Part shown: positions 1 through 64,000 of the stretch, in pieces
Layout: each line of letters starts with the position of its first letter
Position numbering within the stretch: the first letter of the stretch is position 1
Assembly: GCF_000484535.1 (NCBI RefSeq)
Contig: NC_022600.1
Span: 1-64,000 of the forward strand
Direction: 5' to 3'
DNA from: Gloeobacter kilaueensis JS1
GTDB taxonomy: Bacteria > Cyanobacteriota > Cyanobacteriia > Gloeobacterales > Gloeobacteraceae
Length of the DNA stretch: 64,000 nt
Made by a program: the position numbers and the translations under genes
The notes under the pieces: model-generated
Database searches by the model: none
Told to the model about the DNA's origin: nothing
Seen by the model: the letters and a program-made list of their open reading frames with translations, nothing else

Positions 1-1326
1 GTGGAAGCACTCTGGGATGGTATTCTAGGTCACCTTAAGGAACGGCTGACCCGACCGACCTTTGAAACATGGATCAAGCCTGCATCGGCGCAGCGCTTCG
101 AGGAGGACCGGCTGGTCATTCGCACACCTAACCCCTTTGCCCGTAGCTGGTTGCAACAGCATTATGCCGGTGCGATTGCCCAGGCAGGTGAACAGGTGGT
201 TGGCCGTCCGATCCATGTCGATTTTGTCGTCTCCGATCACGTCGAGGAGACGCCAAAACGAGTCCCAGAGCGCGAAAGCGCCCCGCCTGCTCCATCAAAT
301 AATGGTGCTTCACTCAACTCAAAGTACACGTTTTCTCGATTCGTCGTCGGTGCCAACAATCGCATGGCCCACGCGACGGCCCTGGCGGTGGCAGAGATGC
401 CGGGATGCAACTATAACCCGCTCTTTTTGTGCGGTGGAGTCGGATTGGGTAAGACCCACCTGATGCAGGCAATTGGCCACTATAGATTAGAGAGCGATCC
501 AAAGACGCGCATCGCCTACATCAGTACCGAAAGATTCACCAACGAATTGATCGAAGCGATCCGCCGAGATTCGATGCAAAATTTTCGTGAGCACTACCGG
601 CGCGTCGATCTTTTGATGATCGATGACATTCAATTTATCGAGGGCAAAGAATACACCCAAGAAGAATTTTTCCATACCTTCAACGCCCTCTACGAGGCGG
701 GAAAGCAAATTGTGATCGCCTCCGATCGGCCTCCCCAACTGATTCCCCACCTGCAGGAGCGTCTGTCGTCGCGCTTTTCGATGGGCCTGATTACCGACAT
801 CCAGCAGCCGGATCTCGAAACGCGCATGGCCATCCTCCAGAAGAAGGCCGAGTACGAAAACATGTTCGTTCCCCAGGAGGTGATTCATCACATTGCCTCC
901 GCTTACACCTCCAACATTCGCGAACTCGAAGGGGCACTGATCCGGGCGGTCGCTTACGTCTCGATCTCAGGCTTGCCGATGACGGTCGAGACGATTAGCC
1001 CGATTCTTTCGCCGCCGCGCACCCGTGGCGAAATCACCGACGAGGCCATCCTCGATCTCGTCTGCAACGAGATGAAGGTGACGCTCGAAGATCTGCGCAG
1101 CGAGTCGCGCCGCCGCGACATCTCCCAGGCTCGCCAGATGTGCATGTATTTACTCAGAAAGTACACCGACTTGAGTCTGCCCAAGATAGGCCAGGCGCTG
1201 GGCGGCAAGGATCACACCACCGTGCTCTACGCCATAGACAAGATCGACCAGTCCCGCAGCCGCGACCCGGAGGTGCAGCGCCTGCTCAATGGGCTGTGCA
1301 ATCGCCTCGAAGCGGACGCCCGCTAG
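1..1326 (+). CDS. dnaA: Chromosomal replication initiator protein DnaA
   Basis: DnaA binds DnaA boxes at the chromosomal origin, oligomerises with ATP and melts the DNA to load helicase. The 441-residue protein has the full family layout: N-terminal domain I (residues 1-90), a short linker, an AAA+ core with Walker [10 protein letters not shown] at 145-153 and Walker [11 protein letters not shown] at 204-213, and the C-terminal DNA-binding domain with [12 protein letters not shown] from residue 401. The start is GTG at base 1, so the promoter and any origin lie outside the window; this suggests the molecule was linearised at dnaA. Its TAG stop overlaps the stop of the convergent ygfZ-like gene inside one CTAG tetranucleotide. 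Confidence 0.98.
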
Positions 1327-2189
1327 CAAAAAGGCAACTCGACGACCTGCACCGCCCCCCCGTCTGTCTGGAGTGTCGTGCCGGGCGGAGCTTTCTGGCG
1401 GCGCACTCGGGCGATGGCAAGGGTTGCCTGGCGCGCCTCGCTGAAGGCGGCGCTGGTGACCACGCCCACGTAGTCGCCTTCTTGAGTGAGTTCGCTTCCG
1501 GGCACAATCGAATGCTCCGCCACCAGTCCGACCAGTTCAAGCGGTGCCTGGGTGACGAAGGTGGCCCGCGAGATCACTTCCTGGCCGGTGTAGCAGCCCT
1601 TGTCGTGGGCAAAGGCCCGGTCGATGCCCAGGTGCAGGGGGATGAGGTTGTCGTTGAGCTCTTTTCCCCAGGCGGGAATGCCCCGCTCGATGCGCCATAG
1701 TTCGTACTGCTCGTCCGTGAGGGGCGGCACCGGTAGCGCGATGGCACTGTCAGGCGGCAAGTGCAGGCGGTAGTCGCCGGGTGAGACGGTGCTGAGGCGA
1801 ATCGGCACGCTCCCAAGTTCCAGTTCACGGTAGCGATCGGGCTGAGGCAGCGGTTCAAAGGCCGCAGCCCCTCCCACCAGTACCAGCACCTGGGTTTCGA
1901 TCAGGTGGGTGCTCACATCCTCGCTGAAGACGTAGCGCTCAAGCCGCATCTGCAGCGTCTCAGCACAGTCACCTGGAGTTTCAAGCGTATAGCTGCCATC
2001 CGCCTCGGTGTAGATCCGAAACGGGGCGACGATCTTGCCCTGGCCGGTGAGCAGTGCGCCGGGGATCACCCCGTCCGGTGCAAGGGTCTTGAGGTTGCAG
2101 GTGAGCACGCGCTGCAGGTAGTCGGCGGCATCTTTGCCCCGGACTTTGAGCAGGCGACTGCCGTCCGCGTAGTAGCCCTGGAGTGGCAT
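1323..2189 (-). CDS. ygfZ: YgfZ/GcvT-type folate-binding protein
   Basis: Members of this family (YgfZ, IBA57) bind folate and help assemble or repair iron-sulfur clusters; they are related to the glycine-cleavage T protein but lack its enzyme role. The 288-residue protein carries the diagnostic KGCYTGQE motif at 197-204, with the conserved cysteine, preceded by the aminomethyltransferase-like fold. It starts with ATG at 2189. The gene converges on dnaA, and the two TAG stops share bases 1324-1325. No same-strand partner follows it. The family call is firm; the specific iron-sulfur client is unknown. Confidence 0.88.
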
Positions 2190-2265
2190 GGTCGGTGGTC
2201 CGTCACTTTCTCCAGGCTAACAGCAGCCCGGAAGCCTAAAATTATCTGGTTGTCCTGGGAAAATC

Positions 2266-3822
2266 GTGGCCGCCAATCGACGTTCACTGTTGGGGGTAGC
2301 CGGGCTGGTCGGCGCGGCAACGGTGCTCAGCAAATTCATCGCCCTCTTTCGCGAGCAGATCATCGCCGCCAGTTTTGGGGTCTCCGCCGGAGTGGACGCC
2401 TACGGTTATGCCTACAAGCTGCCGGGCTTTTTGCTCACGCTTTTAGGCGGGGTGAATGGCCCTTTTTACAGCGCCGTGGTGAGCGTCGTCTCCCGCCAGG
2501 AACGCTCCAAGATTGGACCGCTCATCGAGACGATCCAGACGGTTGTCGCCCTGGTGCTCGGGGTGGCGACCGCCGTCCTCTGGCTCGGGGCACCGCTTTT
2601 TATCGGTCTGGTCGCCAACGGTGCCCCGGCCCCTACCCAGCAGATGGCCGTCGAGCAGTTGCGGATCATGGCTCCGATGGCGCTTTTGGCCGGACTGATT
2701 GGCCTCGGTTTTGGCGTACTGACGGCGGCGGACCGCTACGCCCTCCCTTCTTTGAGCCCGATCCTCTCCAGCGGAGCGGTGATCGTCGCTATCGTCTTCT
2801 GGCACGATCAAGGACCGATCGTGCTCGCCTGGGGGGTGCTGGCCGGGGCGCTCCTGCAGTGGCTGGCGCAGATTCCCTTTCAGTGGAAGCTGGGCCTGGG
2901 CAGTCTCCGGCCCCGCTGGCAGTGGCAGAGCCCCGAGGTCAAGGAGGTGCTTGGCATCATGGGACCGGCCTCGGGCAGCTCGATTCTTTCTAATCTGAAC
3001 GTCTACACCGACTTGTTCTTTGCCTCCCAACTGGTGACAGGCGTCGTCGCCGCCCTCAACTACGCCAATTTGCTGGTGCAGACGCCTCTGGGGATTCTCT
3101 CCAACATTCTGCTCATCCCGGCGCTGCCGCTCTTTAGTCGCCTGAGTGGCGAGTCGGATCGGCCCGAGTTGCGGCTGCGGGTGCGCCAGGCGGTTCTCTC
3201 GGTGCTCATCGTCGTTTTGCCCCTGAGCGCGCTGGCCGCAGTGCTCGCCCTGCCTCTGGTGACGGTGATCTACCAGCGCGGCCAGTTCGACCGCCACGGT
3301 TCAGAACTGGTGGCCCAGGTCTTCGCCGCCGCCGCTCTTGGGATGGCCTTTTATCTGGCCCGCGACCTGCTCATCCGCGTCTTCTACGCCCTGGGCGAAG
3401 CCCAGATTCCCCTGCGCATTAGCGTCGTCGGCATCGGGGCGAACCTGCTCCTTGACTGGCTGCTTATCCAGTTTTTTGGCCCGGCGGGGATCACCCTCGC
3501 CACTACGCTCGTGAGTGCCCTTGCCTGTGTGCTCCTCACCCTCGCCCTGCGTCAGCAGATGGGCGGGCTGGGTTGGAAGGGATTGGGCACCACCAGCTTG
3601 AACCTCACCCTCGGGGCACTGCTCACCGGGCTGGTGGCCTGGGGGGCTTATCACCTGCTTATCGGTGCCTGGAGCCCGCCGGGAACCATCAACGAACTTA
3701 TTCGCCTCACCGCCGCCGGTGCTGCCGGAACACTGTTTCAAGCGCTCTGGCTGGGGCTGTGGCGCATTCCCGAAGTGATGGCTCTGCTCGGTCCCCTCAC
3801 CCGCCGCCTGCGTCGCAGATAA
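2266..3822 (+). CDS. murJ: Lipid II flippase MurJ (MviN)
   Basis: MurJ moves the peptidoglycan precursor lipid II across the cytoplasmic membrane. The 518-residue product begins with a GTG codon and is hydrophobic throughout, with about 14 predicted membrane segments. The start MAANRRSLLGVAGLVG followed by LSKFIALFREQIIAASFG is the typical MurJ opening, and charged residues in the first helices fit the substrate cavity. It ends in an arginine-rich tail. The gene stands alone between the ygfZ-like gene (divergent) and the AT-richer ATPase gene, which starts 33 bases after its stop. No strong Shine-Dalgarno sequence is visible at the start. Confidence 0.93.
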   Translation: MAANRRSLLGVAGLVGAATVLSKFIALFREQIIAASFGVSAGVDAYGYAYKLPGFLLTLLGGVNGPFYSAVVSVVSRQERSKIGPLIETIQTVVALVLGVATAVLWLGAPLFIGLVANGAPAPTQQMAVEQLRIMAPMALLAGLIGLGFGVLTAADRYALPSLSPILSSGAVIVAIVFWHDQGPIVLAWGVLAGALLQWLAQIPFQWKLGLGSLRPRWQWQSPEVKEVLGIMGPASGSSILSNLNVYTDLFFASQLVTGVVAALNYANLLVQTPLGILSNILLIPALPLFSRLSGESDRPELRLRVRQAVLSVLIVVLPLSALAAVLALPLVTVIYQRGQFDRHGSELVAQVFAAAALGMAFYLARDLLIRVFYALGEAQIPLRISVVGIGANLLLDWLLIQFFGPAGITLATTLVSALACVLLTLALRQQMGGLGWKGLGTTSLNLTLGALLTGLVAWGAYHLLIGAWSPPGTINELIRLTAAGAAGTLFQALWLGLWRIPEVMALLGPLTRRLRRR

Positions 3823-3855
3823 TCGAAGGACAGGTTTAATAAGACATGGGAACCG

Positions 3856-5169
3856 ATGCTGAAAAGAGTAAAAATTGAGGGTTACAAATCACTCAGGAGC
3901 GTGGAGGTCAATCTCGAACCGCTCACGGTGCTTTTTGGACCGAACGCCGCTGGCAAGAGCAACTTTCTCGACGCGTTACAGCTTCTTTCGAGAATGGCAA
4001 ATTACAAGACTCTCAAGCAGGCGTTTGATCCACCATATCGAGGCGCGCCGCTGGAATCTTTCACCTTTGGTCCTGCAGGCGTTCAGGGACTTCTCGAACA
4101 AGAATCCGCGACTTTCTCAATCGAAGTGGATGTAGAGCTTTCACCTGCAGTCGTTCAGAGTGTCAACGCTCAAATTCAAGAAATGAAGAAGAAGACATTA
4201 AACGGTTCTTCTTCCACTCCAAGCAAGGTGTCAGCTTCTATTCGCGAGAGAAATCTCCGCTATAGAATCCAGGTGGAAATCCTGCCTAAGTCAGGCATTC
4301 TGAGAGTGACGGATGAATACTTAGCTGCCTTAAATAGCAGAGGAGAACCAACGGGGAAAAGAAGCGCATTCTTGGAATATAGAGATAAGCGTCTTCACCT
4401 GCGCATGGAAGGGCAGTCGCATCCAACTTATTACGATCAACACTTAAACCACAGCCTGCTCTCTTTGCCGCTCTATCCACCACATTATCCTCATCTCATA
4501 GCCATGCAAAAAGAGCTTGTGAGCTGGCTCTTTTTCTACTTTGAGCCTAGAGAGCACATGCGAATGTCAAGTCAAGTCGAAGAGATGTTGCATATCGGTT
4601 TTATGGGTGAGAAACTAGCTCCGTATCTCCATACCTTAGAAGTATTTGACAAAGCAAGATTTAGAGTTATAGAAAAAGCTTTGCATGCGATCATTCCTTC
4701 AATTACTGCAATTAAAACTAGTTTAAATAACGTAGCAGAAGTTGAGCTAACGTTCGTAGAGGATGGGATACCAATTCCATCAAGACTCATGTCTGGAGGT
4801 ACTCTGCGAATTCTCGGTCTCTTATGTGCAGGTAGTATAAAGGACACTCCTGCTTTACTCGGATTTGAGGAACCGGAAAACGGAATCCATCCCCGACGGA
4901 TTCAACTGATTGCTCGATTGTTGGAAACGAGAGCGGCGACTGGAGATACACAACTGATTGTAACGACCCATTCACCGATATTGCCAGATCTTATTCCTGA
5001 GACGTCTCTCTTTGTCTGTACCAAGAAAGATGGACAAACTAGGATTACGCCTTTTCAGCGATTTTCTTTCGGCGCGATATGGAATAGTGAAGATAAGAAA
5101 AGAGCTTTGAATGATGAAGAAGCTTTAACAACTTCTGAACGAATCATGCGGGGCGACTTTGATGCCTAA
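3856..5169 (+). CDS. AAA ATPase of the ABC/SMC-like (AAA15/AAA21, OLD-like) type
   Basis: The 437-residue protein is a stand-alone ATPase of the kind paired with nucleases or effectors in defence islands. Walker A is GPNAAGKS at 28-35; an ABC-like signature MSGGT lies near 312-316, Walker B LLGFEEPE near 334-341 and the switch histidine in TTHSP near 372. The middle 150-290 is a divergent insertion, as in COG1106/COG4637 ATPases. It overlaps the next gene by 8 bases. Codon choice (TTA, AGA, ATA, AAA) is visibly AT-richer than that of murJ upstream and of the peptidase downstream, which suggests transfer. Function in defence is inferred from the family, not shown. Confidence 0.85.
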   Translation: MLKRVKIEGYKSLRSVEVNLEPLTVLFGPNAAGKSNFLDALQLLSRMANYKTLKQAFDPPYRGAPLESFTFGPAGVQGLLEQESATFSIEVDVELSPAVVQSVNAQIQEMKKKTLNGSSSTPSKVSASIRERNLRYRIQVEILPKSGILRVTDEYLAALNSRGEPTGKRSAFLEYRDKRLHLRMEGQSHPTYYDQHLNHSLLSLPLYPPHYPHLIAMQKELVSWLFFYFEPREHMRMSSQVEEMLHIGFMGEKLAPYLHTLEVFDKARFRVIEKALHAIIPSITAIKTSLNNVAEVELTFVEDGIPIPSRLMSGGTLRILGLLCAGSIKDTPALLGFEEPENGIHPRRIQLIARLLETRAATGDTQLIVTTHSPILPDLIPETSLFVCTKKDGQTRITPFQRFSFGAIWNSEDKKRALNDEEALTTSERIMRGDFDA

Positions 5170-5779
5170 AGTCAACCTCTTTACAGAGGACTTTGGTCAC
5201 GAAGAATTTTTAAAAGCATTGTTGAAGCGCTTCATGTACGAGTTTTCAATCGAGGTTGAAATCGAATCCTACAGCGTTCGAGGCGGGCATGGAAAAGCTC
5301 TGACTGAGCTTGAGCAGTACATGCGAGATTTGCGGAAAGGGGTTGTTCCTTCGGCTGACCTTCTTGCTGTAGCCATTGATTCAAACTGTAGAGGGTATGC
5401 AGAACGAAAGCGCGAAGTCGAACGCATTTCAAGAGAATACAGCGATCGAGTCATTTGTGCCATTCCAGATCCACACATTGAAAGGTGGTTTTTATTAGAT
5501 TCCGCTGCTTTCAAGCTGGCCCTGGGGCGAGGGTGCCAGGCACCCGATCACAAGTGCGACCGTGGACGGTACAAAAAATTACTCATCGAAGCGGTCAGGG
5601 AGGCAGGGGTAACACCGTTGCTGGGTGGTATTGAGCACGCCGATGACATTGTTGCTTTTATGGATCTGGAGCGCATGGAAGCCTCCGATGATTCCCTGGG
5701 AAAGCTTATAAGCGAGCTACGATCGATCTTTAGAAGTTTGCAGGAAGAGCATGGCGAACAACAGCAGGGTGGTTCTTGA
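5162..5779 (+). CDS. TOPRIM/DUF4276-like partner protein of the upstream ATPase
   Basis: A 205-residue protein starting at the ATG inside the end of the ATPase gene; a TTG one codon earlier is a weaker start. It has the look of a TOPRIM-type fold: an early acidic stretch (LFTEDFGHEEFL), a central acidic strand with a D-S-N-C tetrad (AVAIDSNC), then IPDPHIERWFLLD, which matches the E-x-W-x-x-x-D signature of DUF4276 proteins. Such proteins act with an ATPase as nuclease or sensor in systems resembling OLD, Gabija or PARIS. The stop TGA overlaps the ATG of the S9 peptidase by one base. I recognise the domain type at moderate certainty; activity is inference. Confidence 0.65.
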   Translation: MPKVNLFTEDFGHEEFLKALLKRFMYEFSIEVEIESYSVRGGHGKALTELEQYMRDLRKGVVPSADLLAVAIDSNCRGYAERKREVERISREYSDRVICAIPDPHIERWFLLDSAAFKLALGRGCQAPDHKCDRGRYKKLLIEAVREAGVTPLLGGIEHADDIVAFMDLERMEASDDSLGKLISELRSIFRSLQEEHGEQQQGGS

Positions 5780-7704
5780 TGAGTTCTAAGCAAAGCCTGC
5801 CATTTGGCTCCTGGTCTTCGCCGATTACAGCTGAGCTTATCGCCTCGGCCACCGTTGGCCTGGGCAGCGTCCGCGCCGATGGCACTGACGTCTACTGGCT
5901 TGAGGCCCGGCCCACCGAGGGCGGGCGCAGCGTCCTGGTCCGGCTGGGAGCGGACGGGGCGATTACAGACATGACGCCGCCGCCTTTTAACGTCCGGACC
6001 CGCGTCCACGAGTACGGCGGTGGTGCTTACACCGTCCACGATCGCGTCGTTTACTTCGTCCACTTCGCCGATCAAAGAATTTACCGACTGGAACCTGGAG
6101 GTGAGCCGGTGGCGGTGAGTGCCGAAGGGCTGCGCTACGCCGATCTGCTCGTCGATGCGCACCGCCCGGTGCTGATCGCCGTACAGGAGGAGCACCGGGA
6201 GGCAGAAGTGATCAACTCCCTGGTCCAACTCGATCCGGCGGATGGAAAGGTGAAAGTTCTGGCTGCCGGTCAGGACTTCTACGCCTCGCCCACATTGAGC
6301 CCGGACGGCAGCAGGCTGGCCTGGTTGAGCTGGAACCACCCGGACATGCCCTGGGACAACACCGAGTTGTGGGTGGCGGATTTAGAAGCGGACGGAACAC
6401 CAGGAAAACCGGTGCGGGTGGCGGGGGGGCAGGATGAGTCTATCTTTCAGCCGGAATGGTCCCCCGCCGGTGTGCTGCACTTTGTCTCGGATCGCAGCAA
6501 CTGGTGGAATCTCTACGCCTGGCAGGAAGGCGAGATCCGGGCTCTCTATCCGCGCGCGGCGGAATTTGGCCTGCCCCAATGGGTATTTGGCCTCACGACC
6601 TACGCTTTTGTCTCCGCCACCCGCCTCCTTTGCACGTACCGGGAAGAGGGTCTAACTCATCTGGCGCTGCTCGATACCGAAAGTGGCAGCATGGGGCCCA
6701 TCGAGCTGCCCTATTCAGAAATAAGCGGCCCGGTTATCGTCCCCGGCGGCGCAATCTTGACGGTGGCTTCTGCAAGGGAAGCGACGCGCATCCTGCGGCT
6801 GGATCTCGACAGTAGCGACCAGCAGGTGCTGCGCAGAGCCAGTGAGCTAGAAATCGACTCCGGCTATCTATCTGTTCCTGAATCGGTGAGCTTTCGGACA
6901 ACGGGCGGTGCGGTCGCCCACGCTTTTTTCTACCCGCCTGCCAACCGTGACTTCGAGGGGCTGCCCGGTGAGCGGCCTCCCCTGCTGATCAAAAGCCACG
7001 GCGGCCCGACCGCTGCGACGACCAGCGCCCTCAACCTCAAGATCCAGTACTGGACCAGTCGCGGCTTCGCTGTGCTCGATGTCAACTACCGGGGCAGCAC
7101 CGGCTATGGCCGCGCCTACCGGCAGGCGCTCAACGGCCTCTGGGGCATCGTCGATGTCGATGATTGCGCCCAGGGAGCCCTGGGGCTGGTCGAGCAGGGC
7201 CGAGCCGATCCCGAACGCCTCGCCATCGATGGCGGCAGCGCCGGTGGCTACACGACTCTGTGCGCCCTGACTTTTCGTACCGTTTTTCGGGCGGGAGCAA
7301 GCTACTACGGCGTCAGCGACCTGGCAAGTCTGGCGGCGGATACCCATAAATTTGAATCGCGCTACCTCGACAGGCTGGTGGGCCCCTACCCGGAGCGGGC
7401 CGATCTTTATCGGGAACGATCACCTCTCTATCACACCGAACTGCTCGCCTGTCCGGCCATTTTTTTGCAGGGGCTGGAGGACAAAGTCGTTCCTCCCGAT
7501 CAGGCCGAGCGGATGGTCGAGGCGCTGCGCCGCCGGGAGCTTCCAGTCGCTTATCTTGCCTTTGACGGTGAACAGCACGGTTTTCGCCGGGCCGAAAATA
7601 TTCGCCGCGCCCTTGAAGCGGAGTTTTACTTCTTTGCCCGCATCTTCGGATTTCAGCCAGCGGATGCGATCGAGCCTGTAACGATCGACAATTTACCGCC
7701 TTGA
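5779..7704 (+). CDS. S9 family prolyl oligopeptidase-type peptidase
   Basis: A 641-residue serine peptidase of the prolyl oligopeptidase / dipeptidyl aminopeptidase group, which cleaves short peptides. Residues 1-390 form a beta-propeller that gates access; the C-terminal part is the alpha/beta-hydrolase catalytic domain. The triad is visible: nucleophile S487 in GGSAGG, D568 in EDKVVPPDQ and H600 in GEQHGF. No signal peptide is seen, so it is probably cytoplasmic. ATG at 5779 overlaps the preceding TGA; a TTG one codon earlier is possible. GC-rich codon use matches the rest of the genome, unlike the two genes before it, so the overlap may reflect the junction of an insertion. Confidence 0.9.
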   Translation: MSSKQSLPFGSWSSPITAELIASATVGLGSVRADGTDVYWLEARPTEGGRSVLVRLGADGAITDMTPPPFNVRTRVHEYGGGAYTVHDRVVYFVHFADQRIYRLEPGGEPVAVSAEGLRYADLLVDAHRPVLIAVQEEHREAEVINSLVQLDPADGKVKVLAAGQDFYASPTLSPDGSRLAWLSWNHPDMPWDNTELWVADLEADGTPGKPVRVAGGQDESIFQPEWSPAGVLHFVSDRSNWWNLYAWQEGEIRALYPRAAEFGLPQWVFGLTTYAFVSATRLLCTYREEGLTHLALLDTESGSMGPIELPYSEISGPVIVPGGAILTVASAREATRILRLDLDSSDQQVLRRASELEIDSGYLSVPESVSFRTTGGAVAHAFFYPPANRDFEGLPGERPPLLIKSHGGPTAATTSALNLKIQYWTSRGFAVLDVNYRGSTGYGRAYRQALNGLWGIVDVDDCAQGALGLVEQGRADPERLAIDGGSAGGYTTLCALTFRTVFRAGASYYGVSDLASLAADTHKFESRYLDRLVGPYPERADLYRERSPLYHTELLACPAIFLQGLEDKVVPPDQAERMVEALRRRELPVAYLAFDGEQHGFRRAENIRRALEAEFYFFARIFGFQPADAIEPVTIDNLPP

Positions 7705-7749
7705 ACTGTCCTGCTCTGCTTTCTGGCAGACTCTGGGGGATAACTATTT

Positions 7750-7845
7750 GTGGACCGGCATTTCCGTCGCTGGGTCGAGGTACAGCTTTTCTCGCAGTTC
7801 TACCATCAAGATAGCAAAGATGATTTGCTGTCGGATTCAGGATAA
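7750..7845 (+). CDS. Possible 31-residue small protein
   Basis: A short reading frame from GTG at 7750 to TAA at 7845 encodes 31 residues with the core HFRRWVEVQLFSQFY and an acidic serine-rich end. A GGGGGA stretch lies about ten bases upstream. It ends four bases before the ATG of the next gene, whose Shine-Dalgarno sequence sits in its last codons, so the two could be translationally coupled. I do not recognise the peptide. It may equally be an untranslated leader. Confidence 0.3.
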   Translation: MDRHFRRWVEVQLFSQFYHQDSKDDLLSDSG

Positions 7846-7849
7846 AGTC

Positions 7850-8137
7850 ATGGTCAAATCGGAACGTTTTGGTCCCCTCGGTCAGTCGCGGCCCGACGAC
7901 AACAGCGATCCGAACGAAAGCTACGCCAACTACAACTTTGAAGATCGCACGCTCTTAGAACAGACCGGCAACGTCGATCAAAAAGTTGTCTACAAGGAAG
8001 TCCACCCCAAGTACTTCCACTGGACACTGCCCAATGGCCGCAAGATTGCCCTGCACCACGTCCACGACAAGATGGCAATCAGCAATTTGATCCGGGCCGC
8101 CCGCTGCGACGAGAACGGCAACCGCATCTGGTGGTAG
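7850..8137 (+). CDS. Unknown small protein (95 residues)
   Basis: I do not recognise this protein. The ATG at 7850 has an AGGA seven bases upstream, preferred over longer in-frame starts. The N-terminal third is polar and disordered-looking (SRPDDNSDPNESYANYNFED); the rest, from about residue 40, contains KYFHWTLPNGRKIALHHVHD and ends in RIWW, which looks like a small folded domain. No signal peptide or membrane segment is seen. A strong 12-bp hairpin follows the stop. It stands between the S9 peptidase and the ABC1 kinase without obvious functional link. Confidence 0.7.
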   Translation: MVKSERFGPLGQSRPDDNSDPNESYANYNFEDRTLLEQTGNVDQKVVYKEVHPKYFHWTLPNGRKIALHHVHDKMAISNLIRAARCDENGNRIWW

Positions 8138-8152
8138 GAAGGCGACCACAGC

Positions 8153-8183
8153 CAGCAGAGGAAGTCTGTCCCTTCCTCTGCTG
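8153..8183 (+). other. Perfect 12-bp inverted repeat (hairpin) after the 95-residue gene
   Basis: CAGCAGAGGAAG at 8153-8164 is the exact reverse complement of 8172-8183, with a seven-base loop. No U-run follows directly, so it is not a classical intrinsic terminator; a weaker GC stem and TTTTT lie 30-45 bases further on. It may stabilise the 3' end of the preceding transcript or be a binding site. Confidence 0.6.
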
Positions 8184-8262
8184 AGCTGCGATCTGCTCTA
8201 AGGCGGAGCAAAAGCGGGCTTTTTGCGCAGACAATAGACGTGTATGCCTGTGTGCGCCTGTT

Positions 8263-9900
8263 ATGCTCGTCAACCTTACACCCGATTGGACCCGTCAGCG
8301 CGAAATTATCGGCATCCTCTCGCGCTACGGCTGGGGATACATGACGAATGCGCTCCAGCAAAGGCGCGATGAGAACGGCGAACAGCCGGGTCTGCCGCTG
8401 CCGGTGGTTCTCAAAGATATCTTGATCGAGTTGGGGCCGACTTTTATCAAAATGGGCCAGCTCCTCAGCACCCGCCCCGACCTGTTGCCACCGGAGTACA
8501 TCGCTGAACTTTCTGCTCTCCAGGCCGATGTTCCGGCAGTGCCCTGGGAGCGCATCCAGCGGGTTCTGGCAGACGAGCTTCCAGTCCCTCTGCAGACGAT
8601 TTTTCAAGAATTCAACCCGGTGCCGGTGGCGGCGGGCTCACTCGCTCAGACCTACCGGGCGCGGCTTGCGACGGGCGAGGTGGTGGCTGTCAAAGTCCAG
8701 CGGCCCGATATCGAGAGCACGGTCGAGAGCGATATCCGCATCCTCAAGGGTCTGGCGGACTGGATTGCAAAGCAGGCAAGCTGGGGCAAGTACTACGACG
8801 CCCAGGCTCTCGCTGAAGAGTTTGCCACCAGCCTGCGCGCCGAACTGGACTTTACCCGCGAGGGCAAAAACACCGACATCCTGCGCGCGAGCCTCAGGGG
8901 CAGTCCCTGGTTCGATCCTGAGCGGGTGGTGATTCCAGCAGTCTACTGGCAGTACACGACGCGCCGGGTGCTGGTACTGGGGTGGATCGAAGGCCAGCCG
9001 ATTCTCAGCCAGCCGCTGCCGGCAGCCTCGCCGGAACTGGCGGATCTAGCGGTGCGGGCCTTCTTTCAGCAAATTTATGTCGATGGCTTCTTTCACGCCG
9101 ACCCCCATCCGGGCAACCTGTTTCGCCTCGAAGATCCGCGCACCCAGAAGCTGGATGTCGCCCTGCTCGACTGCGGCATGACCGGCTCCCTCGACCCCCG
9201 CACCCAGCAGTTGCTCACCGAACAGTTGCTCGCCATCGTCCAGGAAGATCCCCAGCGCTTTGCCCAGCTCACCCTCGATCTGGGGCAGGTGGTCGATAAC
9301 GTCAACTTCGCCCGTCTGCAGGGCGAGTTCGACCGCCTGCTGCGCCAGTACTACAACCGCTCGCTGGCAGAGATCAACTTTGGCGCGCTGCTCTACGACA
9401 TGTTGCGGGTGCTGCGCGAGAACGGCATTCGCCTGCCGGGCAATATCGGCCTCTACGTCAAGGCGCTCGCCAACCTCGAAGGGGTGGCCCGCTCCCTCGA
9501 CCCTGAATTTAACTTGATCGAGACCGTCAAGCCCCTGATCACCGAGCTTTTTCGCCGTCGCCTGCTGGGTACGGCTCCCCTGCAGGAGACCCTGCGCGCC
9601 GCCCTCGACCTGCGCGAGCTGTTGCTCAATTTTCCGCGCCGCGTCGATCTGTTGCTGCAGCGGATCACCGCCGAAACTTTTCAGTTGCGCGTACAGGTGA
9701 GCGGCTGGGAGCCGGTGCAGTTAAGCTTGCTGGAGGCGAGCCGCCGGATCACCAGTGGCCTGATTACCGCAGCCCTTATCCTGGCAGGGACGCTCGCCTT
9801 TGCCTTCGACAGCACGGGCCATCTTTTCTGGCTGGGCACCGTTCTTTTTGCCCTGGCCGCTTTTATTGGCTTTGGCCTGCTTTTTCGCCGCCGGGTCTGA
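8263..9900 (+). CDS. ABC1/UbiB-family atypical kinase
   Basis: This family (ABC1K, AarF/UbiB) has a protein-kinase-like fold and ATPase activity and supports isoprenoid quinone synthesis; in cyanobacteria and plastids it also affects plastoquinone and tocopherol metabolism. The 545-residue protein shows the signature KMGQLLSTRPDLLPPEY, the alanine-rich nucleotide loop VAAGSLAQTYRA, an invariant lysine in VAVKVQRP, and the catalytic/metal region GFFHADPHPGNLF with LLDCGMTG. Two C-terminal hydrophobic segments in the last 60 residues anchor it in the membrane. Cyanobacteria carry several paralogues, so the exact ubiB role is not assigned. Confidence 0.92.
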   Translation: MLVNLTPDWTRQREIIGILSRYGWGYMTNALQQRRDENGEQPGLPLPVVLKDILIELGPTFIKMGQLLSTRPDLLPPEYIAELSALQADVPAVPWERIQRVLADELPVPLQTIFQEFNPVPVAAGSLAQTYRARLATGEVVAVKVQRPDIESTVESDIRILKGLADWIAKQASWGKYYDAQALAEEFATSLRAELDFTREGKNTDILRASLRGSPWFDPERVVIPAVYWQYTTRRVLVLGWIEGQPILSQPLPAASPELADLAVRAFFQQIYVDGFFHADPHPGNLFRLEDPRTQKLDVALLDCGMTGSLDPRTQQLLTEQLLAIVQEDPQRFAQLTLDLGQVVDNVNFARLQGEFDRLLRQYYNRSLAEINFGALLYDMLRVLRENGIRLPGNIGLYVKALANLEGVARSLDPEFNLIETVKPLITELFRRRLLGTAPLQETLRAALDLRELLLNFPRRVDLLLQRITAETFQLRVQVSGWEPVQLSLLEASRRITSGLITAALILAGTLAFAFDSTGHLFWLGTVLFALAAFIGFGLLFRRRV

Positions 9901-9952
9901 AGCCCACTTCACGTTAGAATAGTCGTGGGGAAGTCGCCCAGTGGAGTTTTTG

Positions 9953-10216
9953 ATGAAGCCAACGGTTGAAATTTATACCTGGAGATTCTGCCCGTATTGT
10001 GTGCGCGCCAAGGCGCTTCTCAAACAAAAGAATGTTGCCTTCACCGAATACAGCATCGACGGCGACGAGGAAGCCCGCGACCGGATGGCCGAGCGCGCCG
10101 CCGGACGGCGCAGTGTGCCGCAGATCTTCATCGAAGGCAGGCATATCGGCGGCTGCGACGACCTTTATGCCCTCGACCGGGCCGGGCAACTCGACCCGCT
10201 GCTGGTCGCTTCATGA
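9953..10216 (+). CDS. grxC: Glutaredoxin 3
   Basis: A small dithiol glutaredoxin that reduces disulfides and mixed glutathione disulfides using glutathione. The 87-residue product starts at ATG 9953, with GGAG six bases before it; the in-frame GTG at 9941 overlaps that Shine-Dalgarno sequence and is rejected. The active site is CPYC near residue 12-15, followed by the cis-proline segment SVPQIFI and the glycine-rich HIGGCDDL that binds glutathione. Its stop overlaps the ATG of gshB (ATGA), so the reductant-using enzyme and the enzyme that makes glutathione are co-translated. Confidence 0.95.
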   Translation: MKPTVEIYTWRFCPYCVRAKALLKQKNVAFTEYSIDGDEEARDRMAERAAGRRSVPQIFIEGRHIGGCDDLYALDRAGQLDPLLVAS

Positions 10217-11187
10217 ACATTCTGTTCATCGTCGATCCGCTGAGCAGTCTGATTGCCGGTCACGACACCTCCGTCGCCCTGATGCAGGCCGCTGCCCGGC
10301 TTGGACACACCGTCTGGGCGGCTGAGCTGGCGGATCTGCAATTGCACCACCAGCGCGCCGCCGCCCGCGTACAGAGCCTGGTTCTGCACGCTGACCGCAT
10401 CCCCTTCTACACCGTCGAAGATGTGCAGTTTCGCTTTCTAAGCGAGGCAGATGTGATCTGGATGCGCAAGGACCCGCCGGTGACGGCAAACTATCTCTGG
10501 GCCACCCAGATCCTCGATCTGGTCGATGCCGGGCGCAGCGATGGCCGCTCCACCTTTGTCCTCAATCGACCCAGCGGCCTGCGCGATCACAACGAAAAGC
10601 TCTACGCCCTGCATTTTCCCGATCTGGTCCCCGAAAGCCGTGTTCTGACCCAGCGCCAGGACATCCTCGATTTCGTCGATGTTCACACCCAGGCGGTGAT
10701 CAAGCCCTTAGACGGCAAGGGCGGCGAGGGCATCTTTCTGCTCACCCGCGCCGATCGCAACCTCAACGCGATTATCGAGACGAGTACAGCTCGCGGTACG
10801 CGCCCGGCGATCGTCCAGCGCTACTTGAGCGAGTCGCGCCAGGGCGACAAGCGCATTCTGCTGCTGGCAGGCGAACCGATCGGTGCGATTTTGCGGGTGC
10901 CGCGCGAGGACGATCTCAGGGGCAATATGGCCGCCGGTGGCCGGGTGGTCAAAAGCACCCTCACCGAACGCGATCGCGAGATCTGCCAAATCGTCGGACC
11001 GCGCCTGGTGGCCGATGGCCACTACTTTGTCGGCATCGACGTGATCGGTCCTTATCTGACTGAGATCAACGTCACCAGCCCGACGGGGATTTGCGAAGTC
11101 GATCAGCTGGATGGTGTAGTGTTGGAAGATAAAGTGATCAACTGGCTGGTCGAATTCATAAGCCCCACCCTCGCGAGAAACCTTTAG
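10213..11187 (+). CDS. gshB: Glutathione synthetase
   Basis: GshB joins gamma-glutamylcysteine and glycine with ATP to form glutathione. The 324-residue protein has the prokaryotic layout: N-terminal Rossmann-like domain (MNILFIVDPLSSL), then an ATP-grasp domain with IKPLDGKGGEGIF, the QRYL hinge, and the metal ligands in GIDVIGPYLTEINVTSPTG. The ATG at 10213 overlaps the grxC stop by four bases; a longer frame upstream runs inside grxC and is not the start. Together with grxC it forms a tight two-gene operon. Confidence 0.96.
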   Translation: MNILFIVDPLSSLIAGHDTSVALMQAAARLGHTVWAAELADLQLHHQRAAARVQSLVLHADRIPFYTVEDVQFRFLSEADVIWMRKDPPVTANYLWATQILDLVDAGRSDGRSTFVLNRPSGLRDHNEKLYALHFPDLVPESRVLTQRQDILDFVDVHTQAVIKPLDGKGGEGIFLLTRADRNLNAIIETSTARGTRPAIVQRYLSESRQGDKRILLLAGEPIGAILRVPREDDLRGNMAAGGRVVKSTLTERDREICQIVGPRLVADGHYFVGIDVIGPYLTEINVTSPTGICEVDQLDGVVLEDKVINWLVEFISPTLARNL

Positions 11188-11246
11188 TGTTCGGCATTCG
11201 CTGTGCATAAGCTCTTTTACAATTGTCGGCCTTAGGGAGGTCAGTT

Positions 11247-11558
11247 ATGTTGCATCGCAAGATTTATCAGCTCTCCCGCGAGGGAACCGAAGTCTGGATG
11301 TATCTGCGCGATCAGGGCCGCTGGCTAGAAAGGGCGCGGATCATCGATATCGAAGGCGATCTGGTGACGGTCCGCTACGAGACCGAGGACGACGACGAGA
11401 TCTGCTCCTGGGAAGAGATGGTCCGCCTTGAGAGCATCGGCTCGGTTACCCGCCGTCTCTCCTCGGTGCCCCGAGGCCGGATGAACGCGAGCGACCTGCT
11501 TATCTCCGACGACTGCCCCGAAGCGGAGCGCATCCAGGACCGCCACATTCCCGATTGA
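11247..11558 (+). CDS. Conserved cyanobacterial small protein (DUF6679-like)
   Basis: A 103-residue soluble protein starting at ATG 11247 with an excellent AGGGAGG six bases upstream. The stretches GRWLERARIIDIEGD and EEMVRLESIGSV are what I recall from a family found across cyanobacteria and named DUF6679; function unknown. The first 75 residues look like a small beta-barrel, the tail is polar. It is convergent with the YbdK-type ligase, ten bases away, and follows the glutathione operon, but I see no firm functional tie. Confidence 0.75.
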   Translation: MLHRKIYQLSREGTEVWMYLRDQGRWLERARIIDIEGDLVTVRYETEDDDEICSWEEMVRLESIGSVTRRLSSVPRGRMNASDLLISDDCPEAERIQDRHIPD

Positions 11559-11567
11559 GACTGCCCT

Positions 11568-12686
11568 CTAGGTGGCAAGACCGGCTTCGAGGTCGGCCAC
11601 CACTGCCGCCAGGGAGCCTGTCTGCTCAAAGACGCGGCGCTGGCGGGTCGCTCCGTTGCCTTCTTCGAGGATGGCGTTGATGCCCAAAAGATAGTTGGCG
11701 CAGTCGAGTTCGACAGCGATCGGTTGCAAGAAGGCGACGGTCTGCTCGATCAATTCGCGGGTGGGCACAGGCTTGAGGCTCAGCGGATCGATGAGTTCGC
11801 CGTCGATGCCCCAACGGCAGGCCCGCCACTTGTTCTCGCGGATGATGCCAGGGTGGAGCAGGCGGATCTCTTCGCCAGCGGCGAGCAGGCGCTGGAAGTA
11901 GACAGCCAGGCACTGCACCAGGGCGGTGAGGGCGAGTACTTCAGCCAGGGTGCGGGTGGCGTCGCAGATGCGCACCTCGAGGGTGCCAAAGTCGGAGTGG
12001 GGCCGAATATCCCACCAGATCTCGCGCTGGGTCTGGATCGAACCGCTCTCCAGCAGAACCTGCACCAGATTTTCGTAACCGGCCCAATCTTCAAAGCGAA
12101 ACGGTAGACCGGCGGCGGAGAGGTTCTCGAAGACCTTGGTGCGGCAGCTGTCGAGGCCGGTGTCGTCGCCTTCCCAGTAGGGCGAGTTGCCGGAGAGGGC
12201 GAGCAGCAGGGGAGCGTACTGGGTAAGCTGGTTGATCACCTGGATCGCCGTGTCGCCGTCGGGCATCCCGACATGGACGTGCAGGCCGTAGATCTGCATC
12301 CGCCTCGCCGTCCAGACGTGCTTTTCGATCAAGGCCCGGTAACGATCGCTCTGGGTGTAGCGGCGGTTGCGCCAGAGGGCAAACGGGTGGGTACCGGCGG
12401 ATAAAAAACTGATGCCGTGCTGCTGGGCGACGGTGCGCAGCAACAATAGCTGGGTGGTGAGATCCCGCTCGACCTGGGCGACATCCTTGCAGATGCCGGT
12501 GTTGATTTCGACGGTCGCCTGCACCAGTTCCGGTTTGACCACCAGGCCCACCTCGGGGTGAGCCTCGCAGAAGGCGACCAGATCCGGGCCGCGCGGGGCG
12601 AGATCGCCCGTCTCGGGGTCGATGAGTTGCAGTTCCATCTCGACTCCGAGGGTCGGATCTGGCGAGGGCTGAAAGGCGATCGTCAC
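11568..12686 (-). CDS. Carboxylate-amine ligase, YbdK / GCS2 type (weak glutamate-cysteine ligase)
   Basis: GCS2-family enzymes couple glutamate to an amine; YbdK itself has weak glutamate-cysteine ligase activity, the first step of glutathione synthesis. The 372-residue protein has the family hallmarks: TLGVEMELQLIDP at the start, MQIYGLHVHVGMPDG, and REIWWDIRPHSDFGTLEVRICD. The GTG start at 12686 lies one base after the petH stop, so it is probably cotranscribed with petH. gshB is only 380 bases beyond its end on the other strand, making a gamma-glutamylcysteine-forming role attractive. Whether it is the main GshA of this organism is not shown. Confidence 0.85.
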   Translation of the reverse strand: MTIAFQPSPDPTLGVEMELQLIDPETGDLAPRGPDLVAFCEAHPEVGLVVKPELVQATVEINTGICKDVAQVERDLTTQLLLLRTVAQQHGISFLSAGTHPFALWRNRRYTQSDRYRALIEKHVWTARRMQIYGLHVHVGMPDGDTAIQVINQLTQYAPLLLALSGNSPYWEGDDTGLDSCRTKVFENLSAAGLPFRFEDWAGYENLVQVLLESGSIQTQREIWWDIRPHSDFGTLEVRICDATRTLAEVLALTALVQCLAVYFQRLLAAGEEIRLLHPGIIRENKWRACRWGIDGELIDPLSLKPVPTRELIEQTVAFLQPIAVELDCANYLLGINAILEEGNGATRQRRVFEQTGSLAAVVADLEAGLAT

Positions 12687-12687
12687 A

Positions 12688-13578
12688 TCAGTAGGTTTCC
12701 ACGTGCCAGAAGCCGTCGAGCTTGAGCTGCTTCTGGTATTCGGGCCAGCTCAGGTTATTGGCGGCGGCAATCGGGGTGAAGGCCGCATCGATGCCGTCTT
12801 CCATGCCGCGCAGACCGCAGATGTAGGTGTAGGTGTTGCCGTTTGTGATGAGCTTCCACAGTTCGTCTGAGTGTTCGGCGATGCGGTGCTGGACGTACAT
12901 GCGACCGCCTTCCTTGTTTTTTTGCTCGCGGCTGATGGCGGTCGTGATCTGAAAGTCACCTTTGGCCGCAAAAGCGTTTAGCTCCTCCTGGTAGAGGTAG
13001 CTGTGAGAATTTTGCATGCCAAAAAATAGCCACACCTTGCCCTGCCAGGGAGTGTCCATCTCGTCGTAGATGTGGCGCAAAAAGGCACGGAAAGGCGCGA
13101 TGCCGGTGCCGGTGGCAATCAAGATCAAGTTGGCGGTCGGATCTTCGGGCAACAAGAAGGTCTTGCCCGCCGGGCCGGTAATCTGCACATCGTCGCCGGG
13201 ATTGAGGTCGCAGATAAAGTTGGAGGCGACGCCCCGGACGATTTCGCCGGTCTCAGGATGCTTGTAGACGACGCGCTTGACGCACAGCGAAACGGTCTGG
13301 CTGTCTTTGTTGTCGCCGATGCGGCTGGAGGCGATCGAGTAGAGCCTGAGCTTGTGGGGCTTGCCCTTTGCGTCGGTGCCCGGCGGTACGATGCCGATGC
13401 TCTGGCCTTCGACGTAGGTGAGGTTGCCTCCGGATAGATCGAGGACGACGTGGCGCACATCGTTGTCCGGGTCGTTCGGAGTCAGTTTCACGTTTTCCAG
13501 CGCCTTGCCCAAGTACGGGTTGTTGGGCCGGTAGATATTGACGGGAATTTCGACGGAACGTGTGGCGGCGTGGGCCAT
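12688..13578 (-). CDS. petH: Ferredoxin-NADP+ reductase without the CpcD-like domain
   Basis: FNR passes electrons from photosystem I-reduced ferredoxin to NADP+. The 296-residue protein contains the FAD domain (RLYSIASSRIGD), the NADP-binding domain (LILIATGTGIAPFRAF; CGLRGMEDGI) and the C-terminal tyrosine (VETY) that stacks on FAD. ATG at 13578 is preceded by AGGAGAAAG. Most phycobilisome-bearing cyanobacteria have a longer form with an N-terminal CpcD-like linker; no such domain is encoded in frame upstream, so only the short form is made here. The gene is followed after one base by the YbdK-type ligase and is divergent from prk. Confidence 0.95.
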   Translation of the reverse strand: MAHAATRSVEIPVNIYRPNNPYLGKALENVKLTPNDPDNDVRHVVLDLSGGNLTYVEGQSIGIVPPGTDAKGKPHKLRLYSIASSRIGDNKDSQTVSLCVKRVVYKHPETGEIVRGVASNFICDLNPGDDVQITGPAGKTFLLPEDPTANLILIATGTGIAPFRAFLRHIYDEMDTPWQGKVWLFFGMQNSHSYLYQEELNAFAAKGDFQITTAISREQKNKEGGRMYVQHRIAEHSDELWKLITNGNTYTYICGLRGMEDGIDAAFTPIAAANNLSWPEYQKQLKLDGFWHVETY

Positions 13579-13932
13579 GATCTTCTTTCTCCTAGGTCGC
13601 GACAACAGCCTGCGGCAGACAATTATGCCCAGTGTAAAGCCTGATGGCCAAACCGTAGCACCCCGGTAGCTGCCCAGGGACGGAACATTCCCCCGGCTGC
13701 AGCGGGCGGCGATTTTTGGGCACGATTGAGTTTTACTAATAGGTATTTTTACCTTACTATGGATGACTAAGAAAGTAGTTATCGCCACACTCAAGAATGG
13801 CAACTCGCTTGCCCTGATTGCGGGGCTTTGTTACCATTGGGGGGCATTTTTTGCCCGCCCGATGGGCGTTTCAGCCCAGCTAGCAGGTGTGGCAGATAGC
13901 CTCTTTCAGGAAGGCAGTCCTAGGAGAACGGC
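13579..13932. promoter_or_regulatory. Divergent petH/prk control region with prk leader
   Basis: This 354-base gene-free stretch holds a plausible prk promoter: TTTACT at 13732-13737, a 17-base spacer and TACTAT at 13755-13760. The spacer contains the perfect inverted repeat AGGTA-TTTT-TACCT (13741-13754), well placed for a repressor. The prk leader would be about 165 bases and has two overlapping hairpins: GGGCA/TGCCC (13842-13856) and CGCCC-GAT-GGGCG (13856-13868). For petH, CATAAT on the minus strand at about 13622-13627 could be a -10. All are sequence inferences. Confidence 0.5.
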
Positions 13933-14925
13933 ATGGTCAGTAAGGCGGACAGGGTGGTCCTGATCGGCGTCGGTGGAGATTCGGGTTGCGGTAAATCGAC
14001 TTTCCTCAGACGGCTCAAAGATTTATTCAGCAAAGAGCTTGTCACGGTCATCTGCCTCGATGACTACCACTCGCTCGATCGCAAGCAGCGCAAGGAGACG
14101 GGCATCACTGCCCTCGATCCGCGAGCCAACAACTTTGATCTGATGGCCGAGCAGGCGGCAGCCCTCAAGTCGGGCCAGTCGATCCAGAAGCCCATCTACA
14201 ACCATGAGACGGGCAAGATCGATCCGCCAGAACGCATCGACCCGACGCCGATCGTCATCCTCGAAGGGCTGCATCCTTTTTATGACAAGCGGGTACGCGA
14301 TCTGCTCGATTTTAAGGTCTACTTCGATCTGTCCGATCCGATCAAAATCCAGTGGAAGATCCAGCGCGACATGGCCGAGCGCGGCCACTCCTACGACGAT
14401 GTGATCCGGGCGATTGAGTCGCGGCGGCCAGATTTTTCGGCTTACATCGACCCCCAAAAACAGCACGCCGACGTGGTGCTGCAGATTCTGCCCAGCGAGT
14501 TGCCCGAAAAAAAAGACGGCACCAAGAAGATCAAAGCGGCGATGGTGCAGGTAGAGGGCATTCCCAACTACGACCCGCCCTATCTGTTTGACCGGGCCAT
14601 CTCCGATGTCTGCTGGAAGCCCAACTTCCCAAATTCCGATCCAGAGCTGACCTTCTGCTACGGGACGACCGACTATTTTGGCCGCCCAGCCTCGTATCTA
14701 TCGATCGACGGTGAATTTGCCCCGGACGATTCACCGGAACTCGAGCAAAAACTGCGCAACACCAGCGAGACGCGCTTTGGTGAACTGGCCTCGCTCATCC
14801 TCAAGCACACCGACTATCCCGGCTCGCGCGACGGCACCGGTTTTTTCCAGGTGCTCATTGGTCTAAAGTTCCGCTCGATCTACGAAGCTCTCATCGCCCA
14901 GTCCCTGGCCGCTGCCAAGGTCTGA
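13933..14925 (+). CDS. prk: Phosphoribulokinase
   Basis: PRK phosphorylates ribulose 5-phosphate to ribulose 1,5-bisphosphate, the CO2 acceptor of the Calvin cycle. The 330-residue protein has the P-loop GDSGCGKST with C19, and a second cysteine C41 in VICLDDYHS; this pair is the thioredoxin-controlled disulfide of oxygenic phototrophs. A C-terminal cysteine pair (SDVCWKPN, LTFCYG) fits docking to CP12/GAPDH. ATG at 13933 follows TAGGAGAA. The transketolase gene lies 73 bases downstream on the same strand, so two Calvin-cycle enzymes are adjacent. Confidence 0.97.
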   Translation: MVSKADRVVLIGVGGDSGCGKSTFLRRLKDLFSKELVTVICLDDYHSLDRKQRKETGITALDPRANNFDLMAEQAAALKSGQSIQKPIYNHETGKIDPPERIDPTPIVILEGLHPFYDKRVRDLLDFKVYFDLSDPIKIQWKIQRDMAERGHSYDDVIRAIESRRPDFSAYIDPQKQHADVVLQILPSELPEKKDGTKKIKAAMVQVEGIPNYDPPYLFDRAISDVCWKPNFPNSDPELTFCYGTTDYFGRPASYLSIDGEFAPDDSPELEQKLRNTSETRFGELASLILKHTDYPGSRDGTGFFQVLIGLKFRSIYEALIAQSLAAAKV

Positions 14926-14998
14926 TCTGAGCCATAACGCTCGAGCGCAAAAAATGGCACGATGCCTTTGAGTCCATACCTTAGCGACAGGAAACATC

Positions 14999-17011
14999 AT
15001 GACGGGCACTCTGCTTGACAAGACCACCACGCAGCTGGACGAGTTGAGCGTCAACACCATTCGCTTCCTGGCTGTTGATGCGGTTCAAAAGGCCAACTCC
15101 GGCCACCCTGGCCTGCCGATGGGTGCCGCTCCGATGGCCTACATCATCTGGACAAAGTTTTTGCGCCACAACCCCCACAATCCCAAGTGGTTCAACCGCG
15201 ATCGCTTCGTGCTCTCCGCCGGTCACGGTTCGATGCTGCTGTACGCGCTTTTGCACCTGACCGGCTACGATCTGGGCCTCGAGGATCTCAAGCACTTTCG
15301 CCAGCTCCACTCCAGGACGCCCGGCCACCCCGAGAACTTTCAGACCCCCGGCGTCGAGGTGACCACCGGTCCCCTGGGCCAGGGCCTCGGTAACGGCATC
15401 GGTCTTGCGATCGCCGAGGAGCATCTGGCCGCCCGCTACAACAAGCCCGGCCACCAGATCATCGACCACTACACCTACGCCATCGTCTCCGACGGCGACC
15501 TGATGGAGGGGGTCGCCTCGGAGGCGGCGTCGCTGGGCGGCCACCTGGGCCTGGGCAAGGTGATCTACCTCTACGACGACAACCACATCTCGATCGACGG
15601 TGAAACAGAATTATCCTTCACCGAGGACCGGATGAAGCGCTTCGAAGCCTACGGCTGGCACACCCAGCACGTCACCGACGGCAACGATCTTGTCGCCATC
15701 GAGGAGGCGGTCCACGCCGCCCGCGCCGTCACCGACCGGCCCTCGATCATCGCCGTGCGCACGATTATCGGCTACGGTTCGCCCAACAAGGCCAACAGCC
15801 ACGACGTCCACGGTTCGCCCCTCGGTCCCGACGAGGTCAAAGCGACCAAGCTCAACCTCAAGTGGCCCCTCGAACCGGACTTTTATATCCCCGACGACGT
15901 GCTCGCCCACTTCCGCCAGGCGGTCGATAACGGGGCCAAAGCCGAAGCCGAGTGGCACGAGCGCTTCGCCGCCTACAAAGCGGAGTTTCCGGCGGAGGCC
16001 GCTGAGCTAGAAGGACTGATCTCTGGCACGCTTCCCGAGGGCTGGGAGCAGGCGTTGCCCACCTTCAGCCCCACAGACAAGCCCATCGCCACCCGCGCCG
16101 CCTCCGGCAAGGTACTGGGGGCGGTCACCGCCGTTCTGCCGGGGCTTATCGGCGGTTCGGCGGATCTGGCTCCTTCTAACAACACCTACGTCAAAGCCTT
16201 CAAAGACTTCCAGAAAGACACGCCCTATGGCCGCAACTTCCACTTCGGCGTGCGCGAGCACGGCATGGGGGCGGTGATGAACGGCATGGCCCTGCACGGC
16301 GGCCTCAAAGTCTACGGTGGTACTTTTTTAATTTTCATGGACTACATGAAGGGGGCCGTGCGCGTCGCTGCCCTCTCCCACTCGCCGGTGGTCTACGTCT
16401 ATACCCACGACTCGATCGGCCTGGGCGAGGACGGCCCGACCCACCAGCCGGTCGAGCAGTTGATTACCCTGCGCGCCACCCCCAACCTCACGGTGATCCG
16501 TCCTGCCGACGGCACCGAGACAGCCGGTGCCTGGAAGATCGCGATCGAGAGCAAGAGCACGCCGGTGGCCCTCATCCTCACCCGCCAGAATCTGCCCATC
16601 CAGCCCACCAGCAGCATCGAAGGGGTGGCGAAGGGTGGCTATACGCTGGTGGAGGCCGAAAATCCTGATCTGATCTTGATCGGCACCGGCTCCGAGGTGT
16701 TCCTGGTCGTCGATGCCCAAAAGAAACTCGCCGAGCAGGGCGTCGCGGCCAAAGTCGTCTCGCTTCCCAGTTGGGAACTGTTCGAGCAGCAGCCCCAGGC
16801 ATACAAGGACAGCGTCCTCAACCCAGGCGTCAAGCGCCTCGCGGTCGAAGCTGGATCCACCTTCGGCTGGCACAAGTACACGGGTCTCGACGGCGATGTG
16901 ATCGGCATCGACACCTACGGTGCCTCTGCCCCGATCAAAGACGTGATGCCCGCCTTCGGCTTTACGGTCGAAAACGTCACCGCCCGCGCCCTCAAGCTCT
17001 TGGGCAAGTAG
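14999..17011 (+). CDS. tkt: Transketolase
   Basis: Transketolase moves two-carbon ketol groups between sugar phosphates in the Calvin cycle and pentose phosphate pathway, using thiamine diphosphate. The 670-residue protein is full length: [15 protein letters not shown] at the start, the ThDP/Mg motif GDGDLMEG-type region ([19 protein letters not shown] with [10 protein letters not shown]), and the pyrimidine-domain [19 protein letters not shown] at 14999 has AGGA eight bases before it. A clear intrinsic terminator follows. It may be cotranscribed with prk. Confidence 0.97.
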
Positions 17012-17031
17012 GACGCTTGCCCGCCGTTCTG

Positions 17032-17062
17032 ACCGGGGGTGCGGCTGTGCCCCCGGTTTTTT
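17032..17062 (+). terminator. Intrinsic terminator after tkt
   Basis: An 8-bp stem ACCGGGGG/CCCCCGGT (17032-17039 and 17050-17057) with a ten-base loop runs into TTTTTT ending at 17062. It lies 21 bases after the tkt stop and separates it from ssb. Confidence 0.9.
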
Positions 17063-17142
17063 GCTGGCCGGTGCCGCACAGTGTTGGCCGCTCGCAGAGC
17101 CGGTCTTGTTATGCTTTACTGGCAAGACAAAGGAGCGATGCG

Positions 17143-17508
17143 ATGAGTTTGAACATGGTGACGCTGGTGGGCCGGGCGGGCCGGGATCCGGAGATTCGCT
17201 ACTTTGAGTCGGGTACGGTAAAGTGCTCGCTCACCCTGGCAGTGAACCGCCTGCGCCGCAAGGGAGAAGAGGACAAGCCCGACTGGTTCGACCTTGAGAT
17301 CTGGGGCAAGACCGCCGAGATCGCGGGCGAATACGTCAAAAAAGGTTCGCTCATCGGCGTCTCCGGTTCCCTGGCCTTCAGCCGCTGGACCGACAAGGTG
17401 ACCAAAGAAGCCAAGGAGCGACCGGTGATCAAAGTCGATCGCCTCGAACTTCTCGGATCGCGCCGCGACGGCGGGGCCGACAGCTCACCCGACGAGGAGG
17501 ACTTCTAG
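17143..17508 (+). CDS. ssb: Single-stranded DNA-binding protein
   Basis: SSB coats single-stranded DNA in replication and repair. The 121-residue protein is one OB fold: NMVTLVGRAGRDPEIRYFESG at the N-terminus and WFDLEIWGKTAEIAGEYVKKG in the middle, then a short acidic tail ending DEEDF, a variant of the usual DDDIPF partner-binding tip. ATG at 17143 follows AAGGAG. It is short for a bacterial SSB, with almost no linker, and may be one of two paralogues. The nitrilase gene starts four bases after its stop, with its Shine-Dalgarno inside the ssb tail. Confidence 0.93.
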   Translation: MSLNMVTLVGRAGRDPEIRYFESGTVKCSLTLAVNRLRRKGEEDKPDWFDLEIWGKTAEIAGEYVKKGSLIGVSGSLAFSRWTDKVTKEAKERPVIKVDRLELLGSRRDGGADSSPDEEDF

Positions 17509-17512
17509 CACG

Positions 17513-18325
17513 ATGGAAAGTTATTTTGCCGCCGCTGTGCAGATGACCAGCACCGCCGATCTCGAAGCCAACCTCGAGGTCGCCTACGAGTTTGTCGGGA
17601 TTGCCGCCCGGCGCGGTGCCCGGCTGGTCACCCTGCCCGAGAACTTTGCCTTTTTGGGGCTCGAGGCGGAGAAGCTCGAACAGGCGGCGCGCATCGCCGA
17701 GCGGAGCGAAAAATTTTTGCACACCGCCGCCCGCGACTGGCAGGTGACGCTGCTGGGAGGCGGTTACCCGACGCCCGCCGAAGGCACCGCCAAGTGCTAC
17801 AACACGGCCCTGCTCGTCGGACCGGACGGCAGCGAACTTGGGCGCTACCGCAAGTTACATCTTTTTGATGTCAATCTGCCCGATGGCAACACCTACCGCG
17901 AATCCGACTCGGTGGTGCCCGGTCACGAACTGGTGGTGGTGCGCACCCCCGCCCTGGGCAATATCGGCCTGTCGGTCTGCTACGATCTGCGCTTTCCCGA
18001 ACTCTACCGGGCGCTCTCCGCCCAGGGCGCACAGGTATTGACAGTACCTTCTGCCTTTACCGCCTTTACCGGCAAGGACCACTGGCGCGTGCTCCTAAGA
18101 GCGCGGGCGATCGAAAACACCTGCTACGTGATTGCCGCCGCCCAGACCGGCGAGCACTACGCCCGCCGCCAGACCTACGGCCACGCCCTCATCATCGATC
18201 CGTGGGGCAACATGCTGGCCGATGCCGGCGACACCCCCGGCATGGCCATCGCTGAGATCGATCCGGGGCGGCTGGCCCAGGTCCGCCGCCAACTGCCCGT
18301 TCTGCAGCACCGGCAGCTCCCGTAG
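17513..18325 (+). CDS. Carbon-nitrogen hydrolase (Nit1/Nit2-like, probable deaminated glutathione amidase)
   Basis: A 270-residue nitrilase-superfamily amidase. The catalytic triad is E43 (LPENFAF), K114 (YRKLHLFD) and C156 (SVCYDLRFPELYR). The YRKLHLFDV and CYDLRFPELYR motifs place it with Nit1/Nit2/NadE-independent amidases that remove the amide from deaminated glutathione or alpha-ketoglutaramate, a metabolite-repair job. This would suit a genome with the glutathione genes seen upstream, but the substrate is not proved. It is in an operon-like arrangement with ssb. Confidence 0.88.
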   Translation: MESYFAAAVQMTSTADLEANLEVAYEFVGIAARRGARLVTLPENFAFLGLEAEKLEQAARIAERSEKFLHTAARDWQVTLLGGGYPTPAEGTAKCYNTALLVGPDGSELGRYRKLHLFDVNLPDGNTYRESDSVVPGHELVVVRTPALGNIGLSVCYDLRFPELYRALSAQGAQVLTVPSAFTAFTGKDHWRVLLRARAIENTCYVIAAAQTGEHYARRQTYGHALIIDPWGNMLADAGDTPGMAIAEIDPGRLAQVRRQLPVLQHRQLP

Positions 18326-18422
18326 CCGTTGAGAATCTATCCGGTTGGATAACCACCTAACTGTGGTGGAGCGACCCAATCGAACGTATATAGTGGTGTA
18401 TTAGCTTCCCCCCTATCCGGCA

Positions 18423-18827
18423 GTGCCTCACGAACTTCTGGCTTCTACCCATCGCGCACTGCCAGCCGGGATTCTCAGCTGCTGCTTTTTGATCACAGCC
18501 TGTGCCGGGCAGTCCCTCGCCCGCTTCGAGCAGGCGGTCTACCACTACGAGGTCTGCGCTCAGCAGGCCCGCAGCCTCATGCTCGCCGAGCACCTGCCAG
18601 AATCAAAGGCATTTTCGGAGTCGCGCTTTCTTGAAAGCCACTGCCGTCCTCAGATCCAGGTGATGCGCCAGACGCGCATCGAGGCGGAGCAGGCCGGTCA
18701 TAGTCTGCAGTCCCTCGCAGAAGCTGTCCGCCGCGCCCGCTCTAAAGTCGCTCGCCTGCCATCTGGAGCACCCGTTTCTGCCTCCGAAACGTTACAAAGT
18801 GTTCGCTCTGAACCAAAGTCCCGATAG
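18423..18827 (+). CDS. Unknown putative lipoprotein
   Basis: I do not recognise this 134-residue protein. A GTG start gives an N-terminus with a hydrophobic stretch and a lipobox-like LITAC-A ending near residue 27, so it is probably exported and lipidated at that cysteine. The mature part is helical and rich in alanine, glutamate and arginine (ARFEQAVYHYEVCAQQARSL, EAVRRARSKV), with two more cysteines. It sits between the nitrilase and sdhB with its own upstream space containing two short inverted repeats. Confidence 0.55.
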   Translation: MPHELLASTHRALPAGILSCCFLITACAGQSLARFEQAVYHYEVCAQQARSLMLAEHLPESKAFSESRFLESHCRPQIQVMRQTRIEAEQAGHSLQSLAEAVRRARSKVARLPSGAPVSASETLQSVRSEPKSR

Positions 18828-18880
18828 GGAGTATCCGGGGCAGTTATGGTAGTGTTGGAGGCTGTGTCTACCTCACCGCG

Positions 18881-19843
18881 ATGGAAATCACTGTTCGCAT
18901 TCGCCGCCAGTCGCAATCGGAGCCGCCGAGTTACAGCAGCTATCAGCTCGACGTCGATCCGGGCACGACGGTACTTGACGCCCTCAACCAGATCAAGTGG
19001 GAGCAGGACGGCAGCCTCGCTTTTCGCAAAAATTGCCGCAACGCCATCTGCGGCAGCTGTGCGATGCGCATCAATGGCCGGGCCGCCCTCGCCTGCGCCA
19101 GCCGCATTCGCGACACGGTCGATAAGCGCGGTGAGATTCTGGTGCAGCCGATGGGCAACATGCCGGTCATCAAAGACCTGGTGGTCGATATGGCGAGCTT
19201 CTGGCAGCACCTCGACCGGGTCGATCCCTACGTGAGCACCGCCGCCCGCCAGCTCTCCCAAAAAGAATTTCTCCAGACGCCCGAACAGCGCGCCATCGTC
19301 GAGCAGCCCAGCAACTGCATCCTCTGCGGTGCCTGCTACTCCGAGTGCAACTCCCGCGAGGTCAACGCCGATTTTGTCGGTCCCCACGCCCTGGCGAGGG
19401 CGTACCGGGTGCTGGCCGACAACCGCGACGACAAAGCCGGTGAAAGGCGAGCGCAGTACAACCAGCCAGACTTTGCCTGGGGCTGCACCCGCTGTTTTTA
19501 TTGCAACGAGGTCTGCCCGATGGGTGTGCAGCCGCTGGAGCAGATTCAAAAAATTCGCCACGAACTCTTGATAGACAAAGCGACTGCCGAAAATACCGCG
19601 ATGCGCCACCGGCGGGTCATGGTCCGCCAGATCAAGCAATCCGGCTGGCTCGATGAGACCCGCTTTGCCCTGCAGGTGATAGGCCGCGACCTCAAAGGGC
19701 TGGTGAGCCTGCTGCCCCTCGGTGCGCGCATGGTCTTCAAGGGCAAAATTCCCCTCAGGCACAAACCGATCGAAGCGTGCAGCGAGGTCGGTGCCCTCAT
19801 AGGTGAAATCCAAACGATGCAAAGCGATGGTCGCAACTTCTAA
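18881..19843 (+). CDS. sdhB: Succinate dehydrogenase / fumarate reductase iron-sulfur subunit
   Basis: SdhB carries electrons from the flavoprotein subunit to the quinone site through three iron-sulfur clusters. The 320-residue protein shows the [2Fe-2S] ligands in CRNAICGSCAMRINGRAALAC, then two cysteine-rich motifs CILCGACYSEC and CTRCFYCNEVCP for the [4Fe-4S] and [3Fe-4S] centres. It is longer than the usual 240-260 residues because of a C-terminal extension. ATG at 18881. It overlaps the next gene, a CCG-domain protein, by 17 bases. No SdhA or heme anchor is in the window. Confidence 0.92.
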   Translation: MEITVRIRRQSQSEPPSYSSYQLDVDPGTTVLDALNQIKWEQDGSLAFRKNCRNAICGSCAMRINGRAALACASRIRDTVDKRGEILVQPMGNMPVIKDLVVDMASFWQHLDRVDPYVSTAARQLSQKEFLQTPEQRAIVEQPSNCILCGACYSECNSREVNADFVGPHALARAYRVLADNRDDKAGERRAQYNQPDFAWGCTRCFYCNEVCPMGVQPLEQIQKIRHELLIDKATAENTAMRHRRVMVRQIKQSGWLDETRFALQVIGRDLKGLVSLLPLGARMVFKGKIPLRHKPIEACSEVGALIGEIQTMQSDGRNF

Positions 19844-20726
19844 ACCCCTCAAGTACGCCTACTACCCCGGCTGTGTCGCCCGTGGCGCTTGCGGCGAACT
19901 CTACAGTTCCACCGCCTTGATTAGCGCCGCCCTCGGCATCGAGCTGGTCGAACTCAAAAATGCCTCCTGCTGCGGCGCAGGCACCCTCAAAGAAGATTCG
20001 CAGCTGTTGCAGGACGCGGTGAATGCCCGCAACATTGCGCTAGCAGAAGAAAAAGAACTGACGCTCCTCACCCAGTGCAGCACCTGCCAGGGCGTACTGG
20101 GGGCGGTCAACGAAAAGCTGCGCGCCGCCAAAAGCGGCTATCGCGACCAAATCAACGACCTGCTCGCCCAGGCCGGCCACCACTACGGCGGTTCGGTGGA
20201 CGTGCGCCATCTGTTGTGGATCTTGATCGAAGATTTTGGCCTCGATCGGCTACGCGAACGGGTCAAGCGGTCCCTTGCGGGCCTGCGCTGCGCCAGCTTC
20301 TACGGCTGTTATCTGTTGCGCGCCCAGCTGAGCCAGCGCGTCGATGATCCCCACCATCCGCGCTCGCTCGAAGACCTCTTCGAGGCGGTCGGGGCGACGG
20401 CGGTCGATTATGGCGGGCGCACCAAGTGCTGCGGTTTTCCGCTCTCCAGCTACGACACGCGCACGTCCTTTGCGATGGCTGCCGCCCGCATCCAGGAGGC
20501 GATCGATGCGGGGGCCGATTGTCTGGTCACCCCCTGCCCGCTCTGCCACCTCAACCTCGACTCCCGCCAACCCGAAGTCGAACAGGCGGCAGGCCGCAAG
20601 TTCGGGATGCCGGTGCTGCACCTCTCGCAACTGGTCGGCCTCGCCCTCGGCCTTGCCCCGGACCAGCTCGGGATGCAGCATCACATCGTCTCTACCCGCA
20701 GCGTGATCGCCCGCTTGGGACTTTAG
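19827..20726 (+). CDS. CCG-domain (heterodisulfide reductase B-like) membrane-anchor subunit of succinate dehydrogenase
   Basis: The 299-residue protein has two CCG domains: YYPGCVARGACGELY with NASCCGAG in the first half, and CYLLRAQ, TKCCGFPLSSYDTR and CPLCHLN in the second. Such HdrB-like proteins bind noncubane iron-sulfur clusters and replace the usual heme-bearing anchors in type E succinate:quinone oxidoreductases (SdhE/SdhC-like). The ATG at 19827 lies inside the end of sdhB; an in-frame GTG at 19803 is possible. The overlap and family both support a joint complex with SdhB. Confidence 0.85.
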   Translation: MVATSKPLKYAYYPGCVARGACGELYSSTALISAALGIELVELKNASCCGAGTLKEDSQLLQDAVNARNIALAEEKELTLLTQCSTCQGVLGAVNEKLRAAKSGYRDQINDLLAQAGHHYGGSVDVRHLLWILIEDFGLDRLRERVKRSLAGLRCASFYGCYLLRAQLSQRVDDPHHPRSLEDLFEAVGATAVDYGGRTKCCGFPLSSYDTRTSFAMAAARIQEAIDAGADCLVTPCPLCHLNLDSRQPEVEQAAGRKFGMPVLHLSQLVGLALGLAPDQLGMQHHIVSTRSVIARLGL

Positions 20727-20776
20727 TCCGACTGCGTCTAGAATCGATGGAGCCTATTTGTGTCAGGGAAGTTTTC

Positions 20777-21004
20777 ATGCGCCATCCCCAACTTCGCGAA
20801 GAACCCCGTCATCAAAAAGCGTCCGTGCTTCCCTCCACCCAGCGCGAGGGCATCCTCGACTGGCTGCAGCGCACCGGCAAGCTGCAATCCCGCACGCCGG
20901 TAGACGAGGAAGGTCTGGGCGAAGACGAAGATTTTGACGACCTGGTAGACGACGAGGAGACGGTCTACGAAGAAGAAGAGGCCACCCTCGACGACGAAGA
21001 ATAA
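20777..21004 (+). CDS. DUF3134-family cyanobacterial protein
   Basis: A 75-residue acidic protein. The opening MRHPQLREEPRHQKASV and the following ILDWLQRTGKLQSR match a family I recall as DUF3134, limited to cyanobacteria and of unknown function. The second half is nearly all aspartate and glutamate and probably disordered. ATG at 20777 has AGGGAAG five bases upstream; an upstream in-frame ATG at 20747 lacks a good ribosome-binding site. Confidence 0.78.
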   Translation: MRHPQLREEPRHQKASVLPSTQREGILDWLQRTGKLQSRTPVDEEGLGEDEDFDDLVDDEETVYEEEEATLDDEE

Positions 21005-21111
21005 GCCTTAACAAAACGTTGAGCATTTGCCCCAGCCCTGCTTTTGAGCGTAATCTGAAAGCGCCCTCCCGGAGCAGTTACTCTTTCCTCAGAGCGCCTC
21101 GGGGGGGTTGC

Positions 21112-21963
21112 TCATCCGGTCGGCACCAAAAAATCGATCAATAGCGCATTGACCTGGCCCGGATCTTCCTGCTGGACCCAGTGGCTGCAGTCCCTCAGCA
21201 GCACTCGCTTTGGGCCGCTGACAAAAAAACGCTCAAGCTTCTCGCTGAGGCGGGTTTCAAGGGCAAAGTCGCGGCTGCCCCAGATTACGAGCGCTGGAGC
21301 AGCGAGTAACTGCTCGTAGGATGTTCCAGCCGGTTGCAACAGCTCGCGGTAATAGCGAAGCGCCGCGCTCAGGGCACCGGGCACGGCGAGTGCCTGCCGA
21401 TAAACTTGAATATCTGCGTCGCTGAAGCTGCCGGGCCGCACCTCGGGATGACGAAAAAGCTGCTCCAACACTTCGTAGTCGTTGTGGGCGATGAGTTGCT
21501 CCGGCAACCAGGGCAGCTGAAAGAAAAAGATATAGAGACTTTTGAATAGTTGCAGGGGGTTGGAGCGCAGTTCCTCGACAAAGCGTACCGGGTGCGGCGC
21601 GTTGAGGACGACGAGCCGATCGAGGGCGTCCGGATAGCGGTAGGCAAATTCCCAGGCGATGAGCCCGCCCCAGTCATGGCCGACGACGTGGGCTTTGCTG
21701 TAACCAAAAGCGGCGATCAGCGCGCGGATGTCCGCTGAGAGGGTGGCAAGGTCGTAGCCCCCGGCGGGCTTGTCGCTCAGGTTGTAGCCGCGCAGATCGG
21801 GGGCGACGACCCAAAAGTGCTCCGCCAGCACCGGTATCTGGTAGCGCCAGGCGTACCAGAACTCCGGAAAACCGTGCAGCAGCAACACCAGCGGCGCACC
21901 GGGCAGTCCCTGCTGGACGCAGTGAAAGCGGATGCCGTTCGCCTCGACGTGCGTTTGCTCCAT
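21112..21963 (-). CDS. Alpha/beta hydrolase (epoxide hydrolase / haloalkane dehalogenase-like)
   Basis: A 283-residue alpha/beta-hydrolase. The oxyanion motif HGFPEFWYAWR, the nucleophile D97 in GHDWGG and H261 in CSHWVQQEDP are the pattern of soluble epoxide hydrolases and related dehalogenases, which use aspartate as nucleophile. The acid member is probably in IWGSRDFALE. The gene starts three bases after the stop of glgC on the same strand, so it is likely cotranscribed. Substrate unknown. Confidence 0.85.
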   Translation of the reverse strand: MEQTHVEANGIRFHCVQQGLPGAPLVLLLHGFPEFWYAWRYQIPVLAEHFWVVAPDLRGYNLSDKPAGGYDLATLSADIRALIAAFGYSKAHVVGHDWGGLIAWEFAYRYPDALDRLVVLNAPHPVRFVEELRSNPLQLFKSLYIFFFQLPWLPEQLIAHNDYEVLEQLFRHPEVRPGSFSDADIQVYRQALAVPGALSAALRYYRELLQPAGTSYEQLLAAPALVIWGSRDFALETRLSEKLERFFVSGPKRVLLRDCSHWVQQEDPGQVNALLIDFLVPTG

Positions 21964-21966
21964 GGG

Positions 21967-23253
21967 CTAGATCACAGCGCCGTCTGGAATCTGCGAGTCC
22001 TTGGGCACGATCACGATGCCGTTGCGGATGTAATAGCCGCGCTCGGGGTAGTCCGCTTCCTGGGGCCGCTCCTTGTTGAGGATCTGCACATCGGTGCCGA
22101 TGCGGGCGTTCTTGTCGATGATCGCCTTTTGAATGACGCTGCGCTCGCCGATGCCCACCGGCGGCAGACCACGGGTGAGGGCTTCGGAGCGCTGAGCATC
22201 CGATTCGTAATAGTCGGCCCCCATCACCAGCGAATCTTCGATGCGCACGCCCGCGTCGATGTAGGAGCGCAGGCCAAGAACAGAATGAAAGATCCGCGCC
22301 TGCCGGATAATGCAGCCCTCGGCGATGATCGACTGGGCCACCTCGCAGTCGGTGAGGTGGCTGGGGGGCAGATAGCGCGGTCGGGTGTAGACCGGGGCGG
22401 TGGGCGAATAAAAATCAAAGGAAGGAGCGTCGGAGGTAAGAGCGAGATTGGCGTCGTAGAAGGCTCCGATCGTTCCGATGTCCTCCCAGTAGTCGTCGAA
22501 CAGGTACGCCTGAACGTTGTAATCCTGCAGGGCAGCGGGCAGAATTTCTTTGCCGAAATCGGTGTGGTGGGGCGCTTCGCGCAGCAATTTGAGCATGACA
22601 TCGTGGCGGAAGACGTAGATGCCCATCGAGGCGATGTAGGGGCGACGCCGCGCCTCGACCTCAGACAGGCCGAGGGCCGTCGTATCGACGCGCATCCGCT
22701 CCAGTTCTGCGCCCTTTGGTTTTTCGGTAAATTGAATCACCCGGCCTGCCGGGTCGATCTTGACCAGGCCAAAGTCGCTGGCGCGCTCGTGATCGCAGGG
22801 CAACACGGCGATGGTGACGTCGGCGCTGGTCTCGCGGTGGCGCTGGACGAACAGGCTGTAATCCATCCGGTAGAGGTGATCGCCTGAAAGAATCAGATAC
22901 TCGCTGGCTCTGGAAGACTCCAGCAACCAGAGGTACTGGCGCACCGCGTCGGCGGTGCCCTGAAACCAGTCGGGACTCTCGTCGGTCTGCTGGGCCGCCA
23001 GGATCTCACAAAAACCGTCGCTGAAACTCGAAAACTGGTAGGTACGGGCGATATGGCGGTTGAGGGAGGCGGAGTTGAACTGGGTAAGAATATAGATCTT
23101 CTGGATATTCGAGTTGATGCAGTTGCTGACTGGAATATCGATGAGTCGGTACTTGCCGCCGATGGGCACCGCCGGTTTGGCCCGTCTTTTGGTGAGTGGA
23201 TAGAGCCGTGTGCCCCGGCCCCCTCCCAAGATCACCGCGATCACCTGATTCAT
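21967..23253 (-). CDS. glgC: Glucose-1-phosphate adenylyltransferase (ADP-glucose pyrophosphorylase)
   Basis: GlgC makes ADP-glucose, the committed step to glycogen in cyanobacteria. The 428-residue protein has [25 protein letters not shown] at its N-terminus (start of the nucleotidyltransferase domain; only part quoted), [11 protein letters not shown] in the active site, FTEKPKG, and a C-terminal left-handed beta-helix. ATG at 23253 has GGGAGG five bases upstream, preferred to the GTG at 23259 that overlaps it. Basic residues for 3-phosphoglycerate activation are expected near the C-terminus (RNGIVIVPK). A hydrolase gene follows in the same transcript. Confidence 0.96.
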
Positions 23254-23317
23254 AACCACCTCCCTGCCGCATCACCTCCTACAGTAAACCGCAGGAAGGG
23301 TCTTCTTCCTAACAAAC

Positions 23318-23497
23318 TTATCCGCGTCCCCCGCCAAGGACGAGCCAGAGGGCCAGAGCCGCCGCCGGAGCGAGAATGACTGCTGCCAGCGGCAGCGGCA
23401 GCGGTTGCCGGATCGCAAGGGGCAGGACATACTTGACCAGAATGGAGAGGAAGGCCGCAAGCACGAACATTCCCCCGACCAGACGCCACTCCTGCAC
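23318..23497 (-). CDS. Small two-helix membrane protein (59 residues)
   Basis: A short gene starting at GTG 23497 with GGGAGG five bases upstream. The product has two hydrophobic helices: GMFVLAAFLSILVKYVLPLA and PLAAVILAPAAALALWLVL, joined by a short proline-rich turn, and ends GGGRG. I do not recognise the family. It ends 64 bases before glgC on the same strand and diverges from the TPR gene, whose start is 27 bases away. Confidence 0.65.
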   Translation of the reverse strand: MQEWRLVGGMFVLAAFLSILVKYVLPLAIRQPLPLPLAAVILAPAAALALWLVLGGGRG

Positions 23498-23524
23498 CCG
23501 TACCTCCCGTTTTCTAGCAAGATT

Positions 23525-24256
23525 ATGGCAAGCAAAAATCGCAAATTTCTTTTATTTGGTATAGCCTTCTTTGGCGCGGTCGGCTTTGTCGGCCCTCTGC
23601 TCTTTACCCTGTTCTCGATCTTTACGGGTGTGGAGAAGGCACCGGCACCGCGCACCCCGACCGCCGAGAACCAGGCGGACCCGGCCCGCACCCGCCAGGA
23701 AATCGCAGGCTACGAAAAAATTCTGCAGCGCGAACCCAATAACGTGACCGCCCTCAGCAGCCTCGCCACACTCTACCTGCAGCAATTTCAATTTGACAGG
23801 GCGATCCCCCTCGTCGCACGGCTGGCGGACCAGCAGCCGGACAATCCGCGCATCCGCCTGCAACTGGCTGAACTGTATCAAGTAAGCGGCAAACCCGCCC
23901 AGGCCCAGGCCCAGTACCTCAAGGCGATCCCGGTCTACGAAAAACTCGCCTCCCAGCAGCCGGACAACCTCTCCGAGCGGCTGCAGCTGGCCCAGATCTA
24001 CCAACTGGCGGGGCAACCCGACAAAGCCGAAAAAGCTTACGACCAGGTGCTCGCCAAAGACAAAAAGCGCTTCGAGGCGCTGATCGGCAAGGGTGATCTG
24101 CGCCTCAAGGCCGGCAACAAGACCGCTGCCCAGGCACTTTACAGTCAGGCCGAACAGGCAGCCCCCGCCGAAGAAAAGCCCCGCGTCCAGGAATACGTCA
24201 AAAGTCGGCTCAACCCGCCCAAACCGCCGGTTGCGCCAAAACCGCAGCCAAAATAA
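23525..24256 (+). CDS. TPR-repeat protein with N-terminal membrane anchor
   Basis: A 243-residue protein. After a short basic start (MASKNRKF) comes one hydrophobic helix (about residues 8-33), then an alanine/proline linker, then tandem tetratricopeptide repeats from about 60 to 225 (RLQLAQIYQLAGQPDKAEKA; similar units before and after). The tail is proline-lysine rich. TPR units bind other proteins; this one would face the periplasm or lumen. The ATG at 23525 is chosen because it begins the signal anchor; its ribosome-binding site is weak. No partner is evident. Confidence 0.8.
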   Translation: MASKNRKFLLFGIAFFGAVGFVGPLLFTLFSIFTGVEKAPAPRTPTAENQADPARTRQEIAGYEKILQREPNNVTALSSLATLYLQQFQFDRAIPLVARLADQQPDNPRIRLQLAELYQVSGKPAQAQAQYLKAIPVYEKLASQQPDNLSERLQLAQIYQLAGQPDKAEKAYDQVLAKDKKRFEALIGKGDLRLKAGNKTAAQALYSQAEQAAPAEEKPRVQEYVKSRLNPPKPPVAPKPQPK

Positions 24257-24284
24257 GGCTTCTGACCTATTTGTGGAGAAACTC

Positions 24285-24737
24285 GTGACGATGAAGCGGC
24301 GATTTTCTCGACGGGAGTGTTGGGGGATTACTCCAAAAATTTACTTTGCAGGCTTTCTTTATGTGGGCAGACGGGCAGAGGGTAAGCCGGTGTCAGTACC
24401 TCAAGACGCAAGAGTACCTGTAGCAGGTTCACTGCTGCCGGGAGAAAAATCCGCATCAGGTTCGGTGCAGAGGGAATCAAAACGGCTGACATTCCTGGCG
24501 TCTCAGAAGCACCTTTTTATCGAGTTACAGAATCGAGGTGGGGTTCAGTACTACCGTTGCGTCCTGCCCGCAAGCCGGGAATTGTCCGCTTTTTTATCGA
24601 AGCGCCGACAAAAAAGCAATCTGCAAGACTACCAGAACTACCAACACGAATTGTTCCCCATCTTGGCGAGAATTGTCGAGCGTAGCCCGGTCGCCAGAAG
24701 ACGCGAAATCGCGGAGATGTTGCGGGCTGTGCAGTGA
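24285..24737 (+). CDS. Unknown protein (150 residues)
   Basis: I do not recognise this protein. GTG at 24285 has GGAG seven bases upstream; ATG at 24291 is the alternative. The N-terminal 60 residues are basic and low in structure, the C-terminal half (KHLFIELQNRGGVQYYRCVL onward) looks folded, with a helical, glutamine- and arginine-rich end. No signal peptide. It follows the TPR gene by 28 bases and may be cotranscribed; its stop is two bases from that of the convergent aquaporin gene. Confidence 0.55.
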   Translation: MTMKRRFSRRECWGITPKIYFAGFLYVGRRAEGKPVSVPQDARVPVAGSLLPGEKSASGSVQRESKRLTFLASQKHLFIELQNRGGVQYYRCVLPASRELSAFLSKRRQKSNLQDYQNYQHELFPILARIVERSPVARRREIAEMLRAVQ

Positions 24738-24739
24738 GA

Positions 24740-25486
24740 TCAAGGTTCGGTGCGGAGCTGGGCGGAAGCAGGCGTGCCCTCCGTTTCTAAATCAGGCTCA
24801 ACAAAAAAGGCGTGGTGGAAAAATCCTGCCAGGGCCGCTCCAACGATCGGAGCAAGCCAGAACAGCCACAATTCAGCCAGCGCCCAACCGCCTACAAACA
24901 GAGCCGGGCCAGTACTGCGGGCCGGATTGACCGAAGTGTTGGTGACAGGAATGCTGATCAGGTGAATCAACGTCAGGCTCAAACCGATGGCGATCGGAGC
25001 AAATCCCTTGGGCGCACGACGGTCAGTCGAACCCAGGATGATCAGCAAAAACATGAAGGTCATCACCACTTCACAGACAAGGCAGGCGAGCAGCGAATAA
25101 CCGCCCGGCGAATGGACGCCGTAGCCGTTGGAGGCGAAACCACCACTCAGGCTGAAACCGGGCTTGCCGCTCGCGATCAAGTAGAGGACACTGGCTCCGG
25201 CAATCCCACCTGCTACCTGGGCAGCGATGTATGGCAGCAATTCGTTGGCTGGAAAGCGCCTGGCCGCCCAAAGACCGATCGAAACCGCTGGATTGATATG
25301 ACAGCCGGAGATGTGGCCAATCGCAAAAGCCATCGTCAAAAGCGTCAGGCCAAAGGCCAGCGCCACCCCGACAAAGCCTATCCCCAGATTTGGAAAGGCA
25401 GCAGCCAGAACGGCAGCACCACAACCTCCAAGGACCAACCAGAAAGTGCCGACAAACTCAGCTACAGAACGTTTTACAAGCGACAT
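24740..25486 (-). CDS. aqpZ: Aquaporin Z
   Basis: A water channel of the inner membrane. The 248-residue protein has six membrane segments and two half-helices with HINPAVS (about 63-69) and SVNPARS (about 184-190), the two NPA boxes of aquaporins. Narrow-pore residues (the arginine after the second NPA; histidine in the fifth helix, ISIPVT region) fit a strict water pore rather than a glycerol facilitator. The start is ATG at 25486. The upstream 251 bases before the molybdoenzyme gene contain no convincing gene. Confidence 0.92.
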
Positions 25487-25737
25487 ATGACATCCCGCTA
25501 TGAATAGTTCGGCAGTAGCATCCTAGTCCTGGATAGAAAAACCGATCGATTGTGTACAACAAATTTTTACGTAACAGGATGGTGATCACAAGCTTTAACC
25601 TGCCGGAAGTTGGCTGGGCAAATGCAAGCCAGGCCAACTTTATATGCGACTGCACAAATCGCAACGGGTTGCTGTCAAGAGGCAATTTCCCCGCAGAGCT
25701 GTCATTTTCTGGCTTCTAGCGGCCTGTCGAACGGTCC

Positions 25738-27996
25738 TCAGCCACTGGCGACGACGAGGATCGGGTTGCGCTTGAAGGCCGGGATGCCGCAGCGCTCGTC
25801 GATCGGTGGCTGGATGATGGCGTTGATTTCGGGATAGAACATCAGGGCGACGCCGCGCTTGGGGGAGCCAAAAATCACTTCTACCTGTTCCTTGCAGCCG
25901 ATCTTACCGATCACCGTCACCCGCTCGTGCTCGGCAAAACCGGCGGCTTGCGCATCGTCGGGATTGAGCAGAATGCAGTTGCGGTGCGGCATTCCCCGGT
26001 AGCTGTCGCCCTCTTTGTAGACGACGGTGTTGTGCTGCGAATAGGAGCGCACACTCACCAGCACCAGGGGGATCGCACGGTGGGACGGCTCGATGCCAAA
26101 ATCGCCGATCTGGGGTGGGCGCAGTTCGGGCAGGGGCGGGACGAACATTTTGGCCCGCCCGGTCGGTGTGGCAAAGACCGGCTCGTGAAAGATGCGCCCG
26201 GCGATCGTAAATTCTTCGCGGGTCTGGTCGATCGTCGCCATCTTCTCAAAGCCGGGGATCGTCTGGGCGATCAGTTGGCGGACATAGGCCGTATCCTGCA
26301 AGCGCCGCCAATCCACCGGCACTTCGCCCAGCAGGTGATGGGCGACCTGGGTGAGAAATTCGACCTCCGAGATCAAGTCTGCCCCAGGAAGATGGGTGCG
26401 GCCTGTCTCGTTGAGGCGTACAAAGTTGTTGCCCGACTCGACCGTGGTGCGGTGGGGATTCTCGTCGCGGGTAAAGACCGGAATAATAATCGTCTGCTTG
26501 CTTGCCAGGCCGTGGAAGTGGCCCTGGTTGGGCTTGGTGGAGATATAAAAGATCGTCTCGATCTGGCCCAGGGCGCGGCTGGCCTGGCCCTGGTCGGGGT
26601 TGGCCCCCCAGAGGTTGCCTCCCAGGCAGAGCAGGGCGTCGATCTGGCCTGCAGCCGCCGCCTCGATGAGCCGCCGGGTGTCGTGGCCGGGAACGCGGCT
26701 GAGGGGGCGTCCCAGGAGCTTTTCGAGGGCGAGGCGGATCTCTTCTTTGAGGCGGACGCTCACGCCCATCGAGCCAAAGCCCTGGACGTTGGAATGGCCA
26801 CGGATCGGCATCGTACCGGCTCCTGGTTTACCGGCGTTGCCGGTGAGCAGGGCAAGGTTGGCGATCGCAAAAATGTTATCGACGCCGTTGGCCTGCTGAG
26901 TGGCCCCCATCGCCCAGGCAAAGACGACGCGCTCGGATCGGGCGATCATCTGGGCGGCCTGCTCGATGAGAACGCGCTCGATGCCGCAGGTGGACTCAAT
27001 CTGCTGCCAGCTCGTGGCCTGGGCGTGTTCGATCACCGCCTGGGAGTTCTCAGTATGCGCCCCCAAAAAGCGACGATCGATCTTGTTCTGCTCGATAAGC
27101 GATTTGGCCATACCGACGAAGAGGGCGACATCGCTGCCGGGGTCCGGCTGCAGGTAGAGCGAGGAGATTTCAGAACCGAACAGCAAAGACGGCACGAAGG
27201 CGGGGGAGGCAAAATTCATCAGCCCCACCTCGATGACCGGGTTGACGACGATCACCCGGCCCCCCCGCTCGCGCAACTTGATAAGCTCGTTCATCAACCG
27301 GGGATGGTTGGCCGGGGCGTTGGAGCCGATGAGCACGACGCAGTCGGACTGTTTGAGGTCTTCGAGGCTGACCATCGAGGTGCCGGAGCCGAAGACCTGC
27401 TTGAGGCCGTAGGTGCTGGGCGAGTGGCACAGATCCGAGCAGTCGGCCAGGTTGTTCGAGCCCAGGGCACGCATCATCAGTTGCAAGATGTAGGCGGCTT
27501 CGTTGGAGGAGCGGCCCGACGAATAGGAGGCGACCCGCTCGGGCGGACGGGCAAAGGCTTTTTGGGCAATCGCATAAATTTCTGGCCAGCCGATGCGCTC
27601 GTAGTGCGAACTGCCGGCCCGCAGGATCACCGGATAACTCAGGCGGCCCAACCGCTCCGCCTCCCGAGAACTGAGAGCCTGCAACTGGGCAAGGGACTGG
27701 CGGGCAAAAAAATCAGCCGCCACCGGCCCCTGCAGATCCCCCACGATCGATTCGACACCCTTTGCGCAGCGCTGCAGGGGTTCGTTCAGTTCGTTGCGAA
27801 AGCCGCCTTTCTGGCCGCCGGTACCCCAGGCGCAGGACTTGCAGGCGCTTTTGTGGTTGAGCTTCTGCCAGAGGAGTGTGCGGTAGGCGAGGGTCTTTTC
27901 GGCCCAGTAGAGCACCACCGGCAGACCGCCGCCGCGCGAAACTTTGAAGACGGGCGAACCGGCCTTCGCGGAATAGGGCTTGAGGATTCTGGCCAT
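25738..27996 (-). CDS. FdhF/YdeP-family molybdopterin oxidoreductase
   Basis: A 752-residue protein related to formate dehydrogenase alpha subunits; it binds a bis-molybdopterin cofactor. Like E. coli YdeP it has a reduced N-terminal cysteine set (CKSCAWGTGGQKGG), then the molybdopterin-binding core (SYSSGRSSNEAAYILQLMMR; GSNAPANHPRLMNE; MPIRGHSNVQGFGSMG) and the C-terminal barrel (SQHNTVVYKEGDSYRGMPHR). The physiological substrate of this subgroup is unknown; YdeP is linked to acid resistance. No FdhD/FdhE or small subunit lies nearby. ATG at 27996. Confidence 0.88.
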   Translation of the reverse strand: MARILKPYSAKAGSPVFKVSRGGGLPVVLYWAEKTLAYRTLLWQKLNHKSACKSCAWGTGGQKGGFRNELNEPLQRCAKGVESIVGDLQGPVAADFFARQSLAQLQALSSREAERLGRLSYPVILRAGSSHYERIGWPEIYAIAQKAFARPPERVASYSSGRSSNEAAYILQLMMRALGSNNLADCSDLCHSPSTYGLKQVFGSGTSMVSLEDLKQSDCVVLIGSNAPANHPRLMNELIKLRERGGRVIVVNPVIEVGLMNFASPAFVPSLLFGSEISSLYLQPDPGSDVALFVGMAKSLIEQNKIDRRFLGAHTENSQAVIEHAQATSWQQIESTCGIERVLIEQAAQMIARSERVVFAWAMGATQQANGVDNIFAIANLALLTGNAGKPGAGTMPIRGHSNVQGFGSMGVSVRLKEEIRLALEKLLGRPLSRVPGHDTRRLIEAAAAGQIDALLCLGGNLWGANPDQGQASRALGQIETIFYISTKPNQGHFHGLASKQTIIIPVFTRDENPHRTTVESGNNFVRLNETGRTHLPGADLISEVEFLTQVAHHLLGEVPVDWRRLQDTAYVRQLIAQTIPGFEKMATIDQTREEFTIAGRIFHEPVFATPTGRAKMFVPPLPELRPPQIGDFGIEPSHRAIPLVLVSVRSYSQHNTVVYKEGDSYRGMPHRNCILLNPDDAQAAGFAEHERVTVIGKIGCKEQVEVIFGSPKRGVALMFYPEINAIIQPPIDERCGIPAFKRNPILVVASG

Positions 27997-28122
27997 TGCG
28001 CGTTCTTTTTGGGTGGGTCACTCCAACGATAGATCCGCCTGTCCGGTGTAGCAGTCACTATTTCGGCAGAGCTGGCCCATCGTCCTAGACTGGACAGAAG
28101 ATTCGCTGCCGATAGAGGGAAC

Positions 28123-28422
28123 ATGGGTCTGGCAGAAGCGCTCGAAACCTATACGCGCAGGCGACCGGAGGAGGTGCTGCTGGTGCGGGTGCGCATCGAC
28201 GGCTCCGAGGAGGAGGCACTGGTCTTTCGCGGCGAAACCAGCTATCTTACCCGGCCCACCCCCGCTGACCCGGCGCTGCCGGTAATTCCTGCCGACGCGG
28301 AGCTGCTGAGCGTCGATCGCCAGCGCGCTCCCTATTCGCCCGTCAATCCCCAGATCATTGCCTCTGGGCTGGGACGCGCAGAACTGACGCAGTTGCTGGC
28401 GGAGGCAGGCATTTCTCTGTGA
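28123..28422 (+). CDS. Conserved cyanobacterial protein coupled to cofG
   Basis: A 99-residue protein starting at ATG 28123 with AGAGGGA just upstream. It is soluble, with a beta-rich centre (EVLLVRVRIDGSEEEALVFR) and the segments TRPTPADPALPVIP and RAPYSPVNPQII, which I recall from a cyanobacterial family sometimes labelled DUF7734 (name uncertain). Its TGA stop overlaps the GTG start of cofG (GTGA), so the two are translated together. A role beside FO synthesis is a guess from this coupling. Confidence 0.72.
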   Translation: MGLAEALETYTRRRPEEVLLVRVRIDGSEEEALVFRGETSYLTRPTPADPALPVIPADAELLSVDRQRAPYSPVNPQIIASGLGRAELTQLLAEAGISL

Positions 28423-29396
28423 GCAGCGAAGCGCGCACGATCACCTATAGCCCTTCGTTTACGGTCGTGCCGACCCACGAGTGCTTCAACCGCTGCGGCT
28501 ACTGCAATTTTCGGGCCGAAGCGGGCTCGGACTGGCTCACACCAGAAGCCGCCAGGCAACTGCTCGAACCGCTACGGCGGACGGGGGTGTGCGAAATTCT
28601 GGTCCTGAGCGGCGAAGTCCATCCCCGCGACAGGCGGCGGGGGGACTGGTTTTCGATGATCGAGAGCCTCTGTGCTGTGGCCCTGGAACTGGGGTTCTTG
28701 CCCCATACCAACTGCGGCATCTTGAGCTTTGCTGAGATGCGTGCCCTCCAGCAGGTGAACTGCTCGATGGGCCTGATGCTCGAAATCGAAAGCGACCGGC
28801 TTTTAGAGAGCGTCCACCGCCATGCCCCGAGCAAAATCCCGGCGCTGCGGGTCGAACAGCTTGCCTGGGCGGGTGAACTGGGCATTCCCTTCACCACCGG
28901 GCTGCTGCTGGGCATCGGTGAAACCTGGGCAGAGCGCGAGGCCACACTCCAGACGATCGCCAGGCTGCAGGAGCGCTACGGCCACATTCAAGAAGTGATC
29001 CTCCAGCCCCACCGCCCCGGCGGTGCTCAGCACTGGTCCGGCGAGGCGCTAGGTGAGGCAGAATTGCTTGAAACCGTCCGACTGGCCCGCAGCATTCTCC
29101 CGGCAGAGATTACTCTTCAGATCCCACCGAATCTGGTCGTGGACCTGCTCCCGTTTCTCGAAGCGGGCGTGCGGGATCTTGGTGGGATTGGCCCGGTCGA
29201 TGTCGTCAACCCCGACTACGCCCATCCTCTCGTCGCCAGGTTGCGCGGAAACCTGCAAGAAGCAGGCTGGAAGCTGAAGGAACGCCTGCCCGTCTATCCC
29301 CACCTTTACGGGCGTGTACCGACGGCGCTACGCCAAACTCTACGGACACATCTACAAAGTTTTCTAGATTCACCGATTTTAAGAAAAAAGAAGTAA
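28419..29396 (+). CDS. cofG: FO synthase subunit 1 (7,8-didemethyl-8-hydroxy-5-deazariboflavin synthase)
   Basis: CofG is a radical SAM enzyme; with CofH it makes FO, the deazaflavin core of F420 and the antenna of some DNA photolyases. The 325-residue protein has the [4Fe-4S] motif C22-x3-C26-x2-C29 (ECFNRCGYCN), a TIM-barrel body, LMLEIESDRL and GLLLGIGETWAERE for SAM binding, and the CofG-type QEVILQPHRP. The GTG start overlaps the preceding stop. CofH is not in the window. In cyanobacteria FO is best known as a photolyase chromophore. Confidence 0.93.
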   Translation: MSSEARTITYSPSFTVVPTHECFNRCGYCNFRAEAGSDWLTPEAARQLLEPLRRTGVCEILVLSGEVHPRDRRRGDWFSMIESLCAVALELGFLPHTNCGILSFAEMRALQQVNCSMGLMLEIESDRLLESVHRHAPSKIPALRVEQLAWAGELGIPFTTGLLLGIGETWAEREATLQTIARLQERYGHIQEVILQPHRPGGAQHWSGEALGEAELLETVRLARSILPAEITLQIPPNLVVDLLPFLEAGVRDLGGIGPVDVVNPDYAHPLVARLRGNLQEAGWKLKERLPVYPHLYGRVPTALRQTLRTHLQSFLDSPILRKKK

Positions 29397-29474
29397 ATGA
29401 TCGCTTTTTTACGAGAACTTTACAAAAGAGCGGTATGTTCCTGGTAACTTGTTAAGCAAGGGTTGAGAGTAGAC

Positions 29475-29849
29475 ATGCCACTATTCGTCCAGATCAAAAA
29501 CACAATCCAGCGCGGCTGTGCCGGCTTGCTGGTTCTCTGTCTCGGCATCACTGCCCAGTCTGCGGCAATGTCGGACACGCGAGCTGAAAAATTGCTTTCT
29601 CTAGCTGAGCACCACACTTCCGTAGCGCAATATACTAGCGGGCTCGATCGCGTCGCAGCGCGTTGCCAGGAGCCGCGCCTTGAGGTGGCCCGGCTGACGC
29701 TGCAGGCTGTGCAGAGGGCGAGGACTGCCGGTGTTCTGGTAGATGCGCGCCAGATGTTGGGACAGCTCGCTGGCGAGCTGACGAATTACAACAATCCCCA
29801 GAGCTGTGCAGCCGGTTACGAGCTGGTGCTCTATTCCCTCGAGGGCTGA
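29475..29849 (+). CDS. Unknown exported protein
   Basis: I do not recognise this 124-residue protein. From ATG 29475 it begins with a basic stretch and a hydrophobic core (GCAGLLVLCLGITAQSAA), a likely signal peptide cut after about residue 31. The mature part is helical (RAEKLLSLAEHH, RLEVARLTLQAVQRAR) with two cysteines that could form a disulfide. A TTG four codons upstream is less likely. A poor -10-like TATGTT lies upstream. It stands alone between cofG and the HyuA gene. Confidence 0.6.
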   Translation: MPLFVQIKNTIQRGCAGLLVLCLGITAQSAAMSDTRAEKLLSLAEHHTSVAQYTSGLDRVAARCQEPRLEVARLTLQAVQRARTAGVLVDARQMLGQLAGELTNYNNPQSCAAGYELVLYSLEG

Positions 29850-29902
29850 TCGGAGTATTCGAGCGGCCCATGCCATGATGGCTCTTGAGCACAGGAGCGC
29901 GC

Positions 29903-31903
29903 GTGGGTTCGATTCGCCTGGGTGTGGACGTGGGTGGCACCTTCACCGACCTGGTGCTGATCGCGGGTGGGCGCGTGATCACCGCCAAGGTGCCGACGAG
30001 CGCCGAGCAGTCCGAAGGAGTGATCGAGGCGTTCGAGCGCACGGGGATCGATCCTGCTGAGGTCCAGGTTTTTGCCCACGGGATGACGGTGGCGACCAAC
30101 GCCCTCTTAGAAGGCAAGGGAGCGCCGACAGCTTTTATTACCACCGAAGGTTTTCGAGATGTGCTCACGATCGCTCGTCAGAATCGGCCCCATCTCTACG
30201 ACCTCACCCGGCAGCGGCCCCGGCCCCTGGTGGCGCGCGAGCACTGCCTGACGGTGCGCGAGCGGATGGGACCGGCGGGGGTGATCGAACCGCTCGATCC
30301 TGTAAGCCTCCAGCAGGTGATTGCCACTCTAGATCCGCTTGTGGCAGCAGGCCAGATCCGGGCAATCGCTGTCGGGCTGCTATTTGCCTTTCGCTACCCG
30401 GCGCACGAGCAGGCGGTGGCCAGAGCGCTGCGGAAGGCTTTTCCAGAGATTCACCTGTCGCTTTCAACTGAGGTGGCACCTGAATTTCGCGAGTACGAGC
30501 GCTTCAGCACGGCGGTGGTCGATGCGTATTTAAGCCCGGCCCTGCACTTTTATCTGAGGCGGCTGGCGACGCGCTGCCAGGAGCGGCGGTTGCCCGTTCC
30601 CCAGATCATGCAATCGAGCGGCGGGGTGACGACGATTGGCGAGGTGCGCGCAGCGGCGGCTCTGCTTTCAGGACCGGCGGGCGGGGTGCGCGGAGCGGCT
30701 TTCGTGGCTGCCCAGTCGGGCTACCCGGACGTACTTGCCTTCGACATGGGCGGCACGAGCACCGATGTCTCGCTTATCTTAGACAGCACTCCCCAGACCA
30801 GTGCGGCGGCGGTGGTGGCGGGTTACCCGGTGCGCCTGCCCCAGATCGATATTCATACGGTGAGTGCCGGGGGCGGCTCGATCGCCTGGGCCGACAGCGG
30901 CGGTGCCCTCCAGGTCGGCCCCCACTCCGCCGGTTCGATTCCTGGCCCGGCAGCTTACGGGCGAGGGGGGAACGAGCCGACGGTGAGCGACGCGAACGTG
31001 CTTTTGGGCTATCTGGCCGACGGGGCGCTTTTAGGCGGGGCACTCACGATCGACCGGCAGAGAGCACTGGTTGTCATCAAAGATCTGGCCACCCGGTTGG
31101 GCCTCAGCGACGAGCGCGCCGCCGTGGGCATCCGGGAAGTTGCCAATGCCCACATGGTTACCGCTTTGCGGGTGATGTCGATCGAACGCGGCATCGATCC
31201 GCGTCGGCTCGCTCTGCTCGCCTTCGGCGGCGCTGGTCCGATGCACGGCTGCGATCTGGCCCAGGCTCTGGGGATTACGCGGGTGCTGGTGCCGGAGGCA
31301 GGGGGCGTGCTCTCCGCCCTGGGGCTTGCCGTCTCGCCCCTCCGGCGCGATTTTTCTCTGGCGGTGCTGCAGTCGCTCGGCGGGTTGGGCGATAGCTGGC
31401 GCTCTTTTTTTGAGACGCTTGAAAAGCAGGCACCGCCTGCCCTTGCCGAGCGGCAATACTTCGCGGATCTGCGCTATCGGGGGCAGTCCTTCGAGTTGAC
31501 AGTGCCGCTCTCGCTTCAAGAAGAACTGGCAGCCCTGGTAGAACGCTTTCACGCCGTCCACGCCCGGCGCTACGGCTGGGCCGACCCGCAGCAGCCGATC
31601 GAGTGGGTGCAGGCCAGGCTGATAGCCACCGAAGCACTGGCCCTGCCCGAACTTCGCGCTCCAGAAGCCGACAGTGGGGCGCAGCGAGGCTTGCGCACAG
31701 CCTGGTTCGGCGGTGCCTGGCAGAGCGTCCCCGTCTTCGATCGCACCCGGATGGGAGCCGGGAGCACGATCGCAGGACCGGCTCTCATCGAGATGCCCGA
31801 GGCGACCGTCGTCGTCCAGCCAGGGTGGGCAGGGGCAATCGACCGATGCGGTACCCTGGTACTAGAGTTTGTCAACAAAAGTGAAGACCTTCAAGCCGAC
31901 TGA
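29903..31903 (+). CDS. Hydantoinase/oxoprolinase subunit A (HyuA-like)
   Basis: HyuA-type proteins are ASKHA-fold ATPases that open hydantoin or 5-oxoproline rings, usually with a HyuB subunit. The 666-residue protein has the N-terminal phosphate loop RLGVDVGGTFTDLVL, the second phosphate region LAFDMGGTSTDVSLI, and HTVSAGGGSIAW and LLAFGGAGPMHGCDLA, all typical. GTG at 29903 has AGGAG five bases upstream; the TTG at 29885 is rejected. No HyuB gene is adjacent. 5-Oxoproline ring opening would connect to glutathione turnover, but the substrate is open. Its end overlaps the start of the HtrA-type gene. Confidence 0.87.
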   Translation: MGSIRLGVDVGGTFTDLVLIAGGRVITAKVPTSAEQSEGVIEAFERTGIDPAEVQVFAHGMTVATNALLEGKGAPTAFITTEGFRDVLTIARQNRPHLYDLTRQRPRPLVAREHCLTVRERMGPAGVIEPLDPVSLQQVIATLDPLVAAGQIRAIAVGLLFAFRYPAHEQAVARALRKAFPEIHLSLSTEVAPEFREYERFSTAVVDAYLSPALHFYLRRLATRCQERRLPVPQIMQSSGGVTTIGEVRAAAALLSGPAGGVRGAAFVAAQSGYPDVLAFDMGGTSTDVSLILDSTPQTSAAAVVAGYPVRLPQIDIHTVSAGGGSIAWADSGGALQVGPHSAGSIPGPAAYGRGGNEPTVSDANVLLGYLADGALLGGALTIDRQRALVVIKDLATRLGLSDERAAVGIREVANAHMVTALRVMSIERGIDPRRLALLAFGGAGPMHGCDLAQALGITRVLVPEAGGVLSALGLAVSPLRRDFSLAVLQSLGGLGDSWRSFFETLEKQAPPALAERQYFADLRYRGQSFELTVPLSLQEELAALVERFHAVHARRYGWADPQQPIEWVQARLIATEALALPELRAPEADSGAQRGLRTAWFGGAWQSVPVFDRTRMGAGSTIAGPALIEMPEATVVVQPGWAGAIDRCGTLVLEFVNKSEDLQAD

Positions 31904-33080
31904 AGTTCTCGTCATCGCGCTTCTTGCCGCAGTGGGTGGAGCTGCCGGCAGTTACTTTGCCGTCAACCGGGTCGCTGCTCCTCCCGCACCTGCCACTGCA
32001 CCCGTCCCTTCTTCTACTCCAGCCCCGGCTCCGGAGGCACCTGCCCCAGCGCCGCTACCGGCGAGCCTCGGCTCCGAAGAAAAGGACAACATCGCCGTCT
32101 ACGAGCGCGTCAGTCCGGCAGTGGTCAACATCACGACCACGGTGATCAACTACGACTACTTCAGCCGCCCGATTCCCGAACAGGGCACCGGTTCCGGCAG
32201 CATCCTCGATCCTCAGGGCCACGTCCTCACCAACTACCACGTCGTTCGTTCCGCCAAAAGCCAACTCGAAGTTACCCTGGCGAGCGGCAAGCACTACAAG
32301 GCCCGGCTGGTGGGCGCGGATCCGGACAACGATCTGGCGGTGATCCAGATTCAAAACCCGCCCGCCAACCTGACGACGATCGCCCTGGGCGAATCGAGCA
32401 GCCTCAAGGTGGGCCGCAAGGTGCTCGCCATCGGCAATCCCTTTGGCCTCGACCGCACCCTCACCACCGGTGTGATCAGCGCTCTGGGCCGCGATCTGCA
32501 GTCCGAGCGGGCCGGGCGCACCCTCCGGGGACTCATCCAGACCGACGCCGCCATCAACCCCGGCAACTCCGGTGGGCCTCTACTTGACGGCACCGGTCGG
32601 CTCATCGGCGTCAACACAGCGATCTTCAGCACCAGCGGCTCAAGCGCCGGTATCGGCTTTGCCGTTCCGGTCGATACAGTCCGCCAGGTCTTGCCGGAAC
32701 TGCTCATCCGTGGCGGTGTGCGGCGCGCTTCCCTGGGTGTGCAGCTGTTCTCGCTCACCCCGCCGGTGGCCGAAGCGCTCAACCTGCCGGTCAATCAAGG
32801 GGCTCTGGTGGCCGGTGTCGCTCCCGGTGGGCCGGCGGCCCGCGCCGGACTGCAGGCCGGCAATCAAGAAGCGGTGATCGGCAACTACCGCTTACCGATC
32901 GGCGGGGACATCATCGTTGCGGTGGGCGACACCCGCATCAGCGACGCTCAAGAACTGATCGCGCTTATCCAGAAACATAAGCCCGGCGAACGGCTCAACC
33001 TGTCGGTCATCCGTGGCGGACGCCAGATCCAGGTGCCCGTCACCCTGGGTGAGGCGAGCGAACAACTCGAAGAGGAATAG
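31881..33080 (+). CDS. HtrA/Deg-family serine protease
   Basis: Deg proteases remove damaged envelope or thylakoid proteins. From GTG 31881 (TTG 31869 also possible) the 399-residue product has one N-terminal helix (VLVIALLAAVGGAAGSYF), a proline/alanine-rich linker to about residue 60, a trypsin-like domain and one PDZ domain (about 285-390). The catalytic triad is His in LTNYHVV, Asp in DPDNDLAVIQ and Ser in NPGNSGGPLL. It resembles cyanobacterial HhoA/HhoB/HtrA. The DUF885 gene starts right after its stop (TAGATG), so the two are coupled. Confidence 0.92.
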   Translation: MKTFKPTEVLVIALLAAVGGAAGSYFAVNRVAAPPAPATAPVPSSTPAPAPEAPAPAPLPASLGSEEKDNIAVYERVSPAVVNITTTVINYDYFSRPIPEQGTGSGSILDPQGHVLTNYHVVRSAKSQLEVTLASGKHYKARLVGADPDNDLAVIQIQNPPANLTTIALGESSSLKVGRKVLAIGNPFGLDRTLTTGVISALGRDLQSERAGRTLRGLIQTDAAINPGNSGGPLLDGTGRLIGVNTAIFSTSGSSAGIGFAVPVDTVRQVLPELLIRGGVRRASLGVQLFSLTPPVAEALNLPVNQGALVAGVAPGGPAARAGLQAGNQEAVIGNYRLPIGGDIIVAVGDTRISDAQELIALIQKHKPGERLNLSVIRGGRQIQVPVTLGEASEQLEEE

Positions 33081-34946
33081 ATGCTGGATTTTTCCTCGAT
33101 TCGGCTGCGGCGGCGCACCCTGCTCGCTACTGCTGGTCTTGTTCTCGGCGCTGCTGACCGGCTATGGGCTGCCCAAACCAACCAGCGCGCCAGCGAGGCT
33201 CAAGCACTGACCGACCGTATCCTCACCGAAAGCCTCGCCGCCGACCCGGTGACAGCCACCGGTGTTGGCGAGCACCGCTACGACGGGCAGTGGCCCGATC
33301 TGAGCGCTGCTGGCCTCCAGCGCGAGCAGCGACGGGTCGCCCGCGCCATCGAACAACTGCGGGTGTTCGATCGCACCGGCCTCGATGCTGGTAGCCGGGT
33401 AGACCTCGATACCCTCTCAAATCAGCTCGAACTGGAGCGCTTCGTAACCGAAGCCGAAGCGCCAGAGCGACGCAGCCCGCTTTTTTATACTGGCCTGATC
33501 GGTTCGGGCATAGACGACCTGCTCAGCCGCCCCTTCGCTGCCACCAAGGTGCGCGCTACCAGCGTCGCCGAGCGCCTCGAAGCGCTCCCGGCCTTTATCG
33601 ATCAGGCGCGGGTCAACCTGCGCCAGGGTCCGATCCTCCATCCCCACGCCCAGGTGGCTCTGCAGCAGGCCGACGGTTTGCTGACCCTGGTGCAGAGCGA
33701 CATTCTGGGCCGCCTGCCGGACGCACCACCGGCCCTTGCCCGGCGGATTGCCGCCGCTACGCCCGCCGCCCTTGCCGCCATCGAAAAATTTCGCTCACTT
33801 CTTAAAGACGAATGGCTACCGAAAGCGAACGGCGACTGGCGCTTGGGCCGCGCCAACTTCGATCGCAAATTGCAACTCACCCTGGAGAGCGAGCTGACAG
33901 CCAGTGAAGTCTACGACCTGGCGACCCGCGAGCACGAGCGGGTGCGCTCGCGCATGGCCGAGTTGGCGCGGGAACTCTACGCGCCCCTTTTTGGGACAGC
34001 AAAAGTACCCGCCTCCGACGATCAGGTAGTCCGGCAGGTACTCGCGGAACTCGCCAGCGACTGCGTTGCCGCCGACGAATTGCGCAGTGCCTGCGAGAGC
34101 AAGCTTGCCCAGATTGCCACTTTCGTAGAGGCGCGCCGCCTGGTTCCTCAAGATCAAAGCGCGGTCCTGCAAGTGATCTGGACCCCGCCCCAAAAGCGCG
34201 GTGTGGCGCTGGCGGGCCTCGATTCTCCGCCGCCCCTCGACAGCGACAAGCCGGGGCTACCCAGCTTTTATCTTGTGCAGCCGGTCCCCGACAACTGGCC
34301 TGCCGAGCGCCGCGCCTCACTGTTGCGCGAGTACAACAACTTCATGCTCGAGATCCTCTCGATCCACGAAGCGATCCCCGGCCACTTCGTCCAGGGCTAC
34401 TACGCCAGGCGAGTGCCTTCAAAAGTGCGCAAAGTCTACGCCAACGGTCCTTTCGTCGAGGGCTGGGCCGTCTACAGCGAGCACCTGATGACCGAAGCGG
34501 GCTACAGCGGGGCCGAGCCAGGCAAAAGCAAACCAGCGGGTCTTTCCGATGCCCTCTGGCAGCTCAAGCAAGACCCGCAGTTGCGCGCCAAGGCGATTGC
34601 CCTGCAGGGCCAGAAATTTTACCTGCGCTCCGTCACCAACGCCATCCTCGACCATGCCATCCATGCCGGTGAGATGGACGAAGCGGCAGCCGTGGCACTG
34701 ATGGTGGGCCGCTCCTACCAGCAGGAAGGGGAGGCGCGGGCCAAGTGGGTGCGCGCCCAGATCAGCTCCACCCAACTCAGCACCTACTTCGTCGGTTACC
34801 AGTCCTGGCTCAGGCTCAGGCAACAGGCGGAAGCAAGAGCAAAAAAGCAGGGCCAACCCTTCGATCTGGCCACTTTCCACGCCGCTGCTCTGAGCCACGG
34901 CGCACCGCCGGTCGGACGATTGCCTGAACTGTTGGGCTGGACCTAG
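33081..34946 (+). CDS. DUF885 protein, probable exported metallopeptidase-like
   Basis: A 621-residue DUF885 protein. It opens with a twin-arginine-like stretch (RLRRRTLLATAGLVLGAA), so it is likely exported. The DUF885 core has the zinc-type motif HEAIPGH (H429, E430, H435) followed by AVYSEHLMTE with a further glutamate, which resembles gluzincin peptidases such as M32. Family substrate is unknown, but its tight junction with the HtrA-type protease suggests a shared task in envelope protein turnover. A terminator follows. Confidence 0.85.
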   Translation: MLDFSSIRLRRRTLLATAGLVLGAADRLWAAQTNQRASEAQALTDRILTESLAADPVTATGVGEHRYDGQWPDLSAAGLQREQRRVARAIEQLRVFDRTGLDAGSRVDLDTLSNQLELERFVTEAEAPERRSPLFYTGLIGSGIDDLLSRPFAATKVRATSVAERLEALPAFIDQARVNLRQGPILHPHAQVALQQADGLLTLVQSDILGRLPDAPPALARRIAAATPAALAAIEKFRSLLKDEWLPKANGDWRLGRANFDRKLQLTLESELTASEVYDLATREHERVRSRMAELARELYAPLFGTAKVPASDDQVVRQVLAELASDCVAADELRSACESKLAQIATFVEARRLVPQDQSAVLQVIWTPPQKRGVALAGLDSPPPLDSDKPGLPSFYLVQPVPDNWPAERRASLLREYNNFMLEILSIHEAIPGHFVQGYYARRVPSKVRKVYANGPFVEGWAVYSEHLMTEAGYSGAEPGKSKPAGLSDALWQLKQDPQLRAKAIALQGQKFYLRSVTNAILDHAIHAGEMDEAAAVALMVGRSYQQEGEARAKWVRAQISSTQLSTYFVGYQSWLRLRQQAEARAKKQGQPFDLATFHAAALSHGAPPVGRLPELLGWT

Positions 34947-34994
34947 ATCCTCAGAATCATTAGACCTCTTGCATGAATGTCCGGGACGGGTCAC

Positions 34995-35021
34995 AAGTAG
35001 TGGGGCCGCTACTTCTTTTTT
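34995..35021 (+). terminator. Intrinsic terminator after the DUF885 gene
   Basis: AAGTAG at 34995-35000 pairs with CTACTT at 35009-35014, and the stem can extend inward through GG/CC pairs; it is followed by C and TTTTTT (35016-35021). It ends the HyuA-HtrA-DUF885 run before the convergent LysR gene. Confidence 0.75.
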
Positions 35022-35103
35022 GTCCTGCTGAAGCACCGATCCTCCGTGCGAACCTGATCTGCCGCTCCTTTCCAGGCCAGAATCAAACATGGAGCCGATA
35101 ACG

Positions 35104-36015
35104 CTAGTGGCAGTCGGCGGCATGAGCTCTCCAGAGGGCCAGCAGTTGCGTGAAGGCCAGTGTGGGCGGTTCGCCCGAGCGCCGGAGGAAACCGGATTCG
35201 ACCTGCGGAGTGGCCCGGCTCAGTTCGCGGTAGGTGACGCCCTGGACCTGCCGCTCGCGGGCGCAGGCGGGAACGAGAGTGACACCGGTTCCGGAGGCGA
35301 CCAGATTCAAGCAGAAATTCAAGTCACTCGTCTCGTGCTGCACCTTTGGACGGAAGCCTGCCTGGTGGCACAGCTCGTAGATGATGTCGAAGCAAGCGGG
35401 CGCGAGGGAACGGGGAAAGAGGATAAAAGCATCATCTGTCAGGGCTTCGAGGGCAATTCTGCGGCGGCGGGCGAGGGGGTGGCTGGTGGGCAGGGCGCAA
35501 AGAAAAGTCTCCTCCAGCACCTTCTCGTAGACGAGGCCCGGAGCGTCCACCGGCGGATGCAAAAAACCGGCCTCGATCCGCCCCCGGCGTACCGCCTCGT
35601 GCTGTTCTGGTGCGGTGAGCTGGTGGCTGATGAGCTTGATCTGCGGATAGTCCTGGGCAAATTGTTTCGCGACTGCCAGCAGGCCGTGGAAGGTGGCACA
35701 GGGCTCGAAGCCGATCGTGAGCACGTCGATCTGTTGTTGAGCGGCGTTGCGGGTTATCTCGATAGTGCGCTCGTGCTGTTCGAGGGTCAGCCGCGCCTGC
35801 TCGAGAAATATTTGCCCGACGGGCGTGAGTTGCACCTGCCGCTGGGAACGACGAAATAACGTTGCTCCTAACTGCTGCTCCAGTAGCTGAATCTGGCGGC
35901 TGAGGGATGGCTGGGCTATCTGCAACCGGACTGCAGCCTGACCAAAGTGCAATTCCTCAGCCAGAGTCACGAAGTAGCGCAACTGGCGAAACTCGATCTC
36001 AGGCCGGTTTTCCAT
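35104..36015 (-). CDS. LysR-type transcriptional regulator
   Basis: A 303-residue LysR regulator: winged-helix DNA-binding domain at residues 8-68 (FRQLRYFVTLAEELHFGQAA, then QPSLSRQIQLLEQQLG) and a two-lobed effector-binding domain. The ligand lobe resembles BenM/CatR-like members that answer to aromatic acids. It is divergent from a reductase-aldehyde dehydrogenase pair, and the shared intergenic region contains a 7-7-7 inverted repeat suited to LysR binding. It therefore likely controls its own gene and that pair. Confidence 0.92.
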   Translation of the reverse strand: MENRPEIEFRQLRYFVTLAEELHFGQAAVRLQIAQPSLSRQIQLLEQQLGATLFRRSQRQVQLTPVGQIFLEQARLTLEQHERTIEITRNAAQQQIDVLTIGFEPCATFHGLLAVAKQFAQDYPQIKLISHQLTAPEQHEAVRRGRIEAGFLHPPVDAPGLVYEKVLEETFLCALPTSHPLARRRRIALEALTDDAFILFPRSLAPACFDIIYELCHQAGFRPKVQHETSDLNFCLNLVASGTGVTLVPACARERQVQGVTYRELSRATPQVESGFLRRSGEPPTLAFTQLLALWRAHAADCH

Positions 36016-36086
36016 CGGTGCAGCGGGACGATTTTTTCCAAGTTACGACGAACCGGCACAGCGGAGCGATACGTTTTGAGGCAGGA

Positions 36087-36107
36087 TTGATAGCTAAAAA
36101 CTATCAA
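36087..36107. promoter_or_regulatory. LysR-type operator (TTGATAG-N7-CTATCAA)
   Basis: A perfect inverted repeat with 7-bp arms at 36087-36093 and 36101-36107. It contains the T-N11-A core of LysR boxes and lies 72 bases from the regulator start and 73 bases before the reductase start, the usual place for LysR control of a divergent pair. Confidence 0.75.
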
Positions 36108-36180
36108 CCCCGCTGCCCCGCTATTGGACAGGTGCAGGCTACTGCTGGTAATTTTGGCTTCGCAAGCAGGAGTGAGCGGC

Positions 36181-36825
36181 ATGAAGATTGGCATCGTCGG
36201 TGCCGGTAGCGTCGGCAGTGGGCTGGGCAAACTCTGGGCGGCGGGCGGCCACCAGATTCTCTACAGCTACTCGCGCGATCCGCACAAGCTCGAAAGTTTG
36301 GCGCAGCAGAGCGGCCCGAACGCCAGGGCAGGCACGCCCAGGGAGGCGGTCGGCTTTGGTGATCTAGTCGTGCTCACCGTTCCCTGGACGGCGGTGAGCG
36401 ACGCCCTGCAGCAGATGGGCAGCGTCGAAGGCAAGTTGCTCCTGAGCACCGTCAACGCCCTCAAGCCGGACTTCAGCGGCCTCGACATCGGTACGACCAC
36501 CTCCGCCGGGGAGTGGATCGCCCAGCGTACACCGGGAGCGATCTTCGTCGAGGCGCTGCCGCTCAACGCCGAAATTCTGCACGCCCCCTCGCGGCAATTT
36601 GGCGATATCACGCCGTCCGTCTTCTACTGCGGCGACGATGCTCAGGCCAAGGCGGTCGTGGCCGGGTTGCTTTCTGAAGCCGGGATGGAGGCGGTGGATG
36701 CCGGAGCGCTCAGCCGCGCCCGCTTGATCGAGCCTGCCGGTTTGCTGGTCGCCCAGGTGGGTTACGGCCTCGGCCTCGGGCCGAACGTCGCCATCAAGTT
36801 GCTGCGGCGCGAAGCCCCGTCCTGA
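36181..36825 (+). CDS. NADP-dependent F420 reductase-like oxidoreductase (NpdG/ProC-like fold)
   Basis: A 214-residue Rossmann-fold protein opening with MKIGIVGAGSVGSGLGKLWA. It belongs to the coenzyme-F420-dependent NADP oxidoreductase family (PF03807), whose members include F420:NADPH reductase and plain NADP reductases. The middle has VLTVPWTAVSDAL and the C-terminal half lacks a membrane segment. ATG at 36181 is preceded by a weak GGAG. With cofG in the same window, an F420/FO link is possible, but many family members in non-F420 organisms use NADPH with other substrates. Likely LysR-controlled, together with the next gene. Confidence 0.8.
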   Translation: MKIGIVGAGSVGSGLGKLWAAGGHQILYSYSRDPHKLESLAQQSGPNARAGTPREAVGFGDLVVLTVPWTAVSDALQQMGSVEGKLLLSTVNALKPDFSGLDIGTTTSAGEWIAQRTPGAIFVEALPLNAEILHAPSRQFGDITPSVFYCGDDAQAKAVVAGLLSEAGMEAVDAGALSRARLIEPAGLLVAQVGYGLGLGPNVAIKLLRREAPS

Positions 36826-36850
36826 TTTTTCGTTCGTCTGAGGAAAACCG

Positions 36851-38371
36851 ATGAAAATCTGTGAAAACACGCCCGCCGGGAGCCTCCCGGTTGGGGAAGC
36901 TGCTGTGCGCCCGGACTTTGCCATCGACCGGACTGATCTCTACATCGCTGGCGAATGGCGGCCCTCCCACAGCGGCAAGACCTTTGCGGTCATCGATCCG
37001 AGCAGCGAGGCGGAGATCGCCGAAATTGCCGAGGGTACGACAGAAGATGTCGAAGCGGCAGTGCAGGCAGCTTTCCAAGCCTTCGAGTCCGGTCCCTGGA
37101 GTGAGCTGAGCGGCCACGAGCGCGGCGAGATCCTCTGGCGGGTGGGCGATCTGTTTCACAGGTACGGCGAGGAGTTGGCGTTCTTGCAGGCAAAGGAGAT
37201 GGGACGACTCTTTCGCGACTCGATGAGCGTCGATATTCCCCACCTGGCCAACATGTTCCACTACTACGCCGGTTGGGCGAGCAAGATCGAGGGGGCAGTC
37301 AAACAAACGACGAAGGGTCTCCATACCTACACCCGGCGCGAACCGCTGGGTGTCGTGGCGGCGATCACCCCCTTCAACTTTCCTTTGATCTTGAGCATCA
37401 GCAAATTTGCTCCGGCCCTGGCGGCAGGAAACGTGATCGTCCACAAGCCCGCCTCGGCCACGCCCCTCTCCGCCCTCAAAGTCGCCCAGCTGATGGAAGA
37501 GGCGGGTGTACCGGCAGGAGTGTTCAACGTCGTGCCCGGCCCCGGTGGCACCGTCGGTCATGCCCTCTCTACCCATCCCCTTGTTGAAAAAGTCGCAATC
37601 ACCGGCTCCACCGCGAGTGGCATCCGGGTGATTCAAGACTCCGCTTCGACCCTGAAGCACCTGACGATGGAACTGGGGGGCAAGTCGGCGAACATCATCT
37701 TTGCCGACGCCGACCTCGAGCGGGCCGTGCAGACCGCCTACGACGGCATGTTCTACAACAAGGGCGAAATTTGCTACGCCGGTAGCCGGATGCTGGTGGA
37801 GCGCAGCGTCTACGAGGAAGTGGTGGAGCGGGTCCGCCAGCGTGCCCTCGCAACCCGTCCGGGCGATCCTCTCGATCCGGCGAGCGACATGGGGCCGATC
37901 GCCAACCGCGACGAGTACACAAAAGTCCTGCGCTATCTGGAGACGGGTAAGAGCGAAGGGGCCCGATTGGTAGCTGGAGGTGGTGCCTGCGACATCGGCA
38001 CCGGCAGGGGCTTCTTCGTCGAGCCCACGGTTTTTGCCGATACGACCAGTGAGATGACGATCGTGTGCGAGGAGACCTTCGGGCCAATTCTCTCGATGAT
38101 GCCCTTCGAGAATTTCGACGAAGCGATCGCCCTGGCAAACGGCAACCAGTACGGCCTCGCCTCCGGTGTCCACACCCGCGACATCAAAAAAGCGCACCGG
38201 GCCGCCGCGAAACTCAAAGCCGGTACCGTCTGGGTCAATACCTACGGCCACTTTGACCCGTCGGGCCCCTTCGGCGGCTACAAGATGTCGGGCTATGGCC
38301 GCGAGCAGGGCTGGGAGGCGCTGGAATTCTACTTGCAGACCAAGACGGTCTGGGTGGACCTCGAAGAGTAA
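36851..38371 (+). CDS. NAD(P)-dependent aldehyde dehydrogenase
   Basis: A 506-residue class-I-type aldehyde dehydrogenase that oxidises an aldehyde to the acid. Catalytic residues are E274 (TMELGGKS) and C308 (NKGEICYAGSR); the Rossmann motif ITGSTASG binds the cofactor, and the substrate helix FGPILSMMPF is usual. ATG at 36851 has AGGA upstream. It lies 25 bases after the reductase gene, and a truncated ubiD start follows, so the cluster may have served aromatic or vanillin-type aldehydes. Substrate not shown. Confidence 0.92.
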   Translation: MKICENTPAGSLPVGEAAVRPDFAIDRTDLYIAGEWRPSHSGKTFAVIDPSSEAEIAEIAEGTTEDVEAAVQAAFQAFESGPWSELSGHERGEILWRVGDLFHRYGEELAFLQAKEMGRLFRDSMSVDIPHLANMFHYYAGWASKIEGAVKQTTKGLHTYTRREPLGVVAAITPFNFPLILSISKFAPALAAGNVIVHKPASATPLSALKVAQLMEEAGVPAGVFNVVPGPGGTVGHALSTHPLVEKVAITGSTASGIRVIQDSASTLKHLTMELGGKSANIIFADADLERAVQTAYDGMFYNKGEICYAGSRMLVERSVYEEVVERVRQRALATRPGDPLDPASDMGPIANRDEYTKVLRYLETGKSEGARLVAGGGACDIGTGRGFFVEPTVFADTTSEMTIVCEETFGPILSMMPFENFDEAIALANGNQYGLASGVHTRDIKKAHRAAAKLKAGTVWVNTYGHFDPSGPFGGYKMSGYGREQGWEALEFYLQTKTVWVDLEE

Positions 38372-38400
38372 CGTTCCACTCACCGGACTGCAAAACAGCT

Positions 38401-38553
38401 ATGAACATCGTCCATCTCAGGAGCCTGCGCGAATACATCGACGCCCTCGCGGGCATCGGCAAACTGCCCAAACACAGTTCGTTCACCGGCAGCTACCCCC
38501 TCGAACTGCAGCAGCGAGTATTGGCTAACTGGCCGAATTACAGATTCTGCTAG
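38401..38553 (+). pseudogene. Truncated UbiD-like decarboxylase start
   Basis: A 50-codon frame begins MNIVHLRSLREYIDALAGIG, which matches the opening of UbiD-family decarboxylases (normally about 480-500 residues), and then turns into an unrelated-looking end (ELQQRVLANWPNYRF) and stops at 38551-38553. The ATG is 29 bases after the aldehyde dehydrogenase, in operon position. I read it as a deletion remnant. The join lies near 38470. It could also encode a new short protein. Confidence 0.55.
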
Positions 38554-38602
38554 CTGTTCACTTACCTTTTGCAAGATTCAAAGTGGCTCTAACAGCTCAA
38601 GG

Positions 38603-39862
38603 CTATAGTGCATCTTCAAACTTAAACAAGATGTTGAGATATTTATCTTTTCTTCGTACAGTAAGACGCACCTTATTGTCTGGAAGTTGTTGAAGCTTGC
38701 TAACAACCTCAACACTATTGAGTTTTTTGAATGGCTTGCCATCGATCGCAACTATTCGATCACCTGTTCTCAAGCCAGAACGCTCAGCCAGGCCATTTCT
38801 GGTAACAGAACTTACTTTGCCATCTGTTAGATCGACATACATACCAAGAACGACGTAGTGAGATACTTGATCAAAACGGGCACTCTTTTGCAAAGCTACT
38901 TGCTGACGCTTGAAATCAAAGGTCACATTAAATCGAGAAAGAATGTCATTTCCGATCACGCCAGATGCGCTGTTTGCATCAGTTGACTTCTCATTTTCAG
39001 AGACTAATTCTATCAAAGGCTTTTTAATCTCGAATTGGCCAATCTTGAGCACCTGCGCTCGCGCTCGTTCAGTGTACAACACTCCTCCAAGACTTGATTT
39101 GGAAGAGGGTATCTTGCGCGAATAAAGTTTATATAGGCCATTTTTTTCGACAAATGGTCTATATAAAATTAGTGAGCTTGAAGAGCCAGTATCAACGTCG
39201 AGTTGAGCAGGAATACCATCAATCTCACCCTCAACAATAGGCATCCCTGTTGGGCCTTGAGTAAACGGAATGACAGCCACATCGCACCCGGAGAGCGACC
39301 TATCAAAATCGCTAAAAGTGGCACTTAGGTTTACATAATCTAGTTGAACAAGAAAATCTTGAAAAAAACTTACTCCAAGGATGCCGTCAATTTTTGACAA
39401 AAATGAAGAGCGCGACATAGCGGATGCTGGAAGAATGCGCAAAACAACATTCCTCAGCTTTAGATTGCCGATCTCAAGCTCATTCGCGATTGATTCTCCG
39501 GAGATCTGAGTAGGTAGACTACCATCAGTTTCGACTGAAAAAGGATTGGCTAGTATGCGAAGCGGTAGGTGAAGCTTCTGCACGACATTCTCGGAAACAG
39601 AGTTGAATGTAGCGCCCGTATCAAGGACAAAGTTGAACGGCTCCTGTCCATTTATTTTTGTACTAAATGCAGCCAAGCCAGCAGGAGAAGAATGAAAGGG
39701 AACAGTTATAGTACGCTCATTCTTAACTTGCTCAGCGTTAGAAACTCTGCATTCCGCAACTGAAGCACGCTCTGCTGCAAATACGAAAGTTGCTAAAAAC
39801 GATAAGACGAGAACCGTTGCAAGAATTTTAGGTATGAAGACAAGATCGAGTCTATTTCTCAC
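38603..39862 (-). CDS. Exported retropepsin-like aspartic protease with PDZ domain
   Basis: A 419-residue protein. After a signal peptide (to about residue 30, ATFVFA) come two retropepsin-like repeats with active-site triplets D81-T-G (DTGATFNS) and D224-T-G (DTGSSSSL), so a single chain can form the usual two-lobed site, and a C-terminal PDZ domain (about 330-419, RSGLRTGDRIVAIDGKPF). It probably cleaves or binds proteins outside the cytoplasm. Its base use is AT-richer than its neighbours (ATA, AGA, TTA codons), a sign of transfer. Related clan AA proteins occur in Bacteroidetes and myxobacteria. ATG is at 39862. Confidence 0.85.
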   Translation of the reverse strand: MRNRLDLVFIPKILATVLVLSFLATFVFAAERASVAECRVSNAEQVKNERTITVPFHSSPAGLAAFSTKINGQEPFNFVLDTGATFNSVSENVVQKLHLPLRILANPFSVETDGSLPTQISGESIANELEIGNLKLRNVVLRILPASAMSRSSFLSKIDGILGVSFFQDFLVQLDYVNLSATFSDFDRSLSGCDVAVIPFTQGPTGMPIVEGEIDGIPAQLDVDTGSSSSLILYRPFVEKNGLYKLYSRKIPSSKSSLGGVLYTERARAQVLKIGQFEIKKPLIELVSENEKSTDANSASGVIGNDILSRFNVTFDFKRQQVALQKSARFDQVSHYVVLGMYVDLTDGKVSSVTRNGLAERSGLRTGDRIVAIDGKPFKKLNSVEVVSKLQQLPDNKVRLTVRRKDKYLNILFKFEDAL

Positions 39863-39953
39863 AATTATTCTGTCCAGTCAGAGCGCTGCCTCAAGAGTTA
39901 TCAACCTCTGCAGCATCGGGCTGCTATATGCCATCATCGCCAGTTGAATATTC

Positions 39954-40052
39954 CTACTCATTGTTGAAATCGGCAGCAGCATACGGCTCATCGTCACCGC
40001 CGTCACCAGGGAAATATTCCTGCCCGTCTTCGGAGAGATACTCTTCATCCAT
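39954..40052 (-). CDS. Acidic 32-residue peptide behind conserved leader cassette
   Basis: A frame from ATG 40052 to TAG 39954 encodes MDEEYLSEDG, then a stretch rich in D, E, G, Y and F, ending FNNE. AGGTG lies five bases upstream. The start and its 5' region match those of the gene starting at 43064 (MDKEFLG), so both derive from one ancestral leader. No homologue is recognised. Its small size, net negative charge and aromatic residues could fit a precursor or regulatory peptide; this is speculative. Confidence 0.5.
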   Translation of the reverse strand: MDEEYLSEDGQEYFPGDGGDDEPYAAADFNNE

Positions 40053-40133
40053 GACACACCTGCTGAAAGGGTTGCTATCTGAGCAATGTAGACCGGCAAG
40101 CCAGAAGGGTCAAGAACTATTCGGGGGAAATCT
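40048..40133 (-). promoter_or_regulatory. Promoter/leader cassette, copy 1
   Basis: On the minus strand the order is AGATTTCCCC, AATAGTTC, TTGACC (-35), 17 bases, TACATT (-10), AACCCTTTC, GCAGGTG and the ATG at 40052. The blocks recur at 43060-43150 in the same order and spacing (spacer 17 against 18). It launches the 32-residue acidic frame and lies directly after the terminator of the transporter genes. Confidence 0.65.
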
Positions 40134-40135
40134 AT

Positions 40136-40159
40136 AAAAACTGCACCTGTTTCAGGTGC
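40136..40159 (-). terminator. Intrinsic terminator of the iron-type transporter operon
   Basis: On the minus strand GCACCTG-AAA-CAGGTGC (40159-40143) is a perfect 7-bp hairpin followed by AG and TTTTT (to 40136). It is 54 bases after the permease stop. Confidence 0.85.
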
Positions 40160-40212
40160 GGTTGGCGTGGGGTGCGAAAGGTTCTCCAGGCGCGACTTAT
40201 CGCTGAGAATCG

Positions 40213-41265
40213 TCAATCCAGGGGCGAGCGGTTTCGGGTGCGCAGGATAACGGCGACGACGACCGGTGCGCCGATGAGGGCAGTGACGGTGTTGAGCGGG
40301 AGCACCCCCTGCCCCCCTCCGGCGAGCTGGCAGACTAGATCGGCGATTAGGGCGAGCAGTGCGCCCATGAGGATCGAGGCGGGCAAGAGCAGGCGGTGAT
40401 CGGCGGTGCGCAGAATACCCCGACACAGGTGGGGCACGGCGATGTCGAGAAAGGCGACCGGCCCGCAGAAGGCGGTGACGCCACCGGCCAGCAGGGCAGT
40501 GGCGGCGATGATCCCAAGGCGCAGCCTTGCTGCTCTGAGGCCAAGGGCCTGGGCCTGCGCTTCGCCTAAGAGCAACAGGTTCAAAGGCCGGGCGAGGGGC
40601 ACCAGGGCAACAAGCCCGAGGCCAACCACCGGGACGAGCACCGACAGTTGGGCCGGGCTCACGCCACCGAAACTCCCGGCGCTCCAGACGAGGTACGTCT
40701 GCACCTGCTCGGGAGCGGCCCGGTAGACAAGCAGGTTGACCAGGGCACCGGTGACGTAGCCGCTCATCAATCCCAGGAGCAAGAGTGTGGCGACCCCGCG
40801 CAGCCGCCGCGCCACCACCAGCAGTACAACCAGTACGGCAGCACCGCCCAGGCTCGCCGCTGCTACCGACCCGAGTTCCGCGAGGCGCGTGAGTCCGGCG
40901 AACCAGCCGCCCGTGCCGCTTCCGAGGACGACCAAGGCAACGCCCAGGCTGGCACCGCTGCTGATGCCCAGAGCAAAAGGACCGGCGAGGGGATTGGCAA
41001 AAAGCGCCTGCAGCGCCAGGCCACTCGCCGCCAGAGCCGCCCCCGCCAGCGTCGCGGCCATTGCCCGTGGCAGTCGAAATTCGAGCACGATCGTCGCCCA
41101 GGTCGCTTTTTGGGGCACGCCGCCTGTAAGGATCATGAGCACGTCCTGCAGAGGGATAGCCACCGTTCCCAAAGCAAGATCAAGAAGGATAGCGATAAGC
41201 ACCAGGAGGCCGAGGGCAGGAAAAGCCCAGAGGGCAATTGCAGGAAGCCTCCACGGTTTTTTCAT
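40213..41265 (-). CDS. FecCD-type ABC transporter permease
   Basis: A 350-residue integral membrane protein of the FecCD/BtuC family, which imports iron-siderophore complexes, heme or cobalamin. About ten membrane segments are seen, with the family motifs GLALQALFANPLAGPFALGISSG (shortened here to its core ALFANPLAGPF) and FCGPVAFLDIAVPHLCR near the ATPase-docking loop. ATG at 41265 overlaps the stop of the binding-protein gene (TGATG), so both are one operon. The matching ATP-binding protein gene is missing from this operon and window. Confidence 0.92.
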   Translation of the reverse strand: MKKPWRLPAIALWAFPALGLLVLIAILLDLALGTVAIPLQDVLMILTGGVPQKATWATIVLEFRLPRAMAATLAGAALAASGLALQALFANPLAGPFALGISSGASLGVALVVLGSGTGGWFAGLTRLAELGSVAAASLGGAAVLVVLLVVARRLRGVATLLLLGLMSGYVTGALVNLLVYRAAPEQVQTYLVWSAGSFGGVSPAQLSVLVPVVGLGLVALVPLARPLNLLLLGEAQAQALGLRAARLRLGIIAATALLAGGVTAFCGPVAFLDIAVPHLCRGILRTADHRLLLPASILMGALLALIADLVCQLAGGGQGVLPLNTVTALIGAPVVVAVILRTRNRSPLD

Positions 41266-42527
41266 CACTTCAGGGGCCGGTAATAGACCAGCTCGTAGCC
41301 CGGCAGCCGCTCCGGATGAAAGATGCGGATGAGGTCAGAGAGAATCAAATCGGGATTGACGATCCCGCCCTGCCAGTAGTCGTTGCCGCCAGCTGGATTG
41401 AGGCGCAGGTTGTCGTTGTAGACGCGCCGCTGCCGCACAGCCCGCAACCGGTTATAGCGGGAATCTTCGGCAATCACATCCTGGATGCTCCGCCAGTTGA
41501 GGCTGCCACCCAGCCAGAATTCGGCGTCGGCAGCCCGCTCGTAGACCGCTTCAAAACTCAGGGGAACGCCGCCGGTCTCGGGATTGGTGGCCCAGAGATA
41601 ATCTGCCCCGGCATCGGCAAGAAAGCGAGCCAGATAGCTTTTGCCGCCGGGAACGTACCAGCTGTCCTTCATCGCAAAACCAGCGAAGACGGTCGGGCGG
41701 TGGGTGATTCCGCGCACGAGGCGGGCGCGCTCGCTGTAGCGCTGCACGATACCGTCGAAGAGGCGGTTGGCGAGGGCTTCCTTGTTAAAAAAAAGAGCCA
41801 GAAACTTGAGCCATTCGCTGCGGCCCAGGGGCGTATTCTCGCGGTACTCGGCGTTGAGGACGACTTTGAGGCCCGAGGCCGTCAGCCGGGGAAAGTCGTC
41901 GGTATCGGGGGAGATGGCAAAGGCAGTGACCAGTTGGGGCTGCAATTCTAGAAGCCGCTCGACATCGATCGCCGCTTCTTTGCCGACGGTGGCAATGCGT
42001 CCGCTGCGGAGGCGCTGCTGAATCGCCTCGCTGTGGATAAGTTCGGGATCGGCGACGGCTACCAGAGTGTCGAGCAATCCGAGCTTTTCGAGAAGTGGCA
42101 GGTGGGTGGTGGAGAGAACGGCGACGGAGGAAACCGGCACCTGGATTACCCGAGCCCTCGGGAAGCCGGCAGGTACCGGTGTACCGCACTGCACCAGAAC
42201 GTAGCGCAGCGGCTCTACAGCGCCCCGCCAGGGATCGCGGACGGTGACGATCTTGTAGTGCCTGTGGTACTCGACGCTGAAGGCGCGGGCAAAGCGGGGG
42301 GCACTCTTGTCAGAAAAATAATCCACCCGCCCGTCGAAGCGGCTGACACAACCCGCAGCAGATCCCGGCACCGTCGCGCGCAACCAGAAGGCGATGACCA
42401 GAACCAGAACAGAAGCAACCCAACTTGCGACAGCAGTAGATTTCAAGCGGACAACCGGCGTCTGGACCGCTACCAACTTAGCTGCTCGCCCATCGACCAG
42501 GCAGAACGCCCTGCGACCGCTGGGCAA
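41265..42527 (-). CDS. ABC transporter substrate-binding protein (iron-siderophore/cobalamin type)
   Basis: A periplasmic-binding protein of the PF01497 class, up to 420 residues. After a hydrophobic segment (ASVLVLVIAFWL) there is a possible lipobox GSAAGC, then SVAVLSTTHLPLLEKLGLLD, FARFL-type ADAGADYLW and the C-terminal LPGYELVYYRP. It delivers ligand to the FecCD permease. The start is unsure: TTG 42527 is the longest; TTG codons at 42476 and 42446 are shorter and none has a good ribosome-binding site. The ligand is probably an iron chelate, by family. Confidence 0.85.
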   Translation of the reverse strand: MPSGRRAFCLVDGRAAKLVAVQTPVVRLKSTAVASWVASVLVLVIAFWLRATVPGSAAGCVSRFDGRVDYFSDKSAPRFARAFSVEYHRHYKIVTVRDPWRGAVEPLRYVLVQCGTPVPAGFPRARVIQVPVSSVAVLSTTHLPLLEKLGLLDTLVAVADPELIHSEAIQQRLRSGRIATVGKEAAIDVERLLELQPQLVTAFAISPDTDDFPRLTASGLKVVLNAEYRENTPLGRSEWLKFLALFFNKEALANRLFDGIVQRYSERARLVRGITHRPTVFAGFAMKDSWYVPGGKSYLARFLADAGADYLWATNPETGGVPLSFEAVYERAADAEFWLGGSLNWRSIQDVIAEDSRYNRLRAVRQRRVYNDNLRLNPAGGNDYWQGGIVNPDLILSDLIRIFHPERLPGYELVYYRPLK

Positions 42528-42587
42528 TTGCAGGTACTTTTTAGAATGGCAGCCCGTCAGCCCACAACAGCGATCGCAGGCGCGGTA

Positions 42588-43064
42588 CTACTGCGGGCAC
42601 TCCCCCGGCTTCGATCTGTCACCGTTGTACACTTCTTTGTAGCTGACACTGAAATTGAACGCCCGGTTCTGGTCGTCCGGGTTGGTATTGGTATTGAGCC
42701 AGGGCCGCTGCTGGCTGGTGAGATCGGACGAATAGGTGCGCACCTCGGTACTGGTGGTTGTCGAGCCACCGGCGTAGGAACGGCAAACCGCATCCTTCGC
42801 CTCTGCCTGGGGAAGAACAGCACTTTTGCGCCATTTCTGCCACGGCAGCGATTCCCAGGGTTGCTGTGTCTGAGCAGAAGGGTTGCCGGACGGGGTGGCA
42901 CGCAAAGGAGCGGGCAGCAGGCAAAATAGACAACCAGCCGCAAGCAGGACAGCCTCACAGCGTTTGCGGCGACTATATTGAAGTATATATCTTAACTCGA
43001 CCCGAATAAGGCTGCCGACTGGGCGCTCCTGCCCACGGACGTTGCCGAGGAATTCTTTGTCCAT
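42588..43064 (-). CDS. Unknown exported protein behind leader cassette
   Basis: A 158-residue protein of unknown function. ATG at 43064 has AGGTG upstream and is the only usable start. The first 30 residues (MDKEFLGNVRGQERP) precede a late hydrophobic segment (CEAVLLAAGCLFCLLPA, about 37-53), unusual for a signal peptide; the mature part is polar with tyrosine-rich AFNFSVSYKEVYNGD. The late signal suggests that a short leader gene has fused in frame to an exported protein gene. It is the first gene of the transporter operon. Confidence 0.6.
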   Translation of the reverse strand: MDKEFLGNVRGQERPVGSLIRVELRYILQYSRRKRCEAVLLAAGCLFCLLPAPLRATPSGNPSAQTQQPWESLPWQKWRKSAVLPQAEAKDAVCRSYAGGSTTTSTEVRTYSSDLTSQQRPWLNTNTNPDDQNRAFNFSVSYKEVYNGDRSKPGECPQ

Positions 43065-43150
43065 AATGCACCTGCAGAAAGGGTTACTCCTGTACTGCGC
43101 AGGCTAGACCCGCGCCTCCGGGAGCGTCAAGAACTATTTAGGGGAAATCT
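43060..43150 (-). promoter_or_regulatory. Promoter/leader cassette, copy 2
   Basis: Minus-strand blocks AGATTTCCCC, AATAGTTC, TTGACG, 18-base spacer, TAGCCT, AACCCTTTC, GCAGGTGCA and ATG match copy 1 at 40048-40133. It would drive the exported-protein gene and the iron-type transporter genes. Confidence 0.65.
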
Positions 43151-43177
43151 GCGGCTGGGTTGAGTCCGGTGTGCTCC

Positions 43178-44212
43178 TCAGTCGCCGGGCAGGATCGCCA
43201 CTTTGACAGCGGTGCGGTCGCGCATCCGCTCCAGAGCCGTGTTTAATTTTGCCAGCGGCAGCCGGTCGCTGATGAGCAGCTCGAAGGGCAACTGCCGCGA
43301 AGCAAGCAATGCCAGCGCCTCGCGCAGGTGGCGCGGTGTGTTGTGAAAGACGCCCTTGAGCGTCAGCTCGTTGTAGTGCAGGTTCTCGGTGTCCACCGCG
43401 ATCGAGGTACCGCGTGGACAACCGCCAAAAAGTAAGACCGTCGCCCCAGGGCGGGCGGCGGCGATCGCCATCTGCCAGGCAGCAGGCGAGCCGGTTGCCT
43501 CGATGACCACGTCCGCTCCCCGACCATCGTTGGCCAGTTTGCGTAAAGAGACAACCGGATCGGGGCTTTCGCGATAATTGAGAACCGCGCCTGCCCCCAA
43601 CTGCCTGCCCAGAGCCAGACGGCTCGTCTGGCCCCCCGAGAGGATGACCGTTGCCCCGCGCAGGGCACAGACGGCCACCAGCATCAGACCGATCGCCCCG
43701 TCGCCCATCACGACCACCTGATCGCCAGGGACCACCCCGGCCTCCTCGACGCCGTGCAGCACGCAGGCGAGCGGCTCGCTCATCGCCGCCAGCTCCAGCG
43801 GCAATCCATCGGGCACAGCGAGTAGATTGTGGCGGACGATCGCTGCCGGCAAACAGACGATCTCAGCGAAGGTGCCGTTGTGAAAGAGCAGATTTTCACA
43901 CAGGCTGTAGCGCTCGCGCCGACAATAAAAGCACTCGAAGCAGGGGGCAGAGTTGTTGGCTACCACCCGCTCGCCTGGCTGCCAGCTGCTCACCCCTTCG
44001 CCCACCGCCAGGATCGTCCCAGCAAATTCGTGGCCAAAAGGGGTGGGCGGCGTCAGCATCCGGGCATGGCCGCCCCGCAACCAGACTTTGAGATCGGTGC
44101 CGCAGGTTGGGGCGACCGCCACCTGCACCAGTACCTCCCCCGCCGCCGCTATCGGCGTCGATACTTCCTCCAGACGCACGTCCTGTTGACCGTAGAGCAG
44201 CGCTGCTCGCAT
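43178..44212 (-). CDS. Zinc-dependent alcohol/sorbitol-type dehydrogenase (MDR)
   Basis: A 344-residue medium-chain dehydrogenase. Catalytic zinc ligands are the cysteine of TCGTD and the histidine of FGHEFAG; the structural zinc site is C-x2-C-x2-C-x7-C in CFECFYCRRERYSLC. The cofactor motif is VVMGDGAIGLMLVAVC. It resembles threonine/sorbitol-type dehydrogenases and oxidises an unknown alcohol. ATG at 44212 is chosen, with an adjacent GTG possible and a poor ribosome-binding site. It is the gene before leader cassette 2. Confidence 0.87.
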   Translation of the reverse strand: MRAALLYGQQDVRLEEVSTPIAAAGEVLVQVAVAPTCGTDLKVWLRGGHARMLTPPTPFGHEFAGTILAVGEGVSSWQPGERVVANNSAPCFECFYCRRERYSLCENLLFHNGTFAEIVCLPAAIVRHNLLAVPDGLPLELAAMSEPLACVLHGVEEAGVVPGDQVVVMGDGAIGLMLVAVCALRGATVILSGGQTSRLALGRQLGAGAVLNYRESPDPVVSLRKLANDGRGADVVIEATGSPAAWQMAIAAARPGATVLLFGGCPRGTSIAVDTENLHYNELTLKGVFHNTPRHLREALALLASRQLPFELLISDRLPLAKLNTALERMRDRTAVKVAILPGD

Positions 44213-44618
44213 CACCAAAGAACCCTTTTTGTGAACTGGACTACGCAAGTTGACTATATGTCAAATTTGGCCGTTATTAGATTTAAGTGCGTTATCTTGC
44301 ACGAATTTTTGCTTTCTGACAGCTCAATTCCATCGTCAACCTTTCGTGATTATTCTAACGGAATCGTTCTATACTCAGGGAAAGCTACGCCTGCCTAGCT
44401 ATCTTGAAGCATTCTCGTATCTAACGCTGCATTTTTAATCAAATATTCGGGCTATTCAATCAGCAGATCACAGATATGATGTAGGGCATGTCAGTTTCTA
44501 AGCGGTGCTGATGGCGCGCTGGATCTGATTATGCCTGCTCTTTTGCATCCACCGAGAGTTTAAGTAGGGTCTGTAGGGCTGAATACATCCACTCTCCCCC
44601 CGTATATAGGAGTTAGAT
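44213..44618. other. Gap between the dehydrogenase and cysA; candidate cysA promoter
   Basis: About 400 AT-rich bases without a convincing gene. TTGACT at 44250-44255 with GTTATT 17 bases on could be a promoter; it lies within the inverted repeat TTGAC-TATAT-GTCAA (44250-44264), suitable for a repressor or activator. A good GGAG precedes the cysA ATG. Short frames of 46-62 codons here lack ribosome-binding sites. Confidence 0.35.
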
Positions 44619-45653
44619 ATGGGAATCAGTGTTCGTGGGGTCACCAAGCAGTTTGGTTCGTTCGTTGCGCTCGACAATGTTTCGCTCGATGTAAATTCCG
44701 GCTCCCTCGTCGCTCTGCTCGGTCCTTCCGGCTCGGGCAAGACCACTCTGCTCAGGGTGATCGCCGGACTCGAAGAGCCCGACACCGGCACAGTCTACTT
44801 CGATGAGACCGACACGACGCGCGTGCCGATCCGTCAGCGCAACGTAGGCTTTGTCTTCCAGCACTACGCGCTTTTTAAGCACATGACGATCCGCGAAAAT
44901 ATCGGCTTTGGTCTTTCGATCCGCAAGCGGCCCAAAGCTGAGATAAACGAGCGCGTCAACGAACTGCTCAAGCTCATCCAGCTTGAAGGATTGGCTGGCC
45001 GCTATCCGGCGCAACTGTCGGGCGGTCAACGCCAGCGCGTAGCCCTCGCCCGTGCTCTGGCAGCCGAGCCACAGGTGCTGTTGCTGGACGAGCCCTTTGG
45101 AGCCCTCGACGCCAAAGTCCGCAAGGAACTGCGCGACTGGCTGCGGCGGTTGCACGACCAGATGCATGTCACCTCGATCTTCGTCACCCACGACCAGGAG
45201 GAGGCGATGGAGGTGGCCGATCAGATCGTCGTCGTCAACAAGGGCCGCATCGAGCAAGTGGGTTCTGCCCAGGAGATCTACAACACCCCGGCCACCCCTT
45301 TTGTGATGAGCTTCGTCGGTCCGGTCAACGTCCTCAAGCCCAACAACCCGCTGGTCAAACACCTGCCGCCTCAGCACACCAGCGAAAAGGGCGAAGTTTT
45401 CATTCGCCCCCACGACGTGGTTATCTTGCCGCACCAGGAGTCAGACTCGCTGCCTGCCGAAGTCAACCGGATCACCCATCTGGGATGGGATATCGTAATC
45501 GACCTCAGCCTCGATTCTGAGAATGCTGTGGCCGTGCATCTGACGCGCGAGGACTTCCGGCAACTCGAAGGCCAGCTCGGTGAACTGGAAGTGGGCCAGC
45601 AGGTCAACATCCGCCCCCGCGAGGCGCGCGCCTTTGCCCAGAGCGTAATCTAG
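44619..45653 (+). CDS. cysA: Sulfate/thiosulfate ABC transporter ATPase
   Basis: CysA hydrolyses ATP to drive sulfate or thiosulfate import with CysT/CysW and a binding protein. The 344-residue protein has Walker [10 protein letters not shown] at 35-43, the signature [15 protein letters not shown], Walker [13 protein letters not shown] and the H-loop FVTHDQEEA; after residue 240 is the TOBE-like regulatory domain. The [17 protein letters not shown] opening is typical for CysA. ATG at 44619 follows TAGGAGTTAGAT. No CysT/CysW gene flanks it, so the rest of the transporter is elsewhere. Confidence 0.92.
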
Positions 45654-45663
45654 GCCACGGGTA

Positions 45664-46245
45664 TCAGAGGTTCTGCACCTCGTCCGGATTCAGTCCTACC
45701 GGCCCCCGCGAAGGCGGCGTCGAACCGGAAGTTGAGACGGTGGTATCGCGGTCGCGAACGACGGTGTTCGTCGAGGTAAGTGGACCCAGGTCAGCGCCGT
45801 TGCGCTGCAGGATTTCGCCGGCGCGATCGGCGTTCAAGGCCGCATCGACGACCAGCAGGATCCGGTTTGCCTCGTAGCCCTGCTCGTAGTAGCGGGCCTG
45901 TTCTTCTGTAAAGCCCAACCGCACCAGCGTCGAGTAGACGATGTTGGCGACTCCCCGACCGCGCGGCAGCAGCCGGGCCACCCCCTCGACGAAACTGCCC
46001 TCGAACTTGCCCATTGCGGTCTGCTTGTTGAGCGGTTCTGCTTCTGTCTCTTTGACCAGGTCGTCCTGCTCGTGGCGATCGAGCACCGCCACCATGATCT
46101 GCTCGTCGCTGAAACCTGCTCTTGTGAGTTCTTCGATCGCCCGGCGGGTCGAATCTTCGTCGGCAAAAAGCCCGGCGATCGTGCTGCCCACCGCGAGGCC
46201 CTGGTTATCCGAAATCGGGTAAGGACCATTACCAGTCACGTTCAT
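45664..46245 (-). CDS. General stress protein (YflT/GSP17M-like)
   Basis: A 193-residue protein. Its first half carries the general-stress-protein domain (GLFADEDSTRRAIEELTRAGF) that also occurs in YflT/GSP17M-like proteins, with a glycine-rich amphipathic part (EGVARLLPRGRGVAN) and ARYYEQGYEANRILLVVD. The tail is threonine/proline rich and disordered. Such proteins accumulate under stress; the mechanism is unknown. ATG at 46245 follows GAGAGG by six bases. It converges on cysA, ten bases apart. Confidence 0.75.
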   Translation of the reverse strand: MNVTGNGPYPISDNQGLAVGSTIAGLFADEDSTRRAIEELTRAGFSDEQIMVAVLDRHEQDDLVKETEAEPLNKQTAMGKFEGSFVEGVARLLPRGRGVANIVYSTLVRLGFTEEQARYYEQGYEANRILLVVDAALNADRAGEILQRNGADLGPLTSTNTVVRDRDTTVSTSGSTPPSRGPVGLNPDEVQNL

Positions 46246-46510
46246 AAGCATCCTCTCAAATGATCTCGCCCCGCCAGATCGTTCCACTCGCCGGTCAGGG
46301 CTACAGTGCCAGTCTCGCAACCTCGAGCGCTCCAGTCACCATTCGCAGGTAGAACTGTCTTCTCTCTCTGCGGTCGGATTTGTAGACGACAGTTCCTGCT
46401 AAGTAGGGTCCGGGGGAGCGTCTACCGGCTACAGGGCAAATGCGGTTAAGCTTGAAGGATGACCGATAGGGCTGTCACCGCCTGCAGCCTTCGTTTAGCG
46501 AGTGCCTTCT

Positions 46511-49477
46511 ATGCCAGAACCTACCATCGACCGTGAGTTGGACCTGCTGACCGCCTGGAACAGTGCTACCGACTCACCGGTCGCCGCACGCGCCGATAGT
46601 AAAAGTATCTTTGATTATACAGACAGCTTTGCAGCTCGCCACATCGGACCGGACCAGGGGGACGTGGAGGCCATGCTGGCTGCGCTGGGTTGCCGGTCGC
46701 TCGATGAACTGATCGACCGGGCGGTGCCCGCCGACATTCGCCTCTCATCGCCGTTGCGGCTACCGGCGGGCAAAAGCGAGTACGAGGTGTTGGAGTGGTT
46801 GCGGGCGATTGCCGCTCAAAATCAGATCTATCGCTCGTTCATCGGCATGGGCTACGCCGATTGCATCACCCCGGCGGTGATCCAGCGCAACGTCCTCGAA
46901 AATCCCGGCTGGTACACCCAGTACACGCCCTACCAGGCGGAGATCGCCCAGGGGCGGCTTGAGGCGCTGCTCAATTTTCAGACGATGGTGATCGATCTCA
47001 CCGCTCTTGAGATTGCCAACGCCTCGCTGCTCGATGAGGCCACCGCCGCCGCCGAGGCGATGACGATGAGTTTTGGCCTCAAGGCAAAGGGCGGCAGCAG
47101 GTGCTTTTTTGTCTCCCGCGAGTGCCATCCCCAGACGATCGCCGTCGTCCGCACCCGCGCCCTGCCGCTGGAGATCGAGGTCGTCGTGGGCGATCATCGC
47201 GAGTTTGACTTTGCAGCCCAGCCCTGCTTCGGAGCCCTGTTGCAGTACCCGGCAAGCGACGGAGCGCTCTACGACTACCGCCCCTTCGTCGAGGCGGCCC
47301 ACCGGGCGGGAGCCCTGGTCACTGTCGCCGCCGACCTGCTCAGCCTCACCCTGCTCACCCCGCCCGGCGAGTGGGGAGCCGACATCGCCGTGGGCAATAC
47401 CCAGCGCTTTGGGGTGCCCTTAGGCTACGGCGGTCCCCACGCCGCTTACTTTGCCACCCGCGACCGCTTCAAGCGCCAGCTCCCAGGCCGGATTGTCGGG
47501 GTCTCGACAGATAGCCACGGCCAGCCCGCCCTGCGCCTGGCCCTTCAGACCCGCGAGCAGCACATCCGCCGCGACAAGGCGACCAGCAACATCTGCACCG
47601 CCCAGGTACTGCTGGCGGTGATCGCCGGTTTCTACGCCGTCTACCACGGTCCGGAGGGCTTGCGCCGGATCGCAGGCCGCATTCATCGCCTGACGGGCAT
47701 TCTGGCCCGTGGCCTGGAGCGCCTGGGCTACCGGCTGGGTTCGCAGGCGTACTTCGACACCCTGCGCGTCGAACTCGACGATGCAGCGAGCCTGCGGCAG
47801 CTCATCGAGCGGGCGGAGGCGCGCAAAATTAACCTGCGCCCGATTGAATCTACGGCTCTGGGCATCTCCCTCGATGAAACCACGGCTCTTGCCGATCTCG
47901 AAGCGCTCTTCGAGATCTTTGCCCTCGACCGGCCACTGCCTTTTGGACTCGAAGATCTAAGTGCCCACCAGGCCATCCTGCCCGCCGCATTCGTGCGCCA
48001 GAGTGACTTTCTTACGCACCCGGTCTTCCAGCGCTACCACTCCGAGACCGAGCTGTTGCGCTACATGCACCGGCTGGAGAGCCGGGATCTCGCCCTCAAC
48101 ACGTCGATGATCCCCCTCGGCTCCTGCACGATGAAGCTCAACGCCACCGCCGAGATGCTACCTGTGACCTGGCCGGAATTTGGCAAACTCCATCCCTTTG
48201 CGCCCCTCTCCCAGGCGCGGGGCTACCAGATTCTCTTCGAGCAACTGGAGGCTGCTCTGGCTGAAATCACCGGTTTTGCTGCAATCTCGCTGCAGCCCAA
48301 CGCCGGTTCCCAGGGCGAATACACCGGCTTGCTCGTCATTTGCGCCTATCACCGGAGCCGGGGAGAAGCCCACCGCGACATCTGTCTGATTCCTCAGTCG
48401 GCCCACGGCACCAATCCCGCCTCGGCGGTGATGGCGGGCCTCAAGGTGGTGCCGGTTGCCTGCGACGAAGAAGGCAACATCGATCTAGCCGACCTGCGCG
48501 CCAAAGTCCAGGCCCACGGCGAGCGGCTGGCGGCGTTGATGGTCACCTATCCTTCGACCCACGGTGTCTTCGAGTCGTCCATCGTCTCGATCTGTGAGAT
48601 CGTCCACGGGAGCGGCGGCCAAGTCTACATGGACGGTGCCAACCTCAACGCTCAGGTGGGCCTGTGCCGTCCCGGCGACTACGGCGCGGATGTCTGTCAC
48701 CTCAACTTGCACAAGACCTTCTGCATTCCCCACGGCGGCGGCGGCCCCGGCATGGGACCGATCGGCGTCGCCTCTCACCTGGTGCCGTTCTTGCCTGGCC
48801 ATCCGGTGATCGAGCAGGTGGGTGGTCCCTCCGGCATCGGTGCTGTCGCCGCTGCGCCCTGGGGCAGCGCCAGCATTCTTACGATTTCCTGGGTCTACAT
48901 CGCCCTGATGGGGGGCAGCGGACTTACCGAAGCGACGCGAGTCGCGATCCTCAACGCCAACTACATCGCCCACCGCCTCGCTCCCTACTACCCGGTGCTC
49001 TACCGGGGCGAAAGCGGTCTGGTGGCCCACGAGTGCATCCTCGATCTGCGCAAGCTCAAGACGAGCGCCACCATCGAAGTCGAAGATGTTGCCAAGCGCC
49101 TCATGGACTATGGCTTCCACGCACCGACCGTCTCCTGGCCGGTGGCAGGCACGATCATGATCGAGCCTACCGAGAGCGAATCGAAAGCCGAACTCGACCG
49201 CTTCTGCGACGCTCTGATTGCGATCCGCCACGAGATCGCTGCCATCGAAGACCGTCAAGCCGATCGAGCCGACAACCTGCTCAAGAACGCTCCCCACACT
49301 GCCCTCTGCCTGCTCGCCGCCGAATGGCCCCACAGCTACAGCCGCATCGAGGCCGCCTATCCTGCTCCCTGGACCCGCGAGCACAAGTTCTGGCCAGTGG
49401 TGGGCCGCATCGACAACGCCGCCGGGGACCGCAACCTGGTCTGCTCCTGCCTGCCGATGGATGCCTACGGCGAGTGA
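46511..49477 (+). CDS. gcvP: Glycine dehydrogenase (decarboxylating), P protein
   Basis: GcvP is the PLP-dependent enzyme that decarboxylates glycine and loads the aminomethyl group on the H protein in the glycine cleavage system, needed for photorespiratory glycine. The 988-residue protein is the fused form with both halves; the PLP lysine is K735 in [14 protein letters not shown]. Other hallmarks are [13 protein letters not shown] and [20 protein letters not shown] at 46511 is chosen over the GTG at 46502. No gcvT or gcvH is adjacent, and no glycine riboswitch was recognised in the 265 bases before it. Confidence 0.96.
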
Positions 49478-49569
49478 GTCACTGTCTAAACAACAAACTG
49501 AGTAGACAAAGCTCAGCAAGCATGAGGTTTTGGGCTGGTTGTTCTTTTGCTTTTTTGAGTACTTCTAAA

Positions 49570-49636
49570 ACGGTCCCCACCCCTCCACACCCCCCCTGCC
49601 CCCCCCTCTCCTCCCCTGCCCCGCCGGGCAGAGGAG
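49570..49636. repeat. C-rich tract with hairpin, G-quadruplex-capable on the minus strand
   Basis: Cytosine runs at 49575-49578, 49580-49583, 49590-49596 and 49599-49606 are separated by 1-6 bases, so the minus strand fits four G-runs of a quadruplex. It is followed by the hairpin CTGCCC-CGCC-GGGCAG (49616-49631), extendable by CTCCT/AGGAG. Confidence 0.7.
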
Positions 49637-49640
49637 AAGA

Positions 49641-50817
49641 GATACGGTATTGAGAGTCAAGCAGCCTCCTCCTTTCTTCTCTTCCTCCGCCCTACTGCAA
49701 GCAAACCAACCTGCCGTGCTCTGCATCGAAAGGCGTGTCTGTTTTCACAACCGCCCAGGCAATGTGTAAGAGTTTGCGAGCCGCAGCGCAAAGCGCTACC
49801 TTTGCCGGTTTACCGGCTGCTCGTAGCCGCTGGTAAAAGCTTTTAATCTGCTGATTGCAGCGGATCGCACTCAAGCTCGCCATATACAGCGCCGTGCGTA
49901 AGCGGGCATTGCCTGCATGGCCGATGCGCTCTGGTCTATGAAGGCTGGTGCCGCTACGGTGGGAGCGGGGAGCGAGACCCGCGTAGGCCACCGCCGCTTC
50001 CACCGTTGCACAGCAGCCGAAGTTGAGGGTACTCACCAACACCCACCCAGCGGTGACAGACCCAATGCCTTTGATAGTGCGCAGCTTGGTTGCAGCTTGA
50101 TGCCAAAGCGAGTCTTGGGCGAGCAGCGCTTCTAGCTGAGCTTCCATCTGCGCAATCTGCTCATCGAAGGTGTGGCTCAACTGCTCCAGACTCGCTTGTA
50201 CCGCCGCCACCACCAACGGAAATTGCCGCAGAGCGTGCAACTGGTTGTGCAGTTGTTGGCGTTGCTGCAGCAAGGCATCGCGATGCTGCAGGCGCTGTTG
50301 GAGTTGGTAATAAATCTCAGGCGGCGGCTGCCAAAGACCAGGTTGCAGGGCGGCAGCGAGTTGGGCAAGCGTCTGGGCATCAAGCGCATCGCTTTTGGAA
50401 CGCTTGAGCAGTGCCCTGGCAAAGTAATGAGACTGAGCGGGGTTGACCACACTGACGGCAAAACCTTTGAGCGCCAGAAATGTGGCCAGTCGCATCCAGT
50501 AGGAGCCTGTGGCTTCGATGACCACTAACACCTCAGCGGCGGTGGGACAGACGGCGAGTAAGCGTTCGGCCAATTGGCAGTGTCCTTCGGGGGTTTGGGG
50601 CAGTGTGATGGCAGCGGTAGGCTTTGCGTGGGTGAGCAGCCAGGCGGCAGTGACAGTGAGTGCCGCCACATCAATACCGACAAATAGCTGATAGTCGTTT
50701 TGTGAACCGTCTCGCTGCATGAGTGTCTCCAGTTGAAGCTTCAGAGGAGGTAGGCAAGTTCCGCAGGACGGCAAAAGTCTAGCCTCGTGATACGTGGTCA
50801 GTGCCACTCGATACGGT
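49641..50817. mobile_element. IS110-type insertion sequence (boundaries tentative)
   Basis: The direct repeat GATACGGT occurs at 49641-49648 and 50810-50817, on either side of the transposase gene and 1.17 kb apart, which fits IS110 size. IS110 elements often leave a short shared core at their ends. An 8-base match by chance here is not improbable, so these ends are provisional. No copy elsewhere in the window was noticed. Confidence 0.45.
49692..50720 (-). CDS. IS110-family transposase
   Basis: A 342-residue DEDD-type recombinase. The N-terminal RuvC-like domain has D17 (FVGIDVA), E69 (VVIEATGSYW), D111 and D114 (KSDALDAQTLAQ). The central coiled region is followed by the Tnp20 domain with IKGIGSVTAGW and AYAGLAPRSHRSGTS, the serine region, and RIGHAGNARLR. 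ATG at 50720 starts the conserved domain. IS110 elements lack terminal inverted repeats and encode a bridge RNA in the non-coding end beside the gene; here the 5' side is 50721-50810. The frame is intact, so the element may be active. Confidence 0.93.
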   Translation of the reverse strand: MQRDGSQNDYQLFVGIDVAALTVTAAWLLTHAKPTAAITLPQTPEGHCQLAERLLAVCPTAAEVLVVIEATGSYWMRLATFLALKGFAVSVVNPAQSHYFARALLKRSKSDALDAQTLAQLAAALQPGLWQPPPEIYYQLQQRLQHRDALLQQRQQLHNQLHALRQFPLVVAAVQASLEQLSHTFDEQIAQMEAQLEALLAQDSLWHQAATKLRTIKGIGSVTAGWVLVSTLNFGCCATVEAAVAYAGLAPRSHRSGTSLHRPERIGHAGNARLRTALYMASLSAIRCNQQIKSFYQRLRAAGKPAKVALCAAARKLLHIAWAVVKTDTPFDAEHGRLVCLQ

Positions 50818-51260
50818 TCAGCTTTGCCGGTCCTTGATAGCGGGGGACAATCTCTTCCACGCGGTCAAAGCCGCAAGGGGGGGCACAGTCCTCACCGCTA
50901 CCTTGGAACCAATAGCAATATACGAGGGGGGGTTCACTGTAACTGGGCTGCAGGTGGGATGGGTGAGGTCCTACCAAATCGTGATAGTGATGCGCGGTTC
51001 GCACATTCGAGGGTGCAGGCGAGGCAGGAGTTTGGTCGAGAATCGAAACCGCGCAAGTATTGGCCAACTTGGTATGACTTCTCGTGCATAGCGAAGGCGT
51101 CAAAGTCGGGGGGGAGGGTGAGGGGGACACGGGTGCCCCCCTCACGCGGGGCGGGGGGTTTGGGGGGAGGGCGCGAAGGGCCCCTCCCCCCGATGGTTTT
51201 GTTTCCTCAAAGCAGCTCAACCCAGAGAACCCCTCCCCCGACGGCTTTTGTCTTTTATTT
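50721..51260. other. 540-base gap: IS110 5' flank, degenerate frame and G-rich hairpins
   Basis: No convincing gene. The first 90 bases should hold the IS110 non-coding end with a bridge RNA. On the minus strand a frame from about 51012 ending at 50798 reads protein-like (CAPPCGFDRVEEIVPRYQGP) but has no ribosome-binding site and may be a gene remnant cut by the insertion. The right end is G-rich with hairpins, listed separately. Confidence 0.45.
51118..51191. repeat. G-rich double hairpin, G-quadruplex-capable on the plus strand
   Basis: Two perfect stems: GTGAGGGGG (51118-51126) with its complement 51137-51145, and GGGGGGAGGG (51162-51171) with 51182-51191. Guanine runs at 51148-51151, 51153-51158, 51162-51167 and 51169-51171 make a quadruplex motif with loops of 1-3 bases. 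Confidence 0.75.
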
Positions 51261-52802
51261 CTAAAAACCCAGAGAACTCCCCAACTGCCGACTGCGCCAG
51301 TAGCCCACCGCAATGACGAACCCGAGTCCAACCAGAGCAGCGAGGCTTTCGAGGCCAAAACCGAGGGCGGCTCGAAAACCAAGAAAGCCCCAGCCCAGCC
51401 AGCAGAACCCTTCCAGCAAACTCAAGACGATATCGCCGCGCCGCTGCCGCTGTTGAAAAAGCTCCGCCAGCGGAACGGGCCGCGAGTTCCAGAGTCTGAG
51501 GACAGCAGCACTCACGGTGGCCGCCCCAAAGATGGCGAGGGCAAAAAACCACGGCTCCCCCCGAACAACCAGCAGCAAAAAGAGCGGCAAAAAGAGCAGC
51601 CAGACGGGGATCAAGGCCGCCAGCAGTTTAAGGCGGCGCAGGGAAGCGGACGAATTGGGGGAGGATTTGAGCAAGTCAGGAGCCTGCTCGCCCGCCACAC
51701 AGATACTGGTGAGGGTGGCCGCCAGTGCGCCCCCTGCTACTGCGCCAATCGTCGCCACCAGGCCCGTGTAGCCAAAAAGCAACCGACGGTTGTCCTGCAA
51801 CAGCAGCACGACCGCCGGGATCACAAACAGCACCTGCAAAAAGGTGCGGGAGAGCAGATAGGGATTGCGCCGGATAATCCGCCATTCTTTGAGCAAAACC
51901 ACCCAGCTAAGGCCGGAGCGAAAGCGCAGCACCGAGGGCCGTTTGCGCGGCTTCTGGCTCACCAGGGCCGTCTGCTGGGTACCGCTTACGAAGGTGCGGT
52001 GCAGCGCCCCGACGGTGAACCAGGCCAGGCTCGCGCTCACTACCAGCGTCAACAGCACCGAGAGCGGATCGAAGAAGATCGCCCTGGCTGGAAACCACAG
52101 CCAGCTGTCACTGCCCAGGGGTGCCCCGCGCGCAAAAAGAAACTGAAAGCGAATCAGGACGGCAGCCAGACTGGCGTCGGTGCCCCTGAGCAAATTGGGC
52201 AACTGCGAGAGTAAAAAGAGTGTGCCCGAGAGAATGGCCGTCAACACCTGGACCAGGCTGCGGGCCCGCGCCGCTCCCAACAGGCGCACCAGCCAGAGGG
52301 TCAACAGCATCGCCAGACTCGCCGTCCCAAGCGACAGCCCGACTGCCGCCGGAAAAAGCCCCAGCAGGCGGGGAACGCCAATAATCACAGCGAGTCCACC
52401 GAGGGGCACGACCACCAGGCAGCAGCCCAAAAACCCCTCAAAAGCCACACTTAAAAGCCGGGAGGCAAAGATCACCTTGCTGTCGATGGGGGAGCTGATG
52501 AGCAGATCGAGATCGCCCCGGTCAAAAAGAGCGACGATGCTCTGCTCCACCGCCTGATAAAAGGTGTAAAAAAAACCGACAAACCAGATGGCGACGGCAA
52601 TCCAGATCGCTGCTTCAGGAAGGGTACTCGCTTCGAGGGTCTGGCGGATGCTTGCAAGAATATTCCACAAAAAAACCACCAGTGCCAGCGCTGCCACGAC
52701 CAGCACCACCAGCCAGATTCGGGTGGAGCGCTCAGCGCTCAGTTCGCGCCACCAGAGGCGCAGTTCATGGCGCAACAGCCAGGGCAGCGTGCCGACCTGC
52801 AT
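51261..52802 (-). CDS. ABC exporter membrane protein
   Basis: A 513-residue permease of the large ABC-2-like type, with about 12 hydrophobic segments and no Walker motifs. It starts at ATG 52802, overlapping the stop of the ATPase gene (TAATG); ATG 52814 is an alternative. The opening MQVGTLPWLLRHELRLWWREL is amphipathic and basic, as in Bacillus YthQ-like or putative ABC-2 exporters. Together with the ATPase it should export an unknown substrate. The frame ends beside the G-rich tract. Confidence 0.8.
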   Translation of the reverse strand: MQVGTLPWLLRHELRLWWRELSAERSTRIWLVVLVVAALALVVFLWNILASIRQTLEASTLPEAAIWIAVAIWFVGFFYTFYQAVEQSIVALFDRGDLDLLISSPIDSKVIFASRLLSVAFEGFLGCCLVVVPLGGLAVIIGVPRLLGLFPAAVGLSLGTASLAMLLTLWLVRLLGAARARSLVQVLTAILSGTLFLLSQLPNLLRGTDASLAAVLIRFQFLFARGAPLGSDSWLWFPARAIFFDPLSVLLTLVVSASLAWFTVGALHRTFVSGTQQTALVSQKPRKRPSVLRFRSGLSWVVLLKEWRIIRRNPYLLSRTFLQVLFVIPAVVLLLQDNRRLLFGYTGLVATIGAVAGGALAATLTSICVAGEQAPDLLKSSPNSSASLRRLKLLAALIPVWLLFLPLFLLLVVRGEPWFFALAIFGAATVSAAVLRLWNSRPVPLAELFQQRQRRGDIVLSLLEGFCWLGWGFLGFRAALGFGLESLAALVGLGFVIAVGYWRSRQLGSSLGF

Positions 52803-53557
52803 TACGGTTCCCATTCGCCCGCGTCCTGATTCTGGGTAAGATCCAGAAAAATCGATTCGAGCGTGCCGCCCGCTTCTCCTGCCTGGACCCGCAGCTCGTC
52901 GAGAGTGCCCTCGGCCACCAATTTTCCGCGATCGATGATCCCGATGCGCTGGGCCAGGCGCTCGGCAATTTCCATGATGTGGGTGGTGAGGATCACAGTA
53001 TTGCCCTGCCGGACGTACTGCACCAGCATGTCCTTGACCAGCCGGGCCGCCGCCGCATCCAGACCGGTGAGCGGTTCATCGAGGATGATGAGCCGGGGCT
53101 GGTGGATGAACGCTCCGGCCAGAGCCAGCTTCTGCTTCATCCCCCGCGAAAAAGTTTCGCTCAGCTGGGCGCGCACTTCCCATAGTTGCAACTGCTTGAG
53201 CAATTCTGTTGCCCTGCCCTCGGCCTCACCGGCAGACATCCCCCAGAGTCCGGCGACAAATTCGAGATACTCGATCGGGCTGAGCTTGCCATAGAGCAGC
53301 GGGTCGTCGGGCAGGTAGGCGAGCAGCCGCCTGGCCTCTGTACCGGCGCGGATGGTGCTGTGCCCGAGGATAAGCGCGTCGCCGCTGTCGGGCTGCAACA
53401 GACCCGCGACCATCCGGAGGGTCGTCGTCTTCCCGGCACCGTTCGGCCCGAGCAGGGCGTAGAACGAACCCTGGGCAATGGTCAGATTCAGCCCATCGAC
53501 GGCCTGACGGGCACCGTAGCGCTTGCTGAGAAAGACCAGTTCCAGGGCCGCTGTCAT
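52802..53557 (-). CDS. ABC transporter ATP-binding protein (exporter type)
   Basis: A 251-residue ATPase: Walker A GPNGAGKTT at 37-45, the Q-loop, signature FSRGMKQKLALAGAF, Walker B RLIILDEPLTGLD and H-loop ILTTHIMEIAERLAQR. It belongs to the CcmA/drug-exporter group (ABC-2 systems). ATG at 53557. Its stop overlaps the start of the permease gene, so a two-gene transporter is formed; the phospholipase-D-type gene lies 24 bases upstream on the same strand. Confidence 0.9.
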   Translation of the reverse strand: MTAALELVFLSKRYGARQAVDGLNLTIAQGSFYALLGPNGAGKTTTLRMVAGLLQPDSGDALILGHSTIRAGTEARRLLAYLPDDPLLYGKLSPIEYLEFVAGLWGMSAGEAEGRATELLKQLQLWEVRAQLSETFSRGMKQKLALAGAFIHQPRLIILDEPLTGLDAAAARLVKDMLVQYVRQGNTVILTTHIMEIAERLAQRIGIIDRGKLVAEGTLDELRVQAGEAGGTLESIFLDLTQNQDAGEWEP

Positions 53558-53581
53558 GTCTTTTTCACCGTCGCATTCACT

Positions 53582-54931
53582 TTACCTTACAACCCCACTG
53601 CGGCAGCCCGCCGGGGCGCGGCTCAGGGTACGGGCGTAGAGCCGTCTGAACTCCCGCTCGAAGTGGGCCGCCACCAGAGCGCTATCGACGATGAGAAAGC
53701 TCTCGTCGTTGCGCGCATCGGCTGCTGCCGACCAGTTGTGGGAGCCGGTAAGCACTATCTGGCCATCGATGACGGCGAACTTGTGGTGGAGCTTGTCGCC
53801 TCGGGGAATGAGGGCGACGCCCACGGCGTTTGCTTCTGAGCACCGGCCCGCCCGCCAGAAACTTTGTCCCAGACTGTAGCTTCGATCGGCGAAACCCGGA
53901 TCGAGGGTGCCGCGCACCCGGACGCCCCGAGCGATGGCCCGGTGCAGAGCCTGAGCAATTTCAGGTGAGCTGAAGACGAAGAGGGCAAAATCGACCGTTC
54001 GCCGCGCCCGGTCGATGGCGCGCACGATCTGGGCGTTGATGCCGGTGGTGCTGTCGTCGGGGCCGAACTGCACGCCCACCGCCCCAGCGCCCACCTCGAC
54101 TGTCCGGAGGGGCCGTACCGGCTTGGCGCGGCCAAAGCGGCTATCTGCCGCCCCACCCGGACCGTCTCCCCACATCAGGGCAAATTCTTCGGCAAACAGA
54201 GCGGCGACGGCGGGGCTGGCAATCACCAGCAGATGGTTGACGTTGCCCAGGGTGGCCGGGTCGTCCGCATCGCCGTGGGTGTCGCTCGCTGTAAAGTTGG
54301 TCGAACCTGTCACCACGCGCTCGCCATCGATGACGACGAACTTGTGGTGCATGATGCCGCTACCCCGCGTGCCTCCGGCGGTGTCGTCGATCCTGGCGAT
54401 ACCGGCGTTGTTCAAGATCGTGAGCGGGTCGCGCCGCTGCAGCTCGCCGTAATCGATCCGCTTATCGCCGTTTTGATCGACCGAGTGGTACCAGCGGCTG
54501 TAGGCGGCCCGGTCGGTGGCTTTGAGCTGAGTCGAAAAGGCGACGGCAGCAAAGTCGCGGTTGTAGGTGTGCTCGAAGATGACGCGCACCGTCACGCCTC
54601 GGGCCGCACAGTCGGCCAGAGCCAGGGCAATACCCGGTAAATCCAGTTCGTGGATGGCCAGATCGACGCTGCTTCTGGCCTGACGCAACTGGGCGACAAT
54701 CTGGGCTTCGAGGTCGTCGCCGTAGCGCTCCAGGCCGCGATAGTCGGTATAGCGGTGGCTGTGGGCCTGGTTAAAGTAGACCCGGATGAGCGGGTGCTGG
54801 GGCAGGGCGGCTTCTAGAGGTGCTTCTAAGCCCGGCGGCACCAGCGGTACCACCGGCTGCCAGCGCCACCAGAGCGCGGCGAGCACCGCTATTGCAAAGC
54901 ACCAGTAAAAAGCTTTTGGGGCGAGCGGCAC
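53582..54931 (-). CDS. Phospholipase D-type protein with EF-hand-like loop
   Basis: A 449-residue PLD-superfamily protein anchored by an N-terminal helix (FYWCFAIAVLAALWW). Two catalytic HxKx4D motifs: H195-K197-D202 (MHHKFVVID) and H382-K384-D389 (LHHKFAVID), with the following asparagine loops STNFTASD and SHNWSAA. Between them is a perfect EF-hand-type calcium loop, D152-E163 (DQNGDKRIDYGE), inserted before the first HKD. PLD proteins cut phosphodiester bonds in lipids or nucleic acids; this one would act outside the cytoplasm, perhaps calcium-controlled. Activity is inference. Confidence 0.85.
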   Translation of the reverse strand: MPLAPKAFYWCFAIAVLAALWWRWQPVVPLVPPGLEAPLEAALPQHPLIRVYFNQAHSHRYTDYRGLERYGDDLEAQIVAQLRQARSSVDLAIHELDLPGIALALADCAARGVTVRVIFEHTYNRDFAAVAFSTQLKATDRAAYSRWYHSVDQNGDKRIDYGELQRRDPLTILNNAGIARIDDTAGGTRGSGIMHHKFVVIDGERVVTGSTNFTASDTHGDADDPATLGNVNHLLVIASPAVAALFAEEFALMWGDGPGGAADSRFGRAKPVRPLRTVEVGAGAVGVQFGPDDSTTGINAQIVRAIDRARRTVDFALFVFSSPEIAQALHRAIARGVRVRGTLDPGFADRSYSLGQSFWRAGRCSEANAVGVALIPRGDKLHHKFAVIDGQIVLTGSHNWSAAADARNDESFLIVDSALVAAHFEREFRRLYARTLSRAPAGCRSGVVR

Positions 54932-55044
54932 AGGCTGAATTCCGGTTGCGAGCCGCCCCCAGTATCACCAGCCTGTCATTCTCGCCTCCAGGCAACGCTG
55001 GGGGCACCGGGCCCACTCGCTGCCGCACGTCCGGTAAGACCCAG

Positions 55045-55686
55045 CTAACTGTCCGTCCAGACAATCAGGCGAATCGGGGTGGGGTTGTAGCCGTTGCAGG
55101 GGTTGTTCATCTGCGGACAGTTAGAGATCACCACCAGCACGTCCGTCTCGGCGATGAGATCGACCGTACTGCCGGGATCGGAGATGCCGTCTACGATCTC
55201 AAGGCTGCCCTCGGGCGTGACCGGCACGTTCATAAAAAAGTTGATGTTGCTCACCAGGTCGCGCTTGCCCAGGCCGTACCAGCCCAGGGCGGTCAGAAAA
55301 TTTTCGACGCAGGCGTGCTGCCATTTTTTGTCGAGGCCGAAGCGCACGGAGTTGCTCTCACAGCTGCAGGCACCGCCGGAGGTGTCGTGGCGGCCAACGC
55401 TGTCGGCGACGATCCTCATCAGCACATTGCCGTCGCTGGAGTAGAGCTTGCTGCCGGTGGTCAAAAAGATGTTGTTCTGGGCGCGGATCGTATCGGGGGC
55501 GCTGTAGCGCTCGGCGTAGTCGTGGGCGTTGTAGACCAGAAAATCGACCGCCTGGTTGCCCCCCAGATCGACGATCCTGAGGGTCTGGCCTTTCTCGACG
55601 ACGTGCGCCCAGGGCTTTCGGGCCGGGAGAACCTCGTCGTAGACGATCCGGCCCGGATCGATACCTGTAAGAGCAGTAGCCACCAT
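55045..55686 (-). CDS. DUF1989 protein, urea-carboxylase-associated 2 type (carboxyguanidine deiminase subunit candidate)
   Basis: A 213-residue DUF1989 protein with GQTLRIVDLGGNQAVDFLVYN, the metal-binding cysteines of GGACSCESNSVRFG and NCPQMNNPCNGYNPTPIR near the end. UAAP1/UAAP2 pairs act with guanidine (formerly urea) carboxylase; the two DUF1989 subunits (CgdA/CgdB) convert carboxyguanidine to allophanate and ammonia. The start (55686) lies 14 bases after its partner's stop. With allophanate hydrolase beside it, a route guanidine to ammonia is likely; the carboxylase is not in the window. Confidence 0.85.
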   Translation of the reverse strand: MVATALTGIDPGRIVYDEVLPARKPWAHVVEKGQTLRIVDLGGNQAVDFLVYNAHDYAERYSAPDTIRAQNNIFLTTGSKLYSSDGNVLMRIVADSVGRHDTSGGACSCESNSVRFGLDKKWQHACVENFLTALGWYGLGKRDLVSNINFFMNVPVTPEGSLEIVDGISDPGSTVDLIAETDVLVVISNCPQMNNPCNGYNPTPIRLIVWTDS

Positions 55687-55700
55687 CGTCTGAACCTCCT

Positions 55701-56408
55701 CTAACCCACAAAAAGTGCGTCCGTATTCTCAAAGCCGCGCCTAGCTTCCGCTGAGCCGGTCCGGCACAGGTCCTCCGGGCCGGGCGGGGGTGAATCCCAG
55801 ACAGTGACGCGGATCGCCCCTGGCCCGTAGCTGGAACTCGGATCGAGGGGATGGGGGCAGTTGGCCAGCACAGCGAGCACGTTCATCTCGGCGCGCAGAT
55901 CGATAAAGGCCCCCGCTCTGGAGGCACCTTCTTTCCAGCTCAAACCGCCGTCCGCCTCGACGACGACGTGGGCAAACAGGTTGAAATTAGGAGCGATGTC
56001 CTTTTTACCGAGGTCGCGCTTGGCGAGGGCCAGCAAAAAATTGTCGCGGGCGTTCGGGTAGTCCCCTTCGCCGTACTTTGCCCGGTTGGTGGCCCGGTTG
56101 CTGCACCCGCCCAGGGTGTCGTGGTAACGGGCAGTGTCTTCGGTGATCGAAAAGAGCACCCGGCCCATGTCCGAGTAGAGGACGGACCCTTTGCTCATGA
56201 AGATCCGAAACTGGATCTTGGTGGTGTCGGCGGCGTTGTAGCGCTCGATCGGGTTGTCGGCGTTGTAGGCGAGCAGGGCCACGCCCCGCGAGCCCTCTAG
56301 ATCTGTCACCCGCAGGGTCGTCCCCCGCCGGATCACCCGCGACCAGTAAGCGCCTCCCGGTACCACCTCTTCCCAGATCACCCGCACTGGCTCTGTATGC
56401 TCGGACAT
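55701..56408 (-). CDS. DUF1989 protein, urea-carboxylase-associated 1 type (carboxyguanidine deiminase subunit candidate)
   Basis: The 235-residue partner of the next gene. It has RGTTLRVTDLEGSRGVALLAYN, the cysteine motif TLGGCSNRATNRAKYG and NCPHPLDPSSSYGPGAIRVTVWD, which parallel motifs in the second DUF1989 protein and so suggest a heteromeric enzyme. ATG at 56408 follows GGGAG; longer starts run into the regulatory region. The gene diverges from allophanate hydrolase over an NtcA site, so it should be turned on under nitrogen shortage. Confidence 0.85.
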   Translation of the reverse strand: MSEHTEPVRVIWEEVVPGGAYWSRVIRRGTTLRVTDLEGSRGVALLAYNADNPIERYNAADTTKIQFRIFMSKGSVLYSDMGRVLFSITEDTARYHDTLGGCSNRATNRAKYGEGDYPNARDNFLLALAKRDLGKKDIAPNFNLFAHVVVEADGGLSWKEGASRAGAFIDLRAEMNVLAVLANCPHPLDPSSSYGPGAIRVTVWDSPPPGPEDLCRTGSAEARRGFENTDALFVG

Positions 56409-56433
56409 GCTGTGCTCCCAACTGCTGCCATCA

Positions 56434-56482
56434 AGGATAGGTAAGCCCTCCTGGGGGGAATTGATGTAGCAATAGCTACATC
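56434..56482. promoter_or_regulatory. Divergent NtcA-regulated promoter of the guanidine/allophanate genes
   Basis: The NtcA box TGTA-N8-TACA sits at 56465-56480 (GTA 56466-56468, TAC 56477-56479) in the perfect palindrome GATGTAGC-AATA-GCTACATC (56463-56482). On the minus strand a TAN3T-type TATCCT (56439-56434) follows after 26 bases; on the plus strand a weak CAAGAT lies at the canonical 22. NtcA is the nitrogen-limitation activator of cyanobacteria. Confidence 0.75.
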
Positions 56483-56532
56483 CTGCCCATCCCCAGGCGC
56501 GCAAGATGGGCGGGCACAGCAGGAAGTATACC

Positions 56533-58347
56533 GTGCCCATCGATCGCCCCTTCAGCCTGGATCTGCAGTCTCTTGGCAAGCTTTACCGGACAGGAACGGT
56601 GCGACCGGAGGCAGTGATCGATCGAGTCTACAGGCAGATCGAGGGCTACGCCGACCCGGCTTTGTGGATCACGCTTTTGCCCCACGAGCAGGTGCGCGCG
56701 AGCGCGCAGGCACTGGCCCAGAGCGATCCGGCCACTTTGCCTCTCTACGGCGTTCCCTTTGCGATCAAGGACAACCTGGACCTGGCCGGGGTGCCCACCA
56801 CCGCCGGTTGCCCAGAATTTGCTTACCTGCCGGAGCGATCGGCTACCGTCGTCGAGCGGCTGTGCGCCGCCGGAGCGATCCCGGTGGGCAAGGTGAACCT
56901 CGATCAGTTCGCGACCGGCCTGGTGGGGGTGCGATCACCCTACGGCGTCTGCCGCAATCCCTTCGACGAGCGCTACATCGCTGGGGGTTCCAGCGCCGGC
57001 TCGGCGGTGGCGGTGGCAGCCGGGATGGTGAGCTTTGCCCTGGGCAGCGACACGGCGGGTTCCGGGCGGGTACCGGCAGCATTTAATAACCTCGTTGGCC
57101 TCAAACCCAGCCGGGGGCTCGTGAGTACGCGCGGCCTGGTTCCGGCGGTGCGCAGCCTCGATTGCGTCTCGATCTTTGCGCTCACCTGCGCCGATGCGGC
57201 GACGATCCTGCAGGTAGGGGCGGCCTACGATCCCGCCGATCCGTTCTCGCGCCGCCCCCAGGTGCGCCCGGTGCCGCCCATCGCCGGTCTGCGGGTCGGG
57301 GTTCCCGAGCCGGAGGCGCTGCAATTTTTTGGCGACACCCAGGCCGAGCAACTTTACCGGCAGAACCTCACGCGTCTGGAAGCGCTCGGTTGCCGGATCG
57401 TCGGTATTCATTTTCAAGACTTTGCCGAGGCGGCCCACCTGCTCTACGGCGGGCCGTGGGTGGCGGAGCGGCTGGCGGCAGTGGGGGGTTTTATCGCCCG
57501 TCACCCCGAGGCGGTCCATCCGGTGGTGCGCGAGATCATCGCCGGTGCCGCCCGCTACGACGCCGTTTCTGCCTACCGGGCGACTTATGCTCTCGCCGAA
57601 TTGCGCCGCCGGGTCGAAGCGCAGTGGCAGGCGATGGACGTTCTGGTTCTCCCCACCACCGGCACGATCTACACGATCGCCGAAGTCGAGGCGGAGCCTG
57701 TCGCCCTCAACAGCAACCTGGGCTTTTACACCAACTTCGCCAACCTGCTCGATCTGTGCGCCGTATCGGTGCCGGGCGGCTTCAACGACCGGGGTCTGCC
57801 CACGGGGGTGAGCCTGTTTGCTCCCGCTTTTTCTGAAACGCTGCTCTGCCGCCTGGGTGCCGCTCTGCACGCCGCGTTGCCCGCTGCCACCCTGGGGGCG
57901 ACGGGTATAGCGCTGCCGCCAGGGCCGGAGCCTTTTGCGGACGCCCTGCCAGCCGCAGGCGATCACGTCTCGATCGCCGTGGTCGGCGCACACCTGAGCG
58001 GCCAGCCCCTCAACTACCAGCTCACCGAGTTGGGCGGCAAGCTTGTGCGCGCCTGCCGCACCGCTCCCTGCTACCGGCTCTACGCGCTTACCAAAGAAAA
58101 AATACCGAAGCCCGGCCTCCTCCGCCAGGAGGAAGGCGACGGCTTTGCGATTGCCCTCGAAGTCTGGCAGTTGCCCGTCGCCGGGTTTGGCCGCTTCGTC
58201 GCCAATATTCCGCCCCCCCTTGGGATCGGCACCCTGATGCTCGAAGACGGCGAGTTGGTCAAAGGTTTTTTATGCGAAGCCTGGGCAGTCAGAGGCGAGC
58301 CGGATATCTCCCACCTGGGCGGCTGGCTTGCGTACCTTAAAAGCTGA
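56533..58347 (+). CDS. atzF: Allophanate hydrolase
   Basis: Splits allophanate into two ammonia and CO2, the last step of urea-amidolyase and guanidine routes. The 604-residue protein has the amidase-signature domain with the K-S-S triad K79 (FAIKDN), cis-Ser S153-S154 region (GGSSAGSA) and nucleophile S177 (SDTAGSGR), and the C-terminal allophanate hydrolase domain (about 450-604, LEVWQLPVAGFGRFV) that separates it from ordinary amidases. GTG at 56533 has AGGAAG six bases upstream; an ATG at 56506 lies in the promoter and is less likely. It diverges from the DUF1989 pair. Confidence 0.92.
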   Translation: MPIDRPFSLDLQSLGKLYRTGTVRPEAVIDRVYRQIEGYADPALWITLLPHEQVRASAQALAQSDPATLPLYGVPFAIKDNLDLAGVPTTAGCPEFAYLPERSATVVERLCAAGAIPVGKVNLDQFATGLVGVRSPYGVCRNPFDERYIAGGSSAGSAVAVAAGMVSFALGSDTAGSGRVPAAFNNLVGLKPSRGLVSTRGLVPAVRSLDCVSIFALTCADAATILQVGAAYDPADPFSRRPQVRPVPPIAGLRVGVPEPEALQFFGDTQAEQLYRQNLTRLEALGCRIVGIHFQDFAEAAHLLYGGPWVAERLAAVGGFIARHPEAVHPVVREIIAGAARYDAVSAYRATYALAELRRRVEAQWQAMDVLVLPTTGTIYTIAEVEAEPVALNSNLGFYTNFANLLDLCAVSVPGGFNDRGLPTGVSLFAPAFSETLLCRLGAALHAALPAATLGATGIALPPGPEPFADALPAAGDHVSIAVVGAHLSGQPLNYQLTELGGKLVRACRTAPCYRLYALTKEKIPKPGLLRQEEGDGFAIALEVWQLPVAGFGRFVANIPPPLGIGTLMLEDGELVKGFLCEAWAVRGEPDISHLGGWLAYLKS

Positions 58348-58398
58348 GCCAGCCTCGATTTCTGCCAGAATTTAACAAACGTCCCTGGAGTTCAGCCA

Positions 58399-58959
58399 GT
58401 GGCCACGCTGTCTACAAGGCTTTTTACGCGCCAGGAATACCACCGAATCCTCGCAGCCGGGATACTCGGTCCGGACGAAAACATCGAACTGCTGGAAGGA
58501 CAGATCCTCTCTATGCCTCCTCAGGGACCATTACACGCCGCCGTGGTGCGGCGGCTCCTGCAGGCGCTTTTGGCCCTGGGCTACCCGCTCGGACAGCTCA
58601 TCAGCGAACAGCCGATTGCCCTGGAGGACAACAGTGAACCGGTTCCAGATGTGTTTCTGGTCGAACCGGATCCGGCTGGATTGGACTACGAGGATGGTCA
58701 TCCGACAGCGGAGCGAGTGTTACTTGTCGCAGAAGTCTCCGCTTCGACCCTGAATCTGGATCTTTCTACAAAAGCGCGTGCCTACGCCAGGGCTGGTATC
58801 CCTGTTTATTGGGTGATCGATGTCGAGGCTGCCCGGCTCTTTGAGCACACCCAGCCGACTGCCGGGGTGTACCAGAGCGTCGTCCTCCACGACCGCGCTG
58901 CTACCGTTAGTCTGCCCAACGGTGCCGGACTCGAAGTGGGTCAGCTCTTTCGACGTTAA
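58399..58959 (+). CDS. Uma2-family putative restriction-type endonuclease (DUF820)
   Basis: A 186-residue Uma2/DUF820 protein with a PD-(D/E)xK nuclease fold. Catalytic positions: D in EPVPDVFLV, E in LLVAEVSAS and K in STKARAYA, preceded by ELLEGQILSMPPQGPLHAAV. Cyanobacteria have dozens of these genes, many mobile, with unknown targets. GTG start at 58399. It stands alone after allophanate hydrolase. Confidence 0.87.
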   Translation: MATLSTRLFTRQEYHRILAAGILGPDENIELLEGQILSMPPQGPLHAAVVRRLLQALLALGYPLGQLISEQPIALEDNSEPVPDVFLVEPDPAGLDYEDGHPTAERVLLVAEVSASTLNLDLSTKARAYARAGIPVYWVIDVEAARLFEHTQPTAGVYQSVVLHDRAATVSLPNGAGLEVGQLFRR

Positions 58960-59062
58960 GCAAACCTGAGTTCGAGGGGGCGATTCTTTTTAAACCACTG
59001 GTGCCTGTAGGACTGGGCCTGACACGGCTGCCCTTGACCATTGCCAGGTATTTAGATAAACT

Positions 59063-59088
59063 TCTAATTAGATATTTATCTAATTAGA
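59063..59088. promoter_or_regulatory. ArsR/SmtB-type 12-2-12 operator
   Basis: TCTAATTAGATA (59063-59074) and its exact complement (59077-59088) are separated by two bases, the 12-2-12 form known for SmtB/ArsR operators. It lies three bases before the ATG and covers the Shine-Dalgarno region, so the regulator could repress itself. Part of a further half site TTTAGATAAA is at 59051-59060. Confidence 0.85.
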
Positions 59089-59091
59089 GAG

Positions 59092-59673
59092 ATGGAGCGC
59101 ACGGAGTTTCAGGTATTGCTCGATTTTTTCAAGGCTCTGGCGAACGAGAGCCGCCTGAAGATGGCGGGGTTGTTGTCCACTCGGGAGCACAGTGTCGAAG
59201 AACTGGCGGTTCTGCTGCGCTTGAAGGAGCCGACCGTCTCGCACCACCTGGCCGTCCTCAAGGGGGCGCGGCTCGTGCAGATGCGCGCCGAGGGCAACAC
59301 CCACTGGTATCGCCTCGATCCCGAGGTGCTGCAGACGATGAGTCAGGTGTACTTGAGCCCCACTCGCGTGAGTGAACTGGCTCCGCAGGTGATGGAGGAT
59401 GCCTGGGAGTGCAAGATTCTCACCAACTTCTTCGACGGTCAGCGACTCAAAGAAATTCCCGCCAGCCGCAAAAAGCGCTGGGTCATCCTCAAGTGGCTGG
59501 CGCAGCGCTTCGAGCCGGATGTCGCCTACGCGGAGGCCCAGGTCAACGAAACGCTCAAACGCCACCACCCCGACTGCGCCACCCTGCGCCGCGAACTGAT
59601 CGGTTATCGGATGATGGAGCGCGAGCAGGGCATCTACCGATTGCTGCCCGAGGAGCAGTGGCAGCCGGCTTGA
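59092..59673 (+). CDS. ArsR-family regulator with DUF2087 domain
   Basis: A 193-residue protein: winged helix of the ArsR type at residues 1-85 (ALANESRLKMAGLLS, VEELAVLLRLKEPTVSHHLAVLKGARL), then DUF2087 in the C-terminal half (LKEIPASRKKRWVILKWLAQRF, ELIGYRMMEREQGIYRLLP). Metal cysteine ligands of classical ArsR are absent (only C136 and later), so the signal is something else. ATG at 59092 is next to a perfect operator, which predicts autorepression. It is convergent with the histidine kinase. Confidence 0.88.
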   Translation: MERTEFQVLLDFFKALANESRLKMAGLLSTREHSVEELAVLLRLKEPTVSHHLAVLKGARLVQMRAEGNTHWYRLDPEVLQTMSQVYLSPTRVSELAPQVMEDAWECKILTNFFDGQRLKEIPASRKKRWVILKWLAQRFEPDVAYAEAQVNETLKRHHPDCATLRRELIGYRMMEREQGIYRLLPEEQWQPA

Positions 59674-59697
59674 CCCTGGGCTGCCGACGGCTCGTTT

Positions 59698-61914
59698 TTA
59701 TTTCCAGCGCTGGAGGACAGAGCGCAGGCTTTCGAGACGAATTGGCTTGCACAGGTAGTCGTCCATACCGGCGGCAAAGCAGCTGTCGTGGTCTGCAGGC
59801 TGGCTGCTGGTGGTCATGGCGATGATCCGGGGCGCAGCAGGGAGGTCCCACTCGCGCCGGATCTGGCGGGCAGTTTCAAGCCCGTCCAGTTCAGGCATCT
59901 GCACGTCCATCAGCACGATGTCGTAGTGCTGTTCGCGCAGGGCAGTGAGCACCTGGCGGCCATCGCCGACGGCGTCGGCTTGATAACCCAGCCGCTTTAA
60001 TAGTTGCAGGGCGACCCGGCGGCTGGTTGGGCTGTCTTCGGCAAGCAGAATCCGGGGAATAGGGGACCGCTGGTGAGATGGCTCCGTCGCCTGCAGCGGC
60101 AATAGAGGCAGGGTAAAGCTAAAGGTCGAACCGACCCCCGGTTCGCTCTCCACCCAGATCTGGCCACCCATCAGTGCGACGAGGCGCTTGCAGATGGCAA
60201 GGCCGAGGCCGGAGCCGCCGGAGCGCCCTGGGGAGGTGTCGAGCTGGCTGAAGGCGACGAAGAGCTGGTCGATTTGCTGGGCGGGGATACCGATGCCGCT
60301 GTCGCAGCAGCGAAAGAGCAGTTCAGCTTTCTGGAGGCTGACCGTCAGACAGACTTTGCCTGCAAACGTAAATTTGATCGCGTTGCCCAGCAAGTTGATC
60401 AGCACCTGCTGCACGCGCACGGCGTCGCCGGGGATGATCTCAGGTACGGCTTCGTCGATCTGACAGGTGAGCTGGAGGGATTTTTCCTGGGCTTTGGGCA
60501 TGAGCAGATCGCGCACGCGCCCAATGCAGGTGCGCAGGTTGAAGGGGCTGGACTGCAGTTCCAGCCGTCCGGATTCGATCTTTGAAAAATCGAGGATGTC
60601 GCCGATGATCGCAAGCAACGTCTCACCGCTGCTGTGGATGGTTTCGAGGGTCTCGCGCTGCTCGGCGTCGAGGCGGCTGTCGAAGAGCATCAGGCTGGTA
60701 AGGCCGATGATGCCGCCCAGGGGGGTGCGCAGTTCGTGGCTCACCATCGTCAGAAACTGCGACTTGGCCTGATTGGCCGCCTCCGCCGCTTCCTTGGCCG
60801 CCTCCAGTTGCCTTTGAAAGCGCTTGCGCTCGCTGATGTCGCGCACCAGAGCAAGAAAACCGAAGCTCTGCCCCGGCACCAGCCGCACCTCGAACTGGTG
60901 GGTCGTGCCGTCGGGCAGGTCGATCTCGTGCTCGAACCACTGGGGCCGACCGGTACTGTCGGCAGCGCCCATCGCCTCACTCAGCGCCCGGAGTAAATCC
61001 GGCGGCAGCACGTCCTGTGCTTTTTTGCCCACGAGGTTCGCGGGCAAAAAGGCCATTGCCTTGAGGCAATCGGCCTTGTACTCGACGAAGGTGCCGTCTC
61101 GATCGAGCTGAAACATCAAATCGGGGATCGCTTCGAGAATGGCGCGATTTTTGGCTTCGCTCTTGCGCAGGGCTTCCTCGGTGGATTTGCGGCTGGAGAT
61201 GTCTTCAAAGATGAACGAGAAGAGGGAGCGGCCATCGCCCGCCGGCAGGGGAAAGACCGTCCCCGACAGCCAGCGGCCCTGATCGCCCAGCGTCTCAAAT
61301 TGCAGCGGCTGACCGAGGCGGCCACTCTCGCTGTAGCGCTCAAAAGATTCGCGGATGCTGGCAGGAGGGATGCCAAAGTGGCTGGCCCGCCGCTGCTGCA
61401 ACTGTTGGGCGCTCGTACCAAGATAGGCGGCGGTCGCAGCGTTGCCGCTCAGCATCAAAATGTCGTCTTCGAGCAGTTCGACGATGCCCATCATCAGGGG
61501 GGCGCTTTCATAAAAGTTGCGCAAGATCGCTTCTTGTTCGAGCGGTTCCTCCGGCAGTGCGCCGCAGAGGCTGGCCGGGGTGATCACTCCCTGGGGCTGG
61601 CCGTTCTCATCGATCACCGCCAGACAGGCTGTTTTGCTCTGCTTGAGCTGCCAGTGCAACCCGGCAAGATCCGGCAGTTGGGCGGCACGCAGCACAGGAC
61701 ACGCCTGGGCACGAACAGCCCGATCGCGATCAAAGTCGCCCCCCGCCACCAGATCCAGCAGATCGCGGCTATTGAAAAGTTCGACGGTCCTGCCTGGCTG
61801 CCAGATAAGCGCCTGTTCGCAGCCTGTGGCCCGCATCCGCTCGATCACTTCGCCGAGGGGCGTCTCAGGCGGCACAACCGGCACGGGCAAAATCGGATCG
61901 AAGGAATGGACCAT
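59698..61914 (-). CDS. Hybrid sensor histidine kinase (CBS-PAS-PAS-HK-REC)
   Basis: A 738-residue cytoplasmic kinase: two CBS motifs (about 10-120), two PAS domains (about 130-245 and 250-370, the second ending in the PAC-type ALVRDISERK), HisKA with the phosphorylated H393 (SHELRTPLG), HATPase with NLLGNAIKF and GSGLGLAICKRL, and a receiver with D670 (IVLMDVQMPELDG). No transmembrane part. CBS domains commonly sense adenosyl ligands such as AMP/ATP or SAM, so energy or methylation state could be the signal. GTG/ATG start at 61914. Possibly downstream in the MFS-glycosyltransferase transcript; the partner regulator is not adjacent. Confidence 0.9.
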   Translation of the reverse strand: MVHSFDPILPVPVVPPETPLGEVIERMRATGCEQALIWQPGRTVELFNSRDLLDLVAGGDFDRDRAVRAQACPVLRAAQLPDLAGLHWQLKQSKTACLAVIDENGQPQGVITPASLCGALPEEPLEQEAILRNFYESAPLMMGIVELLEDDILMLSGNAATAAYLGTSAQQLQQRRASHFGIPPASIRESFERYSESGRLGQPLQFETLGDQGRWLSGTVFPLPAGDGRSLFSFIFEDISSRKSTEEALRKSEAKNRAILEAIPDLMFQLDRDGTFVEYKADCLKAMAFLPANLVGKKAQDVLPPDLLRALSEAMGAADSTGRPQWFEHEIDLPDGTTHQFEVRLVPGQSFGFLALVRDISERKRFQRQLEAAKEAAEAANQAKSQFLTMVSHELRTPLGGIIGLTSLMLFDSRLDAEQRETLETIHSSGETLLAIIGDILDFSKIESGRLELQSSPFNLRTCIGRVRDLLMPKAQEKSLQLTCQIDEAVPEIIPGDAVRVQQVLINLLGNAIKFTFAGKVCLTVSLQKAELLFRCCDSGIGIPAQQIDQLFVAFSQLDTSPGRSGGSGLGLAICKRLVALMGGQIWVESEPGVGSTFSFTLPLLPLQATEPSHQRSPIPRILLAEDSPTSRRVALQLLKRLGYQADAVGDGRQVLTALREQHYDIVLMDVQMPELDGLETARQIRREWDLPAAPRIIAMTTSSQPADHDSCFAAGMDDYLCKPIRLESLRSVLQRWK

Positions 61915-62004
61915 CTGAAAGAGCGGTAGGGCACTGGAGGAAAACGTGCTTCCAGCATAGATATCGGCTGCACCAGCGCAAGGTGAAGCTCCGATGAAGT
62001 CTTG

Positions 62005-63144
62005 CTACAGCCAGGCTGGGGCGCGCTTGAGCACCTCGGAATAGAGGCGCTCGAGGGCCCGGATATTGGCGCTGAGGGTATAGCGCTCGATCACCCGCGC
62101 CCGCGCTTTTTGACCGAGCAGGGCGGTAAATTCTGGCTGCTCGCTGAGCACCGGCAGCAGCGTCCGCAGCTCGGAGCGCACCCGCAGGGGATTGACCAGA
62201 ATGCCCGCACCGCCTGAGAGCACCTCGCCGTCGGCACCGACGTCGGTGGCGACGCAGGCGGTGCCGCAGGCCATCGCTTCTAAAAGCGAGATCGAAAGTC
62301 CCTCGACCAGCGAAGGCAGGACAAAAACATCCGCCCCCCGCAGAATCTCGATGCGGCGCTGTTCGGAGGCGACGAAGCCCAGCCAGCGCACCCCCTCCTC
62401 CAGGCCATAAAAGCCCTGGAGGTTGCTTTTGAGCGGCCCGTCGCCGATGATCGCAAGCCGGGCTCCGAGTAGCGCCATGCCCGCCTGTTTCCAGGCTTTG
62501 AGCAGTTGTTCGACGTTCTTTTCGATCGTGAGCCGCCCCATATAGACGAACAGCCGCTTGGCGCGCAGGTCGGCTTTGATCCGCGAGTAGCTGGGGCTGT
62601 AGCGGCTGGTATCGACGCCGTTGGGGATGACGGCGATCCGTCTTTCTGGCACACCGAGGCGGATGAGCAAATCTTTTTGGGCCTGCGAGAAGATGATCAC
62701 CCGGTCGTAGTTGGCCAGGGTCGAGGCGTACCACTGGTACATCAGGTACTGGGTGTTGGCAGCAAAGTTGCGGCGGCGGCGGTCGAAGGCGGGATGAAAA
62801 GTCGCCACCAGCGGCAGTCCCAGCTCTTCGCAAATTTCTGGCAGGGCAAAATCGAGGGTAGACAGTGACAGGCTGGCGTGGACGAGATCGGGCTTCAGTT
62901 CGCGCAGCGATTCGACGAGCACCTTGCGCGCTCTGAGCGAGGGAATCGTGTAGACCTGAGACTTGTACAAACAGGGCAGGGGTACCTCGTCCTGCTCGAT
63001 GCGGGCAGGAAGACCTTCTTCTTCGGGGACGAAGTGCAGAAAACTGACCCGGTGTCCCAACTCCATCAGGCCGTTGGTGACTTCGCGACTGTAGGTGACA
63101 TTTCCGCAAAAAGGGGTCTTTTTGCCCAACCAGGCTATATGCAT
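62005..63144 (-). CDS. Glycosyltransferase family 4 (GT-B)
   Basis: A 379-residue GT4 glycosyltransferase of the glycogen-synthase-like GT-B type: MHIAWLGKKTPFCGNVTYS opening, VIPNGVDTSRYSPSYS hinge, RLTIEKNVEQLLKAW, and the EX7E-containing donor motif PSLVEGLSISLLEAMACGTACVATD. It transfers an activated sugar to an unknown acceptor, for polysaccharide or glycolipid synthesis. It starts four bases after the stop of the MFS gene, so they are likely cotranscribed. Confidence 0.9.
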   Translation of the reverse strand: MHIAWLGKKTPFCGNVTYSREVTNGLMELGHRVSFLHFVPEEEGLPARIEQDEVPLPCLYKSQVYTIPSLRARKVLVESLRELKPDLVHASLSLSTLDFALPEICEELGLPLVATFHPAFDRRRRNFAANTQYLMYQWYASTLANYDRVIIFSQAQKDLLIRLGVPERRIAVIPNGVDTSRYSPSYSRIKADLRAKRLFVYMGRLTIEKNVEQLLKAWKQAGMALLGARLAIIGDGPLKSNLQGFYGLEEGVRWLGFVASEQRRIEILRGADVFVLPSLVEGLSISLLEAMACGTACVATDVGADGEVLSGGAGILVNPLRVRSELRTLLPVLSEQPEFTALLGQKARARVIERYTLSANIRALERLYSEVLKRAPAWL

Positions 63145-63148
63145 CGCC

Positions 63149-64000
63149 TTATGTCGAGGGGGTTCTGGAGAGCCTTTGCGTGAGCAACCCTGCTAATAGA
63201 ACCACCAGTCCTAAAGCAAGAATAACAGGACGCAGCCCGAACAGAGCGGTTGCACGCTCGACCAGGACCAGGGGCAGGCTCTGGGCGATGTTGGTGGCGT
63301 TGTTCTGCAGACCAAAGACCTTGCCGCGCATGTGCTCGGGCGTCTGCTCCTGGATGAGCGTGTTCATCGGTGCTGCGATGCAGCCTGCCCCAATCCCCAG
63401 GATCATGACCAGAAAGAGCACCAGATAGGCGCTGGTGGCCCAAAAAAGGGCGATGAGCACCAGCCCCATCACCACCGCTCCGATAAGCGCCAGCGAGCGG
63501 CGCGAGATCCCCTGGGCGAATTTGCCGATGGCGAGCGTGCCCAGCCCGATGCCGACGCCCGCCGCCGAGAGCAGATAGCCGAACTGCTCGGCCTTAAGAC
63601 CGATCGCAGGGGCAAGACCGATGGCAAGCAAGTAGAGGGCGGTGAGAATGCTGTAGAAGACGATGAGCTGAATGAAGGCAAAGCGCACGTCCGCGTCCTG
63701 CTTGAGGTAGTCGAAGCCTTCGCGCAGGTCTTTCCAGAGGTTGGAGCGCCTTTGCGCAGCGCCCGTCTGGAGCTTTTCGCGGTTGCCCATAAAGCCGATG
63801 AGCAGCGCGGCGAGCAGATAAAATCCGCCCAGAACCCAGTGGCCGTTACTTGCACCCCCAAAAAGGCTCAAAAGCGGCTCACCGATGGCGTAGCCGATCA
63901 CGATCGAACCGGTGACGGTGAGGGTAAAAAGCGAGTTGGCCGAGAGCAGGTTCGGCTTTTCGACGATGATCGGGATTGTCGAAGTTTCTGCAGGCGCAAA
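63149..64000 (-). CDS. MFS transporter, partial (N-terminus outside window)
   Basis: The frame stays open to the end of the window, so only about the last 283 residues are seen (the start is beyond base 64000). At least eight hydrophobic segments occur (VLGGFYLLAALLIGFMG; LVLIALFWATSAYLVLFLVM). The loop NTLIQEQTPEHMRGKVFGLQN is the MFS_3/macrolide-efflux-like motif. It ends RLSRTPST. It should export a drug or metabolite. It overlaps operon-wise with the glycosyltransferase. Confidence 0.85.
   Translation of the reverse strand, partial: FAPAETSTIPIIVEKPNLLSANSLFTLTVTGSIVIGYAIGEPLLSLFGGASNGHWVLGGFYLLAALLIGFMGNREKLQTGAAQRRSNLWKDLREGFDYLKQDADVRFAFIQLIVFYSILTALYLLAIGLAPAIGLKAEQFGYLLSAAGVGIGLGTLAIGKFAQGISRRSLALIGAVVMGLVLIALFWATSAYLVLFLVMILGIGAGCIAAPMNTLIQEQTPEHMRGKVFGLQNNATNIAQSLPLVLVERATALFGLRPVILALGLVVLLAGLLTQRLSRTPST

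Follow-up and report, generated by a model that had tools for sequence, protein, structure and literature searches.

A repeated start cassette of Gloeobacter kilaueensis as the probable hallmark of an acidic protein family with module-specific partner genes

Two short blocks on the minus strand of the Gloeobacter kilaueensis JS1 genome, lying on either side of an iron-type transporter, begin two different genes in nearly the same way, and the question they raise is whether this common beginning is a leader that moves between genes, a chance likeness of promoters, or a part of the genes themselves. The genus Gloeobacter, which lacks thylakoids, branches deeply among the cyanobacteria, and to our knowledge little has been reported about its interactions with neighbouring organisms. 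The host genome (G000) is a single contig of 4,724,791 bp, and the window analysed here is the whole stretch from position 1 to 64000.

Both blocks of the preliminary description were recovered where it had placed them, copy A at 40048-40140 and copy B at 43050-43150, each on the minus strand. In both, a TTTCCCC box is followed by -35 (TTGAC) and -10 elements, then by a ribosome-binding stretch and similar first codons. In pairwise alignment A and B have AGATTTCCCC, AATAGTTCTTGAC, GGTCTA, AACCCTTTC, GCAGGTG and ATGGA..AAGA in common, over about 100 bp that run from the TTTCCCC box to about codon 6 and, more weakly, on to GQE (codons 10-12). The likeness ends 5' of the box, beyond which the flanks are unrelated. 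The elements of the two cassettes are as follows.

40124 to 40130, minus strand: upstream box TTTCCCC of cassette A, 10 bp before the -35 element and found in all seven copies described below.
40085 to 40113, minus strand: sigma70-type promoter of cassette A, TTGACC-17-TACATT, 32 bp before the ATG (consensus scan and spacing).
40053 to 40077, minus strand: 5' leader of cassette A with AACCCTTTCAGCAGGTG, the ribosome-binding stretch (alignment of copies).
43141 to 43147, minus strand: upstream box TTTCCCC of cassette B (alignment of copies).
43101 to 43130, minus strand: promoter-like elements of cassette B, TTGACG-18-TAGCCT (motif count, copy alignment and profile).
43065 to 43089, minus strand: 5' leader of cassette B with AACCCTTTCTGCAGGTG (alignment of copies).

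In the window, three instances of the pattern TTGACN14-24GGTCTA stand against an expectation of 0.03. A BLAST search of the genome with copy A found, besides A itself, copy B (E 8e-7) and two places outside the window, copy C (G000:1239383-1239566; 74% over 187 bp, E 7e-28) and copy D (G000:3997470-3997559; E 1.4e-13). Copies E (3.357 Mb), H (2.213 Mb) and I (3.936 Mb) were added from protein and neighbourhood evidence. A cassette profile, built from sequence alone on these seven copies (A, B, C, D, E, H and I), served for the genome-wide consensus search that had been proposed, and it returned seven strong copies (E <= 4e-19; range 1.6e-24 to 3.7e-19) with 150 of 714 first-look candidates scored. 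Recovery of all seven is by construction, since the profile was trained on them; what is informative is the absence of further strong copies and the matches in congeners. Among the scored candidates no further convincing cassette was found in G. kilaueensis: the next match (E 0.04) lies within unrelated coding sequence and a weaker one (E 0.26) has no family gene beside it. Diverged cassettes (E 0.001-0.03) fall exactly at the homologous genes of the congener G003 and of G. violaceus (G001). One additional gene, copy F, is placed in the family by its protein; its promoter region is only weakly recognisable (E 0.44). The repeat noted in the window is therefore real but not confined to a duplicated pair, and the five strong copies beyond A and B remove the reservation that there might be no others.

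The spacing of box, -35, -10 and ATG is near-invariant across the cassettes. TTTCCCC stands 9-11 bp before TTGAC[ACG] in 7/7 copies; the -10 element, read at 17 bp (18 in B), is TACATT, TAGCCT, TAAATT, TACATT, TACCTT, TACCTT and TACTTT across the seven; and the ATG follows about 32 bp past it, after an [AG]CC[CT]TT...AGGTG-like stretch. The promoter of A is picked up independently by a consensus promoter scan, and the core does fit TTGACN-17-TANNTT, as it would if the blocks resembled each other merely through sigma70 consensus. This explanation, which the preliminary description had itself raised, we regard as virtually excluded, because the likeness extends over about 100 bp, takes in the upstream box, the leader and the codons, reaches E values of 1e-24 and is limited to seven copies. 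A riboswitch or other RNA-structured leader was also discarded, the leader giving fold z-scores of 0 to 1, no better than shuffles.

The genes that follow the cassettes encode acidic low-complexity proteins: those of copies C, D, E, F and H have 355-657 aa and net charges of -61 to -84, congener members have 265-393 aa, and the whole family spans 265-657 aa and net charges of -30 to -84. Two types of C-terminal module occur behind the one cassette. Type 1 (n=10: C, F, H and seven congener genes) has two invariant Cys flanking a long glycine zipper, with 6-13 GxxxGxxxG motifs per module against shuffle means of 0.2-0.8. Type 2 (D, E and I) is a module of about 90 residues that has C-x4-GG-x-T and, right at its end, a second Cys, in proteins that have no hydrophobic segment. 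The two members of a tandem pair in G003 are about 80% identical over their first ~120 residues and strongly divergent in their C-terminal modules. Copy I has a single in-frame TAG at codon 23, falling on a Gln codon of its paralogue H, then 337 open codons, and is otherwise a similar acidic protein. Over the first ~31-36 codons I and H differ with pS 0.75 against pN 0.30, and over the 32 codons of A the pair A and C gives pS 0.74-0.82 and pN 0.20-0.24 (pN/pS about 0.25-0.3); since synonymous differences far exceed nonsynonymous ones in both pairs, the start region appears to have evolved as protein. The full-length acidic proteins lack an N-terminal signal peptide and no export route was identified. 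Neither the modules nor the membrane partner described below are covered by Pfam or NCBIfam models, no match in Pfam, NCBIfam, PHROGs or PADLOC gave a trafficking, secretion or toxin domain, and a search of solved structures yielded generic glycine-zipper and PDZ matches only.

Each module type travels with its own partner gene. For nine of the ten type-1 genes the next gene, 2-15 bp downstream, encodes a membrane protein of 84-130 aa with about three hydrophobic segments, and for the tenth (G003, 774 kb) a partner homologue lies just downstream inside a longer frame. Copies C and F and the G003 tandem locus have partner arrays or extra partner copies; in the last of these the second member has its own partner (45% identity to its neighbour's) together with a near-copy (94%) of the neighbour's. 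Type-2 members are partnered instead by an exported retropepsin-PDZ protease: 4/4 close retropepsin-PDZ paralogues in G. kilaueensis come directly after type-2 members, namely A, D, E and I. A five-homologue alignment that includes the window copy shows both D-[ST]-G sites intact throughout. A protease homologue in the relative G004 stands alone, without an acidic family gene.

Copy A has kept such a protease; the short frame in front of it reads as follows.

39954 to 40052, minus strand: 32-codon acidic ORF, probably a type-2 family gene cut short near its 5' end (aligned to C and D).
39863 to 39953, minus strand: post-stop remnant EYSTGDDGI*QPDAAEVDNS*, the remainder apparently deleted (frame reading).
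38603 to 39862, minus strand: intact partner of copy A, an exported tandem retropepsin-type aspartyl protease with a C-terminal PDZ domain (Pfam PF13650 twice, PF17820).

An acidic 32-residue frame is present here as the preliminary description had it, but acidic coding sequence continues past the UAG and through two more stops. The 32 codons can be aligned, with one codon indel, to the beginning of copy C, and likewise to that of acidic proteins of 420-450 aa; the UAG at codon 33 corresponds to CAA (Gln) in copy C; and the distance from the stop to the protease start is 91 bp, compared with about 1,150 bp in copy D. The stop at a Gln codon, the acidic frame beyond it and this reduction make a truncated member the best reading of copy A, and the apparent peptide most likely represents the leading fragment of a broken type-2 gene. 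That the 32 residues are instead a functional small peptide, such as a signal or the RiPP-like or regulatory product first suggested, would agree with the intact promoter, ribosome-binding stretch and start codon of A and with the low pN/pS of the A-C pair; we consider it unlikely, given that the aligned family members run some 390-420 codons further, that full members have hundreds of residues, that the rest of the gene beyond the stops is gone, and that no RiPP-type enzyme gene was seen among the neighbouring ORFs and their Pfam matches. The constraint on the A-C codons may date wholly from before the truncation; these codons may fit a recent loss and a residual role of the 32 residues alike. 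As a truncated member, copy A would have acquired a nonsense codon and suffered the deletion, and its promoter would now mainly serve the intact protease.

Copy B opens a different unit, which ends just before cassette A.

42588 to 43064, minus strand: 158-aa protein with N-terminus MDKEFL..GQE, a late signal/TM segment at residues ~35-57 and a two-Cys, type-2-like tail (hydropathy, profile test).
41265 to 42527, minus strand: FecB-like periplasmic binding protein (Peripla_BP_2), 60 bp after the copy B gene.
40213 to 41268, minus strand: FecCD-type permease (domain match).
40143 to 40159, minus strand: strong intrinsic terminator GCACCTG-AAA-CAGGTGC-AGTTTTTA (terminator scan; fold z = -4.2), closing the unit.

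The abnormally late signal segment attributed to this exported protein is genuine, since no alternative start (ATG, GTG or TTG) lies in frame between its first codon and the hydrophobic segment. Against a leave-one-out profile made from D, E and I only, the tail shows a modest similarity and ranks 3rd of 2001 (2/2,000 shuffles score higher), and like those three proteins B ends with a Cys near its C-terminus; together these lend moderate support to the view that B arose from a type-2 gene by deletion or fusion. The enclosed genes are, as described, those of an iron-type transporter, and because fecB follows so closely and no terminator was found between it and the copy B gene, cassette B plausibly supplies their promoter, in which case it would drive the short exported protein together with fecB-fecCD. 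In G004 the gene before the homologous fecB-fecCD pair is methyltransferase-like and the pair lacks a cassette, so the link between cassette and iron transport is a local one. Iron regulation was considered as the tie between the copies and rejected, the other cassettes not being near Fec genes.

Copy B also bears on the suggestion that the block is mobile, a short element that would bring a promoter and start codons to unrelated genes by inserting in front of them. Its start is joined to an exported protein ahead of a transporter that is cassette-free in a relative, and the copies are scattered over the genome among unrelated neighbours. A mobile leader is nevertheless very improbable, because all seven strong copies start a homologous acidic gene or its remnant, with none solitary or ahead of an unrelated gene, and because pairwise alignment of A and B revealed no terminal repeats, element ends or common flanks; the homologous, diverged versions at family genes of the congeners likewise speak against it. 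Of the leader that had been thought to donate a promoter and N-terminus, the repeated promoter, 5' leader and N-terminus thus stand, and its mobility does not: the copies are tied to one gene family and lack defined ends.

Taken together, the evidence makes it highly probable that we are dealing with a paralogous Gloeobacter family in which the repeated block would be the conserved promoter, 5' leader and N-terminal start of acidic protein genes, each such gene standing directly before a partner specific to its module, a membrane protein for type 1 or a retropepsin-PDZ protease for type 2, and in which some copies have eroded. This confidence extends to the family, the promoter, the linkage and the erosion, and stops short of the proposed effector function. 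Among the genomes sampled, the type-2 module is confined to G. kilaueensis and the type-1 module with its partner to the genus Gloeobacter. Other type-1 matches in the phylum (386 genomes) cover essentially just the glycine-zipper stretch, and 0/6 of those inspected had a three-helix partner beside them. A scan of named organisms returned solely a metagenome-assembled genome of Aphanocapsa lilacina, with what is apparently a remnant near IS genes.

An N-terminus that hardly varies, C-terminal modules that diverge, and partners that are tightly linked and occur in arrays suggest, by analogy and with rather less than even confidence, that this is a new polymorphic effector-immunity family, with acidic N-termini under one promoter type, zipper or two-Cys modules directed at neighbouring cells, and control by a membrane protein or a protease. 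The role of the acidic proteins as polymorphic effectors is the least certain step. For type 1, the proposal is that the glycine-zipper module enters the membranes of cells nearby and that the membrane protein encoded beside it makes the producer immune; for type 2, that the acidic protein, once exported, is processed or inactivated by the protease. Counting against this are two things that are missing, a signal peptide and adjacent secretion genes, and the nature of the type-2 partner, proteases not being typical immunity proteins; glycine zippers, moreover, are also found in harmless membrane and outer-membrane proteins. It is possible, if on the doubtful side, that the proteins have a surface, adhesive, hydration or matrix role, being disordered, perhaps cation-binding and anchored by the zipper, with the partners acting as assembly or processing factors. 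Strongly acidic low-complexity sequence of such net charge would suit a matrix or desiccation function, a PDZ-protease partner fits the maturation of surface proteins, and there are weak matches to the sortase-associated protein PdsO, but a polymorphic C-terminus behind a near-constant N-terminus, with arrays of partners, is more typical of toxin-immunity systems.

Whichever function applies, the family offers a compact and testable gene set, with one promoter and N-terminus and two module-partner types whose modules lie outside Pfam and NCBIfam. It provides an example of a family promoter apparently left ahead of an iron transporter, and a caution that a lone 32-codon ORF can pass for a peptide gene while being the stump of a family member.

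The effector-immunity reading may be set beside several known systems. In general architecture the family resembles the polymorphic toxin systems (surveyed in PMC3482391), with a conserved N-terminus, divergent C-terminal modules (the G003 tandem pair and the two module types) and linked downstream partner genes and arrays, whose immunity function here is putative; it differs from them in having no match to a known trafficking or toxin domain. The type-2 partners have the two D-[ST]-G half-sites, PDZ domain and export signal of clan AA retropepsins with PDZ (Pfam PF13650 / PF17820), and differ in that the G. kilaueensis proteases are consistently paired with an acidic family gene.

EsxX and TelE are glycine-zipper toxins that are delivered by the type VII secretion system (T7SS) and countered by polytopic membrane immunity proteins (PMC12744356, PMC10434224). 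They are like the type-1 proteins in their conserved N-terminal part, their C-terminal-proximal glycine zipper and their membrane partners, sometimes more than one, whereas the Gloeobacter N-terminus is acidic and of low complexity and the host is a Gram-negative cyanobacterium; no LXG domain or T7SS gene was seen at the Gloeobacter family. The Cdz bacteriocins of Caulobacter are contact-dependent glycine-zipper proteins, CdzC and CdzD, of 84-86 aa, which travel with a type I secretion pair and are matched by the immunity protein CdzI (PMC5380434). The likeness lies in an extended GxxxGxxxG stretch in the presumed killer and a small three-TM membrane protein, as immunity protein, encoded close by (PMC5380434), and the three-helix partner in Gloeobacter corresponds in position and hydropathy to the placement of a Cdz-type immunity protein, its activity being putative. 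The Gloeobacter proteins, in contrast, are far above the size of a small (<100 aa) killer, have a long acidic N-terminal region and a conserved Cys pair, and have no adjacent exporter, no type I secretion gene being recognised by eye among the ORFs adjoining the type-1 loci. By analogy, the closest mechanistic parallels to the family would be these glycine-zipper killers with membrane-protein immunity (PMC5380434, PMC12744356), which its type-1 members resemble.

Copy I, a type 2 member of the acidic low-complexity family in G. kilaueensis (G000), has one in-frame stop, the UAG that forms its codon 23, in the context GAG TAG GAC; beyond it 337 codons remain open.

L100:6499-6501 (G000:C1 near 3936500), minus strand: in-frame UAG of copy I

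The context GAG-TAG-GA is common to this codon and to the first UAG of copy A, the type 2 member in the window, and the type 1 paralogue H carries a glutamine codon where copy I carries UAG. Two readings may be considered, of which independent Gln-to-stop mutations at a common E-Q-[DE] motif are the likelier and read-through the less likely.

The exported retropepsin-PDZ protease that partners type 2 members has a homologue in the more distant genome G004 with no acidic gene adjoining it, indicating that the protease can exist without the acidic family. Separately, the extreme C-terminus is a short [EK][DEN]-x-L-type motif in all five homologues aligned (alignment A7).

L113:4125-5360: G004 retropepsin-PDZ homologue
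Window 38603-38617: C-terminal motif of the window protease

A FecB homologue was detected in G004 and a further distant genome, G011, and was not found in any of the three congeners; no ATPase gene adjoins fecB-fecCD in the window.

Window 41265-42527 and 40213-41268: fecB-fecCD pair

Copy H, at 657 aa the longest family member seen, has a gene 8 bp downstream that encodes a three-helix protein of 130 aa, whose tail is hydrophilic. Three consecutive small membrane-protein ORFs (88, 80 and up to 115 aa) lie 3' of copy F, also type 1.

L103:6140-8113: copy H and downstream gene
L102:7900-8710: small membrane-protein ORFs after copy F
L107:6539-9695: tandem type 1 loci of the congener G003

The second G003 tandem locus possesses its own partner and, in addition, a second one that is 94% identical to the partner at the neighbouring locus, an arrangement resembling that of immunity arrays.
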